Shown here: positions 1 to 64,000 of the stretch, piece after piece | Position numbering within the stretch: position 1 is the stretch's first letter | How the letters are laid out: every line of letters starts with the position of its first letter | Program-made: the position numbers and the translations under genes | The notes under the pieces: generated by a model | Seen by the model: only the letters and a program-made list of their open reading frames with translations | Databases searched by the model: none | Told to the model about the DNA's origin: nothing | From: Aphanocapsa sp. GSE-SYN-MK-11-07L | GTDB taxonomy: Bacteria > Cyanobacteriota > Cyanobacteriia > Thermosynechococcales > Thermosynechococcaceae | Length of the DNA stretch: 64,000 nucleotides | Assembly: GCA_019359715.1 (NCBI GenBank) | Contig: JAHHGS010000082.1 | Coordinates: 1 to 64,000, forward strand | Reading direction: 5' to 3'

Positions 1-176
1 TTCGGCGAAGCTCAGTCGAGCCGTTGCGGATGCGGTATTGACCTTTCATGGCTTCTAGTTTGGGTTTGGCGATTCAAACTTACCATGACACATCCCTTCC
101 GCAACTTCCATTCATGCAACAACGCCTTTTTTTACTATTAATGTCAACCTCTGCAGGCTGGTTTAAGACTTTAAGT

Positions 177-1148
177 ATGGTTGAGCGGCCCAAAAAAATT
201 CTGGATCAGATGCGAGACGCCATTCGTCTCAAGCATTATTCATACCGTACAGAGCAGACATATTTAGACTGGGCTTATCGCTTTATTTTGTTCCACGATA
301 AACGGCATCCTCAAGAGATGGGTGCTCCTGAAATCGAAGCTTTTTTGACTCATCTAGCAGTCCAAAAGCGGGTAGCGGCTCCTACGCAAAATCAAGCTCT
401 CAGCGCTTTGATCTTTCTCTATCGCCATGTGCTTCACCAAGACATTGAGGGGAGAATTGACGCGGTGCGTGCTAAGCAGTCTCGCTATTTGCCAACTGTA
501 CTCACCCAGGATGAGGCGATCGCCGTCATTCAGCAACTCTCAGGTGTCTATCAGCTCGTTGCCAAGCTGCTCTACAGCAGTGGCTTGCGGTTATCAGAAG
601 CATTACAGTTGAGGACTAAAGATATAGACTTTGCCCAACGTCAAAGTGTGGTTCGTGATGGCAAGGGTGGCAATAGTCGGATTACTTTGCTACCACAATC
701 TCTGGTTGAGCTTCTCAGCTTTCATCTGCAAGGGGTTCGGCAACTGCACCAGCAGGATTTAGCGCAGGGTTACGGTTCAGTGTACTTACCGTTTGCCTTG
801 GAGCGCAAATACCCTCATGCGGATCGGGAGTGGATCTGGCAGTACATTTTTCCGGCTGATCGCAGGTCTAAAGATCCCCGCAGTGGGGTCGTGCGTCGCC
901 ATCATCTGGATGAAAGTGGGCTGCAAAAGGCGCTGAAGCGGGCGGTTCATGCGGCTGGGATTGATAAACGAGTCAGTTGCTATACGTTTCGTCACAGCTT
1001 TGCCACCCATCTGTTGCAGAATCATTACGATATCCGCACTGTCCAAGAACTACTGGGACACAAGGACGTAAAAACGACGATGATTTACACCCATGTCCTG
1101 AATAAAGGCAGGCGGGGGGTACTCAGTCCCCTTGATGCGTGTGCATAG
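177..1148 (+). CDS. intI: Integron-type tyrosine recombinase (IntI-like integrase)
   Basis: Site-specific recombinase of the integron integrase branch, which moves gene cassettes at attI and attC sites. From the ATG at 177 it is 323 residues. The open frame runs back to 48, but its extra 43 residues do not look like IntI. An N-terminal core-binding domain (about 5-100) precedes the catalytic domain. Visible catalytic residues are Arg138 ([10 protein letters not shown]), Lys163, Arg272, His295 (LLGHKD) and Tyr304 (TTMIYTHV). The IntI-specific insert before box II is present ([19 protein letters not shown], then DPRSG and RRHHL). The box II His of HxxR is replaced by Tyr269 (CYTFRHSF), one C-to-T change from His. 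IntI genes usually face away from their cassettes, so any array would lie left of the window. No attC-like sites are visible to the right. IntI identity is firm; activity is uncertain. Confidence 0.85.
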
Positions 1149-1287
1149 TGTCTTTTGATCGAGGGCGTAACTAACTGACGGAAAAGCTCTCACCCTTGTC
1201 ATTCCGTGCCCTTTTGACTAAAATCTGCGCCCAAAGTCAGCCCTGCGCTAGAGTCATTAATGGCATCGCTCCTGGCTTTAATTTGGC

Positions 1288-4011
1288 ATGAATGACTCTT
1301 TCGCTAAAGCTGAACCAACTCCTCCACAACCAGTACATAAAAGCGCAGACCCCCAGCCTTCCCTGATGCGATTGGGGCGCAATCCAGGTCAGCAGATTGA
1401 CCATCTCCTGGTTGATCGCGAAGCCCTTACCCCAATGATGCGCCACTACGCCGAAATGAAAGACCAGTATCCGCATACGCTGCTGCTGTATCGGGTGGGG
1501 GATTTTTATGAAACTTTTTTCCAGGATGCCTGCACGATCGCCAGGGAATTAGAACTGGTGCTGACCAGCAAAGAAGGCGGCAAAGAAATTGGCCGAGTCG
1601 CGATGGCGGGGGTGCCGCACCATGCCCTTGATCGCTACTCGCAAATTTTGGTTGAGCGGGGCTACGCGATCGCCATTTGCGACCAAGTCGAAGACCCGGC
1701 CTTAGCGCAAGGCTTAGTCAAACGGGAAGTGACGCGGGTATTCACCCCCGGCACTGTTTTAGAAGAAGGCATGCTGAGCGCCCGCTGCAACAATTTCTTG
1801 GCGGCGATCGTCTTAATTGGGCAGCATTGGGGATTGGCCTACGCTGATATTTCGACTGGCGAGTTTTTAACCACCCAGTCCGATGGCAATCTTCAGCCAG
1901 GGCAAACCCAGCGTGAGCAGCTCACCCAGGAACTGATGCGCCTGCAACCGGCCGAAGTGCTGCTGCCCAGCGAAACCCAAGACTTGAATCGGCTGCTGCG
2001 TCCCGGTGAGCAGAGCGATTTGCGTCCAGAGGGGCTGCCAACTCAGTTGTGCTATACGCTGCGATCGCCAAAAGACTTTACCCACCCCGAAGCCCGCCAG
2101 CGCCTATTAACCACGTTTGGGCTGCGCTCTTTAGAAGGGCTGGGCTGCGATCATCTCAATTTGGCAGTAAGGGCCGCCGGAGGACTGCTGGCCTACCTAG
2201 AAGACACTCAAAAAACGACTCAAATTCCTTTACAGCCGCTCTCGACCTACAGCATCAGTCAATATTTAATCCTTGACCATCAAACCCGCCGCAACCTAGA
2301 AATTACCCAAACCGTGCGGGATGGCAGTCTTTATGGCTCTCTATTGTGGGCATTGGATCAAACCTGCACTGCCATGGGTGGACGGGCCCTGCGGCGCTGG
2401 CTGCTGCAACCACTGCTAGAGATTCAGGCGATTCAAGCCCGCCAAGCCGCCATTCAAGAATTGATTGATCACACGCCCCTGCGGCAAGATGTGCAGGCGC
2501 TGCTGCGCCACATTTACGACATCGAGCGGTTGGCCGGTCGGGCCGGTTCCGGCACCGCCAATGCCAGAGATTTAGTGGCGCTGGCAGACTCGCTAGGGCG
2601 GCTAAACGACTTGACAAGCTTGCTGACCAATACCCAGTCAGACTATTTAACGGCGCTGCAAACCCTGCCCCCAGAACTAGAAGAACTCACCCAACGCCTC
2701 AAGCAGCACCTGGTTGAAACCCCGCCAATTAGCCTGACTGAAGGCCAATTGATTCGGCCCCAGGTGCATCCCAAGCTAGACCAACTGCGACAGCAAATGG
2801 TGGATGACCAGCAGTGGTTAGCCAACTTAGAAACAACAGAAAAGCAGCGAACCGGTATCTCAACCCTAAAAGTCGGCTTTAACAAGGCGTTTGGCTACTA
2901 CATTAGTATTTCTCGCCTCAAGTCAGACCAGGCTCCGGCAGACTACATTCGCAAGCAAACCCTCACCAATGAGGAACGCTACATCACCCCTGAATTAAAG
3001 GAGTGCGAAACGCGGATTTTTAACACCCAAGCTGAACTCTATCAACTGGAATATGAAATTTTTGTCCAACTGCGGGCAGAGGTGGGCGGACAAGCGGCGC
3101 TGATTCGGCGGGTTGCGACTGCTGTGGCAGCCTTGGATGTGCTGGTTGGGTTAGCCGAAGTGGCAATCTATCGGGGCTACTGCTGCCCTCAAATCAGCAG
3201 CGATCGCCAAATTACGATTCAAGCTGGGCGACATCCAGTCGTGGAAAAGTCCTTGCCGGCTGGTTTGTTTGTGCCCAACTCGACTGATTTAGGCAGTGCT
3301 GACCCCCTGGTGGCCGCTTCTGTGCCTGACCTTGTTGTGTTAACGGGCCCGAACGCCAGCGGCAAAAGCTGCTATTTACGCCAAGTTGGCTTGATTCAAC
3401 TGATGGCTCAAATCGGTAGTTTTGTCCCCGCCACAGCAGCAACATTGGCGGTCTGCGATCGGATTTTTACCCGCGTCGGCGCTGTCGATGATTTAGCGAC
3501 GGGGCAATCTACGTTTATGGTGGAAATGAGCGAAACCGCCAATATTCTTAACCATGCCACGCCGCGATCGCTGGTGTTGCTAGACGAAATTGGTCGCGGT
3601 ACGGCCACCTTTGATGGACTGGCGATCGCTTGGTCAGTCGCTGAGTATTTAGCCCACACCCTGCGGTCCAGAACCATTTTTGCCACCCACTACCATGAAT
3701 TAAACGAACTAGCCACCCTGCTGCCCAACGTCGCGAATTATCAGGTCGTAGTTAAAGAATTGCCGGATCAGATTATCTTTTTGCACCAGGTCACACCGGG
3801 CGGAGCCAGCCGCTCCTACGGGATTGAAGCAGGCCGCTTGGCGGGTTTACCGGCCGTCGTGATTCAGCGAGCCAAGCAGGTGATGGGGCAAATTGAACAG
3901 CACAGCAAAATTGCTCTTGGTCTGCGGAAAGGAGTGGCTAATCAGGTCGCCAGAGGATCCAGCCAGATCAATCCAAGTCAGGAAACCCAACAATTTGAAC
4001 TTCCCTTTTGA
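1288..4011 (+). CDS. mutS: DNA mismatch repair protein MutS
   Basis: Recognises mismatches and small loops and starts mismatch repair as an ATPase dimer. The 907 residues begin with an extension of about 50 residues. Domain I then carries the mismatch-reading Phe-x-Glu (GDFYE, about residues 71-75). The clamp and lever domains lie between about 270 and 590. The ATPase has Walker A GPNASGKS (near 686-693) and Walker [16 protein letters not shown] (the usual GRGTST reads GRGTAT). The ATG at 1288 gives a full-length protein. A hairpin separates it from the convergent lepB. The C-terminal tail of about 40 residues is low in conserved features and lacks an obvious MutL-contact domain. Length and motifs match MutS1 rather than MutS2. 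Confidence 0.97.
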
Positions 4012-4113
4012 AGCCATGTATCACCACATTTTTTACAGTCAGGAACGCTGCAAAAAATATGGCTCAAAACAAGCCAGTGCGGCCCAACCAATGTTCTGTT
4101 TGAGCAGATTTTA

Positions 4114-4142
4114 GAGGGTGTTTTAAAAATTCAAACACCCTC
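4114..4142. terminator. Bidirectional terminator hairpin between mutS and lepB
   Basis: Perfect inverted repeat: GAGGGTGTTT pairs with AAACACCCTC around a short A/T loop. It lies between the convergent 3' ends of mutS and lepB and could end both transcripts. Confidence 0.8.
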
Positions 4143-4160
4143 TGAGAAACACTCCTCAGA

Positions 4161-4757
4161 TTAGCTTGACTGGGCAGTTTTGCTAATCGAACCAACCTGA
4201 GTCAGCGGCCAGAAGCGAAAATTCGCTCGTCCGACGACATTTTCGATCGGTAAAAAGCCCCAAACATGCGAGTCATTGCTGTCATTGCGGTTGTCACCCA
4301 TCACAAATAGCATCTGGTCAGGCACTTGGACTGGCGCTAACTCGTAGTTGGCAGGTTCAAGCGTATAACGTTCAGCCTGAGCCTGCCCATCAATGTAAAC
4401 CTGTCCCTGATGCACTTGGACAATTTGCCCCGGCAAACCGACAACTCGTTTAATAAAGACTTGATTGTTCGTAAACCCCTGTAAACGCTTGGGGGGATGA
4501 AATACCACAATGTCCCCCGCTTGGGGGGGATGGAGGTGATAGGAGATTTTTTCGACCACCAGGCGATCGCCGGGATAGAGCGTCGGCACCATTGACTCAG
4601 AAGGAATATAGCGAGCTTCTGCCACCACTGTCCGAATCAGCAATGCTAGCCCCAGCGCAATCAGCAGCAGCAGTAAGTTCTCACGCTGGGCACGCCACAA
4701 TTTTTGCCACCACGGTTCTTTCCCGTCTGTGGTTTGCTCTATCTCATCGACTGTCAT
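4161..4757 (-). CDS. lepB: Signal peptidase I
   Basis: Membrane-bound serine protease that cleaves signal peptides from exported proteins, acting at the plasma and thylakoid membranes in cyanobacteria. The 198 residues have a charged N-terminus, one membrane segment (about 27-46) and the S26 catalytic domain. Ser55 in PSESMVPTL is the nucleophile and Lys103 in FIKRVVGLPG the general base. Box E reads GDNRNDSNDSHVWGFLP. Length fits cyanobacterial LepB enzymes with a single transmembrane segment. It follows sds on the same strand, but a 15-bp perfect hairpin lies between them, so it is probably transcribed at least partly on its own. Confidence 0.96.
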   Translation of the reverse strand: MTVDEIEQTTDGKEPWWQKLWRAQRENLLLLLIALGLALLIRTVVAEARYIPSESMVPTLYPGDRLVVEKISYHLHPPQAGDIVVFHPPKRLQGFTNNQVFIKRVVGLPGQIVQVHQGQVYIDGQAQAERYTLEPANYELAPVQVPDQMLFVMGDNRNDSNDSHVWGFLPIENVVGRANFRFWPLTQVGSISKTAQSS

Positions 4758-4788
4758 ATCGCTATTGCCTAAAGGGTATGAAAGTAAT

Positions 4789-4829
4789 GAGTTTGGGTGG
4801 TCTAGGCAAAGCTCAGACCACCCAAACTC
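4789..4829. terminator. 15-bp perfect hairpin between sds and lepB
   Basis: GAGTTTGGGTGGTCT pairs perfectly with AGACCACCCAAACTC around an 11-nt loop, just after the sds stop and before the lepB start. It is probably the sds terminator. There is no strong U-tract. Confidence 0.65.
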
Positions 4830-4862
4830 AGGCCAAACTTAGAATAACTGCGGAGTGGACGC

Positions 4863-5834
4863 CTAGTGTAAGCGCTTAAGAACATAGTCTGACAAGTTGA
4901 CCAAGGCTTGTTGAGCATCTGATTCTGGCAGATCTGAGAGATAAGTGAGAGCTGAGTGGGCATATTTGTGAGCTAACTCACGCGCCCGCTCAATCCCTTG
5001 GCTGGCGTGGACAAGGGCGATCGCCTGCTCAATATCTTCTGGTTGCTCAAACTCGCGCTTGATTAAAACTTCTAAATAAGGCTTTTCGTCTAAAGCAAAC
5101 AGGACGGGAGCGGTTAAATTGCCATCTCGTAAATCAGAACCGGCTGGCTTACCCAACTCATCCGTCGAGCGAGTAAAGTCAAGAATGTCATCTACAATCT
5201 GAAACGCCAAACCAATGTCTCGACCATAGTTATAGAGAGACTGCGCCATCTGTGGAGACACGCTACTCAAGACTCCCGCCGCTTTAGCACTATTGGCAAT
5301 CAAAGAAGCCGTCTTGTAATAGGTCTTTTCTAAATACGAGTCCAAACTAATCTGGGGGTCAAAGCGATTAAATCCCTGCTGAATTTCTCCTTCGGCAAAG
5401 TCTTTAATCACCTGGGAGAGCAGCTTTACCACCAGCAGGTTATCTAAATCTGCCAAATAGCAGGAAGCTTGAGCGAACAAAAAATCTCCTGCCTGAATCG
5501 CCACCCGATTGCCAAACAGACTGTGCACCGTTGGGATGCCGCGCCGGAGCTGCGCCTGATCCACGACATCATCGTGAAACAGGCTGGCAGTATGAATCAT
5601 TTCGGTGATCTCAGCCAATCGCCGATGCTTAGGGGTTGGATCTTGGTGAAGTAAGAGCGATCGCGACAGTAGAAGCACGATCGCTGGCCGAATTCGTTTA
5701 CCGCCAGCCTCAAATAAATGTTCAGCCGCAGCTTCTAAAACCGGATGGCGAGCACCGACGAGGTTCTTAAGGTTCTCGGTCAGCAGCCTCAGGTCTGCTT
5801 CAACTGGCGCAAAAAGGGAAGTAACTGAGGTCAT
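4863..5834 (-). CDS. sds: Solanesyl (all-trans polyprenyl) diphosphate synthase
   Basis: Elongates farnesyl or geranylgeranyl diphosphate with isopentenyl diphosphate to make the plastoquinone side chain. At 323 residues it is the usual length. The first Asp-rich motif is HDDVVD (Asp88, Asp89, Asp92) followed by RRGIPTVH. The second is FQIVDDILDF (Asp215, Asp216, Asp219) with GKPAGSDLRDGNLTAPV after it. GGKRIRP binds isopentenyl diphosphate. Small residues before the first Asp motif suggest a long-chain product, and the sequence closely resembles cyanobacterial and plastid Sds. The GGPP synthase CrtE is less likely. It diverges from the DUF1400 gene across about 320 bp. Confidence 0.9.
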   Translation of the reverse strand: MTSVTSLFAPVEADLRLLTENLKNLVGARHPVLEAAAEHLFEAGGKRIRPAIVLLLSRSLLLHQDPTPKHRRLAEITEMIHTASLFHDDVVDQAQLRRGIPTVHSLFGNRVAIQAGDFLFAQASCYLADLDNLLVVKLLSQVIKDFAEGEIQQGFNRFDPQISLDSYLEKTYYKTASLIANSAKAAGVLSSVSPQMAQSLYNYGRDIGLAFQIVDDILDFTRSTDELGKPAGSDLRDGNLTAPVLFALDEKPYLEVLIKREFEQPEDIEQAIALVHASQGIERARELAHKYAHSALTYLSDLPESDAQQALVNLSDYVLKRLH

Positions 5835-6158
5835 GGATAAGCCGGCTGCGAATCGGGTAAAGGTTACGAAATTTTACATATTCTTTGTCATATTCTAATC
5901 TAACCGCTCAAGGTTAAGAAAATTTTACAAAACCAATTTATTGCTCAGTCTGATCAGAGTAGGAAGAGGGAACTACTCAATCAGGTGGGCACAACCTACT
6001 TCTGCCTACAGAGTCCTAATCTACCAGAGGGTGGAACCCCCCTCAAGCCAAATCGTCTAGCGTTTAATAGTTCGGCAGCGATCTTTGTTCGGCACATTTT
6101 TTTGACTTTGCTGTCTTAACGTCTAAGTGATGTCCTCTATACATGAGTAAATAGACCC
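5835..6158. other. Divergent intergenic region, sds / DUF1400 gene
   Basis: 324 bp between divergent starts, A/T-rich near sds. It should hold both promoters. I see no RNA gene, no repeat family and no convincing operator; a weak GAGGG/CCCTC hairpin lies near 6025-6042. Confidence 0.5.
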
Positions 6159-6944
6159 ATGCTGAAGCAACTCTTTGATTCAAAAATTGTCGGCTTGAAA
6201 AATCTTGCAGTGGGCTTGTCCGGTTCTGCTCTCCTGTTAGCGATGGCCGGAGTTCTGGGGGCGGCGCCTAGCTTGGCGGCTGAAAAGATTAATCTAGTGT
6301 TTGGAAATGACACCACCTCTGGAGTTGAGGTTCCTATCGCTGATCTGCGCAGTTTTGCTGAAACAAAGCAGCCTACCCCTCAACTTAAATCGATTTTGGA
6401 GGCAGCTACGCCTGAGCAACAAGCGGAATTCTTGAAGGTTTTGCAAACAAGCTATCCAGCAGACCCAGTTGAATTAGCGAAGCTGCTGGACTCAGACCAA
6501 GGCAAGAAGATGCTAACTGCTGTCGCGACTGCCACTCTCCGCCCGAATCAGCAGGGAATGGATGCCGTCAAAGCAGCCTTGATTGACAGCGCTAAGTCTC
6601 CCAAAGGATTCAGCATTCTCGGCTTTTTAGAAGCTTACCCTGATCCAACCTTCAATATTGACTTGTTGAAGACTCAGCAGCTTGTTGCAGCCAACCAAGA
6701 GCTGATTAACGCGAGCAAGCCGCAGCTCGAAAAGGTCGTCAAGTCACCGTCAACCCAGACGAGTCCTGGTACAACTGAAGCGCCAGCGGTTTCTCCCCAA
6801 CCTACAGGTGAGCAGACTATGCCTTCTGGTACGACTCCACCAACCATGAATCAGGGGACTGAAGCACCGACCACAACGACACCGATCGCACCAGCGACTG
6901 AAACCCAACCTCCGGTTTCGCAGCCGCAAGCTCCAACGCGGTAG
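6159..6944 (+). CDS. Exported DUF1400-domain protein
   Basis: Secreted protein of unknown function. A signal peptide occupies about residues 1-40 (hydrophobic stretch ending SLAAE). Next is a compact DUF1400-like domain at about 42-180: INLVFG at the start, then SFAETKQPTPQL, ATPEQQAEFLKVL, LAKLLDSDQGKKML and ILGFLEAYPDP. The rest (about 195-261) is a Pro/Thr/Gln-rich, probably disordered tail. In cyanobacteria DUF1400 often precedes an alpha/beta-hydrolase domain; here it stands alone with no hydrolase motif. A 17-bp perfect hairpin follows the stop codon, so it is probably a single-gene unit. The domain name is from memory of the family pattern. Confidence 0.8.
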   Translation: MLKQLFDSKIVGLKNLAVGLSGSALLLAMAGVLGAAPSLAAEKINLVFGNDTTSGVEVPIADLRSFAETKQPTPQLKSILEAATPEQQAEFLKVLQTSYPADPVELAKLLDSDQGKKMLTAVATATLRPNQQGMDAVKAALIDSAKSPKGFSILGFLEAYPDPTFNIDLLKTQQLVAANQELINASKPQLEKVVKSPSTQTSPGTTEAPAVSPQPTGEQTMPSGTTPPTMNQGTEAPTTTTPIAPATETQPPVSQPQAPTR

Positions 6945-6973
6945 ATTTTAGGCAAGTTATCTCTAGATAAAAT

Positions 6974-7010
6974 CATAATTTAGGGGGCACAGTGTGCCCC
7001 CTAAATTATG
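6974..7010. terminator. 17-bp perfect-stem hairpin after the DUF1400 gene
   Basis: CATAATTTAGGGGGCAC pairs perfectly with GTGCCCCCTAAATTATG around a 3-nt loop (AGT), 30 bp after the stop. A/T-rich flanks lie on either side of a GC core. Probably a terminator. Confidence 0.8.
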
Positions 7011-7067
7011 CTGAAAGAAAGGTGACGATGAGCGATCAGGTGCATCATTATTTGTACAGGTAAGCGC

Positions 7068-7200
7068 GATCGCAAAATCAACATAAGCAGTAAATCAAGA
7101 ACGTAAAATTTAAGTAAGGTTTCAGAGCTAATAGACTTGCTCTAACCAAAATATGAAAGCGTAGCTGATCTACTTCTGTAGATTTTTTGAGGAGTTTTGT
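7068..7200 (+). promoter_or_regulatory. Leader of the DUF3747 gene with a mini-hairpin
   Basis: Short hairpin ATCTAC-TTCT-GTAGAT at 7068+100 (7168-7183) followed by five T, then the Shine-Dalgarno GAGGAG (7189-7194) before the ATG at 7201. The hairpin plus T-run looks like a small attenuator or a ribosome-site shield. This is inference only. Confidence 0.35.
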
Positions 7201-8034
7201 ATGAAGTACCTATTGCGCCTGGGTGTTGCTACAGTTGCGGCGGCTGTTCTGGGAGGTGCTCAGGTAAAAGCGGCGATCGCGGCTCAGTTTCAGCAACAAG
7301 AAATTGACCAGTCGAAATATATTGCTTTGGCGATGCCTTTGGCCAGTGGTCACTACAAGCTATTGGTGCTGCAACAAATCTCGACGGCTCGTCAGTGCTG
7401 GAGTGAGAGTGGCACAGCCCCGATCGTGGTTGATCCCCTGCTGGTTAATTTTGACTTTACAGGCATTTGCAGCCGCAATGCTGATAGTAATGGTTACTCA
7501 ATTCGCGTTGCAGGTGAAGATTTAGCCCTCAAGTACAGCCTGTCCATTGACCACCAGGGCAACGAATTATTATTGGTTGGTCGGGCTGCTGGTGCCCCAC
7601 CGATGGTAATTGCCAGAACCCACGGGATGGCGGATGGTTTCCAGAAGTTTTTGCTTGAGCCGGGTTGGCGACTGTCCCGGAGGGCCTTTAATGGCAAGCC
7701 GTTAGGGCACGTTTATTTTACAAATGATTCGGTTAGTGCAATTACAGGTGGTTCAATGACTTCTGCTGCCCCGGCGCCCATCTCGCCGCCTCAAATACCA
7801 GCCCCGACGACTCCACCAGAAGCCATGCCGATAGCACCCATTGCGGTTCCAGAACCAGTTGCTTCAGAATCGCCTGCGAGCCCACCGGCTCCGGTTGAAC
7901 CAGCGCCTGTGCCGGTTGTCCCTGTACCTGCGCCTGTCATGCCTGAACCAGTCCCTAGCCCGATCACGCCAGCGACGGCGGAAGCCCAACCCGTTAGCAT
8001 TCCGATCCAACTCAGGAGACGGGGGCCGCGGTAG
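7201..8034 (+). CDS. Exported DUF3747-domain protein
   Basis: Secreted protein of a mainly cyanobacterial family of unknown function. A signal peptide spans about 1-28. The DUF3747-like domain (about 30-180) has QSKYIALAMP, QQISTARQCWSESG, FDFTGICSRN, DSNGYSIRVAG and PGWRLSRRAFNGK. Cys64 and Cys91 (in RQCW and GICS) could form a disulfide outside the cell. From about 190 to 277 it is rich in Pro and Ala and probably disordered. GAGGAG 7 nt upstream supports the ATG at 7201. It has no obvious operon partner. Confidence 0.8.
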   Translation: MKYLLRLGVATVAAAVLGGAQVKAAIAAQFQQQEIDQSKYIALAMPLASGHYKLLVLQQISTARQCWSESGTAPIVVDPLLVNFDFTGICSRNADSNGYSIRVAGEDLALKYSLSIDHQGNELLLVGRAAGAPPMVIARTHGMADGFQKFLLEPGWRLSRRAFNGKPLGHVYFTNDSVSAITGGSMTSAAPAPISPPQIPAPTTPPEAMPIAPIAVPEPVASESPASPPAPVEPAPVPVVPVPAPVMPEPVPSPITPATAEAQPVSIPIQLRRRGPR

Positions 8035-8043
8035 GTTGATCGC

Positions 8044-8094
8044 AGATTGACCTTGAGCAGATTGACCTTGAGCAGATTGACCTTGAGCAGATTA
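8044..8094. repeat. Three tandem 15-bp repeats
   Basis: The unit AGATTGACCTTGAGC occurs three times head to tail (8044-8088), and a partial fourth follows. It lies just after the DUF3747 gene. It resembles replication slippage rather than a CRISPR, since there are no spacers. Confidence 0.8.
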
Positions 8095-8140
8095 ATTTTG
8101 AACCGATAGAGGCGCACCCCATTCGGATGTGCCTCACAAC

Positions 8141-8183
8141 TTTAAGACGAGGTAGCAACCATGCATTGCTGCCTCGTCTTAAA
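8141..8183. terminator. Terminator hairpin upstream of alaS
   Basis: TTTAAGACGAGGTAGCAA pairs with TTGCTGCCTCGTCTTAAA (18 bp, one G-U pair) around a 7-nt loop. A weaker hairpin (GAGGCGCA / TGTGCCTC, 8109-8134) sits just before it. It probably ends the DUF3747 transcript. Confidence 0.75.
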
Positions 8184-8226
8184 ATAGAAGCCGATGGAAA
8201 TCCTTAATTTATTAGGTTAGGCAGCT

Positions 8227-10887
8227 ATGAAGACGCTGTGGAGCGGCGAGGTGATTCGGCAGAAATTTTTAGATTTCTTTGCCGCTAAGTCCCATCGAGT
8301 CTTGGCGAGCGCCTCGCTGGTGCCAGAAGACCCAACCGTGCTGCTGACGATCGCGGGCATGTTGCCGTTTAAGCCGATTTTCTTGGGGCAACAGCAGCCA
8401 GAATTTCCACGCGCAACCACGTCTCAAAAGTGCATTCGCACCAACGACATTGAAAATGTCGGTCGGACAGCCCGACACCACACGTTTTTTGAGATGTTGG
8501 GCAACTTTAGCTTTGGCGATTATTTTAAACCAGAGGCGATCGCTTGGGCTTGGGAACTGCTGACCCAAGTTTATGAGCTGTCGCCAGACCGCTTGCTGGT
8601 GAGTGTATTTGAAGATGACGACGAAGCCTTTCAGATTTGGCACGAAAAAGTCGGCATCCCCGCCCACCGGATTCAGCGGATGGGCGCAGACAGCAACTTC
8701 TGGGCGGCCGGGCCAACCGGCCCCTGTGGGCCTTGCTCAGAAATTTACTATGATTTTTACCCCGACAAAGGCGATGCTGAGATTGACCTCGACGATGACT
8801 CGCGGTTTTTAGAGCTGTATAATCTGGTGTTCATGCAGTCCAACCGGGACAGTCAAGGAGAAATTAGCCCACTTCAAAACAAAAACATTGACACTGGCAT
8901 GGGCTTAGAGCGGATGGCTCAAGTTCTGCAAGCAAAGCCAAATAACTATGAAACCGACCTGATTTTTCCGATCATTCAAACCGTAGCTGAGATTGCCGGA
9001 CTGGATTACGCCAAAAGCGACCAATCCATCCAAACCTCCTTGAAGGTAGTCGGCGATCACACGCGGGCCGTCACCCAGATGATTGCGGATGGGATTACCG
9101 CCTCGAATGTGGGGCGGGGCTACGTCCTGCGGCGGCTGATCCGGCGAATTGTCCGCCACGGAAGGCTGTTGGGCATTGACAAACCGTTTACGCCAGCAGT
9201 CGCCGAAACGGCGATCGCCCTGGCTGAGTCTGCTTACCCAACTCTGCGCTTGAAGTCAGACCAAATCAAAGCCGAACTGGATCGAGAAGAAGAAAGCTTC
9301 TTGAAGACTCTGGATCGAGGCGAGAAAATGCTGGCGGAAATCGTTGAGAAGATCAAGGAAAAGGCAGAAGGCAGAGGGCAGAAGGCAGAAGGACAAAAGG
9401 TGATTTCGGGGCAAGATGCGTTTGTGCTTTATGATACCTATGGTTTTCCCTTGGAGTTGACCCAGGAGATTGCTGAAGAACAGGGCTTAACGGTTGATGT
9501 GGCTGGGTTTGAAGCGGAAATGGCGGCCCAGCGCGATCGCTCACGGGATGCCCACGAAACGATTGATTTGACCGTGCAAGGCACTCTTAATCAGCTAGCG
9601 GAACAGGTCAAAACCACGGAGTTTTTGGGCTACAGCCAGTTTTCTGCCACCGCCGAAGTGGCTGCTTTGTTGGTGCATGGGCAAGCTGTCAAAGCTGCCG
9701 AGGCCGGGACATCAGTGCAAGTTGTCTTAGACCAAACCCCCTTCTATGCCGAGTCAGGCGGGCAAATTGGCGATCGCGGCTATCTGTCTGGCGAAAATTT
9801 GCTGGTGCGAATCGAAGATGTCCAGAAAGAATCGGGGATTTTTGTCCACTATGGGCGGGTTGAGCGGGGCGATTTGCATTTGGGCGATCGGGTCAAAGCC
9901 CAAGTTGACTTGGCCTGTCGGCGGCGGGTGCAGGCCCACCACACCGCCACGCATCTATTGCAGTCGGCCCTGAAAAAACTGGTCGATGACGGTATTTCTC
10001 AGGCCGGGTCACTGGTTGCCTTTGACCGTTTGCGGTTTGACTTTAACTGCCCTCGCTCCCTCACCGCAGCCGAAGTGCAGCAGGTGGAAGATTTGGTCAA
10101 CACCTGGATTGCCGAAGCCCATCTTGCCCAGACCAGCACCTTACCAATCGCTGAAGCCAAAGCCAAAGGAGCGATCGCCATGTTTGGCGAAAAATATGGA
10201 GCTGAGGTGCGGGTGCTAGATGTAGCGGGAGTTTCGATGGAGCTTTGCGGCGGTACTCACGTCAGCAATACGGCTGAGATTGGTCTGTTTAAGATCATTG
10301 CTGAAACCGGCGTTGCCTCTGGAGTCCGCCGGATTGAAGCAGTGGCTGGGCCAGCGGTACTGGAATATTTGAATCTGCGTGAGCGAGTGGTTAGAGACTT
10401 GAGCGATCGGTTTAAGGTCAAACCGGAAGAAGTCCCCGATCGCGTCACCGCCCTCCAAGCTGAACTCAAAGCCAGTCAAAAGCAACTGGATGCGCTCAGA
10501 AGCGAATTAGCACTGGTAAAAGCAGATGGTCTGTTGGCTCAGGCAGAGTCGATCGGCAAATTCAAACTGCTGGTGGCGCAGCTAGAGGGAATTGACGCTG
10601 AAGCGCTCAAAACGGCGGCGGAACGGCTGCTGCAAAAAATTGGCACGGGTGCAGTCGTTTTAGGGTCAGCCCCGGAACCGGAAAAAGTCAGCTTGGTCGC
10701 CGCTTTTAGCCCGGAAGTGATTCAGCAGGGGTTGCAGGCCGGGAAGTTCATTGGCGAAATTGCCAAGCTCTGTGGCGGCGGGGGTGGCGGTCGCCCTCAC
10801 CTCGCTCAAGCCGGTGGACGAGATGGCAGCCAACTACCCGCAGCGCTGCAAGTTGCTCAAGAAAAGCTACAGTCCGCTTTAAATTAG
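8227..10887 (+). CDS. alaS: Alanine--tRNA ligase
   Basis: Charges tRNA-Ala and edits mischarged Ser and Gly. At 886 residues it is full length. The N-terminal class II catalytic core has [18 protein letters not shown] (motif 1 region), [13 protein letters not shown] and [13 protein letters not shown] (motif 3). The editing domain has the Zn ligands HHTATHLLQ and [10 protein letters not shown]. The C-terminal C-Ala domain ends in a Gly-rich segment ([16 protein letters not shown]). Residues about 377-392 ([11 protein letters not shown] region) are encoded by tandem heptamers and look like an in-frame insertion between the tRNA-recognition and editing parts. The dgkA-like gene follows closely. 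Confidence 0.97.
9361..9395. repeat. Heptamer tandem repeat inside alaS
   Basis: AAGGCAG, AAGGCAG, AGGGCAG, AAGGCAG run head to tail from 9361, with a degenerate fifth copy. This resembles the short tandem heptamer repeats (STRR) known from cyanobacterial intergenic DNA, but here it is translated. The frame stays open. Confidence 0.75.
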
Positions 10888-10952
10888 GTTTGAGGTACGA
10901 CAATAATCCCAACTCCCTGTCCAAAATCGACTTGCCTTTGAACAGGACTAAT

Positions 10953-11318
10953 ATGCTCAACACCTTCGATTTCAAACCGCTCAAAACTGCTTTAGCAACT
11001 CTGTTCGAGAGTAAAGCTGCCAGGTTTCACCTGCTGTTTGGCGGCCTGGCGATCGCCCTCGCGACTGGGCTTCAAATCGGTCTGGTTAAAATTACGGTGC
11101 TGGGGTTGGCGATCTTCGTTGTCTTGGTTGTGGATCTGTTGAATACTGGGATCGAGCTGGTCGTAGACGTAATTGTCCAACAGTCGTACCACGAGCTGGC
11201 CAAAATTGCCAAAGACACTTCTGCTGCCGCAGTTATGATTACAGGCCTGATTACTTTAATGATTGCCAGCCTCTTGCTGTTGCCCCCGTTAAGTCGTCTT
11301 GTCCAAGCCTATTTTTGA
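10953..11318 (+). CDS. dgkA: DgkA-family diacylglycerol/undecaprenol kinase
   Basis: Small integral membrane kinase that phosphorylates diacylglycerol or undecaprenol at the membrane. The 121 residues have three hydrophobic segments and the family signature VVDLLNTGIELVVD...HELAKIAKDTSAAAVM. The usual ExxNTAIE reads DLLNTGIE here, two conservative changes. The ATG at 10953 has AGGA about 7 nt upstream and is preferred over a TTG at 10890 whose extra 21 residues are not family-like. It lies 65 bp after alaS and 23 bp before the protease gene, so a short operon is possible. Which lipid it uses cannot be told. Confidence 0.8.
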   Translation: MLNTFDFKPLKTALATLFESKAARFHLLFGGLAIALATGLQIGLVKITVLGLAIFVVLVVDLLNTGIELVVDVIVQQSYHELAKIAKDTSAAAVMITGLITLMIASLLLLPPLSRLVQAYF

Positions 11319-11342
11319 ATTGACTATTTTTTGAATTGACTA
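11312..11342. repeat. 15-bp direct duplication at the dgkA/ctp junction
   Basis: TTTTTGAATTGACTA occurs at 11312-11326 and again at 11328-11342. The first copy holds the dgkA stop codon; the second runs into the protease start. Probably a slippage duplication. Confidence 0.75.
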
Positions 11343-12622
11343 TGACTCAACCAGCCACTCAGGGTCAGTTGAAACTTTGCTTCAAAGTGTTGCAACTGCT
11401 GTTATTAACCAATCTAGCAGCGTGGGCAATGCCTGGTGTTGCGGTTGCTTCAGGAGGGTTGAAGGATTCTCCCAAAACCTTGGTCGATGAGGTCTGGCAG
11501 TTTGTCAATAGCTACTACGTTGACCGCGATTTTAACCATCAAAATTGGCAAGCCATTCGCACCTCTTTGCTGAGTAAGCAATACACTTCTAACGAGCAAG
11601 CCTACGAGACGATTCGGACAACCTTAGCCAGCTTTAACGACCCGTTTACGCGGTTTTTGGCCGCGTCAGAATATGCCTCGCTTCAAAAGCAAACCACAGG
11701 GGGAGAGGTCGGGGCTGGCGTTGAGTTAGCGATCGATGGCGATAAAGTAACCGTCGCTAAGATTGCCGCCAACTCTGCGGCTGCCAAATCAGATTTAAAA
11801 GTCGGCGATCAAGTCCTGGCCATTGATGGGCGCTCGACTCGGAATTTGCCCTTAGAGCGTGCAAACAAACTAACAAAGGGATATGCCGGAACGCCGCTGA
11901 TGCTGGTGGTAACTCGCCCCCAAAAAGACCCGTTTCTAGTCAAAATTATCCGCGAAGGACCGATCGACCCGACGGTGCAAGCGCAGGTCACACCCATCGT
12001 CAGCGGCAAAGCGGGCTACATCCGCTTGAGTGGATTCAACGCTAACTCTGCCCAGGAGATGTCCGAGGCGATCGCCAAACTCAAAAAGGAGCAAGTGCAA
12101 GGATTTATTCTCGATCTGCGCGACAATCCGGGCGGTCTCCTAGAGAAAGGTCTAGAAATTGCTGCCATGTGGATTGATCGGGGTGTGCTGGTGCAAATTT
12201 TGTCTCGTAAAGGTGAAAAAGAGCAGGTCAAAGCCAGGAATAACGCCTTGACCGATCTGCCGCTGGTGGTGATCGTGAATGGAGAGTCGGCCAGTGCAAG
12301 TGAAATTTTGGCAGGAGCGCTGCAAGATAATCGCCGCGCCACGGTGATTGGCAGCAAGACCTTTGGCAAGGCTTTGGTGCAAGCCGTGCATGAACTTTCG
12401 GATGGGTCAGCGATCGTGATTACCGTCGCCCACTATTACACGCCCAAGGGCACAGACATTGCCCACACTGGCGTTGCGCCCGATGTAGCAGTCTCGCTAG
12501 ATACAACCCAAGATTACTTGCTAAAAGCTAACCCACTGCTGTGGGGAACAGTCAGAGACCCTGCTTTTTCCCGCGCCTTAGAGGTGCTAGCAACTAAGAT
12601 TCGGACTCCTCTAGTGCGTTGA
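11342..12622 (+). CDS. Carboxyl-terminal processing protease (S41 family)
   Basis: Periplasmic or lumenal serine protease of the CtpA/B/C group. CtpA matures the D1 protein of photosystem II; the other paralogues have different targets. A signal peptide covers about 1-33 (ending in AVA). A PDZ domain lies at about 100-190 (GGEVGAGVEL, VGDQVLAIDG). The S41 core follows, with RDNPGGLLEKGLEIA, the Ser nucleophile region NGESASASEILAGAL and the Lys base region GSKTFGKALVQ. The ATG at 11342 is preferred; a TTG lies two codons upstream. I cannot say which of CtpA, CtpB or CtpC it is without alignment. Confidence 0.9.
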   Translation: MTQPATQGQLKLCFKVLQLLLLTNLAAWAMPGVAVASGGLKDSPKTLVDEVWQFVNSYYVDRDFNHQNWQAIRTSLLSKQYTSNEQAYETIRTTLASFNDPFTRFLAASEYASLQKQTTGGEVGAGVELAIDGDKVTVAKIAANSAAAKSDLKVGDQVLAIDGRSTRNLPLERANKLTKGYAGTPLMLVVTRPQKDPFLVKIIREGPIDPTVQAQVTPIVSGKAGYIRLSGFNANSAQEMSEAIAKLKKEQVQGFILDLRDNPGGLLEKGLEIAAMWIDRGVLVQILSRKGEKEQVKARNNALTDLPLVVIVNGESASASEILAGALQDNRRATVIGSKTFGKALVQAVHELSDGSAIVITVAHYYTPKGTDIAHTGVAPDVAVSLDTTQDYLLKANPLLWGTVRDPAFSRALEVLATKIRTPLVR

Positions 12623-12654
12623 GTTACAGTGCAATTGCACAAAAATTGCTGTAA

Positions 12655-12840
12655 ATAGCGATCGCCATTTTTTTCAATTTGAAGCCGATTTTGTTGAATC
12701 TTTGCGCTGTATTCCGATCCAGGTACGCCTGAAATTAGACACCTGCGGTATCAAGCGGAAGGTTTCAGAGTGGAATCGCTTTAGCGAAGAGTCGCGGCTG
12801 AATTTGATCGAGATTTACCTCCAAACTGGAGATACTGTCG
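12655..12840 (+). pseudogene. Remnant of a nitrate reductase-associated protein gene
   Basis: The frame through 12702 reads FFQFEADFVESLRCIPIQVR, then LKLDTCGIKRKVSEWNRFSEE. This matches the N-terminal half of the cyanobacterial nitrate reductase-associated family (Nitr_red_assoc). No ATG or GTG precedes it in frame. After about residue 50 the family-like sequence stops and the frame runs into the opposite-strand gene at 12842. Intact members are about 150 residues. No nitrate assimilation genes lie nearby. I read this as a broken leftover. The only listed start is an internal TTG in the middle of the conserved block, which cannot be the true start. Confidence 0.65.
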
Positions 12841-12841
12841 T

Positions 12842-13126
12842 TCAAACTTTACTGACTGGGAAAAAGGCGACTTTGGCTAAAAGTCCAAGCAACGCCGTGA
12901 CAAGTAAAACAACAAATGTCCAAAATCGAGTCTCTTGAGCATTGCCGCGTGTCTCAAGATTGGCTAAGCGCTGATCAATGCTGTTAAATTTCTCTTCAGT
13001 CCTGGCCTGGAAAACCTGCAATCGCGTGTCTACATCGTTAACCGTGGTTTTAATGTCGGCAACATTAGCCGCGATCGCGTCCATCCGTTTCAACAGTTCA
13101 GCGTTGATGTCCATCGATTGCGTCAT
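12842..13126 (-). CDS. Small coiled-coil protein with C-terminal membrane anchor
   Basis: Ninety-four residues, family not recognised with certainty. Residues about 5-65 form heptad-like helices (LLKRMDAIAANVADIKTTV, then EEKFNSIDQRLANLE). Residues about 68-88 are one hydrophobic segment (FWTFVVLLVTALLGLLAKVA). This is the layout of tail-anchored coiled-coil proteins, including some phage holin-associated and cyanobacterial small proteins. It is the last of three tiny genes on this strand. An alternative start is Met5. Function unknown. Confidence 0.6.
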   Translation of the reverse strand: MTQSMDINAELLKRMDAIAANVADIKTTVNDVDTRLQVFQARTEEKFNSIDQRLANLETRGNAQETRFWTFVVLLVTALLGLLAKVAFFPVSKV

Positions 13127-13165
13127 GTTGACTTGCAGCTATCTTTAGCCGTTGAAGTTTAGTCA

Positions 13166-13396
13166 TTACTCACTGCCTAAGCCAAACAGATGATCAAGGA
13201 TTCGTCTATTTTCGGTTTGGAGTCCTTTGACTTCGGCTTGAGTCTCGTCAATGCGCTGCATAATCTCAATCTGAGTTTGGGCCATTGCCACTAGAGCGTT
13301 TGTCATTCCAGTCATTGAGCGTTGCAATTCAACCAAGTTCCTTTCTGTGGTTGCGGCAAACCGATCAAGCCGCTCATCTGTCCATCGATCCGTCAT
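13166..13396 (-). CDS. Small coiled-coil protein, unknown function
   Basis: Seventy-six residues, highly charged and helical, with no membrane segment. It begins MTDRWTDERLDRFA and ends QTENRRILDHLFGL; this pattern is common in short cyanobacterial proteins of unknown function. The central part (LQRSMTGMTNALVAMAQTQ) has heptad spacing. Its ATG overlaps the stop of the upstream gene (ATGA), which indicates translational coupling. It may bind the other small proteins of the cluster through coiled coils; this is inference. Confidence 0.65.
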   Translation of the reverse strand: MTDRWTDERLDRFAATTERNLVELQRSMTGMTNALVAMAQTQIEIMQRIDETQAEVKGLQTENRRILDHLFGLGSE

Positions 13397-13593
13397 TTTG
13401 TCACCTCTGCTGCCTTTTCCTTAACCAGCAATTCTCGCTCTGCAGCTTCAGTGATGACCCGCCGTAACCATTCCGACCGATTGGGAAGCGATCGCACTAA
13501 AACATCAATTGTCTTTTCAACTCTGACCGTCAATCCGTCACGGGCTAAACTATTTGGCTTTGGTTTGAATCGCGTTGCTTCATTGGTTTTCAT
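13393..13593 (-). CDS. Small ribbon-helix-helix-like protein
   Basis: Sixty-six residues. After a basic N-terminus, the sequence LTVRVEKTIDVLVRSL, then NRSEWLRRVITEAAEREL, has the shape of a ribbon-helix-helix DNA-binding domain: a beta strand, a helix, an N-R-S-E-W turn and a second helix. Such proteins often act as dimeric repressors or antitoxins. It overlaps the next gene by 4 bp and is first in a three-gene set. No obvious toxin is present beside it. The fold assignment is from pattern only. Confidence 0.6.
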   Translation of the reverse strand: MKTNEATRFKPKPNSLARDGLTVRVEKTIDVLVRSLPNRSEWLRRVITEAAERELLVKEKAAEVTK

Positions 13594-13815
13594 CTAGATA
13601 ATTTAACAGTATTAAAGTAGAGAACACCATTGTATCTCACGGAATCTAGTTTTTAAATGTCCAGTGAAATTAATGATTTTTATAGTATAAAATTGTTGCA
13701 TGATTAATTCATAGAGCAACCGCAATAATAATCGCTCTAACCATTACCAGCCCATTCTCTACACTTTTTGGGCAAAGGATTTTACCTATTATTACCAGCT
13801 TTGATCGGCAAACCC

Positions 13816-15330
13816 CTATGGACTGGATTGCATCTGGTCAAGCTGCTGCTGAAGTTCTTGCTCAGACCTGGGTGTCCAGTTTTGTCCTCGCAGGCGACGC
13901 AGCATTTCCAGGGTTTCCTGGCGCGATTGACCCGTATTCGCTTCGTGACGCTGCCAAAAGTCTTCCCACCAGCCAGGCGGCTGTTGTTTGCTGCCAGTGT
14001 ATTCAGTTGGGCGACTCGTTTCTCCTTCGGTGACTAAGCTACCGACAAAATCAGCATCAGCGTAGATGCGGGCAATTTGGAGTTGAATCTGCTGCATATC
14101 GCCTGTTGAGACAATCCCATTGCTGGTGGCTTTGTAAAACTGGACGGTGACTCGAATTGGAAAATTCGGATCACGGGCGATCGCCAGTCCGTCAATCTCG
14201 GTGAAGGGGCCTTCGACCTTACCGTGCCCAATCACGGCTGCTTCAACATCAGACTCCTGCCGTTTGGAGGTACTCGCTGCGCCAGCCATTGGAGCGCTCA
14301 GGGTCATTGGTTCCATGAGTGGAAACCTAGGCCGGAGTTTCTGTTTCAAGGGCACCTGAATCAGCATCACCATATTCATTCCCTTTGCTTCGGCCTCGGC
14401 AGACGTAAGGTTGGGGTCAGCCGGATCTGGATCCCCAGGCTGGCCCTTGAAGTCGCTAGCGCGGCTGCCAGTCAGACTGGCGCGTTGACCATTTTTATTA
14501 AAGAAAAGCCGCTGCCCCCAGGTTGCACCGGCTGCAAATCCATCCCGCTTATTGTCAATAATCGTGGCGCTTGTCCCTTCGCGAGTGACTAAGAGGGTCA
14601 GCACGGCTGGATTTTTCTCGGAGGATTGATAGTTGAACAGCACCGGGTTGAATTCTGCTTTACCCGCCTGCGGAATCGGCAGGAAGCAAGCTTGAGCACT
14701 TACTAAGACATGACTATCGCGATCGGCGAGCAGAGAGGTTTCTGAACCCTGCCAAGATTCAGGCTGGCTCAGGTAGCGGCGAAAATTGCCTAAAAACTCC
14801 TTAAGCGTCACTCGCTGTAAGGGCTGTCCGTTCTGATTGCCGATCCGCAGATAAAACTGATCCAGCCGGACATCTCCAGTTTTATCAGTAAAATTTGGAT
14901 GCCGAATCACTGGCATTAGGTTCAGTTCATGCTGCTGGGTTTGCGGGTTAAACTGCTGGACTTGAATCGTCATATCACTAATGTTGGGGCCAACCGCAGA
15001 CCCTTTGTAGCGCCCGGTGTCTTCCCAGGTCAGGTCGAGGATACGCAAGCCAAGTTGGGTGGCTAGTCGTTGGGCGGTTGGGTTAGAAATCATCGAGCGA
15101 GTTTGATCAATCACCGCTTTGTATTGGCGGTAGTTGTCTAAGCTGACGGCTATTTCAGGTTCTGGTTTAGGCATTGGCGGCGGTTTTTGGGCGGAGGATT
15201 TTGAGGATTCGGGCGAAATGATGCCCCAAGGCTGCTCGCTGGCTAGGGCTTGGGAATTGACCTCTAGGTGGCTGCAAGCATAAGTCAACTGGGCAGCACC
15301 CATCATGATTAAAGGTAAGGTTTTACGCAT
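13816..15330 (-). CDS. Exported protein of unknown function
   Basis: 504 residues; I do not recognise the family. It starts with a short signal-like segment (MRKTLPLIMMGAAQLTYAC); Cys19 could be a lipoprotein site, though LTYAC is a poor lipobox. A Pro-rich linker (about 40-58) follows. The remainder is globular, with FLPIPQAGKAEFNPVLFNYQ, then TREGTSATIIDNKRDGFAAG and NMVMLIQVPLKQK, and a C-terminal part with RVTVQFYKATSNGIVSTGD. There are no membrane segments after the start and no known catalytic motif. It stands alone between two A/T-rich spacers. Codon use and HIP1 sites look native. Confidence 0.8.
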   Translation of the reverse strand: MRKTLPLIMMGAAQLTYACSHLEVNSQALASEQPWGIISPESSKSSAQKPPPMPKPEPEIAVSLDNYRQYKAVIDQTRSMISNPTAQRLATQLGLRILDLTWEDTGRYKGSAVGPNISDMTIQVQQFNPQTQQHELNLMPVIRHPNFTDKTGDVRLDQFYLRIGNQNGQPLQRVTLKEFLGNFRRYLSQPESWQGSETSLLADRDSHVLVSAQACFLPIPQAGKAEFNPVLFNYQSSEKNPAVLTLLVTREGTSATIIDNKRDGFAAGATWGQRLFFNKNGQRASLTGSRASDFKGQPGDPDPADPNLTSAEAEAKGMNMVMLIQVPLKQKLRPRFPLMEPMTLSAPMAGAASTSKRQESDVEAAVIGHGKVEGPFTEIDGLAIARDPNFPIRVTVQFYKATSNGIVSTGDMQQIQLQIARIYADADFVGSLVTEGETSRPTEYTGSKQQPPGWWEDFWQRHEANTGQSRQETLEMLRRLRGQNWTPRSEQELQQQLDQMQSSP

Positions 15331-15827
15331 CGGGCGATCGCTTAAATATCAAAGGGTTATCCTGTTGTCGATCACTCTAGCGGCTAACTCTACTTGTCTC
15401 TGGCTAGGTTTCCATTTTAGTAACAGTCGCTGCGATCGCAAAATCAAGCTGCCCAGATGCTTGTTAATAGCTTTTCTGATTTTTAAACCCTCATAAAATT
15501 ACTTCTAGGGATTGGGAAAAGCATAACCAAAGATGCCTCGTAATCCCTATTTGGAGTTATTTTTAGAGCTAAAATTGGGGGATTATTAAAATACTTAAAT
15601 CTTTATAAGTGAATAAATTGTCAAATTTGAGATTTGTTAACCTTAGCTTATATAAGTTTTTCGGTTGCCACAGCACGCAAAGTCTAAGGCGCAGCAAAGC
15701 TAGGAGTTCAATCAATGCAAAATAGCTGAGTCTTCGCCCAACTGCACCTAAATTTAGGTGCAGGCTTTTTCGTGTCTCCAAAACATTTGCAAAATTTTAG
15801 CAGAGGCCTTTTTCAGGTAAGTAAACG
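15331..15827. other. Long intergenic region upstream of the minimal sepF
   Basis: About 500 bp between divergent genes. It is A/T-rich and holds promoters presumably for both sides, plus a 20-bp perfect palindrome with a following T-run at 15743-15770. I see no tRNA, no known RNA motif and no credible ORF. Confidence 0.5.
15743..15770 (+). terminator. Palindrome plus T-run, terminator-like
   Basis: TGCACCTAAATTTAGGTGCA is a perfect 20-bp palindrome followed by GGCTTTTT. It looks like an intrinsic terminator on the plus strand 60 bp before the sepF-like gene, although no gene ends there. An unrecognised small RNA upstream, or an attenuator for the next gene, could explain it. Confidence 0.5.
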
Positions 15828-16133
15828 ATGAACGATGTTGTCCCCCTATCGCATTCCATGCAGGCAAACTATCACCTCGCAATTGTGCGTCCCCGGTCGG
15901 TGAGTGATATGGATGAAGTTGTGCAAGCCCTGCGCGGAAATAAAGCTGTTATCCTCAATCTAGAACAGCTAGACGTTAAAGAAGCCCAGCGGATCTCTGA
16001 TTTTGTGGCGGGCAGCACTTACGCTATTTCTGGTTCTCAATCTAAGCTTGGCAAAGGTGTGTTTTTGTTTACACCTAATAATTTCAAGATTCAAGATCGA
16101 GGTCGAGTTGAGGCAGCGATCGCCTTTAACTAA
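15828..16133 (+). CDS. Short SepF-domain protein (Cdv2-like)
   Basis: A SepF/DUF552-domain protein; SepF (Cdv2 in cyanobacteria) bundles FtsZ at the division site. Conserved pieces are IVRPRSVSDMDEVVQALR, NKAVILNLEQLD, AQRISDFVAGSTYAISGS and GVFLFTPNNFKI. At 101 residues it is only the core domain: the N-terminal membrane-binding helix and linker of typical cyanobacterial SepF (about 190 residues) are missing. It may be a second, accessory paralogue. The ATG at 15828 is supported by length only. A strong hairpin follows the gene. Confidence 0.85.
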   Translation: MNDVVPLSHSMQANYHLAIVRPRSVSDMDEVVQALRGNKAVILNLEQLDVKEAQRISDFVAGSTYAISGSQSKLGKGVFLFTPNNFKIQDRGRVEAAIAFN

Positions 16134-16263
16134 TCGCTAGCTTTTAGGTAATGAATAAACAATCAGGGGTACAAGATTCGACCAAGTCAGGCATTTTCTA
16201 GATGCAGCGGATTAGACAATCCTCGCAACCGCTCCTGATACCAATTCTCATTGGCGTTGAATT

Positions 16264-16310
16264 AAATATTTTTTGAAAGCCCCACTCCGTGAGGCTTTCA
16301 AAAAATATTT
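16264..16310. terminator. 18-bp perfect bidirectional terminator
   Basis: AAATATTTTTTGAAAGCC pairs perfectly with GGCTTTCAAAAAATATTT. The A and T tracts on the outer stem let it work on both strands. It sits between the convergent sepF-like gene and the 166-residue membrane protein gene. Confidence 0.8.
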
Positions 16311-16406
16311 AGTGAAGGTATTCCGCAAAGCCGTATGACTCCAGCTTGTAACAGTCGGGCAGCAGACTGCAATTGGGCTAGAAATTGCCCTGATGATCGT
16401 TCTTAT

Positions 16407-16907
16407 CTAATACCGGGCACTGGGGAACACCCAAAGATCTAATAGCTCTCCCATGCCCAAACCCACAACAGCGATCGCAATTAAACTCCAAAACGTACGA
16501 GTTTGACTGATATTGAAAAACCGCATTTCATTCCAGGCAAAGAATGTAGTCAGAAAGGGAACTAAGACAAGGGCTAGAAACAGAGACGATGTGAGGGCTA
16601 GCGTCACTAAGATACTGACAGTTAAAGCTACACTTAAGACTGTCGGAATATATTCGAGGGCTTGCTTGATCCATCTGCTGCCAGCCCAGGACAGGGTCAT
16701 CGCAAGAGCGATGATTACTAAACCCATAAACCAAAAAACGTGATGAGCTGCTAAATTCCACCCCACCAGAGCATAGGCAGACCAGAGCAGGATTAGGGCT
16801 AGCCAAGGCAATTTGCCAAGTGACTTTAGTTCTACGTTTAAGTCGTTAGCTTTCATTTCAGGATTTGAAATTTTCAATAGAGCCGATCCTCCCTCATCTT
16901 TAACCAT
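16407..16907 (-). CDS. Multi-pass membrane protein, unknown function
   Basis: 166 residues; family not recognised. After a polar start of about 30 residues there are about five hydrophobic segments (LPWLALILLWSAYALVGW; HHVFWFMGLVIIALAMT; TVLSVALTVSILVTLAL; LFLALVLVPFLTTFFA; FWSLIAIAVVGLGMGEL). It lies 18 bp downstream of the UPF0182 gene on the same strand, so the two are probably cotranscribed. No motif suggests a reaction or transport substrate. Confidence 0.75.
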   Translation of the reverse strand: MVKDEGGSALLKISNPEMKANDLNVELKSLGKLPWLALILLWSAYALVGWNLAAHHVFWFMGLVIIALAMTLSWAGSRWIKQALEYIPTVLSVALTVSILVTLALTSSLFLALVLVPFLTTFFAWNEMRFFNISQTRTFWSLIAIAVVGLGMGELLDLWVFPSARY

Positions 16908-16925
16908 AGCAAATCAACTTCCCTT

Positions 16926-19916
16926 TTATTCATTGAGTGTTGGTTCTTCGACAGGACGGATAATCGTTGCCTCTGGGGTAACTTGTGGCTTAAAAATAGC
17001 CTGCAACGCTTCTTCTAAGGTCGGTGACATGACGATTCGGTTTTCATAGGCAACAATAACCCGCACTAGCGTCGGCAGGCTATTTTTAGTTGCCTCTAAG
17101 TAAAGCGGTTCCACATACAGCAGAGATTTTTCAATTGGCACAATCAGCAAGTTGCCCTGAATTGCTTGTGAACCCTGACGGTTCCACAGTGAGATTTGTT
17201 GAGAAATGACCGGGTCTTGATTAATGCGGGCTTCGATTTGTTCAGGTCCGAAAACCAACCTCTCTTTGGGGAAGGTATACAACAACAATTTACCGTAGTT
17301 TTCCCCGTCTGATCGAGCGGCTAACCAGGCAATTAAGTTGGTTCGTTGGCGCGGCGTATAGGGCAACAGCAAAATAAACTCTTCAAACGGGACAACAGGC
17401 AAACTGGTGATCAGATAATACGGTTCGACGGGACGAGACTCATTTCCGTAGACCTCATTGGGAATTTGCCACTGGTCTTCTCGGTTATAAAATACCTGCG
17501 GATCGGTCATGTGATAAGTCATCAACCGTTTTGATTGCAGCTTGAAAAAATCGACAGGATAGCGCAGATGGCTTCGCAGCTCGGCTGGCAGATCGCTGAG
17601 CGGATGGAAAAGGCTGGGAAAAATTTTTGACCAAGTGGTAATGATTGGATCACTGGTATCAGCCACGTAAAAATTGACAGAGCCGTGATAAGCATCAATC
17701 ACGACCTTAACCGAATTGCGAATATAATTGATGCCTTCACTACCCAAATCAGAGTAGGGATAGCGATCGCTCGTCGTATAGGCATCCGCAATCCAGTAGA
17801 GCTTATTCTGGTCAGATTGCCCCGGTGTTGGTACATTGGCTGCAACTAAGTAGGGATCGCTGTCATAGCTAAGGAAAGGAGCGATCGCCTGAATCCGGTG
17901 TTTGATGTTACGCCGAAACAGAACTTTCGTATCGGGTAGAAAATCGCGGGTAAACAATATGCGCCAGTCACGCAGGTAAACGGCGAACAGGCCTCGCCGC
18001 CACCAGGAACCTATGTTGATGCCCCCCTTGCCATCGTAAATATTGTAGGTATTGTCGCTGCCGCTGGGAAAATCTAACTCCTGCGTCAGGGTGTGAGTCA
18101 TCACATAGGTGTTGGCAATCTGGCCGTAATAGATGCGGGGTTGCCCAATCGGAATACTGGCACGAATCGCAGGGCTGGATGTCGTCAGTGCCCCACCTTT
18201 ACCCTCCGTAATGTCTTTCACAAAATACTCCGGCAATCCGCCCGCCCCGATTGTATTCACTGGGCTGACGGTGAAGCCGTAGCCATGAGTATAAATCAGA
18301 TGACGATTTACCCAAGTCTGTGCCTCTTTGGGGACGCCGCTGTAGTCGAGTTCCCGCGCAGCGATCAGTACCTGTCGTTGTTCAGTGGTTGCGAGAGGGG
18401 AATGAGGTGCTGGACGCTTTTGGGGAGTTGCAGGCGGACGGGCAGGCACATTCGTTTGCAGGGTGTAGCGATCAATATCTGCGTCGGGAAAGCGGTAATA
18501 GGGACGAATTTGCTGCAATTGACGATTTGTTTCTAGCAATGGTCGCTGATCCCACAGGCGAATATTGCGAATGGTCAAATCATTAGCAGTCAAATCTGCT
18601 TCTGTAAGTTGTCCTTGAGGGTTAAAGTTAATCGAGTCAATCGCCTCCAATCCAAATGCCTGACGGGTAAGCGCAATCGTTCGTTCGATAAACGGACGTT
18701 CCCGCACTAGCTCATTCGGCTGCACAATCAAATACTGAATGGCTTCAGGGACAACAATACCTGCAATAATCAGAATTCCAAACCCACCAAACCCAATTTT
18801 GACCCAATGACGACGGGGCGATTTAGGTCGCCAGAAAATGGCGCGCCACAGCAGATATCCAGTAATCGCCAGTGCCAGAATGCTCAATCCGGTATAAGCA
18901 GGAAGTTGAGCCACAACATCGGTGTAGCTGGCCCCAAAAGCAACGCCACGCAGCGAATACAACAATTCATATCGGCTCAGCCAATAGCTCAAAGCAATAA
19001 CCGCCAGCAAAACGCTGCCAACCCCATGCAGGTGTCGTTGCTGTGCTGAGGAAAACCCCAGAAAACTGCCCTGACTCAGGCTATTCCCTGACAACAAATA
19101 GGTGAGTGCAACGGCAATAAAACCAGACAGAAACAGCCCAAACAGCCACAGCTCTAGCAATTCCCAAAGCGGCAGGGCGAAAATGTAGAAACTAAGATCG
19201 TGATTAAATAACGGGTCAGCGGTATTGAAGGCAGTGGGCTGTAAATATTGCAGGGCAACTGCCCATTGTTTTGAAAACAACCAACCAAACAAGATACTGA
19301 GGACAATTGCGATCGCCCTCAGCAAAAAGCGAGGATAAATGAGCAGGGCGATCGCCATCCCCGACACTCCACCCAGCAGCCAAACTTGCCTAACCAGTTG
19401 TGCAGCAGTTTGCCAAAGGTTTTTAAGGGTGAAACGAGACACAAATGGGGTTGAAAGCGTTGCCCCATCATTCCAGTAACTGACAGCAAGACGACCATAA
19501 TACAGGAGGAGAAATCCGATTGCCAAACTTAGTCCGATCGTGAGAGGAAGAAGCGATCGTAGTCTTAAAGTTGCACTTACCGGAATAAATAAGGCAGAGG
19601 AACGCGGTAGTTCCGCTTGATAGGGAAACAGTGAATTTTTCCTGGGTGCCTGACTGTAGAGACCTTCCACAGGATTATGGGAGTATTTCAGTCGTTGCGC
19701 TAACGCCAGATTACCGAGTAGATAAATTGCTGTGAACCCTGTCACAACTGCTAAAAGAGCCAATCGAACTTGGAATTTGAGCAGGAATACTGAGAGATAA
19801 TCAACTTCCTGAAACCAGAGCATTTCTGCTCCTAGCCGGGAGAGTAAATCAAGCAGTAGTCCTACTCCTAAAAGAACAGTAAACAATTGAAATAGACGTT
19901 TCCAGTCCACAAACAT
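16926..19916 (-). CDS. UPF0182 family membrane protein
   Basis: 996 residues, the usual length for UPF0182 (COG1615), a family in cyanobacteria and actinobacteria without an established function. Seven or so membrane segments fill about residues 10-400. A large soluble C-terminal half follows, with family-typical stretches such as [79 protein letters not shown], and YRAP-like [20 protein letters not shown]. The soluble half probably faces the periplasm. It shares its strand with the 166-residue membrane protein gene 18 bp downstream. Confidence 0.92.
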
Positions 19917-20228
19917 GACCAGCTAAAATAGCAGCAGCAGTAGTTTTATGTAGCAAATTTATAGGGGGACTCTCATCATGACTGGTTCTGGTCTAATAAG
20001 CCTTTGTCTGGAGCAAAAGCATTGCAGAGATTGAAGGGGGAGGGTTTCATCAGAATTGCAACATCCGAATAAGACTCTAAAAGCTAGCATAAACGACTGT
20101 GAAAAGTTCTGAAGCCCCATCTGCATCAGCAATGCTCATTTTTTCAAAGTGAGCATTGCTGCATCTAAAATGGTAATAATCAAAAAGCCCGCATTAGCGG
20201 GCTTTTTGATGGCTTTTTAATTATTTTC
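19917..20228. other. Intergenic region with two hairpins
   Basis: 312 bp. Besides the terminator at 20182-20207 it holds an 11-bp stem hairpin (AGCAATGCTCA / TGAGCATTGCT, about 20128-20160). In the plus direction the two hairpins stand in the order of a small structured RNA followed by a terminator. No ORF is credible. Confidence 0.45.
20182..20207. terminator. Intrinsic terminator (AAAAAGCCCGC / GCGGGCTTTTT)
   Basis: A GC-rich 11-bp perfect stem with a 4-nt loop and T-runs on both outer ends. It fits termination of the 110-residue protein gene on the minus strand, and also of any transcript arriving on the plus strand. Confidence 0.85.
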
Positions 20229-20561
20229 CTAACCAGCGATCTCCTGATCGTCGTCCTCTTCGACTAAGACAATCGCGATCGCGCAAAATACAAACCCAAA
20301 GGTCAACGGCATGGGTGATTTCAGCCAGTAGGCAGTCATGGCAACAATCAGTATACAGGCAATACTAGCCCCGTAAACCAGCTTTTCTTGACGGCTGAGC
20401 ACTTTTTGAACCGGCACCAGTTGCAATGCTTGGTTGGGCAGAGGCAAGGGCATGACTGCGCCAGGTGGAAAAGCCCAATAACGATATTGCTCAATGAAGA
20501 AGTCAGTCCAACCTTGCTCTTGACACCAAGCTTTGGCAAATTCCTGTGAGTATCTGAGCAT
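20229..20561 (-). CDS. Small membrane protein, conserved in cyanobacteria
   Basis: 110 residues. The N-terminal half is soluble (YSQEFAKAWCQEQGWTDFFI, then YRYWAFPPGAVMPLPLP). Two membrane segments follow (about 62-78 and 84-100), and the protein ends in an acidic tail (VEEDDDQEIAG). I recall this pattern from cyanobacterial proteins of unknown function. It stands alone with its own terminator. The start at 20561 is the first ATG and gives the conserved-looking MLRYSQEF. Confidence 0.7.
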   Translation of the reverse strand: MLRYSQEFAKAWCQEQGWTDFFIEQYRYWAFPPGAVMPLPLPNQALQLVPVQKVLSRQEKLVYGASIACILIVAMTAYWLKSPMPLTFGFVFCAIAIVLVEEDDDQEIAG

Positions 20562-20794
20562 GCTCCGAAATCCTGTCTTAAAACCAAATAAAATGATTAG
20601 CCAGCCAGTGCGACTGAATCAAGAATCAGCAAATCCAGCCAAATTAAATCTGGCTGGGTCACTTTTTGAAATTAACAGAGGCAACCAGGTCTGATCAGCA
20701 GCAAACACAACTCTTAATTTTCACAGCCGAAAATATTGATATTTGTGAATTTCCTGGCTCTGAACCGTAGTTTCAGCCGCTAAATCGAAATAAA

Positions 20795-21754
20795 TTATGG
20801 AGCTTTTGGGGCAGACTTGCGCGATCGCTTGAACAATTTCGGCGTCACTAACCCTTGCGGAAAGAAGATCGTTCCCAAGACAATTAATAGCCCAAAAATA
20901 ATTAACCGACCGTCGCGTAAAAATTCAGCTAGCCATTCTGGTAAACCGGAAATATCGGCAATTCCCCGCAGCACTTCTGGCAGTGCCGTAAACACCATTC
21001 CCCCCAAGACTGGGCCGACAAAGGTGCGAGTGCCGCCAATTAAAACCGAAGTCAAGTAGATAATGCTGGCATCAAACGTGCCTTGGCGGGCATTCCAGGT
21101 ATTCAGAAAGTGGGCGCTGACTGCCCCGACCACTCCAGCCAAAATGGCTCCGAGGGTAAAGGCCAACACCTTGTAGTAAGTCGGGTTAATTCCCATCGCG
21201 TCAGCCGCCAGCTCATCTTCCCGAATCGCCGTCAAGGCTCGCCCAACGCGAATATGTTCTAACCGATACAGCAAGACCATGCTCAACAGCAGCAGGGGCA
21301 GCACCACCCACAAATACTCAATTGGCGTATTAAATGGCTGTGGAATCCCAAAAATTCCAACCGCTCCACCTGTAATTTCCAGGTTAAGCGAGAATACGCG
21401 CAAAATTTCGACAAAGGCGATCGTGGCGATCGCCAAATAAATTCCCTTTAAGCGCAGGGCCGGCATTCCGACCAGCACCCCCAGCAGCCCAGATAGCAGC
21501 CCTCCCAGCAGCATTTCTAGCAGCAGCAGCGGAATCGGCAGTAGCGGCCCCTCAAACTGCCAAACCTTGGTGGAAAGAATTGCTGCCACATAGCCACCCA
21601 AGGCATAAAACCCCGGACTAGCCAAAGACAACTGCCCCGCCATCAACGGCAAATAAAGCGACAGCCCCAGCATTGCCCCCAATAGCATCGAGACCAGCAA
21701 AAATCCGTAAGTGTTAAAGAAGTCAGCCATCAGAACCAAAGCAAGGTGTTGCAC
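20795..21754 (-). CDS. Branched-chain/neutral amino acid ABC transporter permease (LivM-type)
   Basis: Integral membrane permease of the LivM/NatD type, part of an ABC importer of branched-chain or neutral amino acids. The 319 residues hold about nine membrane segments, and the EAA-like cytoplasmic loop reads GRALTAIREDELAADAMGI. Other signatures are GQLSLASPGFYALGGY, IYLAIATIAFVEILR and VGPVLGGMVFTALPEVLR. The start is GTG at 21754; ATG at 21730 (MADFFNTYGF) is an equally good choice. LivH, ATPase and binding-protein genes are not nearby, so the subunits must be encoded elsewhere, as is common in cyanobacteria. Urea permease UrtC is a less likely alternative. Confidence 0.87.
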   Translation of the reverse strand: MQHLALVLMADFFNTYGFLLVSMLLGAMLGLSLYLPLMAGQLSLASPGFYALGGYVAAILSTKVWQFEGPLLPIPLLLLEMLLGGLLSGLLGVLVGMPALRLKGIYLAIATIAFVEILRVFSLNLEITGGAVGIFGIPQPFNTPIEYLWVVLPLLLLSMVLLYRLEHIRVGRALTAIREDELAADAMGINPTYYKVLAFTLGAILAGVVGAVSAHFLNTWNARQGTFDASIIYLTSVLIGGTRTFVGPVLGGMVFTALPEVLRGIADISGLPEWLAEFLRDGRLIIFGLLIVLGTIFFPQGLVTPKLFKRSRKSAPKAP

Positions 21755-21813
21755 TTTGATTACTGTAACTCTACAAAGTCAACGTCCGTGCTATGAGGCA
21801 GCGATCATTACAC

Positions 21814-22278
21814 CTAATCAAAGGGATTTTTATACCACTTTTTTCGTCTCTGCCAATCATGGAAAAGCGTAACAAACGCGCTGTATTTTATGCCGTCTTC
21901 CTCGCCAGCGTGGGGAATATCCTCAACACTGTAGCAAAGTCGATAACCCATTGGTAAAGTTTTCCAGTACGTAGCTGACCAGTTTTCCACAGCCTCAATA
22001 ATTTCAATCGATTTTAAATCAACTTTTCTGAATGGGTGTGCAAGGTCATATTGCAACACCTCTTGGAGGATTTGTGCGCTGCCTGCTTCAATACAGCCTT
22101 CCATTTCACACCAGGCAGGAATGTATAAATTCCAATCGGTTTGTGAGAGTAGCTCCCAATGCTCTATTTCCTTTGGTGCAAGCTGATAGTGTAACCCTCG
22201 TGAGGCCGAGCGAGTCAACTCTTCTCTAATTGCCTTTTTGTCAAAGACAAACGACTCATGCTTGCTGGGTTGACCCAC
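21814..22278 (-). CDS. Unknown protein, probable C-terminal part of a split gene
   Basis: 154 residues from a GTG at 22278; family not recognised. It is rich in Trp and acidic residues (HWELLSQTDWNLYIPAWCEM, then ENWSATYWKTLPMGYRLCYS). The frame is open about 20 codons further upstream, reading RIIELFVGQPSKHESFVF. This would join smoothly to the end of the conserved part of the preceding ORF (VEVIDNLSRR) after a one-base shift. So 21814-22454 may be one gene of about 210 residues with a frameshift near 22280-22310. It lies in the toxin-like cluster and could be an immunity or accessory protein. Confidence 0.55.
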   Translation of the reverse strand: MGQPSKHESFVFDKKAIREELTRSASRGLHYQLAPKEIEHWELLSQTDWNLYIPAWCEMEGCIEAGSAQILQEVLQYDLAHPFRKVDLKSIEIIEAVENWSATYWKTLPMGYRLCYSVEDIPHAGEEDGIKYSAFVTLFHDWQRRKKWYKNPFD

Positions 22279-22454
22279 AAAAAGCTCAATAATTCTCTGC
22301 GGGAAAGATTATCTATAACTTCAACTAGTTGATCACAGGTGAGTCCATGTCCCTCTCTGTTCATCAACTCTTCTAAATAATCTAAAGTCAAGGATGCCAG
22401 ATCTTGAGGATACTCAACAGCAACGTCTAGCATCCAGTACTCACTTCTATCCAT
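22215..22454 (-). CDS. Unknown small protein, probable N-terminal part of a split gene
   Basis: 79 residues beginning MDRSEYWMLDVAVEYPQDL. The middle part (LTLDYLEELMNREGHGL and LVEVIDNLSRRELL) is helical and resembles a small winged-helix or helical bundle. The last 25 residues overlap the next frame and look unlike the rest. A single-base frameshift relative to 21814-22278 would restore a longer protein. If it is not a frameshift, the two genes overlap by 64 bp. No family is recognised. Confidence 0.5.
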   Translation of the reverse strand: MDRSEYWMLDVAVEYPQDLASLTLDYLEELMNREGHGLTCDQLVEVIDNLSRRELLSFLWVNPASMSRLSLTKRQLEKS

Positions 22455-22489
22455 TGTCTAAGTTAGATCGATACACATAAAGTCCTGAA

Positions 22490-22750
22490 CTATGGATATT
22501 CTTCAGCATGAGATAGTCGCCCTCTGACTAACTCATACTCATCTTCCAGCAGCCACAGTTTAGCTTCCTCATAATCTGGGCTGGCAAAAATAACCTTGTA
22601 CTGTTCAGCAGGATCATACACATACCAATACCCCGCCTGGTCGCTAAGCAGGAGAAGAACGCAGGGTAGTCCTGGATCTAGCCAGACTTCTAAGAATATC
22701 CAATCAACTGGGACGAGTGCGGGGGATGACGTGGTATCGACTTGCTGCAT
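22490..22750 (-). CDS. Small acidic protein, immunity-like by context
   Basis: 86 residues from the ATG at 22750 (a TTG one codon earlier is also in frame). The body reads WIFLEVWLDPGLPCVLLLLS, then GYWYVYDPAEQYKVIFASPD and EEAKLWLLEDEYELVRGRL: an acidic alpha/beta protein. It starts 47 bp inside the 3' end of the upstream gene in another frame, with GGAG about 12 nt before it, so translation is probably coupled. Small acidic proteins directly after a toxin-like gene are often immunity proteins; this is inference from position and composition, not from homology. Confidence 0.6.
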   Translation of the reverse strand: MQQVDTTSSPALVPVDWIFLEVWLDPGLPCVLLLLSDQAGYWYVYDPAEQYKVIFASPDYEEAKLWLLEDEYELVRGRLSHAEEYP

Positions 22751-23039
22751 CAACTTTTATTTCTCCATAAAAGAGGGGGATTTGCGAGCCATTTGGGCTA
22801 ATTCTGTAACCAATTGAACCCGCAAAAAACAATCCGTAGCGCTCGTAACCTCGAATCCAACCCGTATATTCCCCTCTCTCAATAATAGTCTGAGCAACTC
22901 GCTCCATCGTGAATTCGTCATTGAAAACATGAGCAGAATGCCCTCGTTGCAAAAGTCTCAGCACTTGTGGAGTATTTGGTAGGTGCTTGGAAGTATGCCT
23001 GGGATCAAGAAAAACTTGACGTTCAATACCGCTCATCAA
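22704..23039 (-). CDS. Small DUF6972-like protein, RNase-toxin-like pattern
   Basis: 111 residues of a family common in cyanobacteria that I recall as DUF6972 (name from memory). It has conserved His and Arg clusters: VFLDPRHTSKHLPN, LLQRGHSAHVFNDE, ERGEYTGWIRGYERYGLFF and RYHVIPRTRPS. A K-H/R-H start, a mid HVF and a C-terminal H-x-x-P-R-T are reminiscent of polymorphic and contact-dependent RNase toxins of the BECR type, whose catalytic residues are His, Arg, Lys and Thr/Ser. There is no secretion domain; it may be a solitary toxin domain or a cassette. The gene for the small acidic protein overlaps its 3' end. Function is inferred. Confidence 0.65.
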   Translation of the reverse strand: MMSGIERQVFLDPRHTSKHLPNTPQVLRLLQRGHSAHVFNDEFTMERVAQTIIERGEYTGWIRGYERYGLFFAGSIGYRISPNGSQIPLFYGEIKVDAASRYHVIPRTRPS

Positions 23040-23088
23040 TCTTGAAGGTCGCGTTTTCCAGAAATCATTTTCTCAGGATGACAGTTGT

Positions 23089-24408
23089 TTAAATCCCCAA
23101 CCGTTGGTAAATTTGATCGAGCTGCTGGAGATGATGTTGGGGGTCGAAGCAGGCGGCAATTTCTTCGCTAGATAGCAGGGTTTTGACTTTTGGGTCTTGG
23201 CTAATGTTTTCTCGAAAATTACCTTGTTCAGTATTCCAAGCTTGGTGAGCATTGCTCTGGACAATCGCATAGGCCTCTTCGCGGCTGATCCCTTTATCAA
23301 CCAAGGTGAGCAAAACTCGTTGGCTAAAGATCACGCCCCCATAGAGATTCATATTTCGCTGCATGTTGTCGGGGTAAACCAGCAGGTTTTTGACCAAATC
23401 TGTGATTTCCACCAGCATGAAGTGCGTAATAATTGCTGAATCAGGAAAAATCACCCGCTCGACGGCGCTATGGGAAATATCTCGTTCGTGCCAGAGGGCA
23501 ACGTTTTCCAAGGCGGCGACAGCATGCCCCCGGACAATTCTGGCCATGCCGGTCAGTCGCTCCGAGCGGATCGGGTTGCGCTTGTGAGGCATCGCAGACG
23601 AGCCTTTTTGTCCCTTCGAGAAAAATTCTTCCACTTCTAAAACATCGGTGCGCTGGAGGTTGCGAATCTCCACCGCAAACCGCTCAATCGAAGCCGCCAC
23701 TAGAGCCAAGGTTTGCACGTAGTCGGCATGTCGATCGCGGGAAATCACCTGAGTTGAAGCCGTGTCCGGCTGCAAGCCCAGTTTTTGACAGGCGATCGCC
23801 TCGACGCGTGGGTCAATGTTGGCATAGGTGCCGACTGCGCCGGAAATTTTGCCAACGGCGATCGATTTTTGGAGGCGACAGAGGCGATCGCGATGACGCA
23901 GCATTTCAGCCAGCCAGCCGGCCAGCTTAAAGCCAAAGGTGATCGGTTCGCCATGAATGCCGTGGGTGCGCCCGACCATCACCGTGTAGCGATGCTGTTG
24001 GGCCTGATAGCGAATCGCCTGAGTTAATTTCTCAACCCAATTCAGGAGAACATCCAAACTAGAGACCAATTGCAGCGCTAGGGCCGTATCCAGCACGTCA
24101 GAACTGGTCAAACCCAAATGAATGTGGCGCCCAGCCTCGCCGACATGCTCATTCAGATTCGTTAAGAAGGCAATCATGTCGTGCTTAACTTCCGCTTCAA
24201 TTTCGAGCACCCGTTGGGGGTCAAACTTGGCTTTAGCCTTAATTTCTGCCAGCGCTTCTACCGGAATTTTGCCCAATTCTGCTTGAGCTTCACAGACGGC
24301 AATTTCTACCTGTAGCCACGTTTTTAGCTTGGAGGTTTCAGTCCACAGGTCGCCCATTTCGGGCAGAGTATAGCGCTCAATCAAAGCTGGTTTCAAAATG
24401 CGACTCAA
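23089..24408 (-). CDS. purB: Adenylosuccinate lyase
   Basis: Catalyses two purine steps: SAICAR to AICAR, and adenylosuccinate to AMP, each releasing fumarate. The 439 residues carry the fumarase/aspartase superfamily signature GSSAMPHKRNPI, the upstream GRTHGIHGEPITFG with its catalytic His, and the N-terminal RYTLPEMGDLW. Length is normal. The start ATG at 24408 gives MSRILKPALIERYT. The toxin-like cluster follows 49 bp after the stop on the same strand and may receive read-through from this gene. Confidence 0.96.
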   Translation of the reverse strand: MSRILKPALIERYTLPEMGDLWTETSKLKTWLQVEIAVCEAQAELGKIPVEALAEIKAKAKFDPQRVLEIEAEVKHDMIAFLTNLNEHVGEAGRHIHLGLTSSDVLDTALALQLVSSLDVLLNWVEKLTQAIRYQAQQHRYTVMVGRTHGIHGEPITFGFKLAGWLAEMLRHRDRLCRLQKSIAVGKISGAVGTYANIDPRVEAIACQKLGLQPDTASTQVISRDRHADYVQTLALVAASIERFAVEIRNLQRTDVLEVEEFFSKGQKGSSAMPHKRNPIRSERLTGMARIVRGHAVAALENVALWHERDISHSAVERVIFPDSAIITHFMLVEITDLVKNLLVYPDNMQRNMNLYGGVIFSQRVLLTLVDKGISREEAYAIVQSNAHQAWNTEQGNFRENISQDPKVKTLLSSEEIAACFDPQHHLQQLDQIYQRLGI

Positions 24409-24464
24409 TCATTTTGACATACTCGCCAGCCTGAGCGCGCAGGGATTCTCAGCTCAAACAACAA

Positions 24465-25553
24465 TTAGCAAACTCTACGCGTTTTCTTACGCTCTGGATG
24501 GTTGGTGGTAGACTCGCCGACTTGATTAATCCTGGCAATCATCTGATACAGTCGCCCGTGATCGCGCTGATTAAAGTGAAAGCTGAGTTGGGGCCAGGGG
24601 TTAGCCGTTTCCGAGCCAGATGCTTCCGGGTCGGAGCCGCTGGTTTGTTCAATTTGACCCGTCAGTAGAATGTCGCTAAAGGCTTGATTGAGTTGATCTA
24701 AAGCAGCCGCCGAAAGCCTGTGATTAAGGTGAATCACCAGCCGATCGCCGACGTAGCGACTAGAGTGATAGACCCGATAAAACCCAGAAATCGCTTCGCA
24801 AGCTGCATCTAGGCTATGAGTAATAGTGTAAAGCCTATGGTCTTGGGGGCTGATTAACTGATTTGCCCTCAGGTGCGTGTGAACATAAGCATCCCAGTCT
24901 TGCCAGTAGGTGCCGCCTGGGCGATCAATCAGCACGAGCGGAAACGGGGTTGATTTGCCGGTTTGAATTAAGGTCAAACACTCAAAAGCCTCATCTTGGG
25001 TGCCAAACCCACCCGGAAACAGGGCGATCGCATCGGACTCGCGGAGGAAAAATAGTTTCCGGGTGAAAAAATACTTAAAGTCAATCAGCTTCGAGTCGCC
25101 CTCAATATAGGGGTTTGCCCCTTGCTCAAACGGTAACTGAATATTTAAGCCAAAGGACTGCTCGGCTCCAGCTCCCTTGTTGGCGGCTGCCATAATTCCC
25201 CCACCAGCGCCGGTCATCACCATATAGCCTTGGGCAATCACCCGCTGGGCAAAGTCAACCGCCATCTGGTATTCCGGGCTGTCGGGGGAGAGGCGCGATG
25301 AGCCAAACACAGAGACTTTGCGGGTGTGACGGTAGCCAGCAAACACCTGAAACCCATGGTGTAAATCTCGCACCGACGACCGGAGAATTTTCCAATCTAA
25401 TCGCTCCATGCCTTCTTCACCCATCTGGAGCAGCAGATTCAAGGTTTGAAAGATTAAATCTCCGTCCTGATGAGTTGGCAGGCGATCCAGAAGGTGATCA
25501 AGATCTGTCTTGAGAGATGCTATTGCAGCGGGGGAAGCAGAAAATGTCATCAA
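24465..25553 (-). CDS. LOG-family Rossmann protein (TIGR00730 type)
   Basis: Lysine-decarboxylase-like LOG family; characterised members are cytokinin riboside 5'-monophosphate or nucleotide phosphoribohydrolases. Signatures are VMTGAGGGIMAAANKGAG, the PGGxGTxxE motif as PGGFGTQDEAFE, and SVFGSSRL. At 362 residues it is longer than the usual enzymes of about 190, with about 90 extra N-terminal residues and a C-terminal extension of about 100 (RYVGDRLVIHLNHRLS and after). This long form is common in cyanobacteria. The substrate is unknown. It lies between purB and trxA on the same strand, but a strong hairpin separates it from trxA. Confidence 0.85.
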   Translation of the reverse strand: MMTFSASPAAIASLKTDLDHLLDRLPTHQDGDLIFQTLNLLLQMGEEGMERLDWKILRSSVRDLHHGFQVFAGYRHTRKVSVFGSSRLSPDSPEYQMAVDFAQRVIAQGYMVMTGAGGGIMAAANKGAGAEQSFGLNIQLPFEQGANPYIEGDSKLIDFKYFFTRKLFFLRESDAIALFPGGFGTQDEAFECLTLIQTGKSTPFPLVLIDRPGGTYWQDWDAYVHTHLRANQLISPQDHRLYTITHSLDAACEAISGFYRVYHSSRYVGDRLVIHLNHRLSAAALDQLNQAFSDILLTGQIEQTSGSDPEASGSETANPWPQLSFHFNQRDHGRLYQMIARINQVGESTTNHPERKKTRRVC

Positions 25554-25665
25554 TGCTTGATAATCCTGACAGTTTCATTTTACTGATTAGTTAGGGGCGA
25601 TCGCAGGTAGCCTAGACGACATCAGTTGGAGATTTTTATGAAAGGATTTTTACAAAAAGAATGCC

Positions 25666-25702
25666 AAAAAATTAGTCCAAGTGTTCACTTGGACTAATTT
25701 TT
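25666..25702. terminator. 17-bp perfect-stem terminator after trxA
   Basis: AAAAATTAGTCCAAGTG pairs with CACTTGGACTAATTTTT around a 2-3 nt loop. On the minus strand it follows the trxA stop and precedes the LOG gene. A-tract and T-tract flank the stem. Confidence 0.85.
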
Positions 25703-25767
25703 GACTTCTTGGCAGCCGACTTTAGGCTAGCTTTACTCAAAAACCCAGATCCAATGGGTTAGTTAAC

Positions 25768-26091
25768 CTAGAGATATTTTTCCAGAGTCGTTGCCAGAGT
25801 CGTTTTAGGGACAGCTCCCACAACCATATCTACCCGTTGACCGCCCTTGAAAATCATCAAAGTTGGAATACTGCGAATCCCATACTGACTCGCAACACTC
25901 GGATTTTCGTCCGTGTTGACTTTGACAACTTTTATCTGTCCGACGTACTGCTCTGAAATTTCATCTACGACTGGAGCAACCATTCTGCAAGGCCCACACC
26001 AAGGGGCCCAAAAGTCCACCAGAACCGGAACCTCGCTGTCAAGAACTTCTTCCTTAAACGTAGTGTCTGTAACTTGCAGGGCTGATGACAT
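25768..26091 (-). CDS. trxA: Thioredoxin
   Basis: Small dithiol redox protein that reduces disulfides in Calvin-cycle and other target enzymes. The 107 residues hold the active site WCGPC at 31-35 in [14 protein letters not shown], the cis-Pro region SIPTLMIF and the C-terminal Gly ([11 protein letters not shown]). It is a classical soluble m-type-like protein. It follows guaB3 with the small RNA Yfr1 in between, an arrangement conserved in many cyanobacteria. Its promoter must lie in the 26092-26243 leader, or it is reached by partial read-through past Yfr1. Confidence 0.95.
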
Positions 26092-26243
26092 GCCTGAAAA
26101 CCTTTCCTAAATAATGTTTCTTTGGATCTTGACTCGGATTCAATTTTACCACAGGCATTTGTTCATCTTTTGCGATGTCGTCTGCATTAACTTTTGCAAC
26201 ATAAAAATTGGGCTTTGACTTAATTTCCGGCTAACTTTAAACT

Positions 26244-26313
26244 AAGAAACCGCCCGAACATAAGCCCAGGCGGAGTGTGGTGTGAGGAGTGAACGGAAAC
26301 TTGCGTCTCCGCT
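26244..26313 (-). ncRNA. yfr1: Yfr1 small RNA
   Basis: Abundant trans-acting cyanobacterial sRNA that pairs with mRNAs for outer-membrane proteins through an unpaired motif. On the minus strand the order is: a 5' hairpin (GGAGACGCAAGTTTCC region, 26294-26311), the ultraconserved single-stranded ACTCCTCACAC (26280-26290), and a 3' terminator hairpin (CCGCC...GGCGG, 26250-26273) ending in TTTCTT (26244-26249). A -10 box TACAAT lies at 26320-26325, which places the start near 26313. Size (about 65-70 nt), motif and location between guaB3 and trxA all match Yfr1. Exact ends are estimates. Confidence 0.93.
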
Positions 26314-26319
26314 AGCTCC

Positions 26320-26325
26320 ATTGTA
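26320..26325 (-). promoter_or_regulatory. -10 box of yfr1
   Basis: TACAAT on the minus strand, about 7 nt before the estimated 5' end of Yfr1. No canonical -35 box is visible at 17 bp. Confidence 0.6.
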
Positions 26326-26545
26326 TGAAAACAGTGTAAATTTGCCACTGCATCTGAAGCGAAACTTAGAATATTTAGCTAAACTTCAGCAGAATTCTAG
26401 TCCTTCCTGCTTGGACTAAAGATTATTTGTCTGATTAGTCTTGCTGCAAGCATAGAAAACTCTGAGGCCAGTTCAAAGACTGAGCAAGGATTTTAAGCTC
26501 AGATGATGACATGATAAACCTCTGTAATGACTTAACTTACTTGCC

Positions 26546-27709
26546 CTACTTGCCCATCCCCAACTTTTGGGCTTTTTGGTAAACTTTGCCTTCCGTCAGC
26601 AGCGAAGGGGCAATTACGACTTCGACTTGCTGCATTTCTCGAATATCTTTCGCACCTAAAGTCCCCATACTGGTTTGGAGCGCCCCTAGAAAGTTGTGGG
26701 TGCCGTCATCCAGTTGAGCTGGCCCGCGCAAAATTTGCTCTAGCGTACCCGTTGTGCCAACCCGAATTCGAGTCCCCCGGGGCAGGACGGGGCTAGGTGT
26801 TGCCATCCCCCAATGATAGCCGCGTCCAGGCGCTTCGGCAGCTCTGGCAAAGGGTGAACCCATCATCACTGCATCAGCCCCGCAGGCAATGCACTTACAA
26901 ACATCTCCACCGGTAATTAAGCCGCCATCGGCAATAATCGGCACGTATTGGCCGGTTTCCAGCAGGTACTGATCACGGGCGGCGGCACAATCAGCGATCG
27001 CGGTTGCCTGCGGCACACCCACTCCCAAAACTCCCCTTGACGTACAGGCGGCACCAGGGCCAATGCCAACCAAAACGGCGGCGGCCCCAGCCTTCATTAA
27101 GCTGAGGGTGACTTCATAGGTGACACAATTACCCAAAATTACCGGCATCGGCATTTCGCGGCAAAACTGAGCCAGGTCGAGCGGAGTAACCGCATCAGGA
27201 GACAGGTGGGCAGTCGAAACCACCGTTGCTTGAATAAACAATAGGTCTGCTCCAGCTTCGGCAACCGCATGGCCACAGCGGCTAGCGGCAGCGGGCGTTG
27301 CGCTGACAGCAGCAATTCCGCCGGCTGCCTTAATTTCTTGAATTCGCTGCCGGATTAGCTCTGGTTTAACGGGTTCAGCGTAGATGGATTGCATTAAAGG
27401 CACAAACCCTTGGACATCGACAGCAGCAATCTGATCCAACACGGGTTCAGGATCGGCATAGCGCGTCTGCACACCCTCTAGATTTAGGACGCCAAGCGCT
27501 CCTAACTGCGACAGCCGGGCCGCGACTTTAACATCAACAACACCATCCATTGCGCTGGCGATAATTGGGATTTCCCGCTCAATATTGCCAATTTGCCAGC
27601 CTGTGTTAGCTAATTGCGGATCAAGCGTGCGGCGGCCGGGAACCAGAGCAATTTCGTCAATGCCGTAAGCCCGGCGAGCTGTCTTGTTACGACCAATTTG
27701 AATATCCAC
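26546..27709 (-). CDS. guaB3: GuaB3-family IMP dehydrogenase-like protein
   Basis: TIM-barrel enzyme of the IMPDH/GMPR superfamily; cyanobacterial GuaB3 has been shown to be an IMP dehydrogenase lacking the CBS module. The 387 residues start with [20 protein letters not shown], typical of GuaB3. The loop [15 protein letters not shown] holds the presumed catalytic Cys. [20 protein letters not shown] binds phosphate, and [20 protein letters not shown] lies near the C-terminus. No CBS pair is present, so it is not classical GuaB. It is upstream of yfr1 and trxA on the same strand. Confidence 0.93.
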
Positions 27710-27819
27710 AGTTCTATCCCAGATCCTTTCAGTTAACCTATCACAAGCTCAATCCACCCTGCCAGGGTCAGCATCAGCCCGGTCAGGCTTAGGGGATGAA
27801 CTACCTGCTGGATGCTGGA

Positions 27820-28725
27820 TTAACTGGGATCAGGATTGCGTTTAATCGGCTTAGTCGGCTTGCTGTAGGACTGGCGAGGCTCCTGAGGTGTAGCGGTGCC
27901 ACCAGAAGCAGGTCTTTTGCCGGCCCGAGGAGAGTAGGTAGACCCAGCACGATCGCGGCTCGGTTTAGGGCGATCGCGGTTGACCTTGGCGGGCTTCTTC
28001 GGTGGCAGTAAGGCAACAGTGTTAGCTTTGACTAATACCAAATTGTTGCCCTGGCGATTTGCTTCGACATCCCAAAAATAGCCCGGCTTGAGCGTAACCG
28101 TTCCTTCTACCCTCACCTTAAAAAACTTAGGCGGTTCAGAGCCTTTCCGAGCAGACTGCTGAATTTTAACCACCGCAAACCCTTTTTCTTGAGACTGAAA
28201 AATAATTTCTCCGCGAACAGAGAAAAAACCATCGGTGGTGAGGCTAGGCGCTGCTTCTTCTGTGCCAGTTGGATTTAGCTGTTCTGGCTCCCAGACGCCA
28301 ACAATTTGCAAATGTAGCGTTTGCAGCTTTTCACGAGTGCGCGGGTAGACAACCCAAAGATGCTGCTTTTCTAGATCAAGATGCTTTTTGACCAAGCTCA
28401 TCACCTGCCCCAGCAGAACAGCATCTAGCTCAGTCCCGTCTTCAGTTAGCAAATTGCCGCGATTAAACTGCTCTTCGCTGGGTTGGTAGCGCCCTCGCAC
28501 CAAACCGATCGCCCGATACTGCAAGAGTTCGCTCGGCGGTGGAATTGGCTGCTGGCGACTAATTTCTGATGTCTGAGCCACAGCTTTCGCCTCTGCTCTA
28601 GCGGGTGGCTGTTGCAAAGGCGGCACTGAAGATGATGACGGGTTGGAGGTAGATTCTGATGAAGCACTCATAGACTTGAAGAAGGCGGTAACTCTTGAGA
28701 CAGCTTGGATTGAATGCAAGGTCAC
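27820..28725 (-). CDS. Conserved cyanobacterial protein with a basic tail
   Basis: 301 residues; function unknown. The N-terminal 70 residues are Ser/Pro/Gln-rich and probably disordered; a second start at Met19 (MSASSEST) is possible. The core (about 70-225) is well ordered: LLQYRAIGLVRGRYQPSEEQ, DAVLLGQVMSLVKKHLDL, HLWVVYPRTREKLQTLHLQ, IVGVWEPEQL, GFFSVRGEIIFQSQEKG and KFFKVRVEGTV. I recall a similar core in many cyanobacteria, without a known role. The last 70 residues are very basic (Lys/Arg/Pro), which suggests nucleic-acid contact. It is divergent from avtA. Confidence 0.75.
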   Translation of the reverse strand: MTLHSIQAVSRVTAFFKSMSASSESTSNPSSSSVPPLQQPPARAEAKAVAQTSEISRQQPIPPPSELLQYRAIGLVRGRYQPSEEQFNRGNLLTEDGTELDAVLLGQVMSLVKKHLDLEKQHLWVVYPRTREKLQTLHLQIVGVWEPEQLNPTGTEEAAPSLTTDGFFSVRGEIIFQSQEKGFAVVKIQQSARKGSEPPKFFKVRVEGTVTLKPGYFWDVEANRQGNNLVLVKANTVALLPPKKPAKVNRDRPKPSRDRAGSTYSPRAGKRPASGGTATPQEPRQSYSKPTKPIKRNPDPS

Positions 28726-29050
28726 AAGGACGATGAACGACTATTGCTTAGTATTACAAATAAATAATGTTTGACCTTTATTCTCACATCAAGGGCGTGA
28801 CAACTTTCCATAGCCTTTGCACCCAACGCAAACCATTTCTAACTGCCCAGCAAAGCTTAACTGATTTGAATACACAGAGGATAAATCCAAAACTCAAGGA
28901 TAGACGATGTTTGGGTAAAGTCCAACCCGCTATCGTTAGATAGGTGGAATTGTGGAATTAAAGTTGCTAGTTCATCTTTAGAAATTTTAGAATTGTTCAG
29001 ATCCATGTTAGCGATTCCCGACTGTTTACCGTTACCCCACTTTAGATCCT
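28726..29050. other. Divergent intergenic region before avtA
   Basis: 325 bp between divergent starts. It contains a small operator-like palindrome, CTATC-GTTA-GATAG (28930-28943). I see no RNA gene or repeat. Confidence 0.45.
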
Positions 29051-30361
29051 ATGAATCCTGCACTGTCTCAATTTGGCGATCAGATGTCTCACCTGACAGG
29101 GGTTCGGGCGATTATGAAGGACATCAACGAGACGCTGAGGGCAGGACAGGGACAAGGGTTTTGCAATCTCAGTGCCGGCAATCCGCTGATTATTCCGGCT
29201 GTTGAGCAACTTTGGCGCAAGTACACGGCAGAATTGCTGGCTAGCGATGAGTTTGGTGAAGTGGTTTGTCGCTACGGGGCCAGCCACGGCTACGACCCGT
29301 TGATGGATGCGATCGCTGACGACTTCAATCAGCGCTATGGGCTGAGCTTGACTCGCCGCAATATTTTAATCACCCCCGGCAGTCAGTCCCTCTACTTTTT
29401 CGCTGCCAACGCCTTTGGCGGCTATACCCGCTCCGGTCAACTGCGGCGGATTGTCTTACCCCTCAGCCCAGAATACACGGGCTACGGTGGCGTTAGTTTA
29501 GTCCAAGAAGCGCTGGTTGCCTATAAGCCCAAGCTCGATATTGAAGCGGCTGCCCATCGGTTTAAGTACCGACCTGACTTTAGCCAACTTCAAATTGGTG
29601 AAGATACTGGCTGCGTGATTTTTTCTCGTCCCTGCAACCCAACCGGCAATGTCCTGACGGATGAAGAAGTGCAGAAAATTGCTGACTTGGCGGCCCCATT
29701 TAATGTGCCGGTTTTAATTGATTCTGCCTACGGGCCTCCTTTTCCGGGGCTTAACTTTGCGCCGATGACGCCGATGATGGGCGGCAATGTGATTCACTGT
29801 ATGAGTTTGTCGAAAGCTGGCCTACCCGGAGAGCGGGTCGGAATTGCGATTGGCGATGAGAATTTGATTCAGATTTTGGAAGCGTTTCAAACCAACGCCT
29901 GCATCCACTCCTCGCACTATGGACAGGCGATCGCCGCTCGTTCAATTCGGTCGGGCACGCTAGCTCAGACTTCCAGTGAAGTGATTCGCCCGTTTTATCA
30001 GTCTAAATTTAAGGTCTTGGAGTCCACGCTGGCTGAGTCAATGAACCCTGACCTGCCCTGGTTCTTGCATCGAGGCGAGGGAGCGATTTTTGCTTGGCTG
30101 TGGTTAAAGGATCTACCAATCAGCGATTGGGATCTTTACCAGCGGCTGAAGCAGGCGGGAGTAATTGTTGTGCCAGGTAGCTCTTTCTTTCCTGGTTTGC
30201 ACGAAGACTGGGCCCATAAGCAGGAGTGCATTCGGATTAGCCTCACGGCTTCTGATGAGGCAATTCAAACGGGGATGCAGCGCTTGGCTAAAGTAGTTGA
30301 GCAAGTGTATCGTCAGCCCCCCGCTGGCTCTGCTTCTGCTTTAGAAGCAACAGTTGTTTGA
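29051..30361 (+). CDS. avtA: Valine--pyruvate aminotransferase (AvtA-type)
   Basis: PLP-dependent fold-type I aminotransferase that links valine/2-oxoisovalerate with alanine/pyruvate. The 436 residues match AvtA rather than general class I enzymes: LSHLTG-type start (MSHLTGVRAIMKD), LSAGNPLIIPAVEQLW, ITPGSQSLYFFAANAFGG, PLSPEYTGYGG and FSRPCNPTGNVLTDEEV. The PLP lysine lies in MSLSKAGLPGERVGIAIGD (near residue 255). The carboxylate-binding Arg is in ECIRISLTASDEAI. Start ATG at 29051 gives full length. Confidence 0.92.
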   Translation: MNPALSQFGDQMSHLTGVRAIMKDINETLRAGQGQGFCNLSAGNPLIIPAVEQLWRKYTAELLASDEFGEVVCRYGASHGYDPLMDAIADDFNQRYGLSLTRRNILITPGSQSLYFFAANAFGGYTRSGQLRRIVLPLSPEYTGYGGVSLVQEALVAYKPKLDIEAAAHRFKYRPDFSQLQIGEDTGCVIFSRPCNPTGNVLTDEEVQKIADLAAPFNVPVLIDSAYGPPFPGLNFAPMTPMMGGNVIHCMSLSKAGLPGERVGIAIGDENLIQILEAFQTNACIHSSHYGQAIAARSIRSGTLAQTSSEVIRPFYQSKFKVLESTLAESMNPDLPWFLHRGEGAIFAWLWLKDLPISDWDLYQRLKQAGVIVVPGSSFFPGLHEDWAHKQECIRISLTASDEAIQTGMQRLAKVVEQVYRQPPAGSASALEATVV

Positions 30362-30470
30362 CTGGCGATCTCTTGGAGCCTCAACTCCAAACAAATTGCG
30401 GCTTGCTGCTACAAGCAAGTAGCAAGGCTTTCATTCTCAACCATCTTCTGCTCAGGAGTCGAGAAAAATT

Positions 30471-30857
30471 ATGACTAGCAAATTACTGACCAAACCAGCA
30501 TTTGAAGACCAATCACAAAGCAATTCGTACAGTCGACTGCCGCAAATCAACAGGGAGAACACCAGAGTGTATGCAATTGCTTTTGATATGGATATTGAAT
30601 CTCTTAAGGAACACTACGGAGATCCTTATAACAATGCTTACAGCGATATCCGTAAGGTTTTGCAGTCTCATGGTTTTAGTCCGCAGCAGGGAAGTGTTTA
30701 TTTTGGCGATAATACTGTCAACGCGGTGACTTGCGTGTTAGCAGCTCAAGATTTGGCTAAAAAGTTGCCCTGGTTTAGCAGCTCTGTCAGGGACATTAGA
30801 ATGCTGAGAATTGAAGAGTTCAACGATCTTGGCCCAGCCGTGCAGTTGATGGGCTAA
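30471..30857 (+). CDS. vapD: VapD-like protein with N-terminal extension
   Basis: VapD proteins are Cas2-like ferredoxin-fold ribonucleases, some acting as toxins of VapXD toxin-antitoxin pairs. Residues about 33-125 match: RVYAIAFDMDIESLKEHYGD, PYNNAYSDIRKVL, HGFSPQQGSVYFGD and SSSVRDIRMLRIEEFNDLG. The conserved Asp after the first strand (AFDMD) is kept. About 30 polar residues precede the domain and are not usual. AGGAG 12 nt upstream supports the ATG at 30471. There is no VapX-like ORF in the 109 bp before it. It converges on the GTPase gene 12 bp away. Confidence 0.88.
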   Translation: MTSKLLTKPAFEDQSQSNSYSRLPQINRENTRVYAIAFDMDIESLKEHYGDPYNNAYSDIRKVLQSHGFSPQQGSVYFGDNTVNAVTCVLAAQDLAKKLPWFSSSVRDIRMLRIEEFNDLGPAVQLMG

Positions 30858-30869
30858 CTTCAGACCTCT

Positions 30870-32438
30870 TTACCAGTTCTCGCGCTCTAGCTCTTCTGGT
30901 TGTTGCTCAGAGTTTTTGAGCGGCTGCATGACTCGCCCCAGACTTTCCGGCAGCTTGGCGATCGCTTCTTGGACAAAGGCTTTCACAAACTCATCGCGAC
31001 GGTTGAGCTGGAATTGGCGCTGCACCACTTCCGTAATGCCGCCATCACCCCAATCTTGGTCGTGGCGAAAATATTCAATAAAGCTTTTGCCAGCGATCCG
31101 AGTCAGATAGGCAGCACTAACGCTTTGAACAGACTTGCCAATTACGTATCCGCCAATGCTCATCTGCAAAGCGGTCGTCACTAGTTCCATTACTCCTTTG
31201 ACAATGCCTAGACTGCCCAAGGTTTTGGCCAAAGAGATGGCTAGCTCCCGCCCGCGATCGGCGTTTAGCTCACAGCCGTAGACTTTGCCAATTTCGACCA
31301 CCATCTGGGCATTCACTGCCGCAGCGGCCAGCAAATCAACCACGGGCACGGGTGTGACCCAGATTACGCCGGCGCCAATCCACTGAAAGCGTTCGACAAT
31401 TTTTTCAGCCTGTCGCCGCCGCTGAATGTCAATCAGGCGACGGGCATCTTCGCTCAGCCGCTGCGATTGCAGCAAAATATTGTCAGCGACTAAATCTTGC
31501 CCTTCCGCCCGCAGGATAGCCGCCATTCGCTTAATCAGCGGCATGATGTCTGGGTCGGGGGTGAGGGTTTGCCCATTTTCCAGAAACACAGCGTGGGGAT
31601 TGGCGGCAACGGCTATCACGTCACTGGGGGCAATAAACCCCCGCACCCGCTGCCGTAGACGAGTCAGAATTGCCTCTCGGTCAGCTTCTGGGTAGCGATC
31701 GGTCTTATTGAGCACAAGCAGCGATCGCTTGCCCATTTTAGCCAAGTTGGTGAGGGGGCTATATTCCGACTGCCGGAGGTCATCATCCAGCACAAACAGC
31801 AGCAAATCAGCTTCAGTCGCCAAGCGGCGAGCCAGTTGTTCTCGCTGCCCACCCGCTCCGCCTGCCTCTAGAATGCCAGGGGTATCGGTGATTAAAAGCT
31901 CCCAATCTAGACCCCGCAGTTGCAGACTGTAGGTTTCTCCAACTTCCGTTGTGCCCATCGGAGCGCCAACTTCACCCACCATCCGCCCCAGCAAAGCATT
32001 CACCAGCGAAGTCTTGCCAGCGGAGCCGGTGCCAAACACCACTACCCGCAGTTCATGGCGGGCAAACCCGTCTTCAATATCGTGCGATCGCTCTAAGAGG
32101 GCTTGCCGCGCTACTTCGTCTTCGATTTGGGCCACCTGCTTGCGAACCGCCCGCAGCGTTTCTTCGGCTGCTTCTGTTTTTTCGATCGGCACCTTGGGCG
32201 GTAGCCGTCGCCGCTGGTTTTTGCGCGCCTTGGCCCGAAACAAATTAGTGTAGTAAAAAAAAGCCAAAACCAATGCCCCCAAAAGGGCAATCAGCAGCAG
32301 CAGCAGCAAATTGGCCAGCAGGGGGGTGGTGAAGGAAACCTGAATGTAGAGCCAGTACAGCGAATTCACCAACCACAGCATCAGGCCCAGAATGATGCCA
32401 AAACCAAAGATCAGGGTGAGCAGGCGAGGCAGCGGCAT
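30870..32438 (-). CDS. Membrane-associated Era-like GTPase with DUF697 domain
   Basis: 522 residues. Two membrane segments lie at about 7-30 and 38-60, then a basic linker and a coiled helix. The GTPase has Walker A GTGSAGKTS (136-144), G3 ITDTPG, and G4 VLNKTD. The C-terminal part (about 340-480) resembles DUF697 (WVTPVPVVDLLAAAAVNAQM, then GVMELVTTALQ and YIGKSVQSVSAAYLTRIAG). Similar proteins are widespread in cyanobacteria and chloroplast-bearing organisms and are poorly characterised. The membrane protein gene at 32456 lies 17 bp upstream on the same strand, so an operon is likely. Confidence 0.88.
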   Translation of the reverse strand: MPLPRLLTLIFGFGIILGLMLWLVNSLYWLYIQVSFTTPLLANLLLLLLIALLGALVLAFFYYTNLFRAKARKNQRRRLPPKVPIEKTEAAEETLRAVRKQVAQIEDEVARQALLERSHDIEDGFARHELRVVVFGTGSAGKTSLVNALLGRMVGEVGAPMGTTEVGETYSLQLRGLDWELLITDTPGILEAGGAGGQREQLARRLATEADLLLFVLDDDLRQSEYSPLTNLAKMGKRSLLVLNKTDRYPEADREAILTRLRQRVRGFIAPSDVIAVAANPHAVFLENGQTLTPDPDIMPLIKRMAAILRAEGQDLVADNILLQSQRLSEDARRLIDIQRRRQAEKIVERFQWIGAGVIWVTPVPVVDLLAAAAVNAQMVVEIGKVYGCELNADRGRELAISLAKTLGSLGIVKGVMELVTTALQMSIGGYVIGKSVQSVSAAYLTRIAGKSFIEYFRHDQDWGDGGITEVVQRQFQLNRRDEFVKAFVQEAIAKLPESLGRVMQPLKNSEQQPEELERENW

Positions 32439-32455
32439 GGTAGAAAAGGCAAAAA

Positions 32456-32881
32456 TTAAGGCAGGCGTTTGGCAATCTGGCTAAACCCCGGCAGATGCAG
32501 AGGCTGATTCCGCCACAATTGCAGCATCAACCAAGCGCTGGTAACAAAATAGCCTGACGTGACGAGGCTATTTAAAATCAGCAGCGATAAGCTTGTGCCG
32601 CTGCCTTCGCTGGCTAAGCCAACTCCAGCGTTGAGCAACCCATAGACGAGCAGCCAACTGACAGAAAAGCTGACGCAAAGCCGGCTCGCCGCCCGGTGCT
32701 TGCGATCGCTCTTGCGGTTTGAGAGCGTCCAGATTGCTGGCACCAGTCCAAACACAGGCACCGCATAGAGTAGAAGCTGTAATCGCTTCAGGTTTGTGTT
32801 TTCAAACCCATCCTGCTCCAGCCCCGCTTGCCAGTGCAGACTGTCAATCATGTCGTCTGATCGATCTGTCAGGTCAGCCAT
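32456..32881 (-). CDS. Small membrane protein upstream of the GTPase
   Basis: 141 residues with about three hydrophobic segments (LQLLLYAVPVFGLVPAIW; LCVSFSVSWLLVYGLLNAG; LLILNSLVTSGYFVTSAWL). It has a soluble acidic start (MADLTDRSDDMIDSLHWQ) and a basic loop (NRKSDRKHRAASR). It is 17 bp from the GTPase gene, which suggests they are made together and perhaps bind each other in the membrane. Family not recognised by name. Confidence 0.75.
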   Translation of the reverse strand: MADLTDRSDDMIDSLHWQAGLEQDGFENTNLKRLQLLLYAVPVFGLVPAIWTLSNRKSDRKHRAASRLCVSFSVSWLLVYGLLNAGVGLASEGSGTSLSLLILNSLVTSGYFVTSAWLMLQLWRNQPLHLPGFSQIAKRLP

Positions 32882-32992
32882 CTCAGGTTTGAAATCCTCC
32901 AGTTGGTATTGATCTAAACCTATCCTAAGCGATTTAACCCAGCCTCACCGCTGCGATACTGTGATGGAGCAGGTGGTAAGAGCGCTGAGATA

Positions 32993-33652
32993 ATGCAAGT
33001 TAAAACCCTCCACGATTGGCCGACGACAGCCCAGGCGGCCGTGGCGATTCAGCAGCAATTGCGATCGCAAATTATCACCCACAACGACTTTGGCCCGATC
33101 CAGCATGTGGCGGGGGTAGATGTTGGGTTTGAGGAGCAGGGAGCGATCACACGGGCGGCGATCGCGGTTTTGAGTTGGCCAGATTTACAGCTTAAAGATC
33201 AGGCGATCGCTCGTCAGCCGACTCGGTTTCCTTACATTCCCGGTCTGCTGTCGTTTCGAGAAATTCCGGCCATTTTAGAGGCTTTTCAGCAGTTGCAACT
33301 TAGCCCTGACCTACTGCTGTGCGATGGGCAAGGACTAGCCCATCCCCGTCGGTTGGGGATTGCCTGCCATCTAGGTTTACTAACAAATCTGCCCAGCATT
33401 GGTGTCGGAAAAACTCGTTTGATTGGCAGCCATGCGGAGGTGGGCAATCAGCGGGGAGACTGGCAGCCCTTATCCGATCGCAATCAGGTGATTGGGGCAG
33501 TCCTGCGAACTCGTGTAAATACCCACCCGCTCTATATTTCAGTCGGGCACCGGATTGGTTTAGAAACCGCGATCGCCTACGTGATCGGATGCACCACCCG
33601 CTATCGGCTGCCGGAAACCACTCGGTCTGCCCACAAATTAGCCTCTGGCTAG
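32993..33652 (+). CDS. nfi: Endonuclease V (deoxyinosine repair)
   Basis: Nicks DNA next to deoxyinosine and other deaminated bases. The 219 residues hold the family motifs: AGVDVGF with Asp43, PYIPGLLSFREIPAIL, DGQGLAHPRRLGIACHLG and SIGVGKTRLIG with the catalytic Lys. C-terminal PLYISVGHRIGLETAI is also typical. ATG at 32993 gives normal length. Its 3' end overlaps the convergent hydrolase gene by 4 bp. Confidence 0.95.
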   Translation: MQVKTLHDWPTTAQAAVAIQQQLRSQIITHNDFGPIQHVAGVDVGFEEQGAITRAAIAVLSWPDLQLKDQAIARQPTRFPYIPGLLSFREIPAILEAFQQLQLSPDLLLCDGQGLAHPRRLGIACHLGLLTNLPSIGVGKTRLIGSHAEVGNQRGDWQPLSDRNQVIGAVLRTRVNTHPLYISVGHRIGLETAIAYVIGCTTRYRLPETTRSAHKLASG

Positions 33653-34542
33653 GCAGGCAAACTCTCGTTAAGCCAATTCAGAATCAATTCATTCACGACC
33701 TCTGGACGCTCATCGTGGGGGCAATGCCCTGTCTCAGGAATGGCCGTAAATTGAACCGAAAGGCGATCGCTCCATTGCCGAAAGATTTCAGCCCCAGTAA
33801 CCGGCGTCCACGGGTCAGCTTCTCCCCACAGCACCAGCAGCGGGCATTGTACCTGGGGCAGTAGCTCCGAAATTCTTGGCCCGGCGGGAGCAGTCAGAAT
33901 GGAGGCAAACACTTGCCGCGCCCCTGGGTCGCAGGCTGGAGCATAAATCAAATCGACCAAGTCGTCTGTAATTGCGGTCGGGTCGCCATAAACCTGTTTC
34001 AACGAGGCCCGGATTCTGGTTTTTTGGCGAACCCGATTAAAGATAAATCCACCAATCAGCCTAGAACCAGCCAGCCGCGTGAAGCCAGTCATGACCAATC
34101 GCAGCGGTAGGTTCAACTCTTCCGGGCGGTGGTTGAGTCCGCCAGCACAGTTGAGTAAGACAGCACCCGCAGTTTGCTCAGGGTGGTTAGCGGCCATGAT
34201 CAAGCTCAGCAACGCCCCGATCGAGTTGCCAACAAATACGGTTGGGGTTTGGATATGGGCGGCCCAAAAATCAGCGACGAGCTGCTGCCACAGATCTAGG
34301 CTGTACTTGATCGCTGGCTTATCTGAACCACCAAACCCCAACAAATCCAGGGCGTAAACCTGGTAGCCCGCCGCAGCTAAAACCGGAATGTTTTTCCGCC
34401 AGTGACCAATCGCGGCCCCAAATCCGTGCAGCAACATCAGCGGTTGTCCAGTGCCAACAACGGTATAGCGAATCGTATGGCCTCGCCACTGCCAAGACAA
34501 AGTCGGTAAGGTAGGTGAAACTGAGATTTGCTGAGTAACCAC
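33649..34542 (-). CDS. Alpha/beta hydrolase, pheophytinase/CLD-like
   Basis: 297 residues with a full catalytic triad: nucleophile Ser107 in VGNSIGAL, acid Asp in WGEADPW and His in TGHCPHDERPE. The oxyanion region is LLHGFGAAIGHWRKN, followed by YALDLLGFGGSDKP. This set, with IRASLKQVYGDPTAITDDLV and LLPQVQCPLLVLWG, resembles the plant and cyanobacterial branch that includes pheophytinase and chlorophyll dephytylase. A role in chlorophyll turnover is therefore possible but unproven. It diverges from mtnP. Confidence 0.8.
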   Translation of the reverse strand: MVTQQISVSPTLPTLSWQWRGHTIRYTVVGTGQPLMLLHGFGAAIGHWRKNIPVLAAAGYQVYALDLLGFGGSDKPAIKYSLDLWQQLVADFWAAHIQTPTVFVGNSIGALLSLIMAANHPEQTAGAVLLNCAGGLNHRPEELNLPLRLVMTGFTRLAGSRLIGGFIFNRVRQKTRIRASLKQVYGDPTAITDDLVDLIYAPACDPGARQVFASILTAPAGPRISELLPQVQCPLLVLWGEADPWTPVTGAEIFRQWSDRLSVQFTAIPETGHCPHDERPEVVNELILNWLNESLPA

Positions 34543-34793
34543 GGGTGTACATATTTCTTAACAGTGTCTACCATCTTATAGCAGTCCTCAGATGGCGATC
34601 GCCAATCAGCTCTGTACTGGGAGAGGTATTTTCTAACTTAGAAGATGTTGATGCGCTGGCGGTTTGGGTTGAAAAAGCTCGCACCGCCGCTGTGCGATCG
34701 CGGGCAAAGCATCAACCTAAAGCAGTCGGATTAACCTGAATGACCAACCAAAGAGTTGCTATAAACTACGAGAGGCGATCGGAGGTAGAAATC

Positions 34794-35666
34794 ATGGCTG
34801 AGGCAAAGATTGGGATTATTGGCGGCAGTGGGCTTTACAAAATGGAAGCCCTCAAAGACGTTTCAGAAGTTGAGATTGAGACTCCCTTTGGTGCCCCCTC
34901 CGATGCCCTGATTGTGGGGAAACTAGACGGGACTCCGGTTGCGTTTTTAGCTCGGCACGGGCGCAACCATCACCTGATGCCAACTGAAATTCCCTTTCGG
35001 GCCAATATCTATGCCATGAAGTCCCTGGGGGTTGAGTATTTAATCTCGGCTTCGGCGGTAGGTTCCCTGAAGGCAGAAGCCAAGCCGCTCGATCTGGTTG
35101 TGCCGGATCAGTTTATCGATCGCACCCGCAACCGAATTTCGACGTTTTTCGGTGAGGGCATTGTCGCTCATATTAGTTTCGGCCATCCAATTTGCGCCAA
35201 TTTAGCCGGAATTTTAGCCGATGCGATCGCCAGCCTCAACTTGCCCAATGTAGACTTGCACCGAGGCGGCACCTACGTTTGTATGGAAGGCCCAGCTTTT
35301 TCGACCCAAGCAGAATCGAATCTTTATCGCAGTTGGGGCGGCACGATTATTGGTATGACCAACCTGCCGGAAGCCAAACTGGCCCGCGAAGCCGAAATTG
35401 CCTACGCCACCTTGGCCTTGGTGACAGATTACGACTGTTGGCACCCCGACCACGATAGCGTCACGGTTGAGATGGTAATTGGCAACCTGCAACGGAATGC
35501 CGTCAATGCCCAAAAGGTAATTCAAACTGCCGTTCGCCGCCTGAGTGAACTCCAGCCAGCCTCCGAAGCCCACACCGCCCTCAAGTACGCGATTATTACC
35601 CCCTTAGACAAAGCCTCCCCTGCCAGCAAGCAGCGGCTAGGGATTTTGTTGCAAAAGTATCTTTGA
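34794..35666 (+). CDS. mtnP: S-methyl-5'-thioadenosine phosphorylase
   Basis: Splits methylthioadenosine with phosphate to adenine and methylthioribose-1-phosphate in methionine salvage. From the ATG at 34794 it is 290 residues; GGAGG 8-12 nt upstream supports this over the ATG at 34740. Motifs: [12 protein letters not shown] (phosphate site), [34 protein letters not shown] and [18 protein letters not shown]. The Asp in VTDYDCW binds adenine. S-adenosylhomocysteine or guanosine phosphorylases are less likely given the full set of MTAP motifs. Confidence 0.95.
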
Positions 35667-35698
35667 TTTCGCCATAAAGTCGGACTTGAAGAGTCGCT

Positions 35699-36532
35699 TT
35701 AACTGCCAGTAATCACCATTTCGCCTACAGGCATTGGCAGTGCCTGGTCTGGTTCAATCGTGACCACAACTTCTGTAGTCCCCCCCCATTGATTCAGCGG
35801 TAGCTCCAAAAACACTTCACCCCGGTCGTTCGGTTTAAAATCGCCACAGGTCGTTTTCCGCCCATCTACCAATGCCCATAGGCGATAAACTTTGCCCTTG
35901 GGTAATGGAGTAACATCGCGCAAGACCAACAGGGCAGAACCCTTGGTGGGAACTATAATCAGGCTGCCAGAAGACTGTAGCTTTGGGCTTGTGCCAGTCA
36001 AGGTCAAAAAGCGATTCTTCGGCTGACGCAGCAGGTTGACGGCTTGCCGATAGCGGGATAGCTCTTTGCGGGTTGTTGCCAACTCAGTTTGACGCATCCG
36101 GTCTAGGGTTGCCTGAACCGTTGCCACCTGTTGATCCAGACGATGATTTTTAAGTTCGACCGCTGCTAATTTCTGTTGCAGCCGATAGGTTTCAATGCCT
36201 AAACCTGCAATTATCACAGCGGCGATTGCCCCTCCCCATTTCCATGAAAACCTGATCCGACTGCTTGGTCTGGTGGGAGAATGGGTTGCAGGAGAGGCTT
36301 CTGCTTGGGCCGCTTGCAGAATCTGCGTTTCTAGCTGCTGAGAGGGTGAAGAGGCAGGCAACGACAGCGGTAGGATGGCCAAAGTTGATTGCAGCCGCCG
36401 CAGTTCCGTTAACAAATCTGGGTTGTGATCCAGAAACTGCTTCACCTGAGCAGTTTCTTCAGGAGTCAGGTCGCCTAGAACATATCCTGCAAGCAGGTTC
36501 TCCAATGGTTCAGAAGGTTCAAGGGGTTCCAT
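35699..36532 (-). CDS. RskA-type anti-sigma factor
   Basis: Membrane anti-sigma factor that holds the ECF sigma factor until a signal releases it. The 277 residues from the ATG at 36532 have an N-terminal zinc-less anti-sigma domain (LLAGYVLGDLTPEETAQVKQ, about 10-55), one membrane segment (about 96-113, WGGAIAAVIIAGLG), a coiled stretch (about 117-165) and a periplasmic RskA C-terminal domain (LLVLRDVTPLPKGKVYRLWA, then PVGEMVITGS). It starts 2 bp after the sigma stop with GGAG before it, so the pair is cotranslated. Confidence 0.9.
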   Translation of the reverse strand: MEPLEPSEPLENLLAGYVLGDLTPEETAQVKQFLDHNPDLLTELRRLQSTLAILPLSLPASSPSQQLETQILQAAQAEASPATHSPTRPSSRIRFSWKWGGAIAAVIIAGLGIETYRLQQKLAAVELKNHRLDQQVATVQATLDRMRQTELATTRKELSRYRQAVNLLRQPKNRFLTLTGTSPKLQSSGSLIIVPTKGSALLVLRDVTPLPKGKVYRLWALVDGRKTTCGDFKPNDRGEVFLELPLNQWGGTTEVVVTIEPDQALPMPVGEMVITGS

Positions 36533-36534
36533 CG

Positions 36535-37092
36535 TTACTCCACCCAATCCGTTAAAAGTTGTCTTAGTTTTAAGAGTCCCTGGCGCGATCTCGTCTTCAC
36601 GGTTCCGAGAGGAATGTTTAACTGCTGGGTAATCTCGGATTGACTCAGCCCATCGTAGTAAGCCATCTCTAACACTTGCCGCTGGCTATCTGGTAAAACT
36701 TGTAACGCCTCTAAGACACGATGGGAAAGTTCTGATAAAGAGGCATTTTCCATCGGTACATTCGGCGCATGGGAGGGTCGATTATGCTGCCAGCGCTGTA
36801 AGAGTTTTTGCTGCGATCGGACTTGGTTTAATCGATTGATTGCCCGCGATCGCGTCATCGTTAGCAGAAATACCAGCACAGAACCGCGGGCAGAATCGTA
36901 GGTTTCTGTGCGCCAGAAGGTGAGGAATACTTCCTGGGTCAGGTCTTCGGCTTCATGAACGTTGCTTAAAATTCGCAGTGCCAGACGGTAAATCGCTTCG
37001 CCGTAACGGTTATAGAGAACTTTCAGGGCAGCCAGATCCCCCGATCTCATTGCCCGAATTACCGCCGCATCCTCATGGTCTGCTAGTGCCAT
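36535..37092 (-). CDS. ECF (group 4) sigma factor
   Basis: RNA polymerase sigma factor of the RpoE/SigK-like type. From the ATG at 37092 it is 185 residues. Region 2 is LKVLYNRYGEAIYRLALRIL, then NVHEAEDLTQEVFLTFWR; region 4 is LPDSQRQVLEMAYYDGLSQS, then EITQQLNIPLGTVKTRSRQG. The start follows the ccdA stop by one base. Next comes its anti-sigma gene. With ccdA and a thioredoxin-like gene upstream, it probably responds to oxidative or envelope thiol stress and may control this operon. Confidence 0.93.
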   Translation of the reverse strand: MALADHEDAAVIRAMRSGDLAALKVLYNRYGEAIYRLALRILSNVHEAEDLTQEVFLTFWRTETYDSARGSVLVFLLTMTRSRAINRLNQVRSQQKLLQRWQHNRPSHAPNVPMENASLSELSHRVLEALQVLPDSQRQVLEMAYYDGLSQSEITQQLNIPLGTVKTRSRQGLLKLRQLLTDWVE

Positions 37093-37093
37093 G

Positions 37094-37933
37094 TTAGAAG
37101 AACCAGCGAATTCCACTAACCGCATAGTATGCTCCTGCCAAAATCAAGACGACACTCCCCACTCGCATTACCCAGGCAGAGTGCTGGAGCAATACCTGGC
37201 TTTGCTTCAGCAGTCCAGTAAACAAGCTAGCGAAGAAGATAATTGCGGTGTACCCCAGCGCATAACTCACCATTGTCAGCACACCAAGAATCTGTGAACC
37301 ACTTGCAGCAGCAGCAGCCAGAACCGCAAACAATACTGAACTGGCACACGGTGAACTAACCAGGGCAAAAGTTACACCCACCCCATAGGAACCTGGAATG
37401 GGCAAAGAGAGCTGAGTTTGGGGCAACGGTAAATGAATGATCCCAGCAAAGCTCAATCCCATCAGCAGGATGACAACACCGATGCTCAGATGCACCACTC
37501 CTTTGAAGTCCACAATCACGGCTGTTGCAAAGGCAGAAAGCAGTCCAAATAGGCTCAAAATCGTCACCGTTCCTAAAACAAACCAACCCGCTTTCACGAA
37601 TGCATCCCATCGAGAAGTGACTTTGAGCGTACCGATGTAGCTCAGGTTTACGGGCAGCAGGGCTAGGATGCAGGGAGAAAAGCTGGCAAGTAATCCGCCC
37701 AGAAATGCCAGCGTTAATAGCATTAGGGGATGGCTAGTGTCCTGCCGCTCAAACCACTGCTGATAGCTGTTCTCAATCACGGAGATCAAATAGTCGATGC
37801 CAGTAGAAAGTGCTGTGAACCGATCGCCCACTAAGACAAGCAATCCGGCGCCAACAAACAGAACTATCAGCAGTCGCCACTTGCGTAATCGACGGTAAGT
37901 AGACGCTGGCAACTCAGAATCTTTTTGAATCAT
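37094..37933 (-). CDS. ccdA: CcdA/DsbD-like thiol-disulfide membrane transporter
   Basis: Carries reducing equivalents across the membrane from cytoplasmic thioredoxin to periplasmic or lumenal thiol proteins. The 279 residues have an N-terminal anchor (about 22-38), then the six-segment CcdA domain. The two redox Cys are in LASFSPCILALLPVNL and LVSSPCASSVLFAVL. The extra anchor makes it longer than minimal CcdA (about 240). It lies 88 bp after the thioredoxin-like gene, a natural partner, and one base before the sigma factor. Confidence 0.9.
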   Translation of the reverse strand: MIQKDSELPASTYRRLRKWRLLIVLFVGAGLLVLVGDRFTALSTGIDYLISVIENSYQQWFERQDTSHPLMLLTLAFLGGLLASFSPCILALLPVNLSYIGTLKVTSRWDAFVKAGWFVLGTVTILSLFGLLSAFATAVIVDFKGVVHLSIGVVILLMGLSFAGIIHLPLPQTQLSLPIPGSYGVGVTFALVSSPCASSVLFAVLAAAAASGSQILGVLTMVSYALGYTAIIFFASLFTGLLKQSQVLLQHSAWVMRVGSVVLILAGAYYAVSGIRWFF

Positions 37934-38021
37934 GGTTAGGGTGTTGCAGAAATTTCAATCAGTCATCTGGCGGAAGCTGGCTTGGATTTTGGCTTGAATC
38001 TAAAATCCAAAATGCTTGAAT

Positions 38022-38510
38022 CTACTTCTGAATTTGGGCGATCGCTCGATTGAGCACGGCGACATAATCCTCCTGGTTGGGATTGTTGCGGAATTGCTTT
38101 AACACTTTGCCAGTCGCGGGGTCAATAATTGCAACCATCGATGTTTGAGTTTTATTAGCCATCAAGAAGTCGCTGAGTCCCAGTTGTTTAGCTTTTGCTT
38201 CAGCCATTTGGGTGGTCTCGCGATCGCTGACATCAAATACGACAAAATTCGCTTTACCTTGGTACTGCTGCTTCAGGTTAGAAAGGGTGGGCGCAATATT
38301 TTTGCAACCCGGACACCAACTCGCATAAATATCCACCACGACTGGCTTTCCTTGCAGTTTTTGAGCTAGCGGCTTCGCCATTGCTCCAGCAATTCGGACA
38401 GGTTGAGCAGCACTTAATTCTGGCTTGACGTTTACCAACGTGGCCAACCCGATTGCAGCACCTAAGCTAGCCGCGCCTAGGAGCAAAAACGTTTTAAACA
38501 GACGATTCAT
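38022..38510 (-). CDS. Membrane-anchored thioredoxin-like protein
   Basis: 162 residues: an uncleaved signal anchor (about 5-27), then a thioredoxin fold with the active site WCPGC (65-69) in DIYASWCPGCKNIAPTLSNL. Cis-Pro is not the usual form: TSMVAIIDP replaces the typical x-PT. It should face the periplasm or lumen and take electrons from CcdA next door. It resembles, but is not identical in motif to, cyanobacterial TxlA. It is first in the redox/sigma operon. Confidence 0.87.
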   Translation of the reverse strand: MNRLFKTFLLLGAASLGAAIGLATLVNVKPELSAAQPVRIAGAMAKPLAQKLQGKPVVVDIYASWCPGCKNIAPTLSNLKQQYQGKANFVVFDVSDRETTQMAEAKAKQLGLSDFLMANKTQTSMVAIIDPATGKVLKQFRNNPNQEDYVAVLNRAIAQIQK

Positions 38511-38575
38511 GAGTTCACCTCATCACTTAGGGTTTGAATTAGCGTTCAATTGATATACAGAGCCAGAACCAAAAT

Positions 38576-38624
38576 GGATTTTAGGCATCTTGCTGATAAG
38601 CCACCCGCAAGATGCCTAAAATCC
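38576..38624. terminator. 18-bp perfect hairpin between the spondin/RTX and thioredoxin-like genes
   Basis: GGATTTTAGGCATCTTGC pairs perfectly with GCAAGATGCCTAAAATCC around a 13-nt loop. It follows the stop of the spondin/RTX gene on the minus strand and precedes the redox operon. Confidence 0.75.
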
Positions 38625-38662
38625 TTGCTTAAATACCACTACCCATGCGATCTTTGACCGGA

Positions 38663-39799
38663 TTAGGCGAAGATAGACTCCGTAATGCTGGCAGTGTTGA
38701 CATTGTTCAAAATTGCCAGTTCATCAACGCCAGCACTAATGACTGCGCTCCGCCCAAATCTGGTAATGGTTAAGTCATCAAAGCTCAATCCACCCGACAG
38801 ACTCAAGCGATCGCCGCTGCCGAGACTAAAGTCCGTAACAGTTTCAAAACCTGCACCTGCACCCAGAACATACAAATCGCTGCCCGCACCACCCGTGAGC
38901 CGATTGAATCCGGTGCCGCCGATCAGTCGATCGTCGCCAGTCCCACCCAGTAAGCGATCGTGGCCCTCATTACCGTAGAGATAATCGTTGCCGATGCCGC
39001 CTGTCAGCAGGTCATCCCCTAGACCACCCACTAATTTATCGTTGCCTAGCTTGCCATATAGGCGATCGTTGCCGCCATTGCCGTTGATCAAATCGTCTCG
39101 ATCAGTCCCAGTTAGGCGATCTCTACCATTGTCTCCATTAATGGTGTTGAAGATGCGGAAGCGGGCAACTTGGTAGTTGGGCGCAGTAAAGTCAGCCTTC
39201 GCAAATTCAGGAGTGCTGAGAATGGGGCCACCTGGAATAAACCCGGTTGCCAATTGCACAACTCCATTTTCGGTTACGCCTGTATTCGGAGTTTGCTGCC
39301 CAAAGAAAGCAGTATTTGCTGGCACCTCGTCATTGACTTCGCTGCCAGCATCTAAGATCTGGTTGCCCAGAATTGTGAAATCAGCGCCGATGAAGTTGCC
39401 TTGGTGATCAAAGATTTGGTGGGCCCGCTCGTTGCCATTAGAAATAAAGAAATCATTGCTGGGAATGATCATGGAAGCGTAGCTGAAGTAACGACTGTTT
39501 GGATCGCTGCCGTCTACGGTGACGGTAACGGTTCCTGTTTCACCGGCATCAAGGGGGCCTGGAGCACCTGCCAATCCAGACACTGCCCCTTGGACTGTGC
39601 CAAATCCCGCCAAATTAAACTCACGGTTGATGGTGTCAACAGTGCCATCTTCTGCCAGTCGCTCTAAACCGGGAGAAACAGGGCGACCGCGATCGTAGGT
39701 ATCAAACGTGCCATTGTGAATCCCAAACCATACTGGCGTTAGCAATGTACCGTTTGTAGGTGCCAGATTTTCGATTTCAATCGTCAGTTGAGTTTGCAT
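38663..39799 (-). CDS. Secreted spondin-domain protein with RTX calcium repeats
   Basis: 378 residues from the ATG at 39799, supported by AAGG 8-11 nt upstream; the longer frame to 39910 would translate through a hairpin. Residues about 1-190 resemble a Spondin_N domain (IEIENLAPTNGTLLTPVWFG, then GLERLAEDGTVDTINREF and ASMIIPSNDFFISNGNE). Residues about 235-330 are nonapeptide RTX repeats (GGNDRLYGKLGNDKLVGG, then GDDLLTGGIGNDYLYGN). RTX repeats bind calcium outside the cell, and such proteins usually leave by type I secretion with a C-terminal signal. No signal peptide is visible. It precedes the ECF sigma operon. Confidence 0.85.
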   Translation of the reverse strand: MQTQLTIEIENLAPTNGTLLTPVWFGIHNGTFDTYDRGRPVSPGLERLAEDGTVDTINREFNLAGFGTVQGAVSGLAGAPGPLDAGETGTVTVTVDGSDPNSRYFSYASMIIPSNDFFISNGNERAHQIFDHQGNFIGADFTILGNQILDAGSEVNDEVPANTAFFGQQTPNTGVTENGVVQLATGFIPGGPILSTPEFAKADFTAPNYQVARFRIFNTINGDNGRDRLTGTDRDDLINGNGGNDRLYGKLGNDKLVGGLGDDLLTGGIGNDYLYGNEGHDRLLGGTGDDRLIGGTGFNRLTGGAGSDLYVLGAGAGFETVTDFSLGSGDRLSLSGGLSFDDLTITRFGRSAVISAGVDELAILNNVNTASITESIFA

Positions 39800-40153
39800 G
39801 ATTGTGCCTTGTTGATGATTAGTTTGAACAGATGAAGCACTAATCCTGAAAGCAGGCACGCCCTGCGACTCTACAGTTGGAGGGCGACCAACTGTAGAGT
39901 CGCTACCCATTTAAGGATTCACCTGATATACAACCCTGAAACTAAATTGGATTTATCGAACCTGACCAAAGCAGCGATCGCAAAAGCTCATAATTCAGCG
40001 CAACAAAATTTTCTCGACCAGAGCTATTCTCCGCAAGGGCATAGCAGAGGGGATTGAGATGTTTTACAATCAACAGCGAATCCAATCGACCAAAGCAGCC
40101 TGGATAAAGTTCAGATCGCTCTTACGACTTGCCCACCGCCACCCTGAGAATTT
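39800..40153. other. Intergenic region upstream of the spondin/RTX gene
   Basis: 354 bp. Contains the perfect hairpin at 39865-39903 and, further right, the leader of the YciI-like gene. No ORF here resembles a known family. Confidence 0.45.
39865..39903. repeat. 16-bp perfect inverted repeat in the spondin/RTX leader
   Basis: GCGACTCTACAGTTGG pairs perfectly with CCAACTGTAGAGTCGC around a 7-nt loop, about 65-105 bp before the spondin/RTX start. It may be an attenuator, an operator or a small mobile palindrome. Confidence 0.7.
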
Positions 40154-40420
40154 ATGCCTTGGTTTGTCAAAATTGAGCGTGGGATTGTCGATAAGCCCAC
40201 CTTTGATCAGTTTGTACCGGCTCATCGTGCCTACGTCCAGTCGCTGATTCAGCAGGGACGGGGAGCTAAAACTGGCTACTGGGGGGACTTTGGCGGTGGA
40301 ATGCTGCTATTTGAGGCAGAGTCGCTGGCAGATGCCAAGGCGATCGTGGCTGCCGATCCGCTGGTCAAGGGTGGCTGCGTTAATTACGAACTACACGAGT
40401 GGAAAATTGTGGTCGAATGA
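40154..40420 (+). CDS. YciI-like domain protein
   Basis: 88 residues of the dimeric alpha-beta barrel type. It reads MPWFVKIERGIVDKPTFDQF, VPAHRAYVQSLIQQGRGAKT, MLLFEAESLADAKAIVAADP and VNYELHEWKIV, the pattern of YciI-related proteins with a His (AHRAYV) and Asp (ADP) that may be catalytic. Function is unknown; homologues are often stress or degradation accessory enzymes. It lies 121 bp before the F/SBPase gene on the same strand. Confidence 0.85.
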   Translation: MPWFVKIERGIVDKPTFDQFVPAHRAYVQSLIQQGRGAKTGYWGDFGGGMLLFEAESLADAKAIVAADPLVKGGCVNYELHEWKIVVE

Positions 40421-40541
40421 AGGCTGCAAAACTTAACATACGAGTCCAGATGAATCCTCGGTAAGCGGGCCAACCCGTTCTGATAGACTGATCTATTGAC
40501 GACAAAATTAATAGATATTTGGTTCTTGGAGGACGCAGCGC

Positions 40542-41582
40542 GTGGATAATGTCATCGGACTGGAGATTATTGAGGTGGTCGAGCAAGCCGCGATCGCCTC
40601 AGCTCGCTGGATGGGCAAAGGTGACAAAAACACCGCCGACGAAGTGGCCGTGGAAGCGATGCGAGAGCGGATGAACAAGATCCACATGCGGGGTCGGATT
40701 GTGATTGGGGAAGGCGAACGGGACGATGCCCCGATGCTCTACATTGGCGAAGAAGTGGGCATCTGCACCCAAGAAAATGCCGCCCAGTTTTGTAACCCCG
40801 ATGAGCTGATGGAAATTGACATTGCCGTCGATCCCTGCGAAGGCACTAACTTGGTGGCTTATGGCCAAAACGGCTCGATGGCGGTGTTAGCGATTTCTGA
40901 AAAAGGCGGGCTGTTTGCTGCCCCCGACTTCTACATGAAAAAACTGGCCGCGCCACCAGCCGCCAAGGGCAAAGTTGATATCAATAAATCGGCCACCGAA
41001 AACCTAAAAATCTTGGCAGAGTGCCTTGATCGGGCGATTGATGAGCTGGTAGTGGTGGTGATGAAGCGCGATCGCCACAATGATTTAATCAAGGAAATCC
41101 GCGAAGCCGGGGCCAGAGTTCAATTAATTAGCGATGGTGATGTCTCAGCGGCGCTTTGCTGCGCTTTTGCTGGCACCAACATTCACGCCCTGATGGGCAT
41201 TGGCGCTGCCCCGGAGGGCGTGATTTCGGCGGCTGCGATGCGGGCTTTAGGCGGTCATTTCCAGGGACAATTAATCTATGACCCGGAAGTAGTAAAAACT
41301 GGACTAATTGGCGAAAGCAAAGCCAGTAATTTAGAGCGTCTGGCCTCAATGGACATTACCGACCCGGACAAAATTTATGATGCCTACGAATTAGCCTCTG
41401 GCAATACCGTCTTGTTTGCTGCCTGCGGGATTACCCCCGGTACGCTAATGCAAGGGGTACGCTTCTTTGGTGGCGGCTGCCGGACTGAATCACTGGTCAT
41501 TTCTACTCAGTCGAAAACGGCTCGGTTTGTGGACACGGTTCATATGTGGGATAAAACCCCGAAATCGATCCAGTTGCACTAA
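40542..41582 (+). CDS. glpX: Class II fructose-1,6-/sedoheptulose-1,7-bisphosphatase
   Basis: Bifunctional Calvin-cycle phosphatase (F/SBPase) that acts on FBP and SBP. The 346 residues start at GTG 40542 with AGGA about 12 nt upstream, giving [20 protein letters not shown]. Motifs: [37 protein letters not shown], the metal site [17 protein letters not shown] and [11 protein letters not shown]. Closely matches cyanobacterial F/SBPase in length. It is 98 bp before hemA, which shares the strand. Confidence 0.95.
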
Positions 41583-41602
41583 GCCCAGTCTTGAGTAAAC
41601 AT

Positions 41603-41667
41603 CCTCCCAGGTCTGAGGCGGAAAGCTTTTTAAGACCAAAGTCTTTTAAGATCTAAGGCCTGGGAGG
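41603..41667 (+). promoter_or_regulatory. Long stem-loop in the hemA leader
   Basis: CCTCCCAGG (41603-41611) pairs with CCTGGGAGG (41659-41667) across a loop of about 47 nt that has its own small pairing (TTAAGAC region). It ends 13 nt before the hemA ATG and could be the glpX terminator, an attenuator or a translation-control element. Confidence 0.45.
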
Positions 41668-41680
41668 CAACGGAGAACAA

Positions 41681-42979
41681 ATGAACATTGCTGTTGTTGG
41701 ACTAAGCCATAAAACTGCCCCGGTTGAGGTGCGCGAAAAGCTAAGTGTGCCAGAAGATGCCTTAGAAACGGCGATCGCTCAGCTTTGCAGCTATCCCCAC
41801 ATCCAGGAAGCGACAATTCTGAGTACCTGTAACCGGCTCGAAATATACATTGTCACCAGCGAAACCGACAACGGCATTCGGGAAGTGACGCAGTTTTTAG
41901 CAGAGTGGAGCAAACTGGCGCTGACCCAATTGCGCCAGCACCTATTTATTCTCTTGCACCAAGATGCCGTCATGCACCTGATGCGGGTAGCGGCCGGGTT
42001 AGACAGCTTGGTGCTGGGCGAAGGGCAAATTCTGGCTCAGGTCAAACACACCCACAAAATTGGGCAGCAGTACAGCGGCATTGGTACGATTCTGAATCGG
42101 CTGTTTAAGCAGGCAATTACTGCCGGTAAGCGGGTTCGCACCGAAACCAGCATTGGCACCGGCGCAGTCTCGATTAGCTCGGCAGCGGTGGAATTAGCCC
42201 ACCTGAAGACCGAAAATCTGGCTGCCTGTCGAGTCGCCATTTTGGGCGCGGGCAAAATGTCTCGGCTGGTGGTGCAGCACTTGCTATCTAAGGGCGCAAG
42301 CCAAATTACCATTCTCAACCGCTCAATGGAACGGGCCCAAGAGCTAGCCAGCCAGTTTGCTGGGGCCGAGCTTTGCCTGCATCCGCTCTCAGAGATGTTT
42401 TCGGTGATTGCGACCGCAGATTTAGTCTTCACCAGCACTGCTTCTGCTGAACCCCTGCTGGATCGCGATCAATTGACCGCCACGCTGGCAGTCAGTCGCC
42501 CGCTGATGATTATTGATATTTCGGTGCCGCGGAATGTCCACGCCAATGTAGGCGAACTATCGCAGGTGCAGCTCTTCAATGTCGATGACTTGAAAGCCGT
42601 GGTTTCGCAGAACCAAGAAAGCCGCCGCCAAATGGCGATGGAGGCAGAAGCGCTCTTAGAGGAAGAATTGACTGCCTTTGATGTTTGGTGGCGATCGCTC
42701 GAAACGGTGCCGACAATTAGCAGTCTGCGCGACAAGATTGAAACCATCCGGGAGCAAGAGCTAGAAAAAGCCCTCTCACGCTTGGGCAGCGAGTTTGCCG
42801 ACAAACACCAAGAAGTGATTGAAGCCCTGACGCGGGGCATCGTCAATAAAATTCTTCACGACCCAATGGTGCAACTGCGGGCCCAGCAAGACATCGAAAC
42901 CCGCCGCCGCGCCATGCAGTCGTTGCAAATGCTGTTTAACCTCAACTCATCTGAAAGTATTGCCAACTCGAATGGATAA
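41681..42979 (+). CDS. hemA: Glutamyl-tRNA reductase
   Basis: First enzyme of the C5 route to tetrapyrroles: reduces glutamyl-tRNA to glutamate-1-semialdehyde with NADPH. The 432 residues hold the catalytic Cys50 in [13 protein letters not shown], the substrate Arg/His region [16 protein letters not shown], the NADPH motif [10 protein letters not shown] and a C-terminal dimer helix ([20 protein letters not shown]). Start ATG at 41681 has GGAG about 9 nt upstream. It supplies heme and chlorophyll precursors. Expression may depend on the leader stem-loop. Confidence 0.96.
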
Positions 42980-43093
42980 GTCCACCCGCAGGTAAAATTT
43001 TCAGGGGCAAATTCACTGCTCTATCCAGCCTCAATGCTTTGTGGCAAAGCTTCCTCCGAAAGCCTTTTGCCCAAACAAGTTGATCTGTAAAAA

Positions 43094-43285
43094 TTAGGCT
43101 GACTCTAGCCAATCGTAAATTTGATCGAGTTGTTCGAGGGTAATTAAGCCATACTTCCAGAGAATAATGGGTAATGGGCCAGGATCTTGCTCACAGTGGC
43201 GCAGAGCGATCGCGATCGAGGCATCCGAAACAGCCAGTTCTGCTTGGAGATAATTGAGGAGTTTGGAATGGGTAATGGAGGTCAT
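43094..43285 (-). CDS. DUF2949 domain protein
   Basis: 63 residues of a small, mainly cyanobacterial family of unknown function. It reads MTSITHSKLLNYLQAELAVS, then ASIAIALRHCEQDPGPLPII and LWKYGLITLEQLDQIYDWLE. The whole family is about this size. It starts directly after a short ORF (43292-43447), whose stop codon lies 6 bp before its ATG with GAGAGGAA between. Confidence 0.85.
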   Translation of the reverse strand: MTSITHSKLLNYLQAELAVSDASIAIALRHCEQDPGPLPIILWKYGLITLEQLDQIYDWLESA

Positions 43286-43291
43286 TTCCTC

Positions 43292-43447
43292 TCAAGGTTT
43301 CCGAATCAGAGCTTTTAAAGCAAAGCAGCGGTCAGCAATGATTAAACACAGCCAGTCTTGCAAACTCATTCCGTTTTGGGCTGGAATTAGGGCTTTCAGT
43401 AACAGTGCTGTGAGAATCCCGATCGCCAAATTTGCCGTTACAGCCCA
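43292..43447 (-). pseudogene. Short ORF upstream of the DUF2949 gene, probably truncated
   Basis: Too short for routine calling: about 51 codons open on the minus strand without an ATG. It reads LAIGILTALLLKALIPAQNG, then MSLQDWLCLIIADRCFALKA and LIRKP, so one hydrophobic helix and a basic end. A TTG at 43429 is the only usable start. The TGA is followed by GAGAGG and the DUF2949 ATG, the spacing of an operon. The composition looks coding, so I read it as a small gene or the 3' remnant of one. Confidence 0.4.
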
Positions 43448-43588
43448 TCAAACCACGATCGCCTAGACTCATAAAGTTAATTGTCCCAGTAACGCTGTTC
43501 CAGTCAAACCAGCAAACTGCTTTCGCTCTGGGTTAAATATTTCAGGTCAGCCACCGCCAAGCTTTAGCGCTCATTAACAGTGACTGCT

Positions 43589-43608
43589 CCGGCCCGACTC
43601 CGGGCCGG
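43589..43608 (-). terminator. GC-rich hairpin after gap2
   Basis: CCGGCCCG pairs with CGGGCCGG around ACTC, 45 bp after the gap2 stop on the minus strand. It is followed by an A/T-rich stretch but no T-run. Confidence 0.55.
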
Positions 43609-43652
43609 AAATCATTACACTAACTCACCTAGCCTGTAATGACGCTGTTTGC

Positions 43653-44666
43653 CTAAGCCGCCCATTTCTCGGCAACATATTCAGCTAGATCTAGCACCCG
43701 CTGGCTGTAGCCCCATTCGTTGTCGTACCAAGCGACAACCTTAACCATGTTGCCGCCCATTACCATCGTCAGCGAAGCATCAACAATCGAAGAGGCATCG
43801 TGGCCGCGATAGTCGCTGGAAACCAATTCTAAATCGCTGTAGTGGATGATGCCTTTCATGGCGCCTTCGGCTGATGCTTTGAGGGCTTCATTCACTTGTT
43901 CAGCAATGGTTGATTTTTCAACGATCGCCACAAAGTCAACAATCGAGACGTTAGGGGTTGGCACCCGCAGGGCAATCCCGTTCAGCTTGCCTTGCATTTC
44001 TGGAATGACTAGCCCAACTGCTTTGGCAGCCCCAGTCGAGGTGGGAACAATATTAACGGCGGCGGCTCTGGCTCGGCGCAAATCGCGGTGGCTAGCATCT
44101 AACAGGCGCTGGTCGCCTGTATAGCTATGGGTAGTAGTCATCATGCCTTGGGTAATCCCAAAGCTCTCGTGCAGCACCTTCACAATTGGCGCTAAGCAGT
44201 TGGTGGTGCAACTGGCGTTACTCAGAATATTATCTTGCGGGTCGTAGGTCGTGTGATTGACTCCAACCACATAAGTACCAACATTGCCCTTGCCTGGGGC
44301 TGTAATCAGCACCTTTTTGGCTCCGGCAGTGACGTGCTTAGAGGCTCCCTCACGACTAATGAACACGCCGGTTGATTCAATGATCAGGTCAATCTCCCAA
44401 GCGGCCCAAGGCAGATTTTCAGGGTTGCGATCGGAGACACATTTGACAACGTTGCCATTGGCGTAAATACAGCTATCATCGGCACTAATCTCAGCGTCAA
44501 ACTTGCCCAGCATGGAGTCGTACTTAAGCAGATGAGCATTCGTATGGGGATCAGAAGTATCATTGATCGCCACTACTTCAAGCTTGCTGTCGGCCTGTCG
44601 TTGCAGCCAACACCGCATAAAATTGCGCCCAATCCGTCCAAACCCGTTGATTGCTACTCTAACCAC
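43653..44666 (-). CDS. gap2: NADP-linked glyceraldehyde-3-phosphate dehydrogenase
   Basis: Reduces 1,3-bisphosphoglycerate in the Calvin cycle and gluconeogenesis. At 337 residues it matches cyanobacterial Gap2 and plastid GapA/B. Rossmann start [19 protein letters not shown]; catalytic Cys153 in [28 protein letters not shown] after beta-2 lacks the acidic residue pattern of strictly NAD-specific enzymes. C-terminal [20 protein letters not shown]. It is a single-gene unit with a hairpin after it. CP12-binding regulation is known for the family; no extra C-terminal redox extension (as in GapB) is present. Confidence 0.95.
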
Positions 44667-44824
44667 TGCGTCTCATCCTCTACTTACTAGATCAATAGCC
44701 GTTCAGAATAATGCTCTTAATCATATCGTAAGGCGTGGGGCCACCACTTTTATCATCATTTGAGTAAGAATTTATACCTAGTAATTTCGAAGCAAAACTT
44801 TGAGCACTGCCAAAGTTCTAAAAA

Positions 44825-45520
44825 TCAGAGATTGAATGGTTCTACCACTTTCATTCCCTGAGTCCCCAGTAGGCAGGCACCACTCAACTCAGCTCCTTGC
44901 AGGTTAGCGCCAGTCAGTTCAGCACACAACAGATTAGCCCGCACCAAATTTGCACCGTTCAGGTTAGCACCTTGCAAGTTGGCTTCTTCCAGGTTTGCCT
45001 CTGAAAGCATTGCCCCCTGTAGGTTCGCAAAACTGAGGTCTGCCCCCTGTAAGTTACTGCTGCTGAGATTCGCTCCCCGCAAATCAGCTTGGCGTAAGTC
45101 TACACCTTGTAAATTTACGCTCATTAAATTTGCTCCACTCAGCGATGCTCCAGCGAAGCTGGCCTGGGTAGGGTTAGCTCCCATCAAGTTTGCACCGCGC
45201 AAGTTGCTGCCCCGCAGGTCAGCCTGGGATAGATCAGTTCGCATCAAATTGGCTCCCCACAGATTGGCCCGTAAGTCTGCCCCAGTCAGCTTTGCTCCCA
45301 TTAGGTTAGCTCCGTCTAAACAGGCTCGCTCTAAGTTAGCGCAGCTCAGGTCTGTACCAATTAGGTTTGCTCCAGCCAAGTTAACGCCGTTGAGGTTCGC
45401 GGAGGAAAGATCTTCCTCTTCTAAATCAGCTCCGGCTAAATTTTTTACCTTGCCGGCGCGAATGGCTTGTAAGTCCACAGTGTTGATCCTAAGTTGGGTG
45501 TCAGCACGCTCCATGATCAA
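44825..45520 (-). CDS. Pentapeptide-repeat protein
   Basis: 231 residues; about 35 consecutive A(D/N)Lxx pentads from residue 25 to 220 should form a right-handed quadrilateral beta helix. Units run AGANLIGTDLSCANLERACL to ANLQGAELSGACLLGTQ. One unit near residue 80 (ADLR followed by ANLWG) is one residue short, and one unit has Pro (ANPTQ); both could bend the helix. No other domain and no signal peptide. Such proteins are numerous in cyanobacteria, with mostly unknown roles. An earlier start, 2 residues upstream of MERADT, is used here. Confidence 0.88.
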   Translation of the reverse strand: MIMERADTQLRINTVDLQAIRAGKVKNLAGADLEEEDLSSANLNGVNLAGANLIGTDLSCANLERACLDGANLMGAKLTGADLRANLWGANLMRTDLSQADLRGSNLRGANLMGANPTQASFAGASLSGANLMSVNLQGVDLRQADLRGANLSSSNLQGADLSFANLQGAMLSEANLEEANLQGANLNGANLVRANLLCAELTGANLQGAELSGACLLGTQGMKVVEPFNL

Positions 45521-46086
45521 TGTAACCCGTTAAAGCAAACAGCTTATAGATTAACTAACTATAGAGCCATCGAGCAGAAAAACCCTTAAACCGATGCGTC
45601 TCGATCTGTTCGCCCGTTGAAAATTTTGCGATTCTGAATCGAAGCGGTAAGACCGCTCAGGCTCAATGTCAGAATTAAGGAGCGCTGCTTGATCATCTTT
45701 AAACCTGCGATAGTCAAACATAAGTTAATCATGATCCAAGTTGGAGGACTATATTGTTTCATTTTGGCTAAAAAAATATTTTTTAATCAGGCTTGGCATG
45801 CCGCTTATGAACATTAAGATTTTTGTAGATTATTCAGAACTTGTTCTCTCTACAAAAAACTTAACCTCAGCTAACAATATTCTTCAAAAAAGCCAAAATC
45901 CTTGCTGGGACTGACTTGGAGATTTGACTATTTTAGCTGACCTAGAGCCAAAGCAAGTCGAATCAGTATTCTTACGGTTGAGTTATTCACGTCAATTGCA
46001 ATAATTTAAACATAGGTGGTTCTCAAGCATTTATGTGACTTTAAGAAACTATCCGCAAGTTAACTCTGGGGGTTGAAAAACTAAAA
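45521..46086. other. Long non-coding stretch, A/T-rich
   Basis: About 570 bp. I see only tiny ORFs without support, no repeat and no RNA motif. It probably carries the pentapeptide gene promoter on the left. Confidence 0.5.
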
Positions 46087-46233
46087 ATGATCGGAATCGA
46101 CTTCGTTTTGGGCTTCGCTAGCGCTTACGCTGTTTCTGCTGTTTTCGCTCTCCTGTGGGTTTCCGCAGTCAGAGATGAAAATTTGCCGACATTAGATGAG
46201 CAAGGTGAGTTGAGAGCTGACAGACCACTTTAG
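46087..46233 (+). CDS. Small single-membrane-span protein
   Basis: 48 residues, too short for routine calling. MIGIDFVLGFASAYAVSAVF then ALLWVSAVRDENLPTLDEQG and ELRADRPL: one membrane helix (about 5-27) and a charged tail, the shape of small photosynthetic or respiratory complex subunits. GGGGG lies about 13 nt before the ATG. It precedes the phycobilin lyase gene on the same strand. No family is recognised; coding status is a judgement from composition. Confidence 0.5.
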   Translation: MIGIDFVLGFASAYAVSAVFALLWVSAVRDENLPTLDEQGELRADRPL

Positions 46234-46361
46234 ATTTCCACTTTAAAGTTGAGCATGACTTGGATGAGGTCAACAACCTTAAGCCCTGTTTTTTATGGAT
46301 TCTGCGTTTTAATTTGCCTACTTTGCTCTGCTTTTTTAAAGCGGTCGGTTTCTGCAATATA

Positions 46362-46967
46362 GTGTCTGATCCTCATCCTGCTGACTCACCTTTCTTGCTT
46401 AGCTTGGTTAGGCAGCTAGCAGGGGAATTTAGCAATCAAGTTCAAGCCCTTGAACAGCCAATCTGGTTTGTAAGCATACGGCTTTGGCAGCGACCACTAA
46501 CTCAAAGAGTAAACGGAAAACTTGCGCTGTTTGCTGAGCAAGCAAATTCGCTCTACCTTGAGCAAGCTTACCGACAGCGTGTCATCGTGTTTGAGTCTGC
46601 TGGCGATCGCATTCTGGTGCGACACCTTGGACTCAGGCGCCCATCAGCCTTTGCAGGTGCGGGAAGTGATCTCAAACTACTAGCCCAGCTAACTCCGGGG
46701 GATTTGGAAGATTTGCCAGGGTGCCGTTTGAACGTACAGAAAACCCAGACAGGATGGCAGGCAAATATGTTCCCAGGCGATCGCTGCCGTTTTCCCTACG
46801 ATGGCAAAGTCGGCGAGGTTGTCTTGGGGTTTGAGCTAACGGAAAATCAATTTTTGACCTTTGATCGCGGCGTTGACTCTGAAACGGGACGCTCTCTGTG
46901 GGGAGCTTTAATGGGGCCTTACAGGTATCAGAAAATGCAGGATTTTTCCCACGAGCTGCCGCTATAA
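46362..46967 (+). CDS. CpcT/CpeT-family phycobiliprotein lyase
   Basis: Attaches phycocyanobilin or phycoerythrobilin to a beta-subunit Cys (CpcT acts on Cys-153 of phycocyanin beta). Typical stretches are LVRQLAGEFSNQVQALEQP, WFVSIRLWQRPL, LFAEQANSLYLEQAYRQRV, PGCRLNVQKTQTGWQANMFP and GPYRYQKMQDF. The GTG at 46362 gives 201 residues, the family length; the frame runs open to a TTG at 46260 whose product has a hydrophobic, unrelated start. CpcT, CpeT or a paralogue cannot be separated here. No phycobiliprotein genes are adjacent. Confidence 0.87.
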   Translation: MSDPHPADSPFLLSLVRQLAGEFSNQVQALEQPIWFVSIRLWQRPLTQRVNGKLALFAEQANSLYLEQAYRQRVIVFESAGDRILVRHLGLRRPSAFAGAGSDLKLLAQLTPGDLEDLPGCRLNVQKTQTGWQANMFPGDRCRFPYDGKVGEVVLGFELTENQFLTFDRGVDSETGRSLWGALMGPYRYQKMQDFSHELPL

Positions 46968-47067
46968 GTTGCTGTGGGAGTGGAGAAACTGATTCGCTAA
47001 AGCTCTTTTCGGTCTGTCTATGATCCAGATCTAAGCCTAACCACCCTGAAATCCTCCGCTGCGGCTG

Positions 47068-48030
47068 CTAGCGCTTAGAGTAAGCAGCCGTTGGCTCTTT
47101 AATAAACCGGATATAAAGGTGCTTAAACGTAGACTTGATCATCCGGGGAGCACCAAAGTCGATCGGCATCAGCTTGTCTGGTAATCGCCAGTCATCAATT
47201 TGCAGGTCGGCTGGAGTCAGCCTCGGAAAGGCAATTTCAGTCAGACTAGGACACAATCCTAATCGCTCAGAAGCTGGCAGCGTGGGAATAGTCTGGGGGT
47301 TGACCTTGAGAATTTCGACAATTGCTCGATCAAGGGCAAAAACATCGGTTGAAGCAGCCAGCAGATTTAATGCTTTGGGTTCACCCCCGCTCGGCCCGTT
47401 GCCTTCGTGCCCAATGATGCCATCTAAAATGGTTAAGTTGGGGGCAATGGCTCTGGCAGTTTCAACCAGCATTTCGCCAAACCGCTCAGCATCTTTGCCA
47501 GCTTCCATGTGCCACCAGGCTTTCATTTTTCCCGGCACACAGCCAAACAGATTCTTAACGCCCATTGTCAGCGTCAGTTGCATGTGAGACTTGACTTTAG
47601 GCAAATTAATCACCACATCGGCTTCCATTGCTTCTTTAGACAGTCGCAGGTGATTAAACTCTTGACTAACTGTTTCGTATCGTTTGCCTTTAAACTCAAC
47701 GATTGGCAAGCTCAATTCCTCAACCAGCGGTAAGTAGCCATTCGCCTCAGCCACCCCTCTGGCACTTCCGAAGGCCGGGCCATCCCCCAGAAAGGGCCTG
47801 CCTCCAACCTCTTGCACCATTTGCGCGACGCAGTAAACCACTTCGGGACGAGTCACACACTCTTGGGTTGGCCGGGCCCCCGTTAGCAGATTGGGTTTAA
47901 GTAAAACGAGATCGCCCGGTTTGACGATTGCTGTCATCCCGCCCAGCGGCTCTAACAATTCTTCCAGGCTGGCTCGGAGCTGGGTTAAATCATAGCTGGT
48001 GGCTCGAATCAGGCTAACCGAAGCTGTCAT
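47068..48030 (-). CDS. DUF362 domain protein
   Basis: 320 residues of the DUF362 family, sometimes joined to ferredoxin domains but alone here. Signatures: PGDLVLLKPNLLTGARPTQE, VTRPEVVYCVAQMVQEVGG, FLGDGPAFGSARGV, INLPKVKSHMQLTLTMGVKN and LTILDGIIGHEGNGPSGGEP. There is no Cys cluster for an Fe-S centre. Function unknown. A hairpin (CGGCTGCT / AGCAGCCG, 47062-47090) overlaps its 3' end and may terminate transcription. It diverges from the glycosyltransferase gene. Confidence 0.88.
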   Translation of the reverse strand: MTASVSLIRATSYDLTQLRASLEELLEPLGGMTAIVKPGDLVLLKPNLLTGARPTQECVTRPEVVYCVAQMVQEVGGRPFLGDGPAFGSARGVAEANGYLPLVEELSLPIVEFKGKRYETVSQEFNHLRLSKEAMEADVVINLPKVKSHMQLTLTMGVKNLFGCVPGKMKAWWHMEAGKDAERFGEMLVETARAIAPNLTILDGIIGHEGNGPSGGEPKALNLLAASTDVFALDRAIVEILKVNPQTIPTLPASERLGLCPSLTEIAFPRLTPADLQIDDWRLPDKLMPIDFGAPRMIKSTFKHLYIRFIKEPTAAYSKR

Positions 48031-48107
48031 TAATTAAAGGCTCGCTGCTAAAGGCTGGTTAAAATTGCCGCTATCTTAGCATTGTAGGGAATACTGCAAT
48101 AACTGCC

Positions 48108-48839
48108 GTGGCCAATGTTTCAATTATTATTCCAACCTTAAACGAGGCGATCGCCCTTGCCCGCACCTTGCGATCGCTGCAATGGCTCGATCCGCCTGCG
48201 CGTGAGATTTGGGTTGTGGATGGCGGTAGCCATGACGCTACTCTGGCAATCGCTGAGCAGGCAAGCGTGCAGGTGATTCGATTAGAACAAGCAGGGCGAT
48301 CGCTGCAAATGAACCAAGGGGCAGCCGCTGCCAGCGGTGAAATTCTCTGCTTTCTCCATGCCGACACTCTAGTTCCTGATGATCTGGTGGCTGTGATTGA
48401 GCGGACTCTGGCAGATCCAGCGATTAGCTGCGGCGGGTTTATTTCGTTGATGACCGGCCCGCAGGTCACGCGCTGGGGAGTGTCGCTGCACAACTATCTC
48501 AAAACCTATTACGCACCGCTGCTGTTTCGCCCCCACTTATTTTTGAAGGGGCTGCGGCTATTGTTTGGCGATCAAGTGATGTTTTGTCGGCGGTCAGATT
48601 TTTTAGCCTGCGGTGGCTTTGATCCTCAAATGCCGATTATGGAAGAAGCTGACCTTTGCTTAAAGTTGACACAGCGAGGTCGAATCTGCCAGGTGAATCG
48701 GGTTGTGCAATCGAGCGATCGGCGGGTTGCTGAATGGGGGGCACTCAAAGCAACGGCAATTTATTTAAGTATTGGTGCGCTGTGGAGTTTGGGGGTGCCA
48801 GCCCATAAACTAAAACAATTTTATGAAGATGTTCGTTAA
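48108..48839 (+). CDS. Family 2 glycosyltransferase, TIGR04283 type
   Basis: 243 residues starting at GTG 48108. GT-A fold motifs: VSIIIPTLNEAIALARTLRS, IWVVDGGSHDATLAIAEQA, GEILCFLHADTLVPDDL (the metal-binding D/H-A-D) and GLRLLFGDQVMFCRRSDF. This set matches the TIGR04283 subfamily (rSAM/selenodomain-associated transferase 2), which some cyanobacteria use for arsenosugar-related synthesis. No radical-SAM or arsenic gene is adjacent, so the substrate is open. A strong terminator follows. Confidence 0.88.
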   Translation: MANVSIIIPTLNEAIALARTLRSLQWLDPPAREIWVVDGGSHDATLAIAEQASVQVIRLEQAGRSLQMNQGAAAASGEILCFLHADTLVPDDLVAVIERTLADPAISCGGFISLMTGPQVTRWGVSLHNYLKTYYAPLLFRPHLFLKGLRLLFGDQVMFCRRSDFLACGGFDPQMPIMEEADLCLKLTQRGRICQVNRVVQSSDRRVAEWGALKATAIYLSIGALWSLGVPAHKLKQFYEDVR

Positions 48840-48867
48840 TTCCTGACTTGAGCAGGAGCAGCCCATA

Positions 48868-48907
48868 AGCGACTAGCAGGATATGCCATCATATCCTGCT
48901 AGTCGCT
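48868..48907. terminator. 18-bp perfect hairpin between convergent genes
   Basis: AGCGACTAGCAGGATATG pairs perfectly with CATATCCTGCTAGTCGCT around a 4-nt loop, between the glycosyltransferase gene and the 109-residue protein gene. There is no U-tract. Confidence 0.75.
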
Positions 48908-48949
48908 CGGAGCTAAGATTCAGGGCTTAGATCACTAAGCCTCTTCAGG

Positions 48950-49279
48950 CTAGTTACTTAGCTTTCTGTCCAGTGCTTTCTTGACTTCGCCCACCACCGC
49001 TGGTCGGGAGCTGTCTGAACGCTTCATTTTGGACTTGTCGGCGGCACCTTGCACCTCATTCAGGCCTTCGTTAGAGCGCTTAGTAACTTCCTCCAGCGAC
49101 ATGGGAGGAGATTCGGCTGTTTTTTCACTTTCGGCCGTGATTTCGTCCAGTTGAACGGTGCCCTTGGTTGGGTTGCTCTTGGCAGCATAGGCAGGAGTGC
49201 TGAACAATAGAATGCTAACTAGAGCAGCCAACAAAAAGCGGACAGGACGCAGATTGCGAATAAATTTCATGGTTGTCAT
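48950..49279 (-). CDS. Small exported protein, unknown function
   Basis: 109 residues: signal peptide about 1-32 (FLLAALVSILLFSTPAYAA), then a low-complexity charged region rich in Glu, Lys and Ser (ITAESEKTAESPPMSLEEV, DKSKMKRSDSSRPAVVGEV). AGGAGA lies directly before the first ATG (49279), preferred over Met4. It sits 25 bp downstream of the similar-sized exported LEA-like gene, so the two form an operon. Function unknown. Confidence 0.7.
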   Translation of the reverse strand: MTTMKFIRNLRPVRFLLAALVSILLFSTPAYAAKSNPTKGTVQLDEITAESEKTAESPPMSLEEVTKRSNEGLNEVQGAADKSKMKRSDSSRPAVVGEVKKALDRKLSN

Positions 49280-49304
49280 ATTCTCCTAATTGAGTGAGTT
49301 AATC

Positions 49305-49760
49305 CTATTTGCCAAAGAAGCCTTTGACATTTTCAACTGCATTTTCGGCAGCGTTGCCAAGCCGGTTTCCAGCATTGTCGACCGCAATTTTGGTTTCATT
49401 CGCATCATTGCTGGCCCGATTTTTGGCAGCTCTACCAGCGTCTTCAACGGCTGACTGAGTTTTACCTAAGTCTTGCTTGGCTCGACCAGACGCTTGCTTA
49501 GCAGCACCGGCGGCTTGCCCAGAAACTTTGCCTACGTTTTTTTGAACAGTGCCCAGGTCTTTTTCAGCTTTGCCAGCCGCCTGCTTAGAGAGGCTAGAAG
49601 CGCTAGTGGCAATCAGGGTTGGCTGTTGGATTGGAGCAGCGATCGCTGCGGCATTAATGCCCCAAACTGCGCCTGGTAGAACGAGGGCTAAGAGCAAAAC
49701 CCCTTTTGTGATCAGTAAAATAGAGCGCTTGGCTACTGAACTGATTGTATTGAGCTTCAT
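49305..49760 (-). CDS. Exported LEA/CsbD-like low-complexity protein
   Basis: 151 residues. Signal peptide about 1-42. From about 58 the sequence is an amphipathic 11-mer-like helical region rich in Ala, Lys, Gly, Asp and Gln (KAEKDLGTVQKNVGKVSGQA, then AKQDLGKTQSAVEDAGRAAK), as in late-embryogenesis-abundant and CsbD proteins. Such proteins often rise in drought, salt or cold stress. The signal peptide puts it outside the cytoplasm. The 109-residue exported protein follows. Confidence 0.75.
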   Translation of the reverse strand: MKLNTISSVAKRSILLITKGVLLLALVLPGAVWGINAAAIAAPIQQPTLIATSASSLSKQAAGKAEKDLGTVQKNVGKVSGQAAGAAKQASGRAKQDLGKTQSAVEDAGRAAKNRASNDANETKIAVDNAGNRLGNAAENAVENVKGFFGK

Positions 49761-50145
49761 AGTTAACTTTCTTAGTGGTTTACGAGTCTAGTTATAAGAG
49801 GAATCCCTAGCTCAACAAATCAAGCCATAGAGGTAAGTTAACCCCTGATCTTTCATCGCCAAACTCTGTTGATCAGAAGAGAGAAGTTGGAGTTAATCTC
49901 CTGCGATCGGGAGAGTTAACCTCACTGCTTAATGACACCCTAAATGAATGTTGAGGTTGGTTAGAATACAAATCCGCAAATCTTGTCCTTCTCTAGGATG
50001 ATTTTTGCTCTGTTTCAACTCGTCCTCAAGATATAGATCAGAGCAAAAGTCCCGATCGTGAAGATCATCCCCATACCAGATGGACTATTTCAACTGAATT
50101 ATTGAATAGTTAATTTACAGCAATTAATAGCAAAGAGAAAAAAAT
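49761..50145. other. Divergent intergenic region before the amylase
   Basis: 385 bp between divergent starts. Holds an imperfect palindrome GTTAATCTCC / GGGAGAGTTAAC (49892-49920) that could be an operator. No RNA gene seen. Confidence 0.45.
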
Positions 50146-51624
50146 ATGTCTGAACCGAATGGCGTAATGATGCAGTATTACCACTGGTATATTCCTGAAG
50201 GTGGGAGCCTCTGGAACCAACTGGCTGAACAGGCAGAGGAATTAGCAAAGGTTGGCATTACCTCTGTTTGGTTGCCCCCCGCTTACAAAGGTGTCGGCGG
50301 GGGACTGGATGTGGGTTATGGCGTCTATGACTTATTTGATTTAGGAGAATTTGACCAAAAGGGGTCAGTCCGCACGAAGTACGGGACGAAACAGGAGTAT
50401 CTCGAAGCGATCAAAGCGGCTCACAAGGCTGGGATTCAGGTTTATGCCGATGTTGTGTTTAACCACAGAATGGGGGCAGACGAGGCAGAAGATGTGGAAG
50501 CGACCCCGTTTGACATGGAAAATCGCAACGCTCCAATTGGTGAATATCAAACGATTAAAGCTTGGACTCATTTCACGTTTCCAGCCCGTGGTGGCAAGTA
50601 TTCCAGTATGGAATGGCACTGGTGGCACTTTGATGCGATCGACCACAATGCTTACAACGAAGGCGAAAATGCCGTTTATTTACTCAAAGGCAAATCGTTT
50701 GATCAAAATGTCGATTTGGAAAAAGGCAGTTTTGATTACTTAATGGGCTGCGATCTAGATATCGAAAATCCCGAAGTTTGCGGTGAATTAAAATATTGGG
50801 GCGAGTGGTATATGGATACCACTAACGTCGATGGCTTCCGGTTTGATGCTGTTAAGCATGTCTCCGCCGAATTCTTTCAGCAGTGGCTAGAACACGTCCG
50901 CCATTACGCTAAGCGTGACTTGTTTGCAGTCGGCGAATATTGGTCTTATGAAGTGGAAGCTCTTCACCACTTTATTGAATCGACTGACGGTAAGGTTGCT
51001 TTGTTTGATGCGCCGCTACACTACAACTTCCATGTCGCTAGCCAAGCAGGCGAAGACTACGACCTGCGGCAAATTTTTGACAATACGCTGCTTCAACATC
51101 AGCCTGCTCTAGCAGTGACGCTGGTCGAAAATCACGATTCGCAACCGCTGCAATCCCTAGAATCGATTGTAGAACCCTGGTTTAAGCCCCTCGCCTACGC
51201 CTTGATTTTACTGCGACAAGAAGGATACCCCTGTATTTTTTATGGTGATTACTACGGTGCCCACTACAAAGACTACGGCAAAGATGGGAATGAATATGAA
51301 ATTTGGATGGACTCCCATCAGTGGTTGATTGATAAGTTTCTGTTTGCCCGTCAAACCTATGCCTTCGGTGAACAATACGACTACTTTGACCATCCCAGCA
51401 CGATTGGGTGGACGCGGTTAGGCGATCAGGAGCATCCGGGTGGGATGGCGGTCATCCTCAGTAATGGCGAGGGAGGCAGTAAGTCGATGGAAGTTGGACA
51501 GCCTAATCGCGTCTATGTTGACATAACTGAGCATGTCAATCAGCCTATTACCACTAACGAGGAGGGATGGGGTGAGTTTAGCTGTAATGGCGGCTCAGTC
51601 TCAGTTTGGGTGCCTCAAGATTAA
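50146..51624 (+). CDS. Cytoplasmic alpha-amylase (GH13)
   Basis: Breaks alpha-1,4 bonds in glycogen or malto-oligosaccharides. The 492 residues have no signal peptide. Catalytic residues are Asp234 in VDGFRFDAVKH, Glu264 in FAVGEYWSYE and Asp331 in VENHDSQPLQSLES. Also ADVVFNHRMGADEAE and GVMMQYYHWYIPEGGSLWNQ at the start, typical of GH13_5 amylases. The C-terminal beta domain ends in SCNGGSVSVWVPQD. A 16-bp perfect hairpin ends the gene. Confidence 0.95.
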   Translation: MSEPNGVMMQYYHWYIPEGGSLWNQLAEQAEELAKVGITSVWLPPAYKGVGGGLDVGYGVYDLFDLGEFDQKGSVRTKYGTKQEYLEAIKAAHKAGIQVYADVVFNHRMGADEAEDVEATPFDMENRNAPIGEYQTIKAWTHFTFPARGGKYSSMEWHWWHFDAIDHNAYNEGENAVYLLKGKSFDQNVDLEKGSFDYLMGCDLDIENPEVCGELKYWGEWYMDTTNVDGFRFDAVKHVSAEFFQQWLEHVRHYAKRDLFAVGEYWSYEVEALHHFIESTDGKVALFDAPLHYNFHVASQAGEDYDLRQIFDNTLLQHQPALAVTLVENHDSQPLQSLESIVEPWFKPLAYALILLRQEGYPCIFYGDYYGAHYKDYGKDGNEYEIWMDSHQWLIDKFLFARQTYAFGEQYDYFDHPSTIGWTRLGDQEHPGGMAVILSNGEGGSKSMEVGQPNRVYVDITEHVNQPITTNEEGWGEFSCNGGSVSVWVPQD

Positions 51625-51632
51625 TTCTAGAT

Positions 51633-51670
51633 TAATGCTTGCTGGGGCACCCACGCCCCAGCAAGCATTA
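51633..51670. terminator. 16-bp perfect hairpin after the amylase gene
   Basis: TAATGCTTGCTGGGGC pairs with GCCCCAGCAAGCATTA around a 6-nt loop, 9 bp after the stop. Confidence 0.8.
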
Positions 51671-51693
51671 CATTCAGGCAAGGAGTGACTTTT

Positions 51694-51789
51694 ATGAAAT
51701 TTGCAGAAACTGCCGCCCATAGTCAACCTAGTGCGACTGTGCTGTTATTTTGCCCAGCTCAAGCCAATTTGATTCCAAAAGCCTGTTGA
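51694..51789 (+). CDS. 31-codon ORF with strong ribosome site, possible leader peptide
   Basis: MKFAETAAHSQPSATVLLFC followed by PAQANLIPKAC. AAGGAG lies 8-13 nt before the ATG, an excellent ribosome site, and the stop is 15 nt before the DUF1003 start, which itself has GGAAGGAG. It may be a leader peptide or a very small gene. There is no homology I recognise. Confidence 0.4.
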   Translation: MKFAETAAHSQPSATVLLFCPAQANLIPKAC

Positions 51790-51804
51790 AGGAAGGAGCA
51801 ATAG

Positions 51805-52434
51805 ATGAATCCGAGTGTTGATCCGCAAGCAGCGGTTAGTCGCCAAATCTGCGATCGCATCTTGTCGCCTGAAGGCGCAAATCTATTGCCAGAGCAGGTA
51901 CAGAAAAATATCGAAACGATTATCGGCTTCCAAGACCAGCAAAAACAAAATGCTTCAGCTCACGATCGCGTTTTAGAGAAAGTAGCGGCAGCTTTTGGCC
52001 AGCCTCGATTTCTTTATCTGCAATTTGCTTTGCTGGCGCTTTGGATTGCCTATAGTCACTTAGTTAAGCAAGGAATTTTATCAGCCGGATTTCCACAGTT
52101 TAGCTTTGGTAGCCAAGGGCTAGATGTCGCTTCCCTGATGATTTCTACCGGGGTGCTGATTTACCAAACTCGGCAGGAAAAACTGAGTGAACAGCAGTCG
52201 CACCTGATGCTGCAAATTGACCTATTGACAGAGCAGAAAATTGCCAAGCTAATTGCTTTAGTTGAAGAGTTGCGGGCTGATTTACCAGATGTCAAAAATC
52301 GCCACGATTCTGAAGCAAAAGCGATGCAGCAAGCCACTGATCCGCAGGTAATTATTGAGATTTTACAGGACAATCTTGAATCGACCGTCGCGATCGCTGA
52401 AACCGCATCGGATAGAATCAAAAAAATCACCTAA
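51805..52434 (+). CDS. DUF1003 membrane protein
   Basis: 209 residues. Two membrane segments (about 72-92 and 110-126) follow a soluble start; FGQPRFLYLQFALLALWIAY is the DUF1003-like core. The C-terminal half is a long helix (LSEQQSHLMLQIDLLTEQKI, then AKLIALVEELRADLPDVKN) that could form a coiled coil. GGAAGGAG 7-14 nt upstream fits the ATG at 51805. Function unknown; the family is common in bacteria. Confidence 0.82.
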   Translation: MNPSVDPQAAVSRQICDRILSPEGANLLPEQVQKNIETIIGFQDQQKQNASAHDRVLEKVAAAFGQPRFLYLQFALLALWIAYSHLVKQGILSAGFPQFSFGSQGLDVASLMISTGVLIYQTRQEKLSEQQSHLMLQIDLLTEQKIAKLIALVEELRADLPDVKNRHDSEAKAMQQATDPQVIIEILQDNLESTVAIAETASDRIKKIT

Positions 52435-52540
52435 GTCCTATGCCATCTAGTCTCAAACTAATTTCAATTGATGCTGAACCAAAACATAAAATTTCTGGAG
52501 CATCTAATTCTTCAAACCGTATTCGAGGAGAAAATTAGCG

Positions 52541-53539
52541 ATGGCAAACCGTTCTGCTTGTTTGATTTTTAACCCAGTTGCTGGTCAGGGCAACGCTGAC
52601 CAGGACTTGGCCCTGATTCAGTCGATTTTGGAGCCTGAAATTAACCTCGACATTATTCAGACTACGCCAGAAACCGATGTCGGCCAACTGGCAACCCACG
52701 CCTTGGAGCAAGGGGCTGAAATTATCATTGCCTCTGGCGGAGACGGAACTGTTTCGGCGGCAGCAACAGCTCTGATGGGCACCAACATTCCCCTCGGTGT
52801 GATTTCCCGCGGCACGGCGAATGCCTTTGCCAATGCCTTAGACCTGCCAGTTGCGATCGCCCCCGCCTGTGAGGCGATTTTGGCTGGCACAACGCGGGTG
52901 GTCGATGTGGCAACCTGCAATGGACTGCCGATGGTGCTGCTGACTGGCATTGGCTTTGAAGCCGAGACGGTGGAACTTGCCGATCGCGATGCCAAAAAGC
53001 GATTAGGCATTGCTGCCTACGTGCTGGCTGGGCTGGAACAGCTACGCAGCCTAGAGCAGTTTGAAGTTGAAATTGAAACAGAAGAAAAAATTGTCACTGT
53101 TTCGGCGGCGGCTGTCACCATTGCCAATGCGGCTCCCCCGACTTCAATTCTGGCTCAGGGGCCAGCGGGGGTTGTGTTTGATGACGGCTTGCTCGATCTG
53201 ACGATTGTGGCACCAATGAGCAAGTTAGGGGCGATCGCCGCTTCCTACGATTTGCTCAGTTCAACCTTGCGAGGGGAGGCCGCTCAACGCCCCGACATTG
53301 GCTTCCTGCGGGCAAAGCGGTTTAAGGTGACTGCCGATCCGCCTCAAAAAGTAGTTTTAGATGGCGAGATGATTGGTCATACACCCGTGGAAGTGGAGTG
53401 TATCCCCGGTGGACTGACGGTGTTTGCCCCCCAAACAGAACCGACGCAGCCGATCGAGAAACTAGAAGGACTACCTAACCTAACTGTCACCCTAAAAGAA
53501 GAAAGCTCAGAGTCGAAGTTAACCGAAAGCCCAGAGTAA
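52541..53539 (+). CDS. YegS/BmrU-type lipid kinase
   Basis: Diacylglycerol-kinase catalytic domain protein that phosphorylates a lipid. The 332 residues have CLIFNPVAGQGNAD, the nucleotide motif IASGGDGTVSAAATAL, SRGTANAFANALDLP and, later, LTGIGFEAETVELAD and DDGLLDLTIVAP. It is soluble and probably associates with the membrane surface. GAGGAG before the ATG. Its end lies 8 bp from the convergent amidohydrolase. Confidence 0.92.
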   Translation: MANRSACLIFNPVAGQGNADQDLALIQSILEPEINLDIIQTTPETDVGQLATHALEQGAEIIIASGGDGTVSAAATALMGTNIPLGVISRGTANAFANALDLPVAIAPACEAILAGTTRVVDVATCNGLPMVLLTGIGFEAETVELADRDAKKRLGIAAYVLAGLEQLRSLEQFEVEIETEEKIVTVSAAAVTIANAAPPTSILAQGPAGVVFDDGLLDLTIVAPMSKLGAIAASYDLLSSTLRGEAAQRPDIGFLRAKRFKVTADPPQKVVLDGEMIGHTPVEVECIPGGLTVFAPQTEPTQPIEKLEGLPNLTVTLKEESSESKLTESPE

Positions 53540-53547
53540 AAATGCTC

Positions 53548-54765
53548 TCAAAAAGTATAGTGGGTTTGCCAGAACTTGTAAGCGGCGTAGGCAAGGGTCA
53601 TCACTCCCACTTGAATTGCTGACTCATCGACATCAAAATGAGGGTGATGCAGCGGATAGTTGGGTTTAGTGTGGTGCCCAACTCCCAGCCGAAACATCGC
53701 TCCCGGTGCATGGTTGAGGTAAAGTGAAAAGTCCTCTGCCCCCAAGGAAGGTTCCGTCAAAATTTGGACATGTTCGCGGCCAAGGGCTTCTTGACCGGCG
53801 ATCTCAATCAACTGCGATAGTTCTGGCGCGTTTTGGACAGACGGCACGCCTCGCTGGTAGTTGACATGATAGCGAGCGCCGTAGGGCTGACAGGTTCCGG
53901 CCACGATCTGTTCAATCCACTCCGGCAGTTTGGCGCTGGTTTCAGGATGAAGCGATCGCACGGTGCCCCGCAGTTGCACCTGATCGGCAATCACATTCGC
54001 GGCTCGTCCGCCGGAAATTTGCCCGATCGTCAGCACAACTGGGCGGAGCGGGTTTTGGGTGCGGCTAATCGCCTGCTGAAGGTTGGTAATCACTTGAGCG
54101 GCAATCCAAATCGCATCGATCGCCTCGTGGGGGCGGGCCCCATGCCCCGACTCACCAATGATTGTGATTTCTAGGTCATCGGCGGCAGCAGTCAAAGCGC
54201 CATAGCGAACCGCGATCGACCCGGCCGGAATTGAAGGAAAAACGTGCAGAGACAGAATTGCGCTTACCCGCTCCATCACCCCATCATCGACCATCCACCG
54301 AGCCCCCTGGGCAATTTCCTCCGCCGGTTGAAATAGAAATCGGACATTGCCGGGTAACTCTTTGGCTAGGTCAGCCAAGATCATGGCCGTGCCCAACCCA
54401 ACTGTCGTGTGAACATCGTGCCCGCAGGCGTGCATCACTCCTGGCTGCTTAGAAGCAAATTCTAAGCCAGTTAATTCTTGAATCGGCAGCGCATCCATAT
54501 CGGTTCGGATTGCCAGCAGACGGGGATCACTGCCTTGCCCTGGCAATTCGCCAACCACGCCCAATTTTCCAACTTGCTGCTGCACCTGCAACCCTGAAGA
54601 TGATAAAACACCAGCTACATAGGCTGAAGTCTGCTGCTCCTGACCGCTCAATTCTGGATGACTGTGGAGATGACGACGAATTTCAATCAGTCGAGGCGTC
54701 AGGGTTTTCGTCAGGTGTTTAATCCGAGGCAGCATGCAGCAGTCAGAGTTCAATTTTCTTTCCAT
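53548..54765 (-). CDS. M20-family amidohydrolase
   Basis: Metallopeptidase of the M20D type (hippurate, N-acyl amino acid or indole-3-acetyl amide hydrolases). The 405 residues carry IRRHLHSHPELSGQE, RTDMDALPIQELTG, the metal site HACGHDVHTTVGLGTA, FQPAEEIAQGARWMVDDG and GESGHGARPHEAIDAI. Close to the C-terminus SLGAEDFSLYLNHAPG. A shorter start at Met11 (MLPRIKHL) is possible and would match some homologues. The physiological substrate is unknown. Confidence 0.9.
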   Translation of the reverse strand: MERKLNSDCCMLPRIKHLTKTLTPRLIEIRRHLHSHPELSGQEQQTSAYVAGVLSSSGLQVQQQVGKLGVVGELPGQGSDPRLLAIRTDMDALPIQELTGLEFASKQPGVMHACGHDVHTTVGLGTAMILADLAKELPGNVRFLFQPAEEIAQGARWMVDDGVMERVSAILSLHVFPSIPAGSIAVRYGALTAAADDLEITIIGESGHGARPHEAIDAIWIAAQVITNLQQAISRTQNPLRPVVLTIGQISGGRAANVIADQVQLRGTVRSLHPETSAKLPEWIEQIVAGTCQPYGARYHVNYQRGVPSVQNAPELSQLIEIAGQEALGREHVQILTEPSLGAEDFSLYLNHAPGAMFRLGVGHHTKPNYPLHHPHFDVDESAIQVGVMTLAYAAYKFWQTHYTF

Positions 54766-55014
54766 GGTAGAAGTTATTGGCGGTCTTAGCAGGGCGATCG
54801 CCGACTTTCAGTCCGGCACTTTGCGTCCAGCCTCAACGTCTCTTCCGAGTAAACCAACTTAGTTGATTTATGTTAAAGGGCTGAAACCTGCAACTAACAG
54901 CAGTTTTCCAAGAAAGTTGCTAAGCTGAGGTAACTAAACTTAAAAGCTTTTACTAAATTTTATCCAAAACCTTTTCGACCGCTGCTGGCAGAAAAATCCT
55001 AGGGCTACTTTTTT

Positions 55015-55533
55015 ATGCATTCTTCACTTAACCGAATTTCTATATTTGTTGACGGTAATAATATGTTTTACGCCCAGCAAAAAAACGGCTGGTTTTTTGA
55101 TCCAAAAAGAATTTTAAGTCACTTTATTCATGAGCCAACCGTCAGTTTGGTCAATGCTTTTTGGTACACCGGCTTGAAAGACCCGCAAGACCAACGCGGG
55201 TTTCGAGATGCTTTAATTAGCCTTGGCTACACTGTTCGAACCAAAATCTTAAAGGAATATTACGACGATAATTCGGGGCGACTGTCGCAGAAAGCTAATC
55301 TGGACATCGAAATTGTGGTTGATATGTTTAACACGGTTGAGCAGTACGATCGGGTGATTTTATTTAGTGGCGACGGTGACTTTGAGCGGGCGATTGAGAT
55401 GCTCCGATCTAAAAATACCCACATCACCGTCGTTTCCACTGAGGGCATGATTGCCAGAGAACTCCGAAACGTCACCGATCGCTACATCGACCTGAATGAG
55501 ATCCGCAACAAAATTGAAAAACAAGATTACTGA
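55015..55533 (+). CDS. LabA-like NYN-domain protein
   Basis: NYN (PIN-like) nuclease-fold protein; LabA in Synechococcus affects circadian output, and other members process RNA. The 172 residues have ISIFVDGNNMFYAQQ, FRDALISLGYTVRTK, KANLDIEIVVDMFN, VILFSGDGDFERAIEML and REL-type end. The acidic residues (VDGNN, ANLDIE, SGDGD) form the metal site. It stands directly upstream of the groESL leader, transcribed the same way. Confidence 0.88.
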   Translation: MHSSLNRISIFVDGNNMFYAQQKNGWFFDPKRILSHFIHEPTVSLVNAFWYTGLKDPQDQRGFRDALISLGYTVRTKILKEYYDDNSGRLSQKANLDIEIVVDMFNTVEQYDRVILFSGDGDFERAIEMLRSKNTHITVVSTEGMIARELRNVTDRYIDLNEIRNKIEKQDY

Positions 55534-55692
55534 GAGCTAAGGATTAAATCATTAGGGTTCAATCCACTCAGGTCTAAACCTCGGTTAAAGACTCTGATGT
55601 TGGCTACAGACAAGGGGGGAGGAGAGATCCCTCAAGTCAAGCCTATGAAGGGTTTGCCGGATTGAGTTCGGGAACCCGTACTGTAAATATCG

Positions 55693-55721
55693 TTGTAATT
55701 GGAGGCGTTTACCGATAAATT
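55693..55721 (+). promoter_or_regulatory. groESL promoter
   Basis: TTGTAA (55693-55698), a 17-bp spacer and TAAATT (55716-55721), near-consensus. The -10 region overlaps the CIRCE element, as expected for HrcA repression. Confidence 0.7.
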
Positions 55722-55746
55722 AGCACTCGTAAGCTGAGAGTGCTAA
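55720..55746 (+). promoter_or_regulatory. CIRCE operator
   Basis: TTAGCACTC-N9-GAGTGCTAA, an exact match to the consensus. HrcA binds it and represses groESL until heat or protein stress. It lies 92 bp before groES. Confidence 0.98.
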
Positions 55747-55837
55747 TTTTGTTTTCAGCCTTAAGCAAAAAGCAAGTTAGCGGTCTTAGCAATATTTTTC
55801 GATTATTCCAATCGATATTTAGTTTGGAGAACTTTGT

Positions 55838-56149
55838 ATGGCAGCCGTATCTTTGAGTGTTTCCACCGTTAAGCCCCTTGGCGATCGCGTATTTGTGAAA
55901 GTCAGCGCTTCCGAGGAGAAAACCGCCGGTGGACTCTACCTACCAGAATCTGCAAAGGAAAAGCCCCAGGTGGGCGAAATTGCCGCTGTCGGCCCTGGCA
56001 AGCGCAGCGATGATGGCGTCCGCCAAGAGCTAGACGTTAAGGTGGGCGACAAGGTTTTGTATTCCAAGTATGCCGGCACCGACATCAAGCTCGGCGACCA
56101 GGAATACATCCTGCTATCTGAGAAAGACATTCTGGCGATCGTTGACTAA
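55838..56149 (+). CDS. groES: Co-chaperonin GroES
   Basis: Ten-kDa lid of the GroEL chamber. The 103 residues have [20 protein letters not shown] with the mobile loop ([11 protein letters not shown]), then [11 protein letters not shown] and the end [16 protein letters not shown] lies 8 nt before the ATG. First gene of the CIRCE-controlled operon with groEL 135 bp downstream. Confidence 0.97.
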
Positions 56150-56278
56150 GGCAATTCTCAACTGAAGCTTTGAAGTTCTGAATCAGTTTGGGGGTTAGTT
56201 CTCGCTGATTAGAATTGACTCAGTTTGGCTCGATCATTTTGCTTTCATCACTCAACACTTAGAACTCGAAATTACTGA

Positions 56279-57919
<1,641 letters not shown>

Positions 57920-57943
57920 TCCTTAGCCTAGTCAAGTAACATC

Positions 57944-57975
57944 AAAAGGGTGGTTCTCAGGAGCCACCCTTTTTT
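57944..57975 (+). terminator. groESL terminator
   Basis: AAAAGGGTGG pairs with CCACCCTTTTTT around a loop with further G-U/A pairing, and a T-run follows. Intrinsic terminator 25 bp after groEL. Confidence 0.88.
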
Positions 57976-58005
57976 GCGAAAAGCTGATAGAGGGACTGCA
58001 AGTCG

Positions 58006-58851
58006 ATGAGGATTGGGATTGTTGGACTGGGGTTGATCGGCGGCTCGCTCGGACTAGACCTGCGATCGCTTGGCCACGAAATTTTTGGCGTCAGCCGCCA
58101 ACCGAAAACCTGCGAGATTGCCCTCCAACGGGGCGTGGTCGATCAAGCCAGCGTTGACTTGCTGCTGTTAGCCAAAACAGAGGTGATTTTTGTCTGCACA
58201 CCGCTGGGAGCAATCCAATCCACGGTTGAGCAATTGGTGCCTTACCTGCAACCAGAGGTGGTTCTGACCGATGTCGGCTCTGTCAAAGCGGCGATCGCCC
58301 AGAAAATTCTTCCCTTCTGGGGCAACTTTGTGCCGGGACACCCGATGGCCGGCACTGCTGAAACAGGCATCGAGGCCGCCCAGTCGCGCCTGTTTGCTGG
58401 CAAGCCCTATGTGCTGACCCCCACAGACAAAACGCCTCCGGCCTCAGTTCAAGTTGTGGCTGACTTAGTCAAATCCTTAAGCGCCACCCTTTACCAGTGC
58501 TCACCAGCCGCCCACGATCGGGCAGTATCGTTAATTTCTCATTTGCCCGTCATGGTCAGCGCTAGCCTAATTGCCACCTGTCTCCAAGAGCCAGATCCAG
58601 AGACCCTTCTGCTGGCTCAACAGCTTGCCAGCTCTGGGTTTCGAGATACTAGCCGAGTCGGTGGCGGCAACCCGGAATTAGGGCGAATGATGGCTGAGTA
58701 TAATCAAGCCGAGGTGCTGCGATCGCTGCACGGCTATCGCCAAACCCTTGATCGGTTAATTGACTCGATTGAGACGCAAAACTGGTCAGCGATCGAGCAA
58801 ACTTTACGCCAAAATCAGCAGGCTCGACCTCAGTTTTTAAACCCAATGTAA
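58006..58851 (+). CDS. tyrA: Prephenate/arogenate dehydrogenase
   Basis: NAD(P)-linked enzyme for tyrosine synthesis; cyanobacterial TyrA usually uses arogenate. The 281 residues begin with the Rossmann motif MRIGIVGLGLIGGSLGLDL. Next are VFVCTPLGAIQSTVEQL, DVGSVKAAIAQKI, GHPMAGTAETGIEAAQSRL and SHLPVMVSASLIATCL with catalytic His. C-terminal GFRDTSRVGGGNPELG. No ACT or chorismate mutase domain. Confidence 0.93.
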   Translation: MRIGIVGLGLIGGSLGLDLRSLGHEIFGVSRQPKTCEIALQRGVVDQASVDLLLLAKTEVIFVCTPLGAIQSTVEQLVPYLQPEVVLTDVGSVKAAIAQKILPFWGNFVPGHPMAGTAETGIEAAQSRLFAGKPYVLTPTDKTPPASVQVVADLVKSLSATLYQCSPAAHDRAVSLISHLPVMVSASLIATCLQEPDPETLLLAQQLASSGFRDTSRVGGGNPELGRMMAEYNQAEVLRSLHGYRQTLDRLIDSIETQNWSAIEQTLRQNQQARPQFLNPM

Positions 58852-58963
58852 TGGAAATACCAAGAAACACCTGCACGATCGCTAGCCGTTCCATTGCCCA
58901 ATCAAACAGGGTCAGCGGCTAGACTGTTAAAAAAGCCTGGTTCCTGAATTGATCCGGAGAGCT

Positions 58964-59668
58964 ATGCAGACCCCTCGGCTTGATCAGCAACCCACAATCT
59001 TTGCGATTCCACCCTTGGAAAATGGCGATCGCCTCTCACGGGAAGAATTTGAGCGGCGTTATGCAGCCATGCCAGCAAGTTGTAAAGCGCAGTTGGTTGA
59101 AGGGATCGTCTACATGGCAGCAGCGCTCCGATTTCGCAGTCATGGCAAGCCTCACAGCCAATTAAACACTTGGCTAACGACTTATCAAGTTTTTACCTTA
59201 GGGGTTGAAATTGCCGATGCGGCAACCGTCAGGCTAGACGGAGACAACGAGCCGCAACCTGATGTTGTGCTCCTGATTGACCCAAAAGCAGGTGGACAGG
59301 TCAGCCTGAGTGATGACGACTATATTGAGGGAGCACCGGAATTATTGGCAGAGATTTCAGCTAGCAGCGTCTCAATTGATTCAATGCTCAAGAAGAGCGT
59401 CTACGAGCGGAAGGGCGTTCAAGAATATATTGTCTGGCGAGTGTTAGACCAAGCTCTGGATTGGTTTTGGCTAGAACACGACAAATACGTGAATTTGTTG
59501 CCAGACGCGGATGGGATTACTCGCAGTCGGCAATTTCCTGGATTGTGGCTGGATCGAGCAGCGCTTTTGGATGGCAATATGCAACAGGTTTTAGCGGTGC
59601 TGCAAGCGGGGTTGGCATCCTCAGAACATCAGGCATTTGGATCTTGCTTACAAGCGAAGCTGTCATGA
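58964..59668 (+). CDS. Uma2-family (DUF820) protein
   Basis: Restriction-endonuclease-fold family, very numerous in cyanobacteria; function unproven. The 234 residues from the ATG at 58964 (GGAG 7 nt before; a TTG start at 58949 is less likely) hold LSREEFERRYAAMPASCKAQ, EPQPDVVLLIDP and APELLAEISASSVSIDSMLK, with KKSVYERKGVQEYIVWRV after. The PD-(D/E)xK-like core is PD...AE-I-S...K. It ends 14 bp from the convergent spermidine synthase fusion. Confidence 0.85.
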   Translation: MQTPRLDQQPTIFAIPPLENGDRLSREEFERRYAAMPASCKAQLVEGIVYMAAALRFRSHGKPHSQLNTWLTTYQVFTLGVEIADAATVRLDGDNEPQPDVVLLIDPKAGGQVSLSDDDYIEGAPELLAEISASSVSIDSMLKKSVYERKGVQEYIVWRVLDQALDWFWLEHDKYVNLLPDADGITRSRQFPGLWLDRAALLDGNMQQVLAVLQAGLASSEHQAFGSCLQAKLS

Positions 59669-59682
59669 TTTACTCCTCATGG

Positions 59683-61917
59683 CTACGATCGAGATCGGTT
59701 CAGATAGTACTCCGATCGCGGAAACAAGTCAGTATTGATCGCCGGCGGCTGTCCATCTTGGGCATGGGAATAATAATGCACTGTCGCAGTTTTGATATCA
59801 GTCCGCATCGCTTCGACATTGACTCCTGCATTAGCCAGAAAATTCAATACTTCTGGTGCGTCTAACTTGGTCAGTAATCCAACGCGGTTGAACTCAATCC
59901 GATGATCGCTGCCCAATAAAAAACTGAGATGATCGCTCATATCCAATTGAGTGACGTAGGGAAACACATTCCGGTAGGTTTGCTCGGTTTCTGGGCCGAC
60001 ATTCCATTGGACAGACATGCCGCCGGGCTTTAAATGCGACTGCACGGCTTGAAAAAATTCCTGCGAGTACAGCATGCCTGCCCGCGATCGCCAAGGGTTA
60101 ATCGCGTCAGCCTCAATGATGTCAAACCGCTGATTCGCTAGCATTAATTCCCGGCGACCATCGCCAACCTTAAACTGAAAGCGAGGGTCTTGAAATAGGA
60201 AATGCAGCGGTTTTCCAACCTCGGTTTTGGCGTAGGTTCGCAGCACTGACAGTTCAGCCCCTAATAGCTCAACCACTCGCACCTGCTGAGTTAAGGGATG
60301 GGTGCCAATCGTGTGGGGAGTACCACCGGAACCCAAACCAATAATCATCACCTGGGCTGGCTGGGGATGCAGCAAAACTGGAATCATGCCCAGCAATGCA
60401 TGGACATGCATGTAGGGAAACTGGGCCTGGGCTTGCCCACTCGCCAGTAAGGTGCCTTGCCGATTCACTTCGGTAATTGCAGCCACCCCGGTCGAGTCTT
60501 CAGCCACAATTAAGTATTGTCCTGGTTTGATGCCATGCAGTCCTGCCCACAGCCGGAGGTTACTCGGAAAAAATAGGGCAATGCTCAGCAGCGCTAAAAC
60601 GGCTCCCACCTTGATCGATCGCCAATTGGCTTGGAGCAGTAAGACAAAGCCGAATCCAAATAGCGTCAGCAGCCGGACTGACCCAGCAGTCCCCAAGTGA
60701 TCCAGCAGCACTAACCCGGTTAAAAGACTGCCTGTCGTATTGCCAATGATGTTTGCAACTTGGATCAGACCCACCCGTGAGCCAATCCGCTGGCGATCGG
60801 TTTGGACAGCTTTTTGCACCAGCGGGAAATAAAAGCCCAACAGTAAATTGGGCGGCACGATCATCACCAGCGGCAGTATTCCGTACTTAAATACAATCGC
60901 AGCATCAATCCGAGCCGGGTCAATGTAGCCAATGTCTGCCCGCAGTTCTGGATGGGCTTGCCAGTAAAGGCTAATCAGCCAAATCGCGATCGCAGAGTAA
61001 GCAATCACCAGCCCTTGAATCCACAGAAACACCTGGCGCGGCTGACGAATGCCCCCAATTGCCCAAGCTCCCAGCAGGCTGCCCAAGCCATTACTGACCA
61101 AAATGAACGCCAACAGGTGAGCATAGGTATAGGCGATCGACTGGAGGGCAATATCCAAAACTCGAAACCAAACAATTTCGAGCGAAATTGCCACAAAGCC
61201 GGAGCAAAACACCAGCCAACACCAGGCTTTGAAACCATCGCTAGGCAAGGATGGCGGAGAGATCCCTACTTCAAAAGCGCGATCGGACTCAAATAAAGCA
61301 GCACTCGCCAGCGCCACCAGACCGACGACAATGCTCAACGCTGCTCCCAGATACAGCGTTTGTTCATACCCGAAGCTGCCGATCAGATACCAGCCAGAAA
61401 TTAAGGTTCCCAGCCCTGCTCCGAGCGTATTAACGCCGTAGAGTAAGCCAATCCGAACTGCGGCCTGGTTTGAATTTCGATTCACTGCCTTGGCCAGCAG
61501 CGGTAGCGATAGCCCCATCAATGTTGTTGGCACGAGTAAGCAAATAAAGACAATCAGCAGCAGCAACAGCAGGGAACTCGCCAAGGACAAAAGCTGGCGG
61601 AACAATAAGTCGTAGAACAAGAAGCGGCTGCAAATGGCAAAAGCTGCAATGGCCAAACTACAAATGCCAAAGGTCTGGACTGCCTGGCGACGACTCAGGC
61701 GATCGCTCAACCAGCCCCCAATCAAACTCCCCAGCCCCAGCCCTGCCAAGTAGGATGCAACCACAATGCTGACCGAGCGCACATCAGACCCAGAAAACAA
61801 GCCCAGCATCCGCTGCCAGACAACTTGATACAGGAGGGCTGTAAACCCTGAAACAAAGAAGCTAAATAGCAGGACTGGCAGGGCTGATTTAGCTGAAAAA
61901 CGCTTGCTTGAAAACAT
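59683..61917 (-). CDS. Fused MFS-like membrane / spermidine synthase-like protein
   Basis: 744 residues from the ATG at 61917, preferred over a TTG at 61935. The first 500 residues hold about 12-14 hydrophobic segments resembling a transporter (FFVSGFTALLYQVVWQRMLG; GLGLGSLIGGWLSDRLSRRQ). The last 240 residues are a spermidine synthase-like methyltransferase fold: VMIIGLGSGGTPHTIG, VRVVELLGAELSVL and FDIIEADAINPWRSRAGML. The aminopropyl-transfer pocket is not certain. Such fusions are frequent in bacteria; the substrate is unknown. Confidence 0.87.
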   Translation of the reverse strand: MFSSKRFSAKSALPVLLFSFFVSGFTALLYQVVWQRMLGLFSGSDVRSVSIVVASYLAGLGLGSLIGGWLSDRLSRRQAVQTFGICSLAIAAFAICSRFLFYDLLFRQLLSLASSLLLLLLIVFICLLVPTTLMGLSLPLLAKAVNRNSNQAAVRIGLLYGVNTLGAGLGTLISGWYLIGSFGYEQTLYLGAALSIVVGLVALASAALFESDRAFEVGISPPSLPSDGFKAWCWLVFCSGFVAISLEIVWFRVLDIALQSIAYTYAHLLAFILVSNGLGSLLGAWAIGGIRQPRQVFLWIQGLVIAYSAIAIWLISLYWQAHPELRADIGYIDPARIDAAIVFKYGILPLVMIVPPNLLLGFYFPLVQKAVQTDRQRIGSRVGLIQVANIIGNTTGSLLTGLVLLDHLGTAGSVRLLTLFGFGFVLLLQANWRSIKVGAVLALLSIALFFPSNLRLWAGLHGIKPGQYLIVAEDSTGVAAITEVNRQGTLLASGQAQAQFPYMHVHALLGMIPVLLHPQPAQVMIIGLGSGGTPHTIGTHPLTQQVRVVELLGAELSVLRTYAKTEVGKPLHFLFQDPRFQFKVGDGRRELMLANQRFDIIEADAINPWRSRAGMLYSQEFFQAVQSHLKPGGMSVQWNVGPETEQTYRNVFPYVTQLDMSDHLSFLLGSDHRIEFNRVGLLTKLDAPEVLNFLANAGVNVEAMRTDIKTATVHYYSHAQDGQPPAINTDLFPRSEYYLNRSRS

Positions 61918-61934
61918 CAAGATTCGTAGGAACA

Positions 61935-61973
61935 ATTTTAAGCAGCATTAGCAAAGCCGATGCTGCTTAAAAT
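61935..61973. terminator. 14-bp perfect hairpin between the NTF2-like and MFS/spermidine synthase genes
   Basis: ATTTTAAGCAGCAT pairs with ATGCTGCTTAAAAT around an 11-nt loop, just before the downstream start. On the minus strand it probably ends the NTF2-like gene. Confidence 0.72.
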
Positions 61974-62001
61974 CATTACAAATTTGAGGCGACTTGTTGA
62001 G

Positions 62002-62559
62002 CTATTTGACAGCCGGAGTCTCAGTGTCAATATATTCTCGCCAGCGACTAATGCGATCGCCTGCAAAATCAATCACAATTATGTCTTCGGCTCGATTAAT
62101 CCGGCCCGCTTTGTCCTGGTCTTGCCAATCCCACTCCACAGCAGCTTGGTTGCCATCAATGATCGTGCGGCGGATTTCAATCTTGACGCCAGCCGAACCA
62201 GCAGTAAAGTCAGCTAATGCTCTGCGGATCTCGGTTTGCCCAACCCATCGCCGACCGTGCACAATCATCTCACCATCGGGGACAAACAGGGCGGCCCAAG
62301 CATCGGCATCCCCGGCAACCCAAGCATTGCGAGCCGCTTGAATGATTTGCTGAATCTGGGTCGGTGCCATCAAACCAGAGTTTCCTTGAGTGACGAGATG
62401 AGTTTGTTTGCTGAGCACAGGCGGGAGGGGAAGGCTCGGCGATCGCACTGCCGCCGCCGAGACAATGGTGATCAGGCTGAACGCAAACACAATTCCCCCA
62501 GCGACAGCGCAAATCAAAATTCTTTCAAAGCAAGACCTCAACGTTAGATAGGATTTCAT
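62002..62559 (-). CDS. Exported SnoaL/NTF2-like protein
   Basis: 185 residues. A signal anchor (about 13-36) and a short linker precede a SnoaL/NTF2-like cone fold: IQQIIQAARNAWVAGDADAW, AALFVPDGEMIVHGRRWVG, RRALADFTAGSAGVKIEIR and AVEWDWQDQDKAG with DFAGDRISRWREYID. The family contains enzymes, transporters and unknowns; no catalytic residue can be named. It is followed by a hairpin. Confidence 0.82.
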   Translation of the reverse strand: MKSYLTLRSCFERILICAVAGGIVFAFSLITIVSAAAVRSPSLPLPPVLSKQTHLVTQGNSGLMAPTQIQQIIQAARNAWVAGDADAWAALFVPDGEMIVHGRRWVGQTEIRRALADFTAGSAGVKIEIRRTIIDGNQAAVEWDWQDQDKAGRINRAEDIIVIDFAGDRISRWREYIDTETPAVK

Positions 62560-62571
62560 GAAAGCTCAAAC

Positions 62572-62845
62572 TGACCTTCCCCCAAAAAAGTGGACAGGTA
62601 AGTTAAGCGGCGATCGGGTGATTGAGAGTGCTCCAATAATTCTCTTCAAATTGAACCGGGGAAAAGTACCCTATTGTCGAGTGTAATCGTTGTCGGTTAT
62701 GAAACCACCTCTGTGTGAATCGCAAACATGAGGCTAAGTCAGTGCGTAGATGCTCCGCCATCGACCACCCGACTACCCGCCGTGAGTATAGGTCAATAAT
62801 GACCGCTAAGTACAACCATCCTTCTTGATGCCCTATCTGTAGCGG
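62572..62845 (-). mobile_element. IS3-family insertion sequence remnant
   Basis: The frame 62603-62845 reads HQEGWLYLAVIIDLYSRRVV, then GWSMAEHLRTDLASCLRFTQ, and RWFHNRQRLHSTIGYFSPVQ. This joins the DDE region (with the second catalytic Asp, IDLYSRRVVGW) directly to the C-terminal end of an IS3-type OrfB: the Glu-bearing middle is deleted. TGACCTTCCCCC at 62572 and GTGGACAGGTAA look like one terminal end. The other end, OrfA and the first part of OrfB are absent. It lies 18 bp from the stop of the response regulator gene. Confidence 0.85.
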
Positions 62846-62863
62846 GCATTTATTGAATTTGTA

Positions 62864-63556
62864 TTAATTCGTTGGATGAATGCCTGCGGGATCAGAAATC
62901 AGAGCTTTCTGACGGGCCACAATTACTGCTTGGGTGCGATCGCGGACGGCCAGCTTTTGCAAAATCGCATGGACATGCACCCTGACCGTGCCAGAGGTAA
63001 TGTAGAGAATCTGGGCAATTTCTTGGTTATTTTTGCCCTCTGCAATCAGTTCTAAAATTTCATGTTCACGTTGAGTTAGCAAATGAGCAGATTTAGCAGA
63101 CTCAGACCTGTCTACGTCAGCAGCAGAAGTTTCTAAGGCTGTCCGAATCGCCTGAGTGGCAGTTTGATCCCACCAAGAGGCCCCAGCCGCCACCGATTTA
63201 AGGGCCAAAATTAAGGTTTCAGCCCCAATTCCCTTCAGGCAATAGCCCTGTGCGCCCACGGCAATTAAGCGGTCAATCAGGGCCTGCTGGGAATGCGAAG
63301 TTAACACCAAAACAGGCAGGCTAGGATGCTTCTGCTTGATCTGCCGACAGGCTTCAATTCCCCCCAACCCCGGTAGTCCGACATCCAGCAAGACAACATC
63401 AAACAGGTGGCGATCGACCAGTTCTACCGCTGTCTCACCATCTTCTGCTTCAGCCAGAATTTCTAAACCTGGTTCTTGTTGCAGTCGTACTTGTAGCCCC
63501 AGACGGAAGAGTTCATCGTCTTCAACCAGTAATAGCCTCAGTAAGCCAGTAGACAT
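62864..63556 (-). CDS. NarL/FixJ-type response regulator
   Basis: Two-component regulator of 230 residues. The receiver domain (about 5-122) has VEDDELFRLGL, the phosphoacceptor Asp58 in VVLLDVGLPGLG, VLVLTSHSQQ and the Lys in GYCLKGIG. A LuxR-type HTH (about 155-215) follows: LTQREHEILELIAEGKNNQE, then IAQILYITSGTVRVHVHAIL. AGCC before the ATG is weak. Its own 5' end (82 bp) is duplicated upstream. The partner kinase just upstream is broken, so it may now depend on another kinase. Confidence 0.93.
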   Translation of the reverse strand: MSTGLLRLLLVEDDELFRLGLQVRLQQEPGLEILAEAEDGETAVELVDRHLFDVVLLDVGLPGLGGIEACRQIKQKHPSLPVLVLTSHSQQALIDRLIAVGAQGYCLKGIGAETLILALKSVAAGASWWDQTATQAIRTALETSAADVDRSESAKSAHLLTQREHEILELIAEGKNNQEIAQILYITSGTVRVHVHAILQKLAVRDRTQAVIVARQKALISDPAGIHPTN

Positions 63557-63695
63557 TTCGGCTATCCTTGTTCAATTCTGCCCCAGCATCGGCCGGATGA
63601 TTTCTAGTTGTTGCTGCCATTCTTGCTCTGTTTTAGATTGTACCGCCGTGGGCTTCAATAATTTGGCGAGCTAAATACAGCCCCAATCCAGAACC
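63475..63695. repeat. Copy 1 of a 221-bp exact tandem duplication
   Basis: Starts inside the response regulator (codons 1-27) and runs through the spacer to the kinase 3' end. It is identical, base for base by eye, to 63696-63916. Flanking bases differ at both edges (T vs C on the left, C vs T on the right), which fixes the unit length. Confidence 0.95.
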
Positions 63696-63916
63696 CTTGT
63701 TGCAGTCGTACTTGTAGCCCCAGACGGAAGAGTTCATCGTCTTCAACCAGTAATAGCCTCAGTAAGCCAGTAGACATTTCGGCTATCCTTGTTCAATTCT
63801 GCCCCAGCATCGGCCGGATGATTTCTAGTTGTTGCTGCCATTCTTGCTCTGTTTTAGATTGTACCGCCGTGGGCTTCAATAATTTGGCGAGCTAAATACA
63901 GCCCCAATCCAGAACC
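63696..63916. repeat. Copy 2 of the 221-bp exact tandem duplication
   Basis: Perfect second copy. It carries a second start of the response regulator (ATG at 63777), 27 codons long, which then shifts into unrelated frame and stops. The leading edge joins GGTTCTGG of the kinase motif to the regulator codons. Confidence 0.95.
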
Positions 63917-63958
63917 TTTGACCTGGCGATCGCTATCTGCTTGATAAAACCTCTCAAG
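63854..63958 (-). pseudogene. Histidine kinase C-terminal fragment
   Basis: Minus-strand frame reads LERFYQADSDRQVKGSGLGL, then YLARQIIEAHGGTI and stop: the end of an HATPase domain with the G1/G2 motif GSGLGL. A stop (TAG) lies immediately upstream in frame, so the rest of the kinase is not attached. The end is also abrupt, since HK proteins normally go on for about 20 residues. A +1 frame after GGTI reads SKTEQEWQQQLEIIRPMLGQ, which may be the lost tail. Non-functional as it stands. Confidence 0.82.
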
Positions 63959-64000
63959 CTAAAAGTTATTCTCGTACAATGAGTTTTAGATTCAGTTATC
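63917..64000. other. Breakpoint region at the window edge
   Basis: Kinase sequence ends at about 63958; beyond it the sequence is not kinase-like and has an ATG at 63978 on the plus strand (MSFRFSY...) that runs off the window. This may be the edge of another mobile element. Not enough is visible to say. Confidence 0.3.

What the first reader, a model, noticed from the sequence alone, without database searches (positions are those of the whole stretch)
26244..26325. Yfr1 small RNA between guaB3 and trxA
The ultraconserved ACTCCTCACAC motif, two hairpins, a TACAAT box and the known synteny together identify Yfr1, which is easily missed by ORF-based annotation.
Basis: partly seen in the sequence, partly recalled or inferred. 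Interest (0 to 1): 0.55.

Follow-up and report, generated by a model that had tools for sequence, protein, structure and literature searches.

The report
Yfr1 small RNA in a cyanobacterium
This is the gene for Yfr1, a small regulatory RNA known from nearly all cyanobacteria; in this genome its exposed loop matches the ribosome-binding sites of most outer-membrane receptor and porin genes and of a cell-wall enzyme gene, which suggests what it switches down.

Summary
Window 26248-26312 (-) matches Rfam RF01116 (Yfr1) end to end: 59.4 bits, cut-off 38, E 3.2e-9. It is the only Yfr1 in the genome. It has two stable hairpins (z -4.67), pair-preserving changes across relatives, a family-conserved promoter and the guaB3-yfr1-trxA order. 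Yfr1 was found in 279 of 291 genomes drawn from the class. As an RNA gene it is an ordinary member of a known family.

What I add is a regulon prediction. In this genome 24 of 31 analysable TonB-receptor and OprB-porin genes carry at least 7 contiguous bases complementary to the Yfr1 loop near the start codon, against 9 of 128 other ORFs. Decoy loops that keep the anti-Shine-Dalgarno core never reach this score (0 of 1000). TonB-receptor genes on other cyanobacterial plasmids show such a match in 8 of 15 cases, against 1 of 12 in other bacteria. murI (glutamate racemase) carries one in 25 of 28 family genomes; no held paper names murI with Yfr1. Nothing here shows transcription or repression.

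The parts
26248..26312 (-). yfr1 gene (RNA 5' end about 26312/26313 by its distance from the -10 box; T-rich tail to about 26240)
   Evidence: Rfam RF01116, 59.4 bits, E 3.2e-9, full model 1-59
26293..26312 (-). 5' hairpin, 8 bp with GCAA tetraloop
   Evidence: MFE and centroid agree; 3 of 8 pairs have changes on both sides in a 30-sequence alignment
26274..26292 (-). single-stranded region between the hairpins (19 nt), the presumed pairing region
   Evidence: unpaired in MFE and centroid
26280..26290 (-). conserved undecamer ACUCCUCACAC
   Evidence: the DNA search; invariant in the 30 aligned sequences
26250..26273 (-). 3' hairpin, 10 bp, Rho-independent-terminator-like
   Evidence: terminator scan; fold; 2 of 10 pairs with changes on both sides
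26320..26325 (-). -10 box TACAAT
   Evidence: promoter scan; TANAAT 5-9 nt before GCGGAGAC in 29 of 29 family genomes
26342..26347 (-). -35-region element TGGCAA (the scan reads it one base earlier, as GTGGCA)
   Evidence: TGGCAA-N16/17-TANAAT in 25 of 29 family genomes
25768..26091 (-). trxA, downstream gene
   Evidence: Pfam Thioredoxin E 6.9e-36
26546..27709 (-). guaB3-type IMP dehydrogenase gene, upstream
   Evidence: Pfam IMPDH E 5e-48

Best explanation
This is yfr1, transcribed from its own promoter as an RNA of about 65-70 nt. Two hairpins hold the CUCCUCACACC region single-stranded. That region pairs with (U)GGUGUGAGGA(G)-like sequence at ribosome-binding sites and blocks translation. 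In this organism the main targets are predicted to be outer-membrane importers (TonB-dependent receptors, OprB porins), an FecCD iron-transport permease and cell-wall precursor enzymes (murI, perhaps glmM). One or two Yfr2-like RNAs (Cyano-1) are predicted to titrate it. Shown here: the gene, fold, promoter box, synteny, family spread, the enriched complementary sites and the Yfr2 complementarity. Inferred: transcription, repression, titration and the physiological role (setting the ceiling on envelope traffic and wall synthesis).
For: Rfam, single copy and phylogeny. Fold and covariation: (99.2% of cells paired against 33.0-51.7% for slid versions; 5 of 18 pairs changed on both sides, 1.0 expected by shuffling). 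Conserved promoter. RBS sites: 24 of 31 TonB/OprB genes against 1 of 46 window ORFs and 8 of 82 further own-genome ORFs; pooled Fisher 3.6e-15, and 16 of 23 (2.1e-10) after collapsing genes with similar upstream DNA to their lowest-scoring member. Decoy loops keeping CTCCTC: 0 of 1000 reach the observed score. Cyanobacterial plasmid TonB receptors 8 of 15 against other bacteria 1 of 12, Mann-Whitney p 0.0005, decoys 0 of 1000. murI match in 25 of 28 genomes and 9 of 11 genera. Two Cyano-1 RNAs, 46.6 bits and 35.3 bits (the second below the 41-bit cut-off), pair with the loop at -20.8 and -17.8 kcal/mol, reached by 0 and 6 of 500 shuffles. Published precedent: Yfr1 lowers 10 of 11 tested Nostoc reporter fusions through this motif, most predicted sites being just upstream of the start codon (PMC6974561, section 6 and part 1 of section 10 read).
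Against: No transcript or expression data. mraY, a validated Nostoc target, shows no site better than shuffles in the own genome (43 of 100 shuffles as good) and none below 10 of 100 in 25 of 28 loci; three loci had 5-8 of 100. Seven loci of one genus (g2) share a TTGAGGAGTAGGG about 60 nt before the upstream-most start, which I cannot rule in or out. The 11-mer antimotif with up to 1 mismatch is not more frequent genome-wide than its reversed control (36, one of them yfr1 itself, against 52). Of the 31 OM genes 7 fall short, and three of the 24 matches (L233, L246, L247) do not sit clearly at a ribosome-binding site. Of 16 cyanobacterial plasmid receptors looked at, 8 lack a match (15 scored, plus L280 read by eye), and one of the 8 matches (L273) lies inside the coding region. 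The second Yfr2-like duplex is not clearly better than shuffles. One of 1000 decoy loops matched the murI score, and 11 of the 28 murI genomes are one genus. One covariation measure, further pair types, is at chance (12 against 11.6).
Confidence: 0.82

Rival explanations
1. The RNA is Yfr1, but the GGUGUGAGGA-like boxes are only strong Shine-Dalgarno or translation signals, or inherited leader DNA of paralogous receptors, and do not report Yfr1 pairing.
For: Many boxes contain AGGA or GAGG. Eight of the 465 possible upstream pairs among the 31 genes are similar at E<=1e-3.
Against: Decoys that keep the anti-SD core score lower (mean 5.83 against 7.77; 0 of 1000 reach it). Collapsing the similar leaders leaves 16 of 23. 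Of 12 non-cyanobacterial receptor genes only 1 has a match, inside its coding region. Unrelated genes (OprB, murI) share the box.
Confidence: 0.17
2. Yfr10 or another motif-sharing RNA rather than Yfr1.
For: Yfr10 shares the undecamer (PMC6778093, abstract and passages).
Against: Full-length Yfr1 model match, both hairpins and guaB3-trxA synteny. Yfr10 is described as lacking conserved synteny and structure.
Confidence: 0.01
3. A cis-acting leader or attenuator of trxA rather than a trans-acting RNA.
For: Same strand, 156 nt upstream of the trxA start, and no sigma-70-like site found on the minus strand between it and trxA.
Against: Eleven of 29 family genomes keep Yfr1 without trxA or guaB3 within the fetched flanks of about 1.5 kb or less; PMC2190773 lists T. 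elongatus as such a case. Terminator-like 3' end.
Confidence: 0.02

Closest known systems
Yfr1 (Rfam RF01116), e.g. Nostoc sp. PCC 7120, Synechococcus PCC 7942, Prochlorococcus MED4
   Same: Size, two hairpins, undecamer, terminator, guaB-yfr1-trxA order (PMC2190773, parts 1-2 of 4 read)
   Different: Only base changes in stems and loops; predicted target emphasis here is TonB receptors, porins and murI, without a convincing mraY site
Yfr10
   Same: Shares the undecamer (PMC6778093 passages)
   Different: Described as lacking Yfr1's conserved structure and synteny
Yfr2 / Cyano-1 (RF01701; that the two are one family is recalled)
   Same: Complementary partner, present here once above the cut-off and once below
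   Different: Carries the opposite motif
Enterobacterial outer-membrane sRNAs (MicF, OmrA/B, RybB; recalled)
   Same: Would work alike: blocking RBSs of porins and TonB receptors
   Different: Other hosts; sequence relation and need for Hfq were not examined

Membership tests
Yfr1 (RF01116) | Covariance-model match above the gathering score | tested here: met
   59.4 vs 38 bits, model 1-59
Yfr1 (RF01116) | Exact ACUCCUCACAC in an unpaired region of 16-20 nt between two hairpins | tested here: met
   (19 nt unpaired)
Yfr1 (RF01116) | 3' hairpin acting as Rho-independent terminator | tested here: inconclusive
   Hairpin and T-rich tail in silico only
Yfr1 (RF01116) | guaB-yfr1-trxA gene order (frequent, not universal) | tested here: met
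   met in the window and in 18 of 29 family genomes
Yfr1 (RF01116) | Abundant transcript of 54-69 nt | not testable with these tools
   needs northern blot or RNA-seq
Yfr1 (RF01116) | Base-pairing repression of envelope mRNAs | tested here: inconclusive
   complementary RBS sites enriched; mraY not convincing; repression itself not testable

The most novel reading that the evidence does not exclude
In cyanobacteria Yfr1 is a broad brake on outer-membrane import: many TonB-receptor and OprB genes have acquired or kept a GGUGUGAGGA-type Yfr1 box at the ribosome-binding site, including plasmid-borne ones in other orders. The same RNA brakes MurI, the entry step of D-glutamate into peptidoglycan, and so ties siderophore and nutrient uptake and wall synthesis to one constitutive RNA that Yfr2 releases.
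Probability: 0.5. Interest if true: 0.55.

Novelty: new member of a known kind. Interest (0 to 1): 0.32.

Why it matters
The gene itself only adds one more annotated Yfr1. The regulon prediction matters more. Why an abundant, nearly constitutive RNA has an invariant motif across cyanobacteria is still only partly explained. An RBS box shared by TonB receptors, porins and murI would give the motif a concrete selective reason and can be tested at once with reporter fusions.

Tried and rejected
mraY as a conserved target in this family: the best duplex in the tested stretch (250 nt before to 60 nt after the start of the profile match) was reached by more than 10 of 100 shuffles in 25 of 28 loci, own genome included (43 of 100). 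Three loci (L113, L114, L120) had 5-8. Seven loci of genus g2 share TTGAGGAGTAGGG about 60 nt before the upstream-most start. Not convincing, not excluded for g2. L123 and L124 had no start codon in the open frame; L125 and L126 (split gene) were not tested.

Counting the 11-mer antimotif genome-wide: no excess. Site-by-site reading of start-proximal hits (16 of 35 against 15 of 52 for the reversed pattern; both counts include in-frame starts deep inside ORFs) proved a poor control, because the reversed pattern TGAGGAGTGTG also pairs with UCACUCCUCA and found an OprB gene (L154/L259). I replaced it with the family-based test.

Dropped rows and mended counts: TonB fragment L258 (no start codon in the open frame). 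L280 was not scored because the record carries no gene annotation there; read by eye it has no box. In one search I aligned 30 of the 59 Yfr1 sequences. The control (8 of 84) held two ORFs that also lie in the window; removes them (8 of 82). That control comes from loci picked by the reversed pattern plus four others, was not screened for outer-membrane genes and draws on the own murI locus too; three of its 8 matches lie 3-30 nt before the start used. In one search the guaB3 control was recognised in only 10 and trxA in 18 of 29 loci by the protein motif used (2 of 10 and 0 of 18 with 7 or more bases).

Considered and set aside: Yfr10, and a trxA leader (see rivals).

Full report
OBSERVATION. 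The undecamer is at 26280-26290 (-), once in the window (0.02 expected by shuffling) and once in the 5.1 Mb assembly. cmscan gives one hit over threshold in the whole window: Yfr1, 26248-26312 (-), 59.4 bits against a cut-off of 38, E 3.2e-9, full model. The RNA folds into two hairpins joined by 19 unpaired nt, -28.6 kcal/mol, z -4.67, 0 of 200 shuffles as stable. The scan finds GTGGCA-17-TACAAT at 26348-26320 (-) and a terminator-like hairpin at 26273-26250 (-). The minus-strand flanks are a thioredoxin gene and an IMP dehydrogenase family gene.

FAMILY EVIDENCE. The genome holds one Yfr1. All 29 genomes of the family held have one over the cut-off. In a draw of 291 genomes of the class, 279 match at E<=0.001 and 273 exceed the cut-off; that search used stricter filters that can lose weak matches. 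Both flanking genes, in the same order and strand, were found in 18 of 29 family loci. The 11 without belong to one genus label (g2) and show neither gene within the fetched flanks of about 1.5 kb (one locus is cut short); PMC2190773 (parts 1-2 of 4 read) lists Thermosynechococcus elongatus as lacking both neighbours. Of five named genomes holding an exact 30-base match, all five have trxA and four have guaB3 in the fetched stretch. In an alignment of 30 of the 59 Yfr1 sequences at hand, 99.2% of cells form a standard pair and 5 of 18 pairs have changes on both sides (1.0 expected by shuffling; at most 3 of 18 in slid versions); the number of further pair types is at chance, 12 against 11.6. 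TGGCAA-N16/17-TANAAT precedes the gene in 25 of 29 family genomes, and a TANAAT box sits 5-9 nt before the RNA's first bases in 29 of 29.

PARTNER RNA. Two Cyano-1 RNAs (Yfr2 type, by recall) are in the genome, at 46.6 bits (over the cut-off of 41) and 35.3 bits (under it). Their GUGAGGAGUGA and GUGAGGAG segments pair with the Yfr1 loop at -20.8 and -17.8 kcal/mol; 0 and 6 of 500 shuffles do as well. Binding and titration of Yfr1 by Yfr2 are described in PMC6778093 (abstract and passages seen) and PMC6974561 (section 10 part 1).

TARGETS. The 11-mer antimotif with one mismatch is not in excess genome-wide (36 sites, one being yfr1 itself, against 52 for the reversed string). Among its sites at start codons, however, are three TonB receptors with AMIN and Plug domains, an OprB porin, an FecCD permease, a glutamate racemase (murI) and a phosphoglucomutase-family protein that I read as GlmM by recall. 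Others there are a beta-lactamase-superfamily-domain protein, a DRTGG/AAA protein, a DUF192 protein, four ORFs without a Pfam match, and two sites deep inside ORFs that I did not scan. I therefore tested whole families.

All 26 TonB-receptor (PF07715) and 6 OprB (PF04966) matches of the genome were fetched; one fragment (L258) had no start and was dropped. Within 60 nt either side of the upstream-most start, 24 of 31 have 7 or more contiguous bases complementary to the Yfr1 loop (19 of 25 TonB, 5 of 6 OprB), against 1 of 46 window ORFs and 8 of 82 further ORFs of the genome (which removes two duplicates). Pooled Fisher p is 3.6e-15. Five groups of genes with similar upstream DNA, each reduced to its lowest member, leave 16 of 23, p 2.1e-10. 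Median duplex energy is -17.8 (TonB), -18.2 (OprB) and -8.65 kcal/mol (window ORFs). Of 1000 decoy loops that keep CTCCTC and shuffle the rest, none reaches the observed mean (7.77; decoy mean 5.83, maximum 7.58). By my count, 21 of the 24 matches start 7-25 nt before an in-frame start codon in a plausible place; L233, L246 and L247 do not. So most pairings would cover the ribosome-binding site.

INDEPENDENT CHECK. A TonB receptor of this genome was used to search plasmids. Of the 60 records listed, 20 are cyanobacterial; I took 16 (leaving out H5, H9 and H12 as near-duplicates and H18 as a close relative) and 12 of the other 40. Of the 15 cyanobacterial genes with annotated starts, 8 have 7 or more bases. 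Five of these have 10-11 bases of UGGUGUGAGGA just before the start; two of the five (Nostoc edaphicum, Trichormus) have look-alike leaders. One of the 8 (L273) lies 47 nt inside the coding region. Of the non-cyanobacterial genes 1 of 12 has a match, 44 nt inside the coding region. Mann-Whitney p 0.0005; Fisher p 0.018; decoys 0 of 1000. The sixteenth (L280) has no annotation and no box by eye. So the box is common, not universal.

murI. In the 28 family genomes with a murI match (one of 29 had none), the 120 nt taken upstream of a conserved N-terminal motif hold 7 or more complementary bases in 25, mean 9.0, in 9 of 11 genera; 11 of the 28 are one genus. Decoys: mean 6.0, 1 of 1000 as high. 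trxA in the same family: 0 of 18; guaB3: 2 of 10. mraY, a verified target in Nostoc, shows no convincing site here, with the reservation for genus g2 given under Tried and rejected.

KNOWN OR NEW. Yfr1's spread, structure, synteny, motif-dependent repression, and its bias to outer-membrane and peptidoglycan genes including two predicted TonB transporters are published (PMC2190773, PMC6974561, PMC6778093, as far as read). In PMC6974561 and PMC6778093 'murI' and 'glutamate racemase' do not occur in the main text, and searches of the held library for Yfr1 with murI or with glutamate racemase found 0 papers. Yfr1 with TonB: 3 papers, of which I read only PMC6974561, in part. Supplementary target tables could not be read, so murI may be listed there. 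The RNA is a new member of a known kind; the receptor-wide and murI sites are a prediction that extends it.

VERDICT. As a gene it is ordinary; the regulon sites make it moderately interesting.

Noticed in passing
L131, L132, L141 (genomes G180, G100, G026, which gave no Yfr1 match): The undecamer can sit in the loop of a small GGACA...TGTCC hairpin (read by eye; not the MFE fold in each) followed by a G+C-rich hairpin and T-run, alike in all three; perhaps Yfr10 (name from PMC6778093), a possible stand-in where Yfr1 is lost.
   Followed up: partly
L012, L013 (genomes G285, G221): yfr1 is preceded by the reverse complement of its own motif, making a long palindrome; a longer transcript would fold the motif away (-54.3 kcal/mol for a 90-nt stretch of L012). 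One search reports two Yfr1 matches in these genomes and in G279 and G077.
   Followed up: partly
L136 (genome G289, 77% complete, no Yfr1 match): Undecamer downstream of a TACAAT box and upstream of a long hairpin with T-run, without a clear 5' hairpin: degenerate Yfr1 or Yfr10-like.
   Followed up: no
G265 (two contigs, 99% complete): No Yfr1 match although nearly complete; six exact undecamers in the genome, three of which were read and do not sit in a Yfr1-like fold. Possibly another secondary loss.
   Followed up: partly
Genome of the window, contigs C2, C111, C137: 26 TonB-receptor plug-domain matches, with five on C2, four on C111 and three on C137: by my judgement a large siderophore-uptake repertoire.
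   Followed up: no
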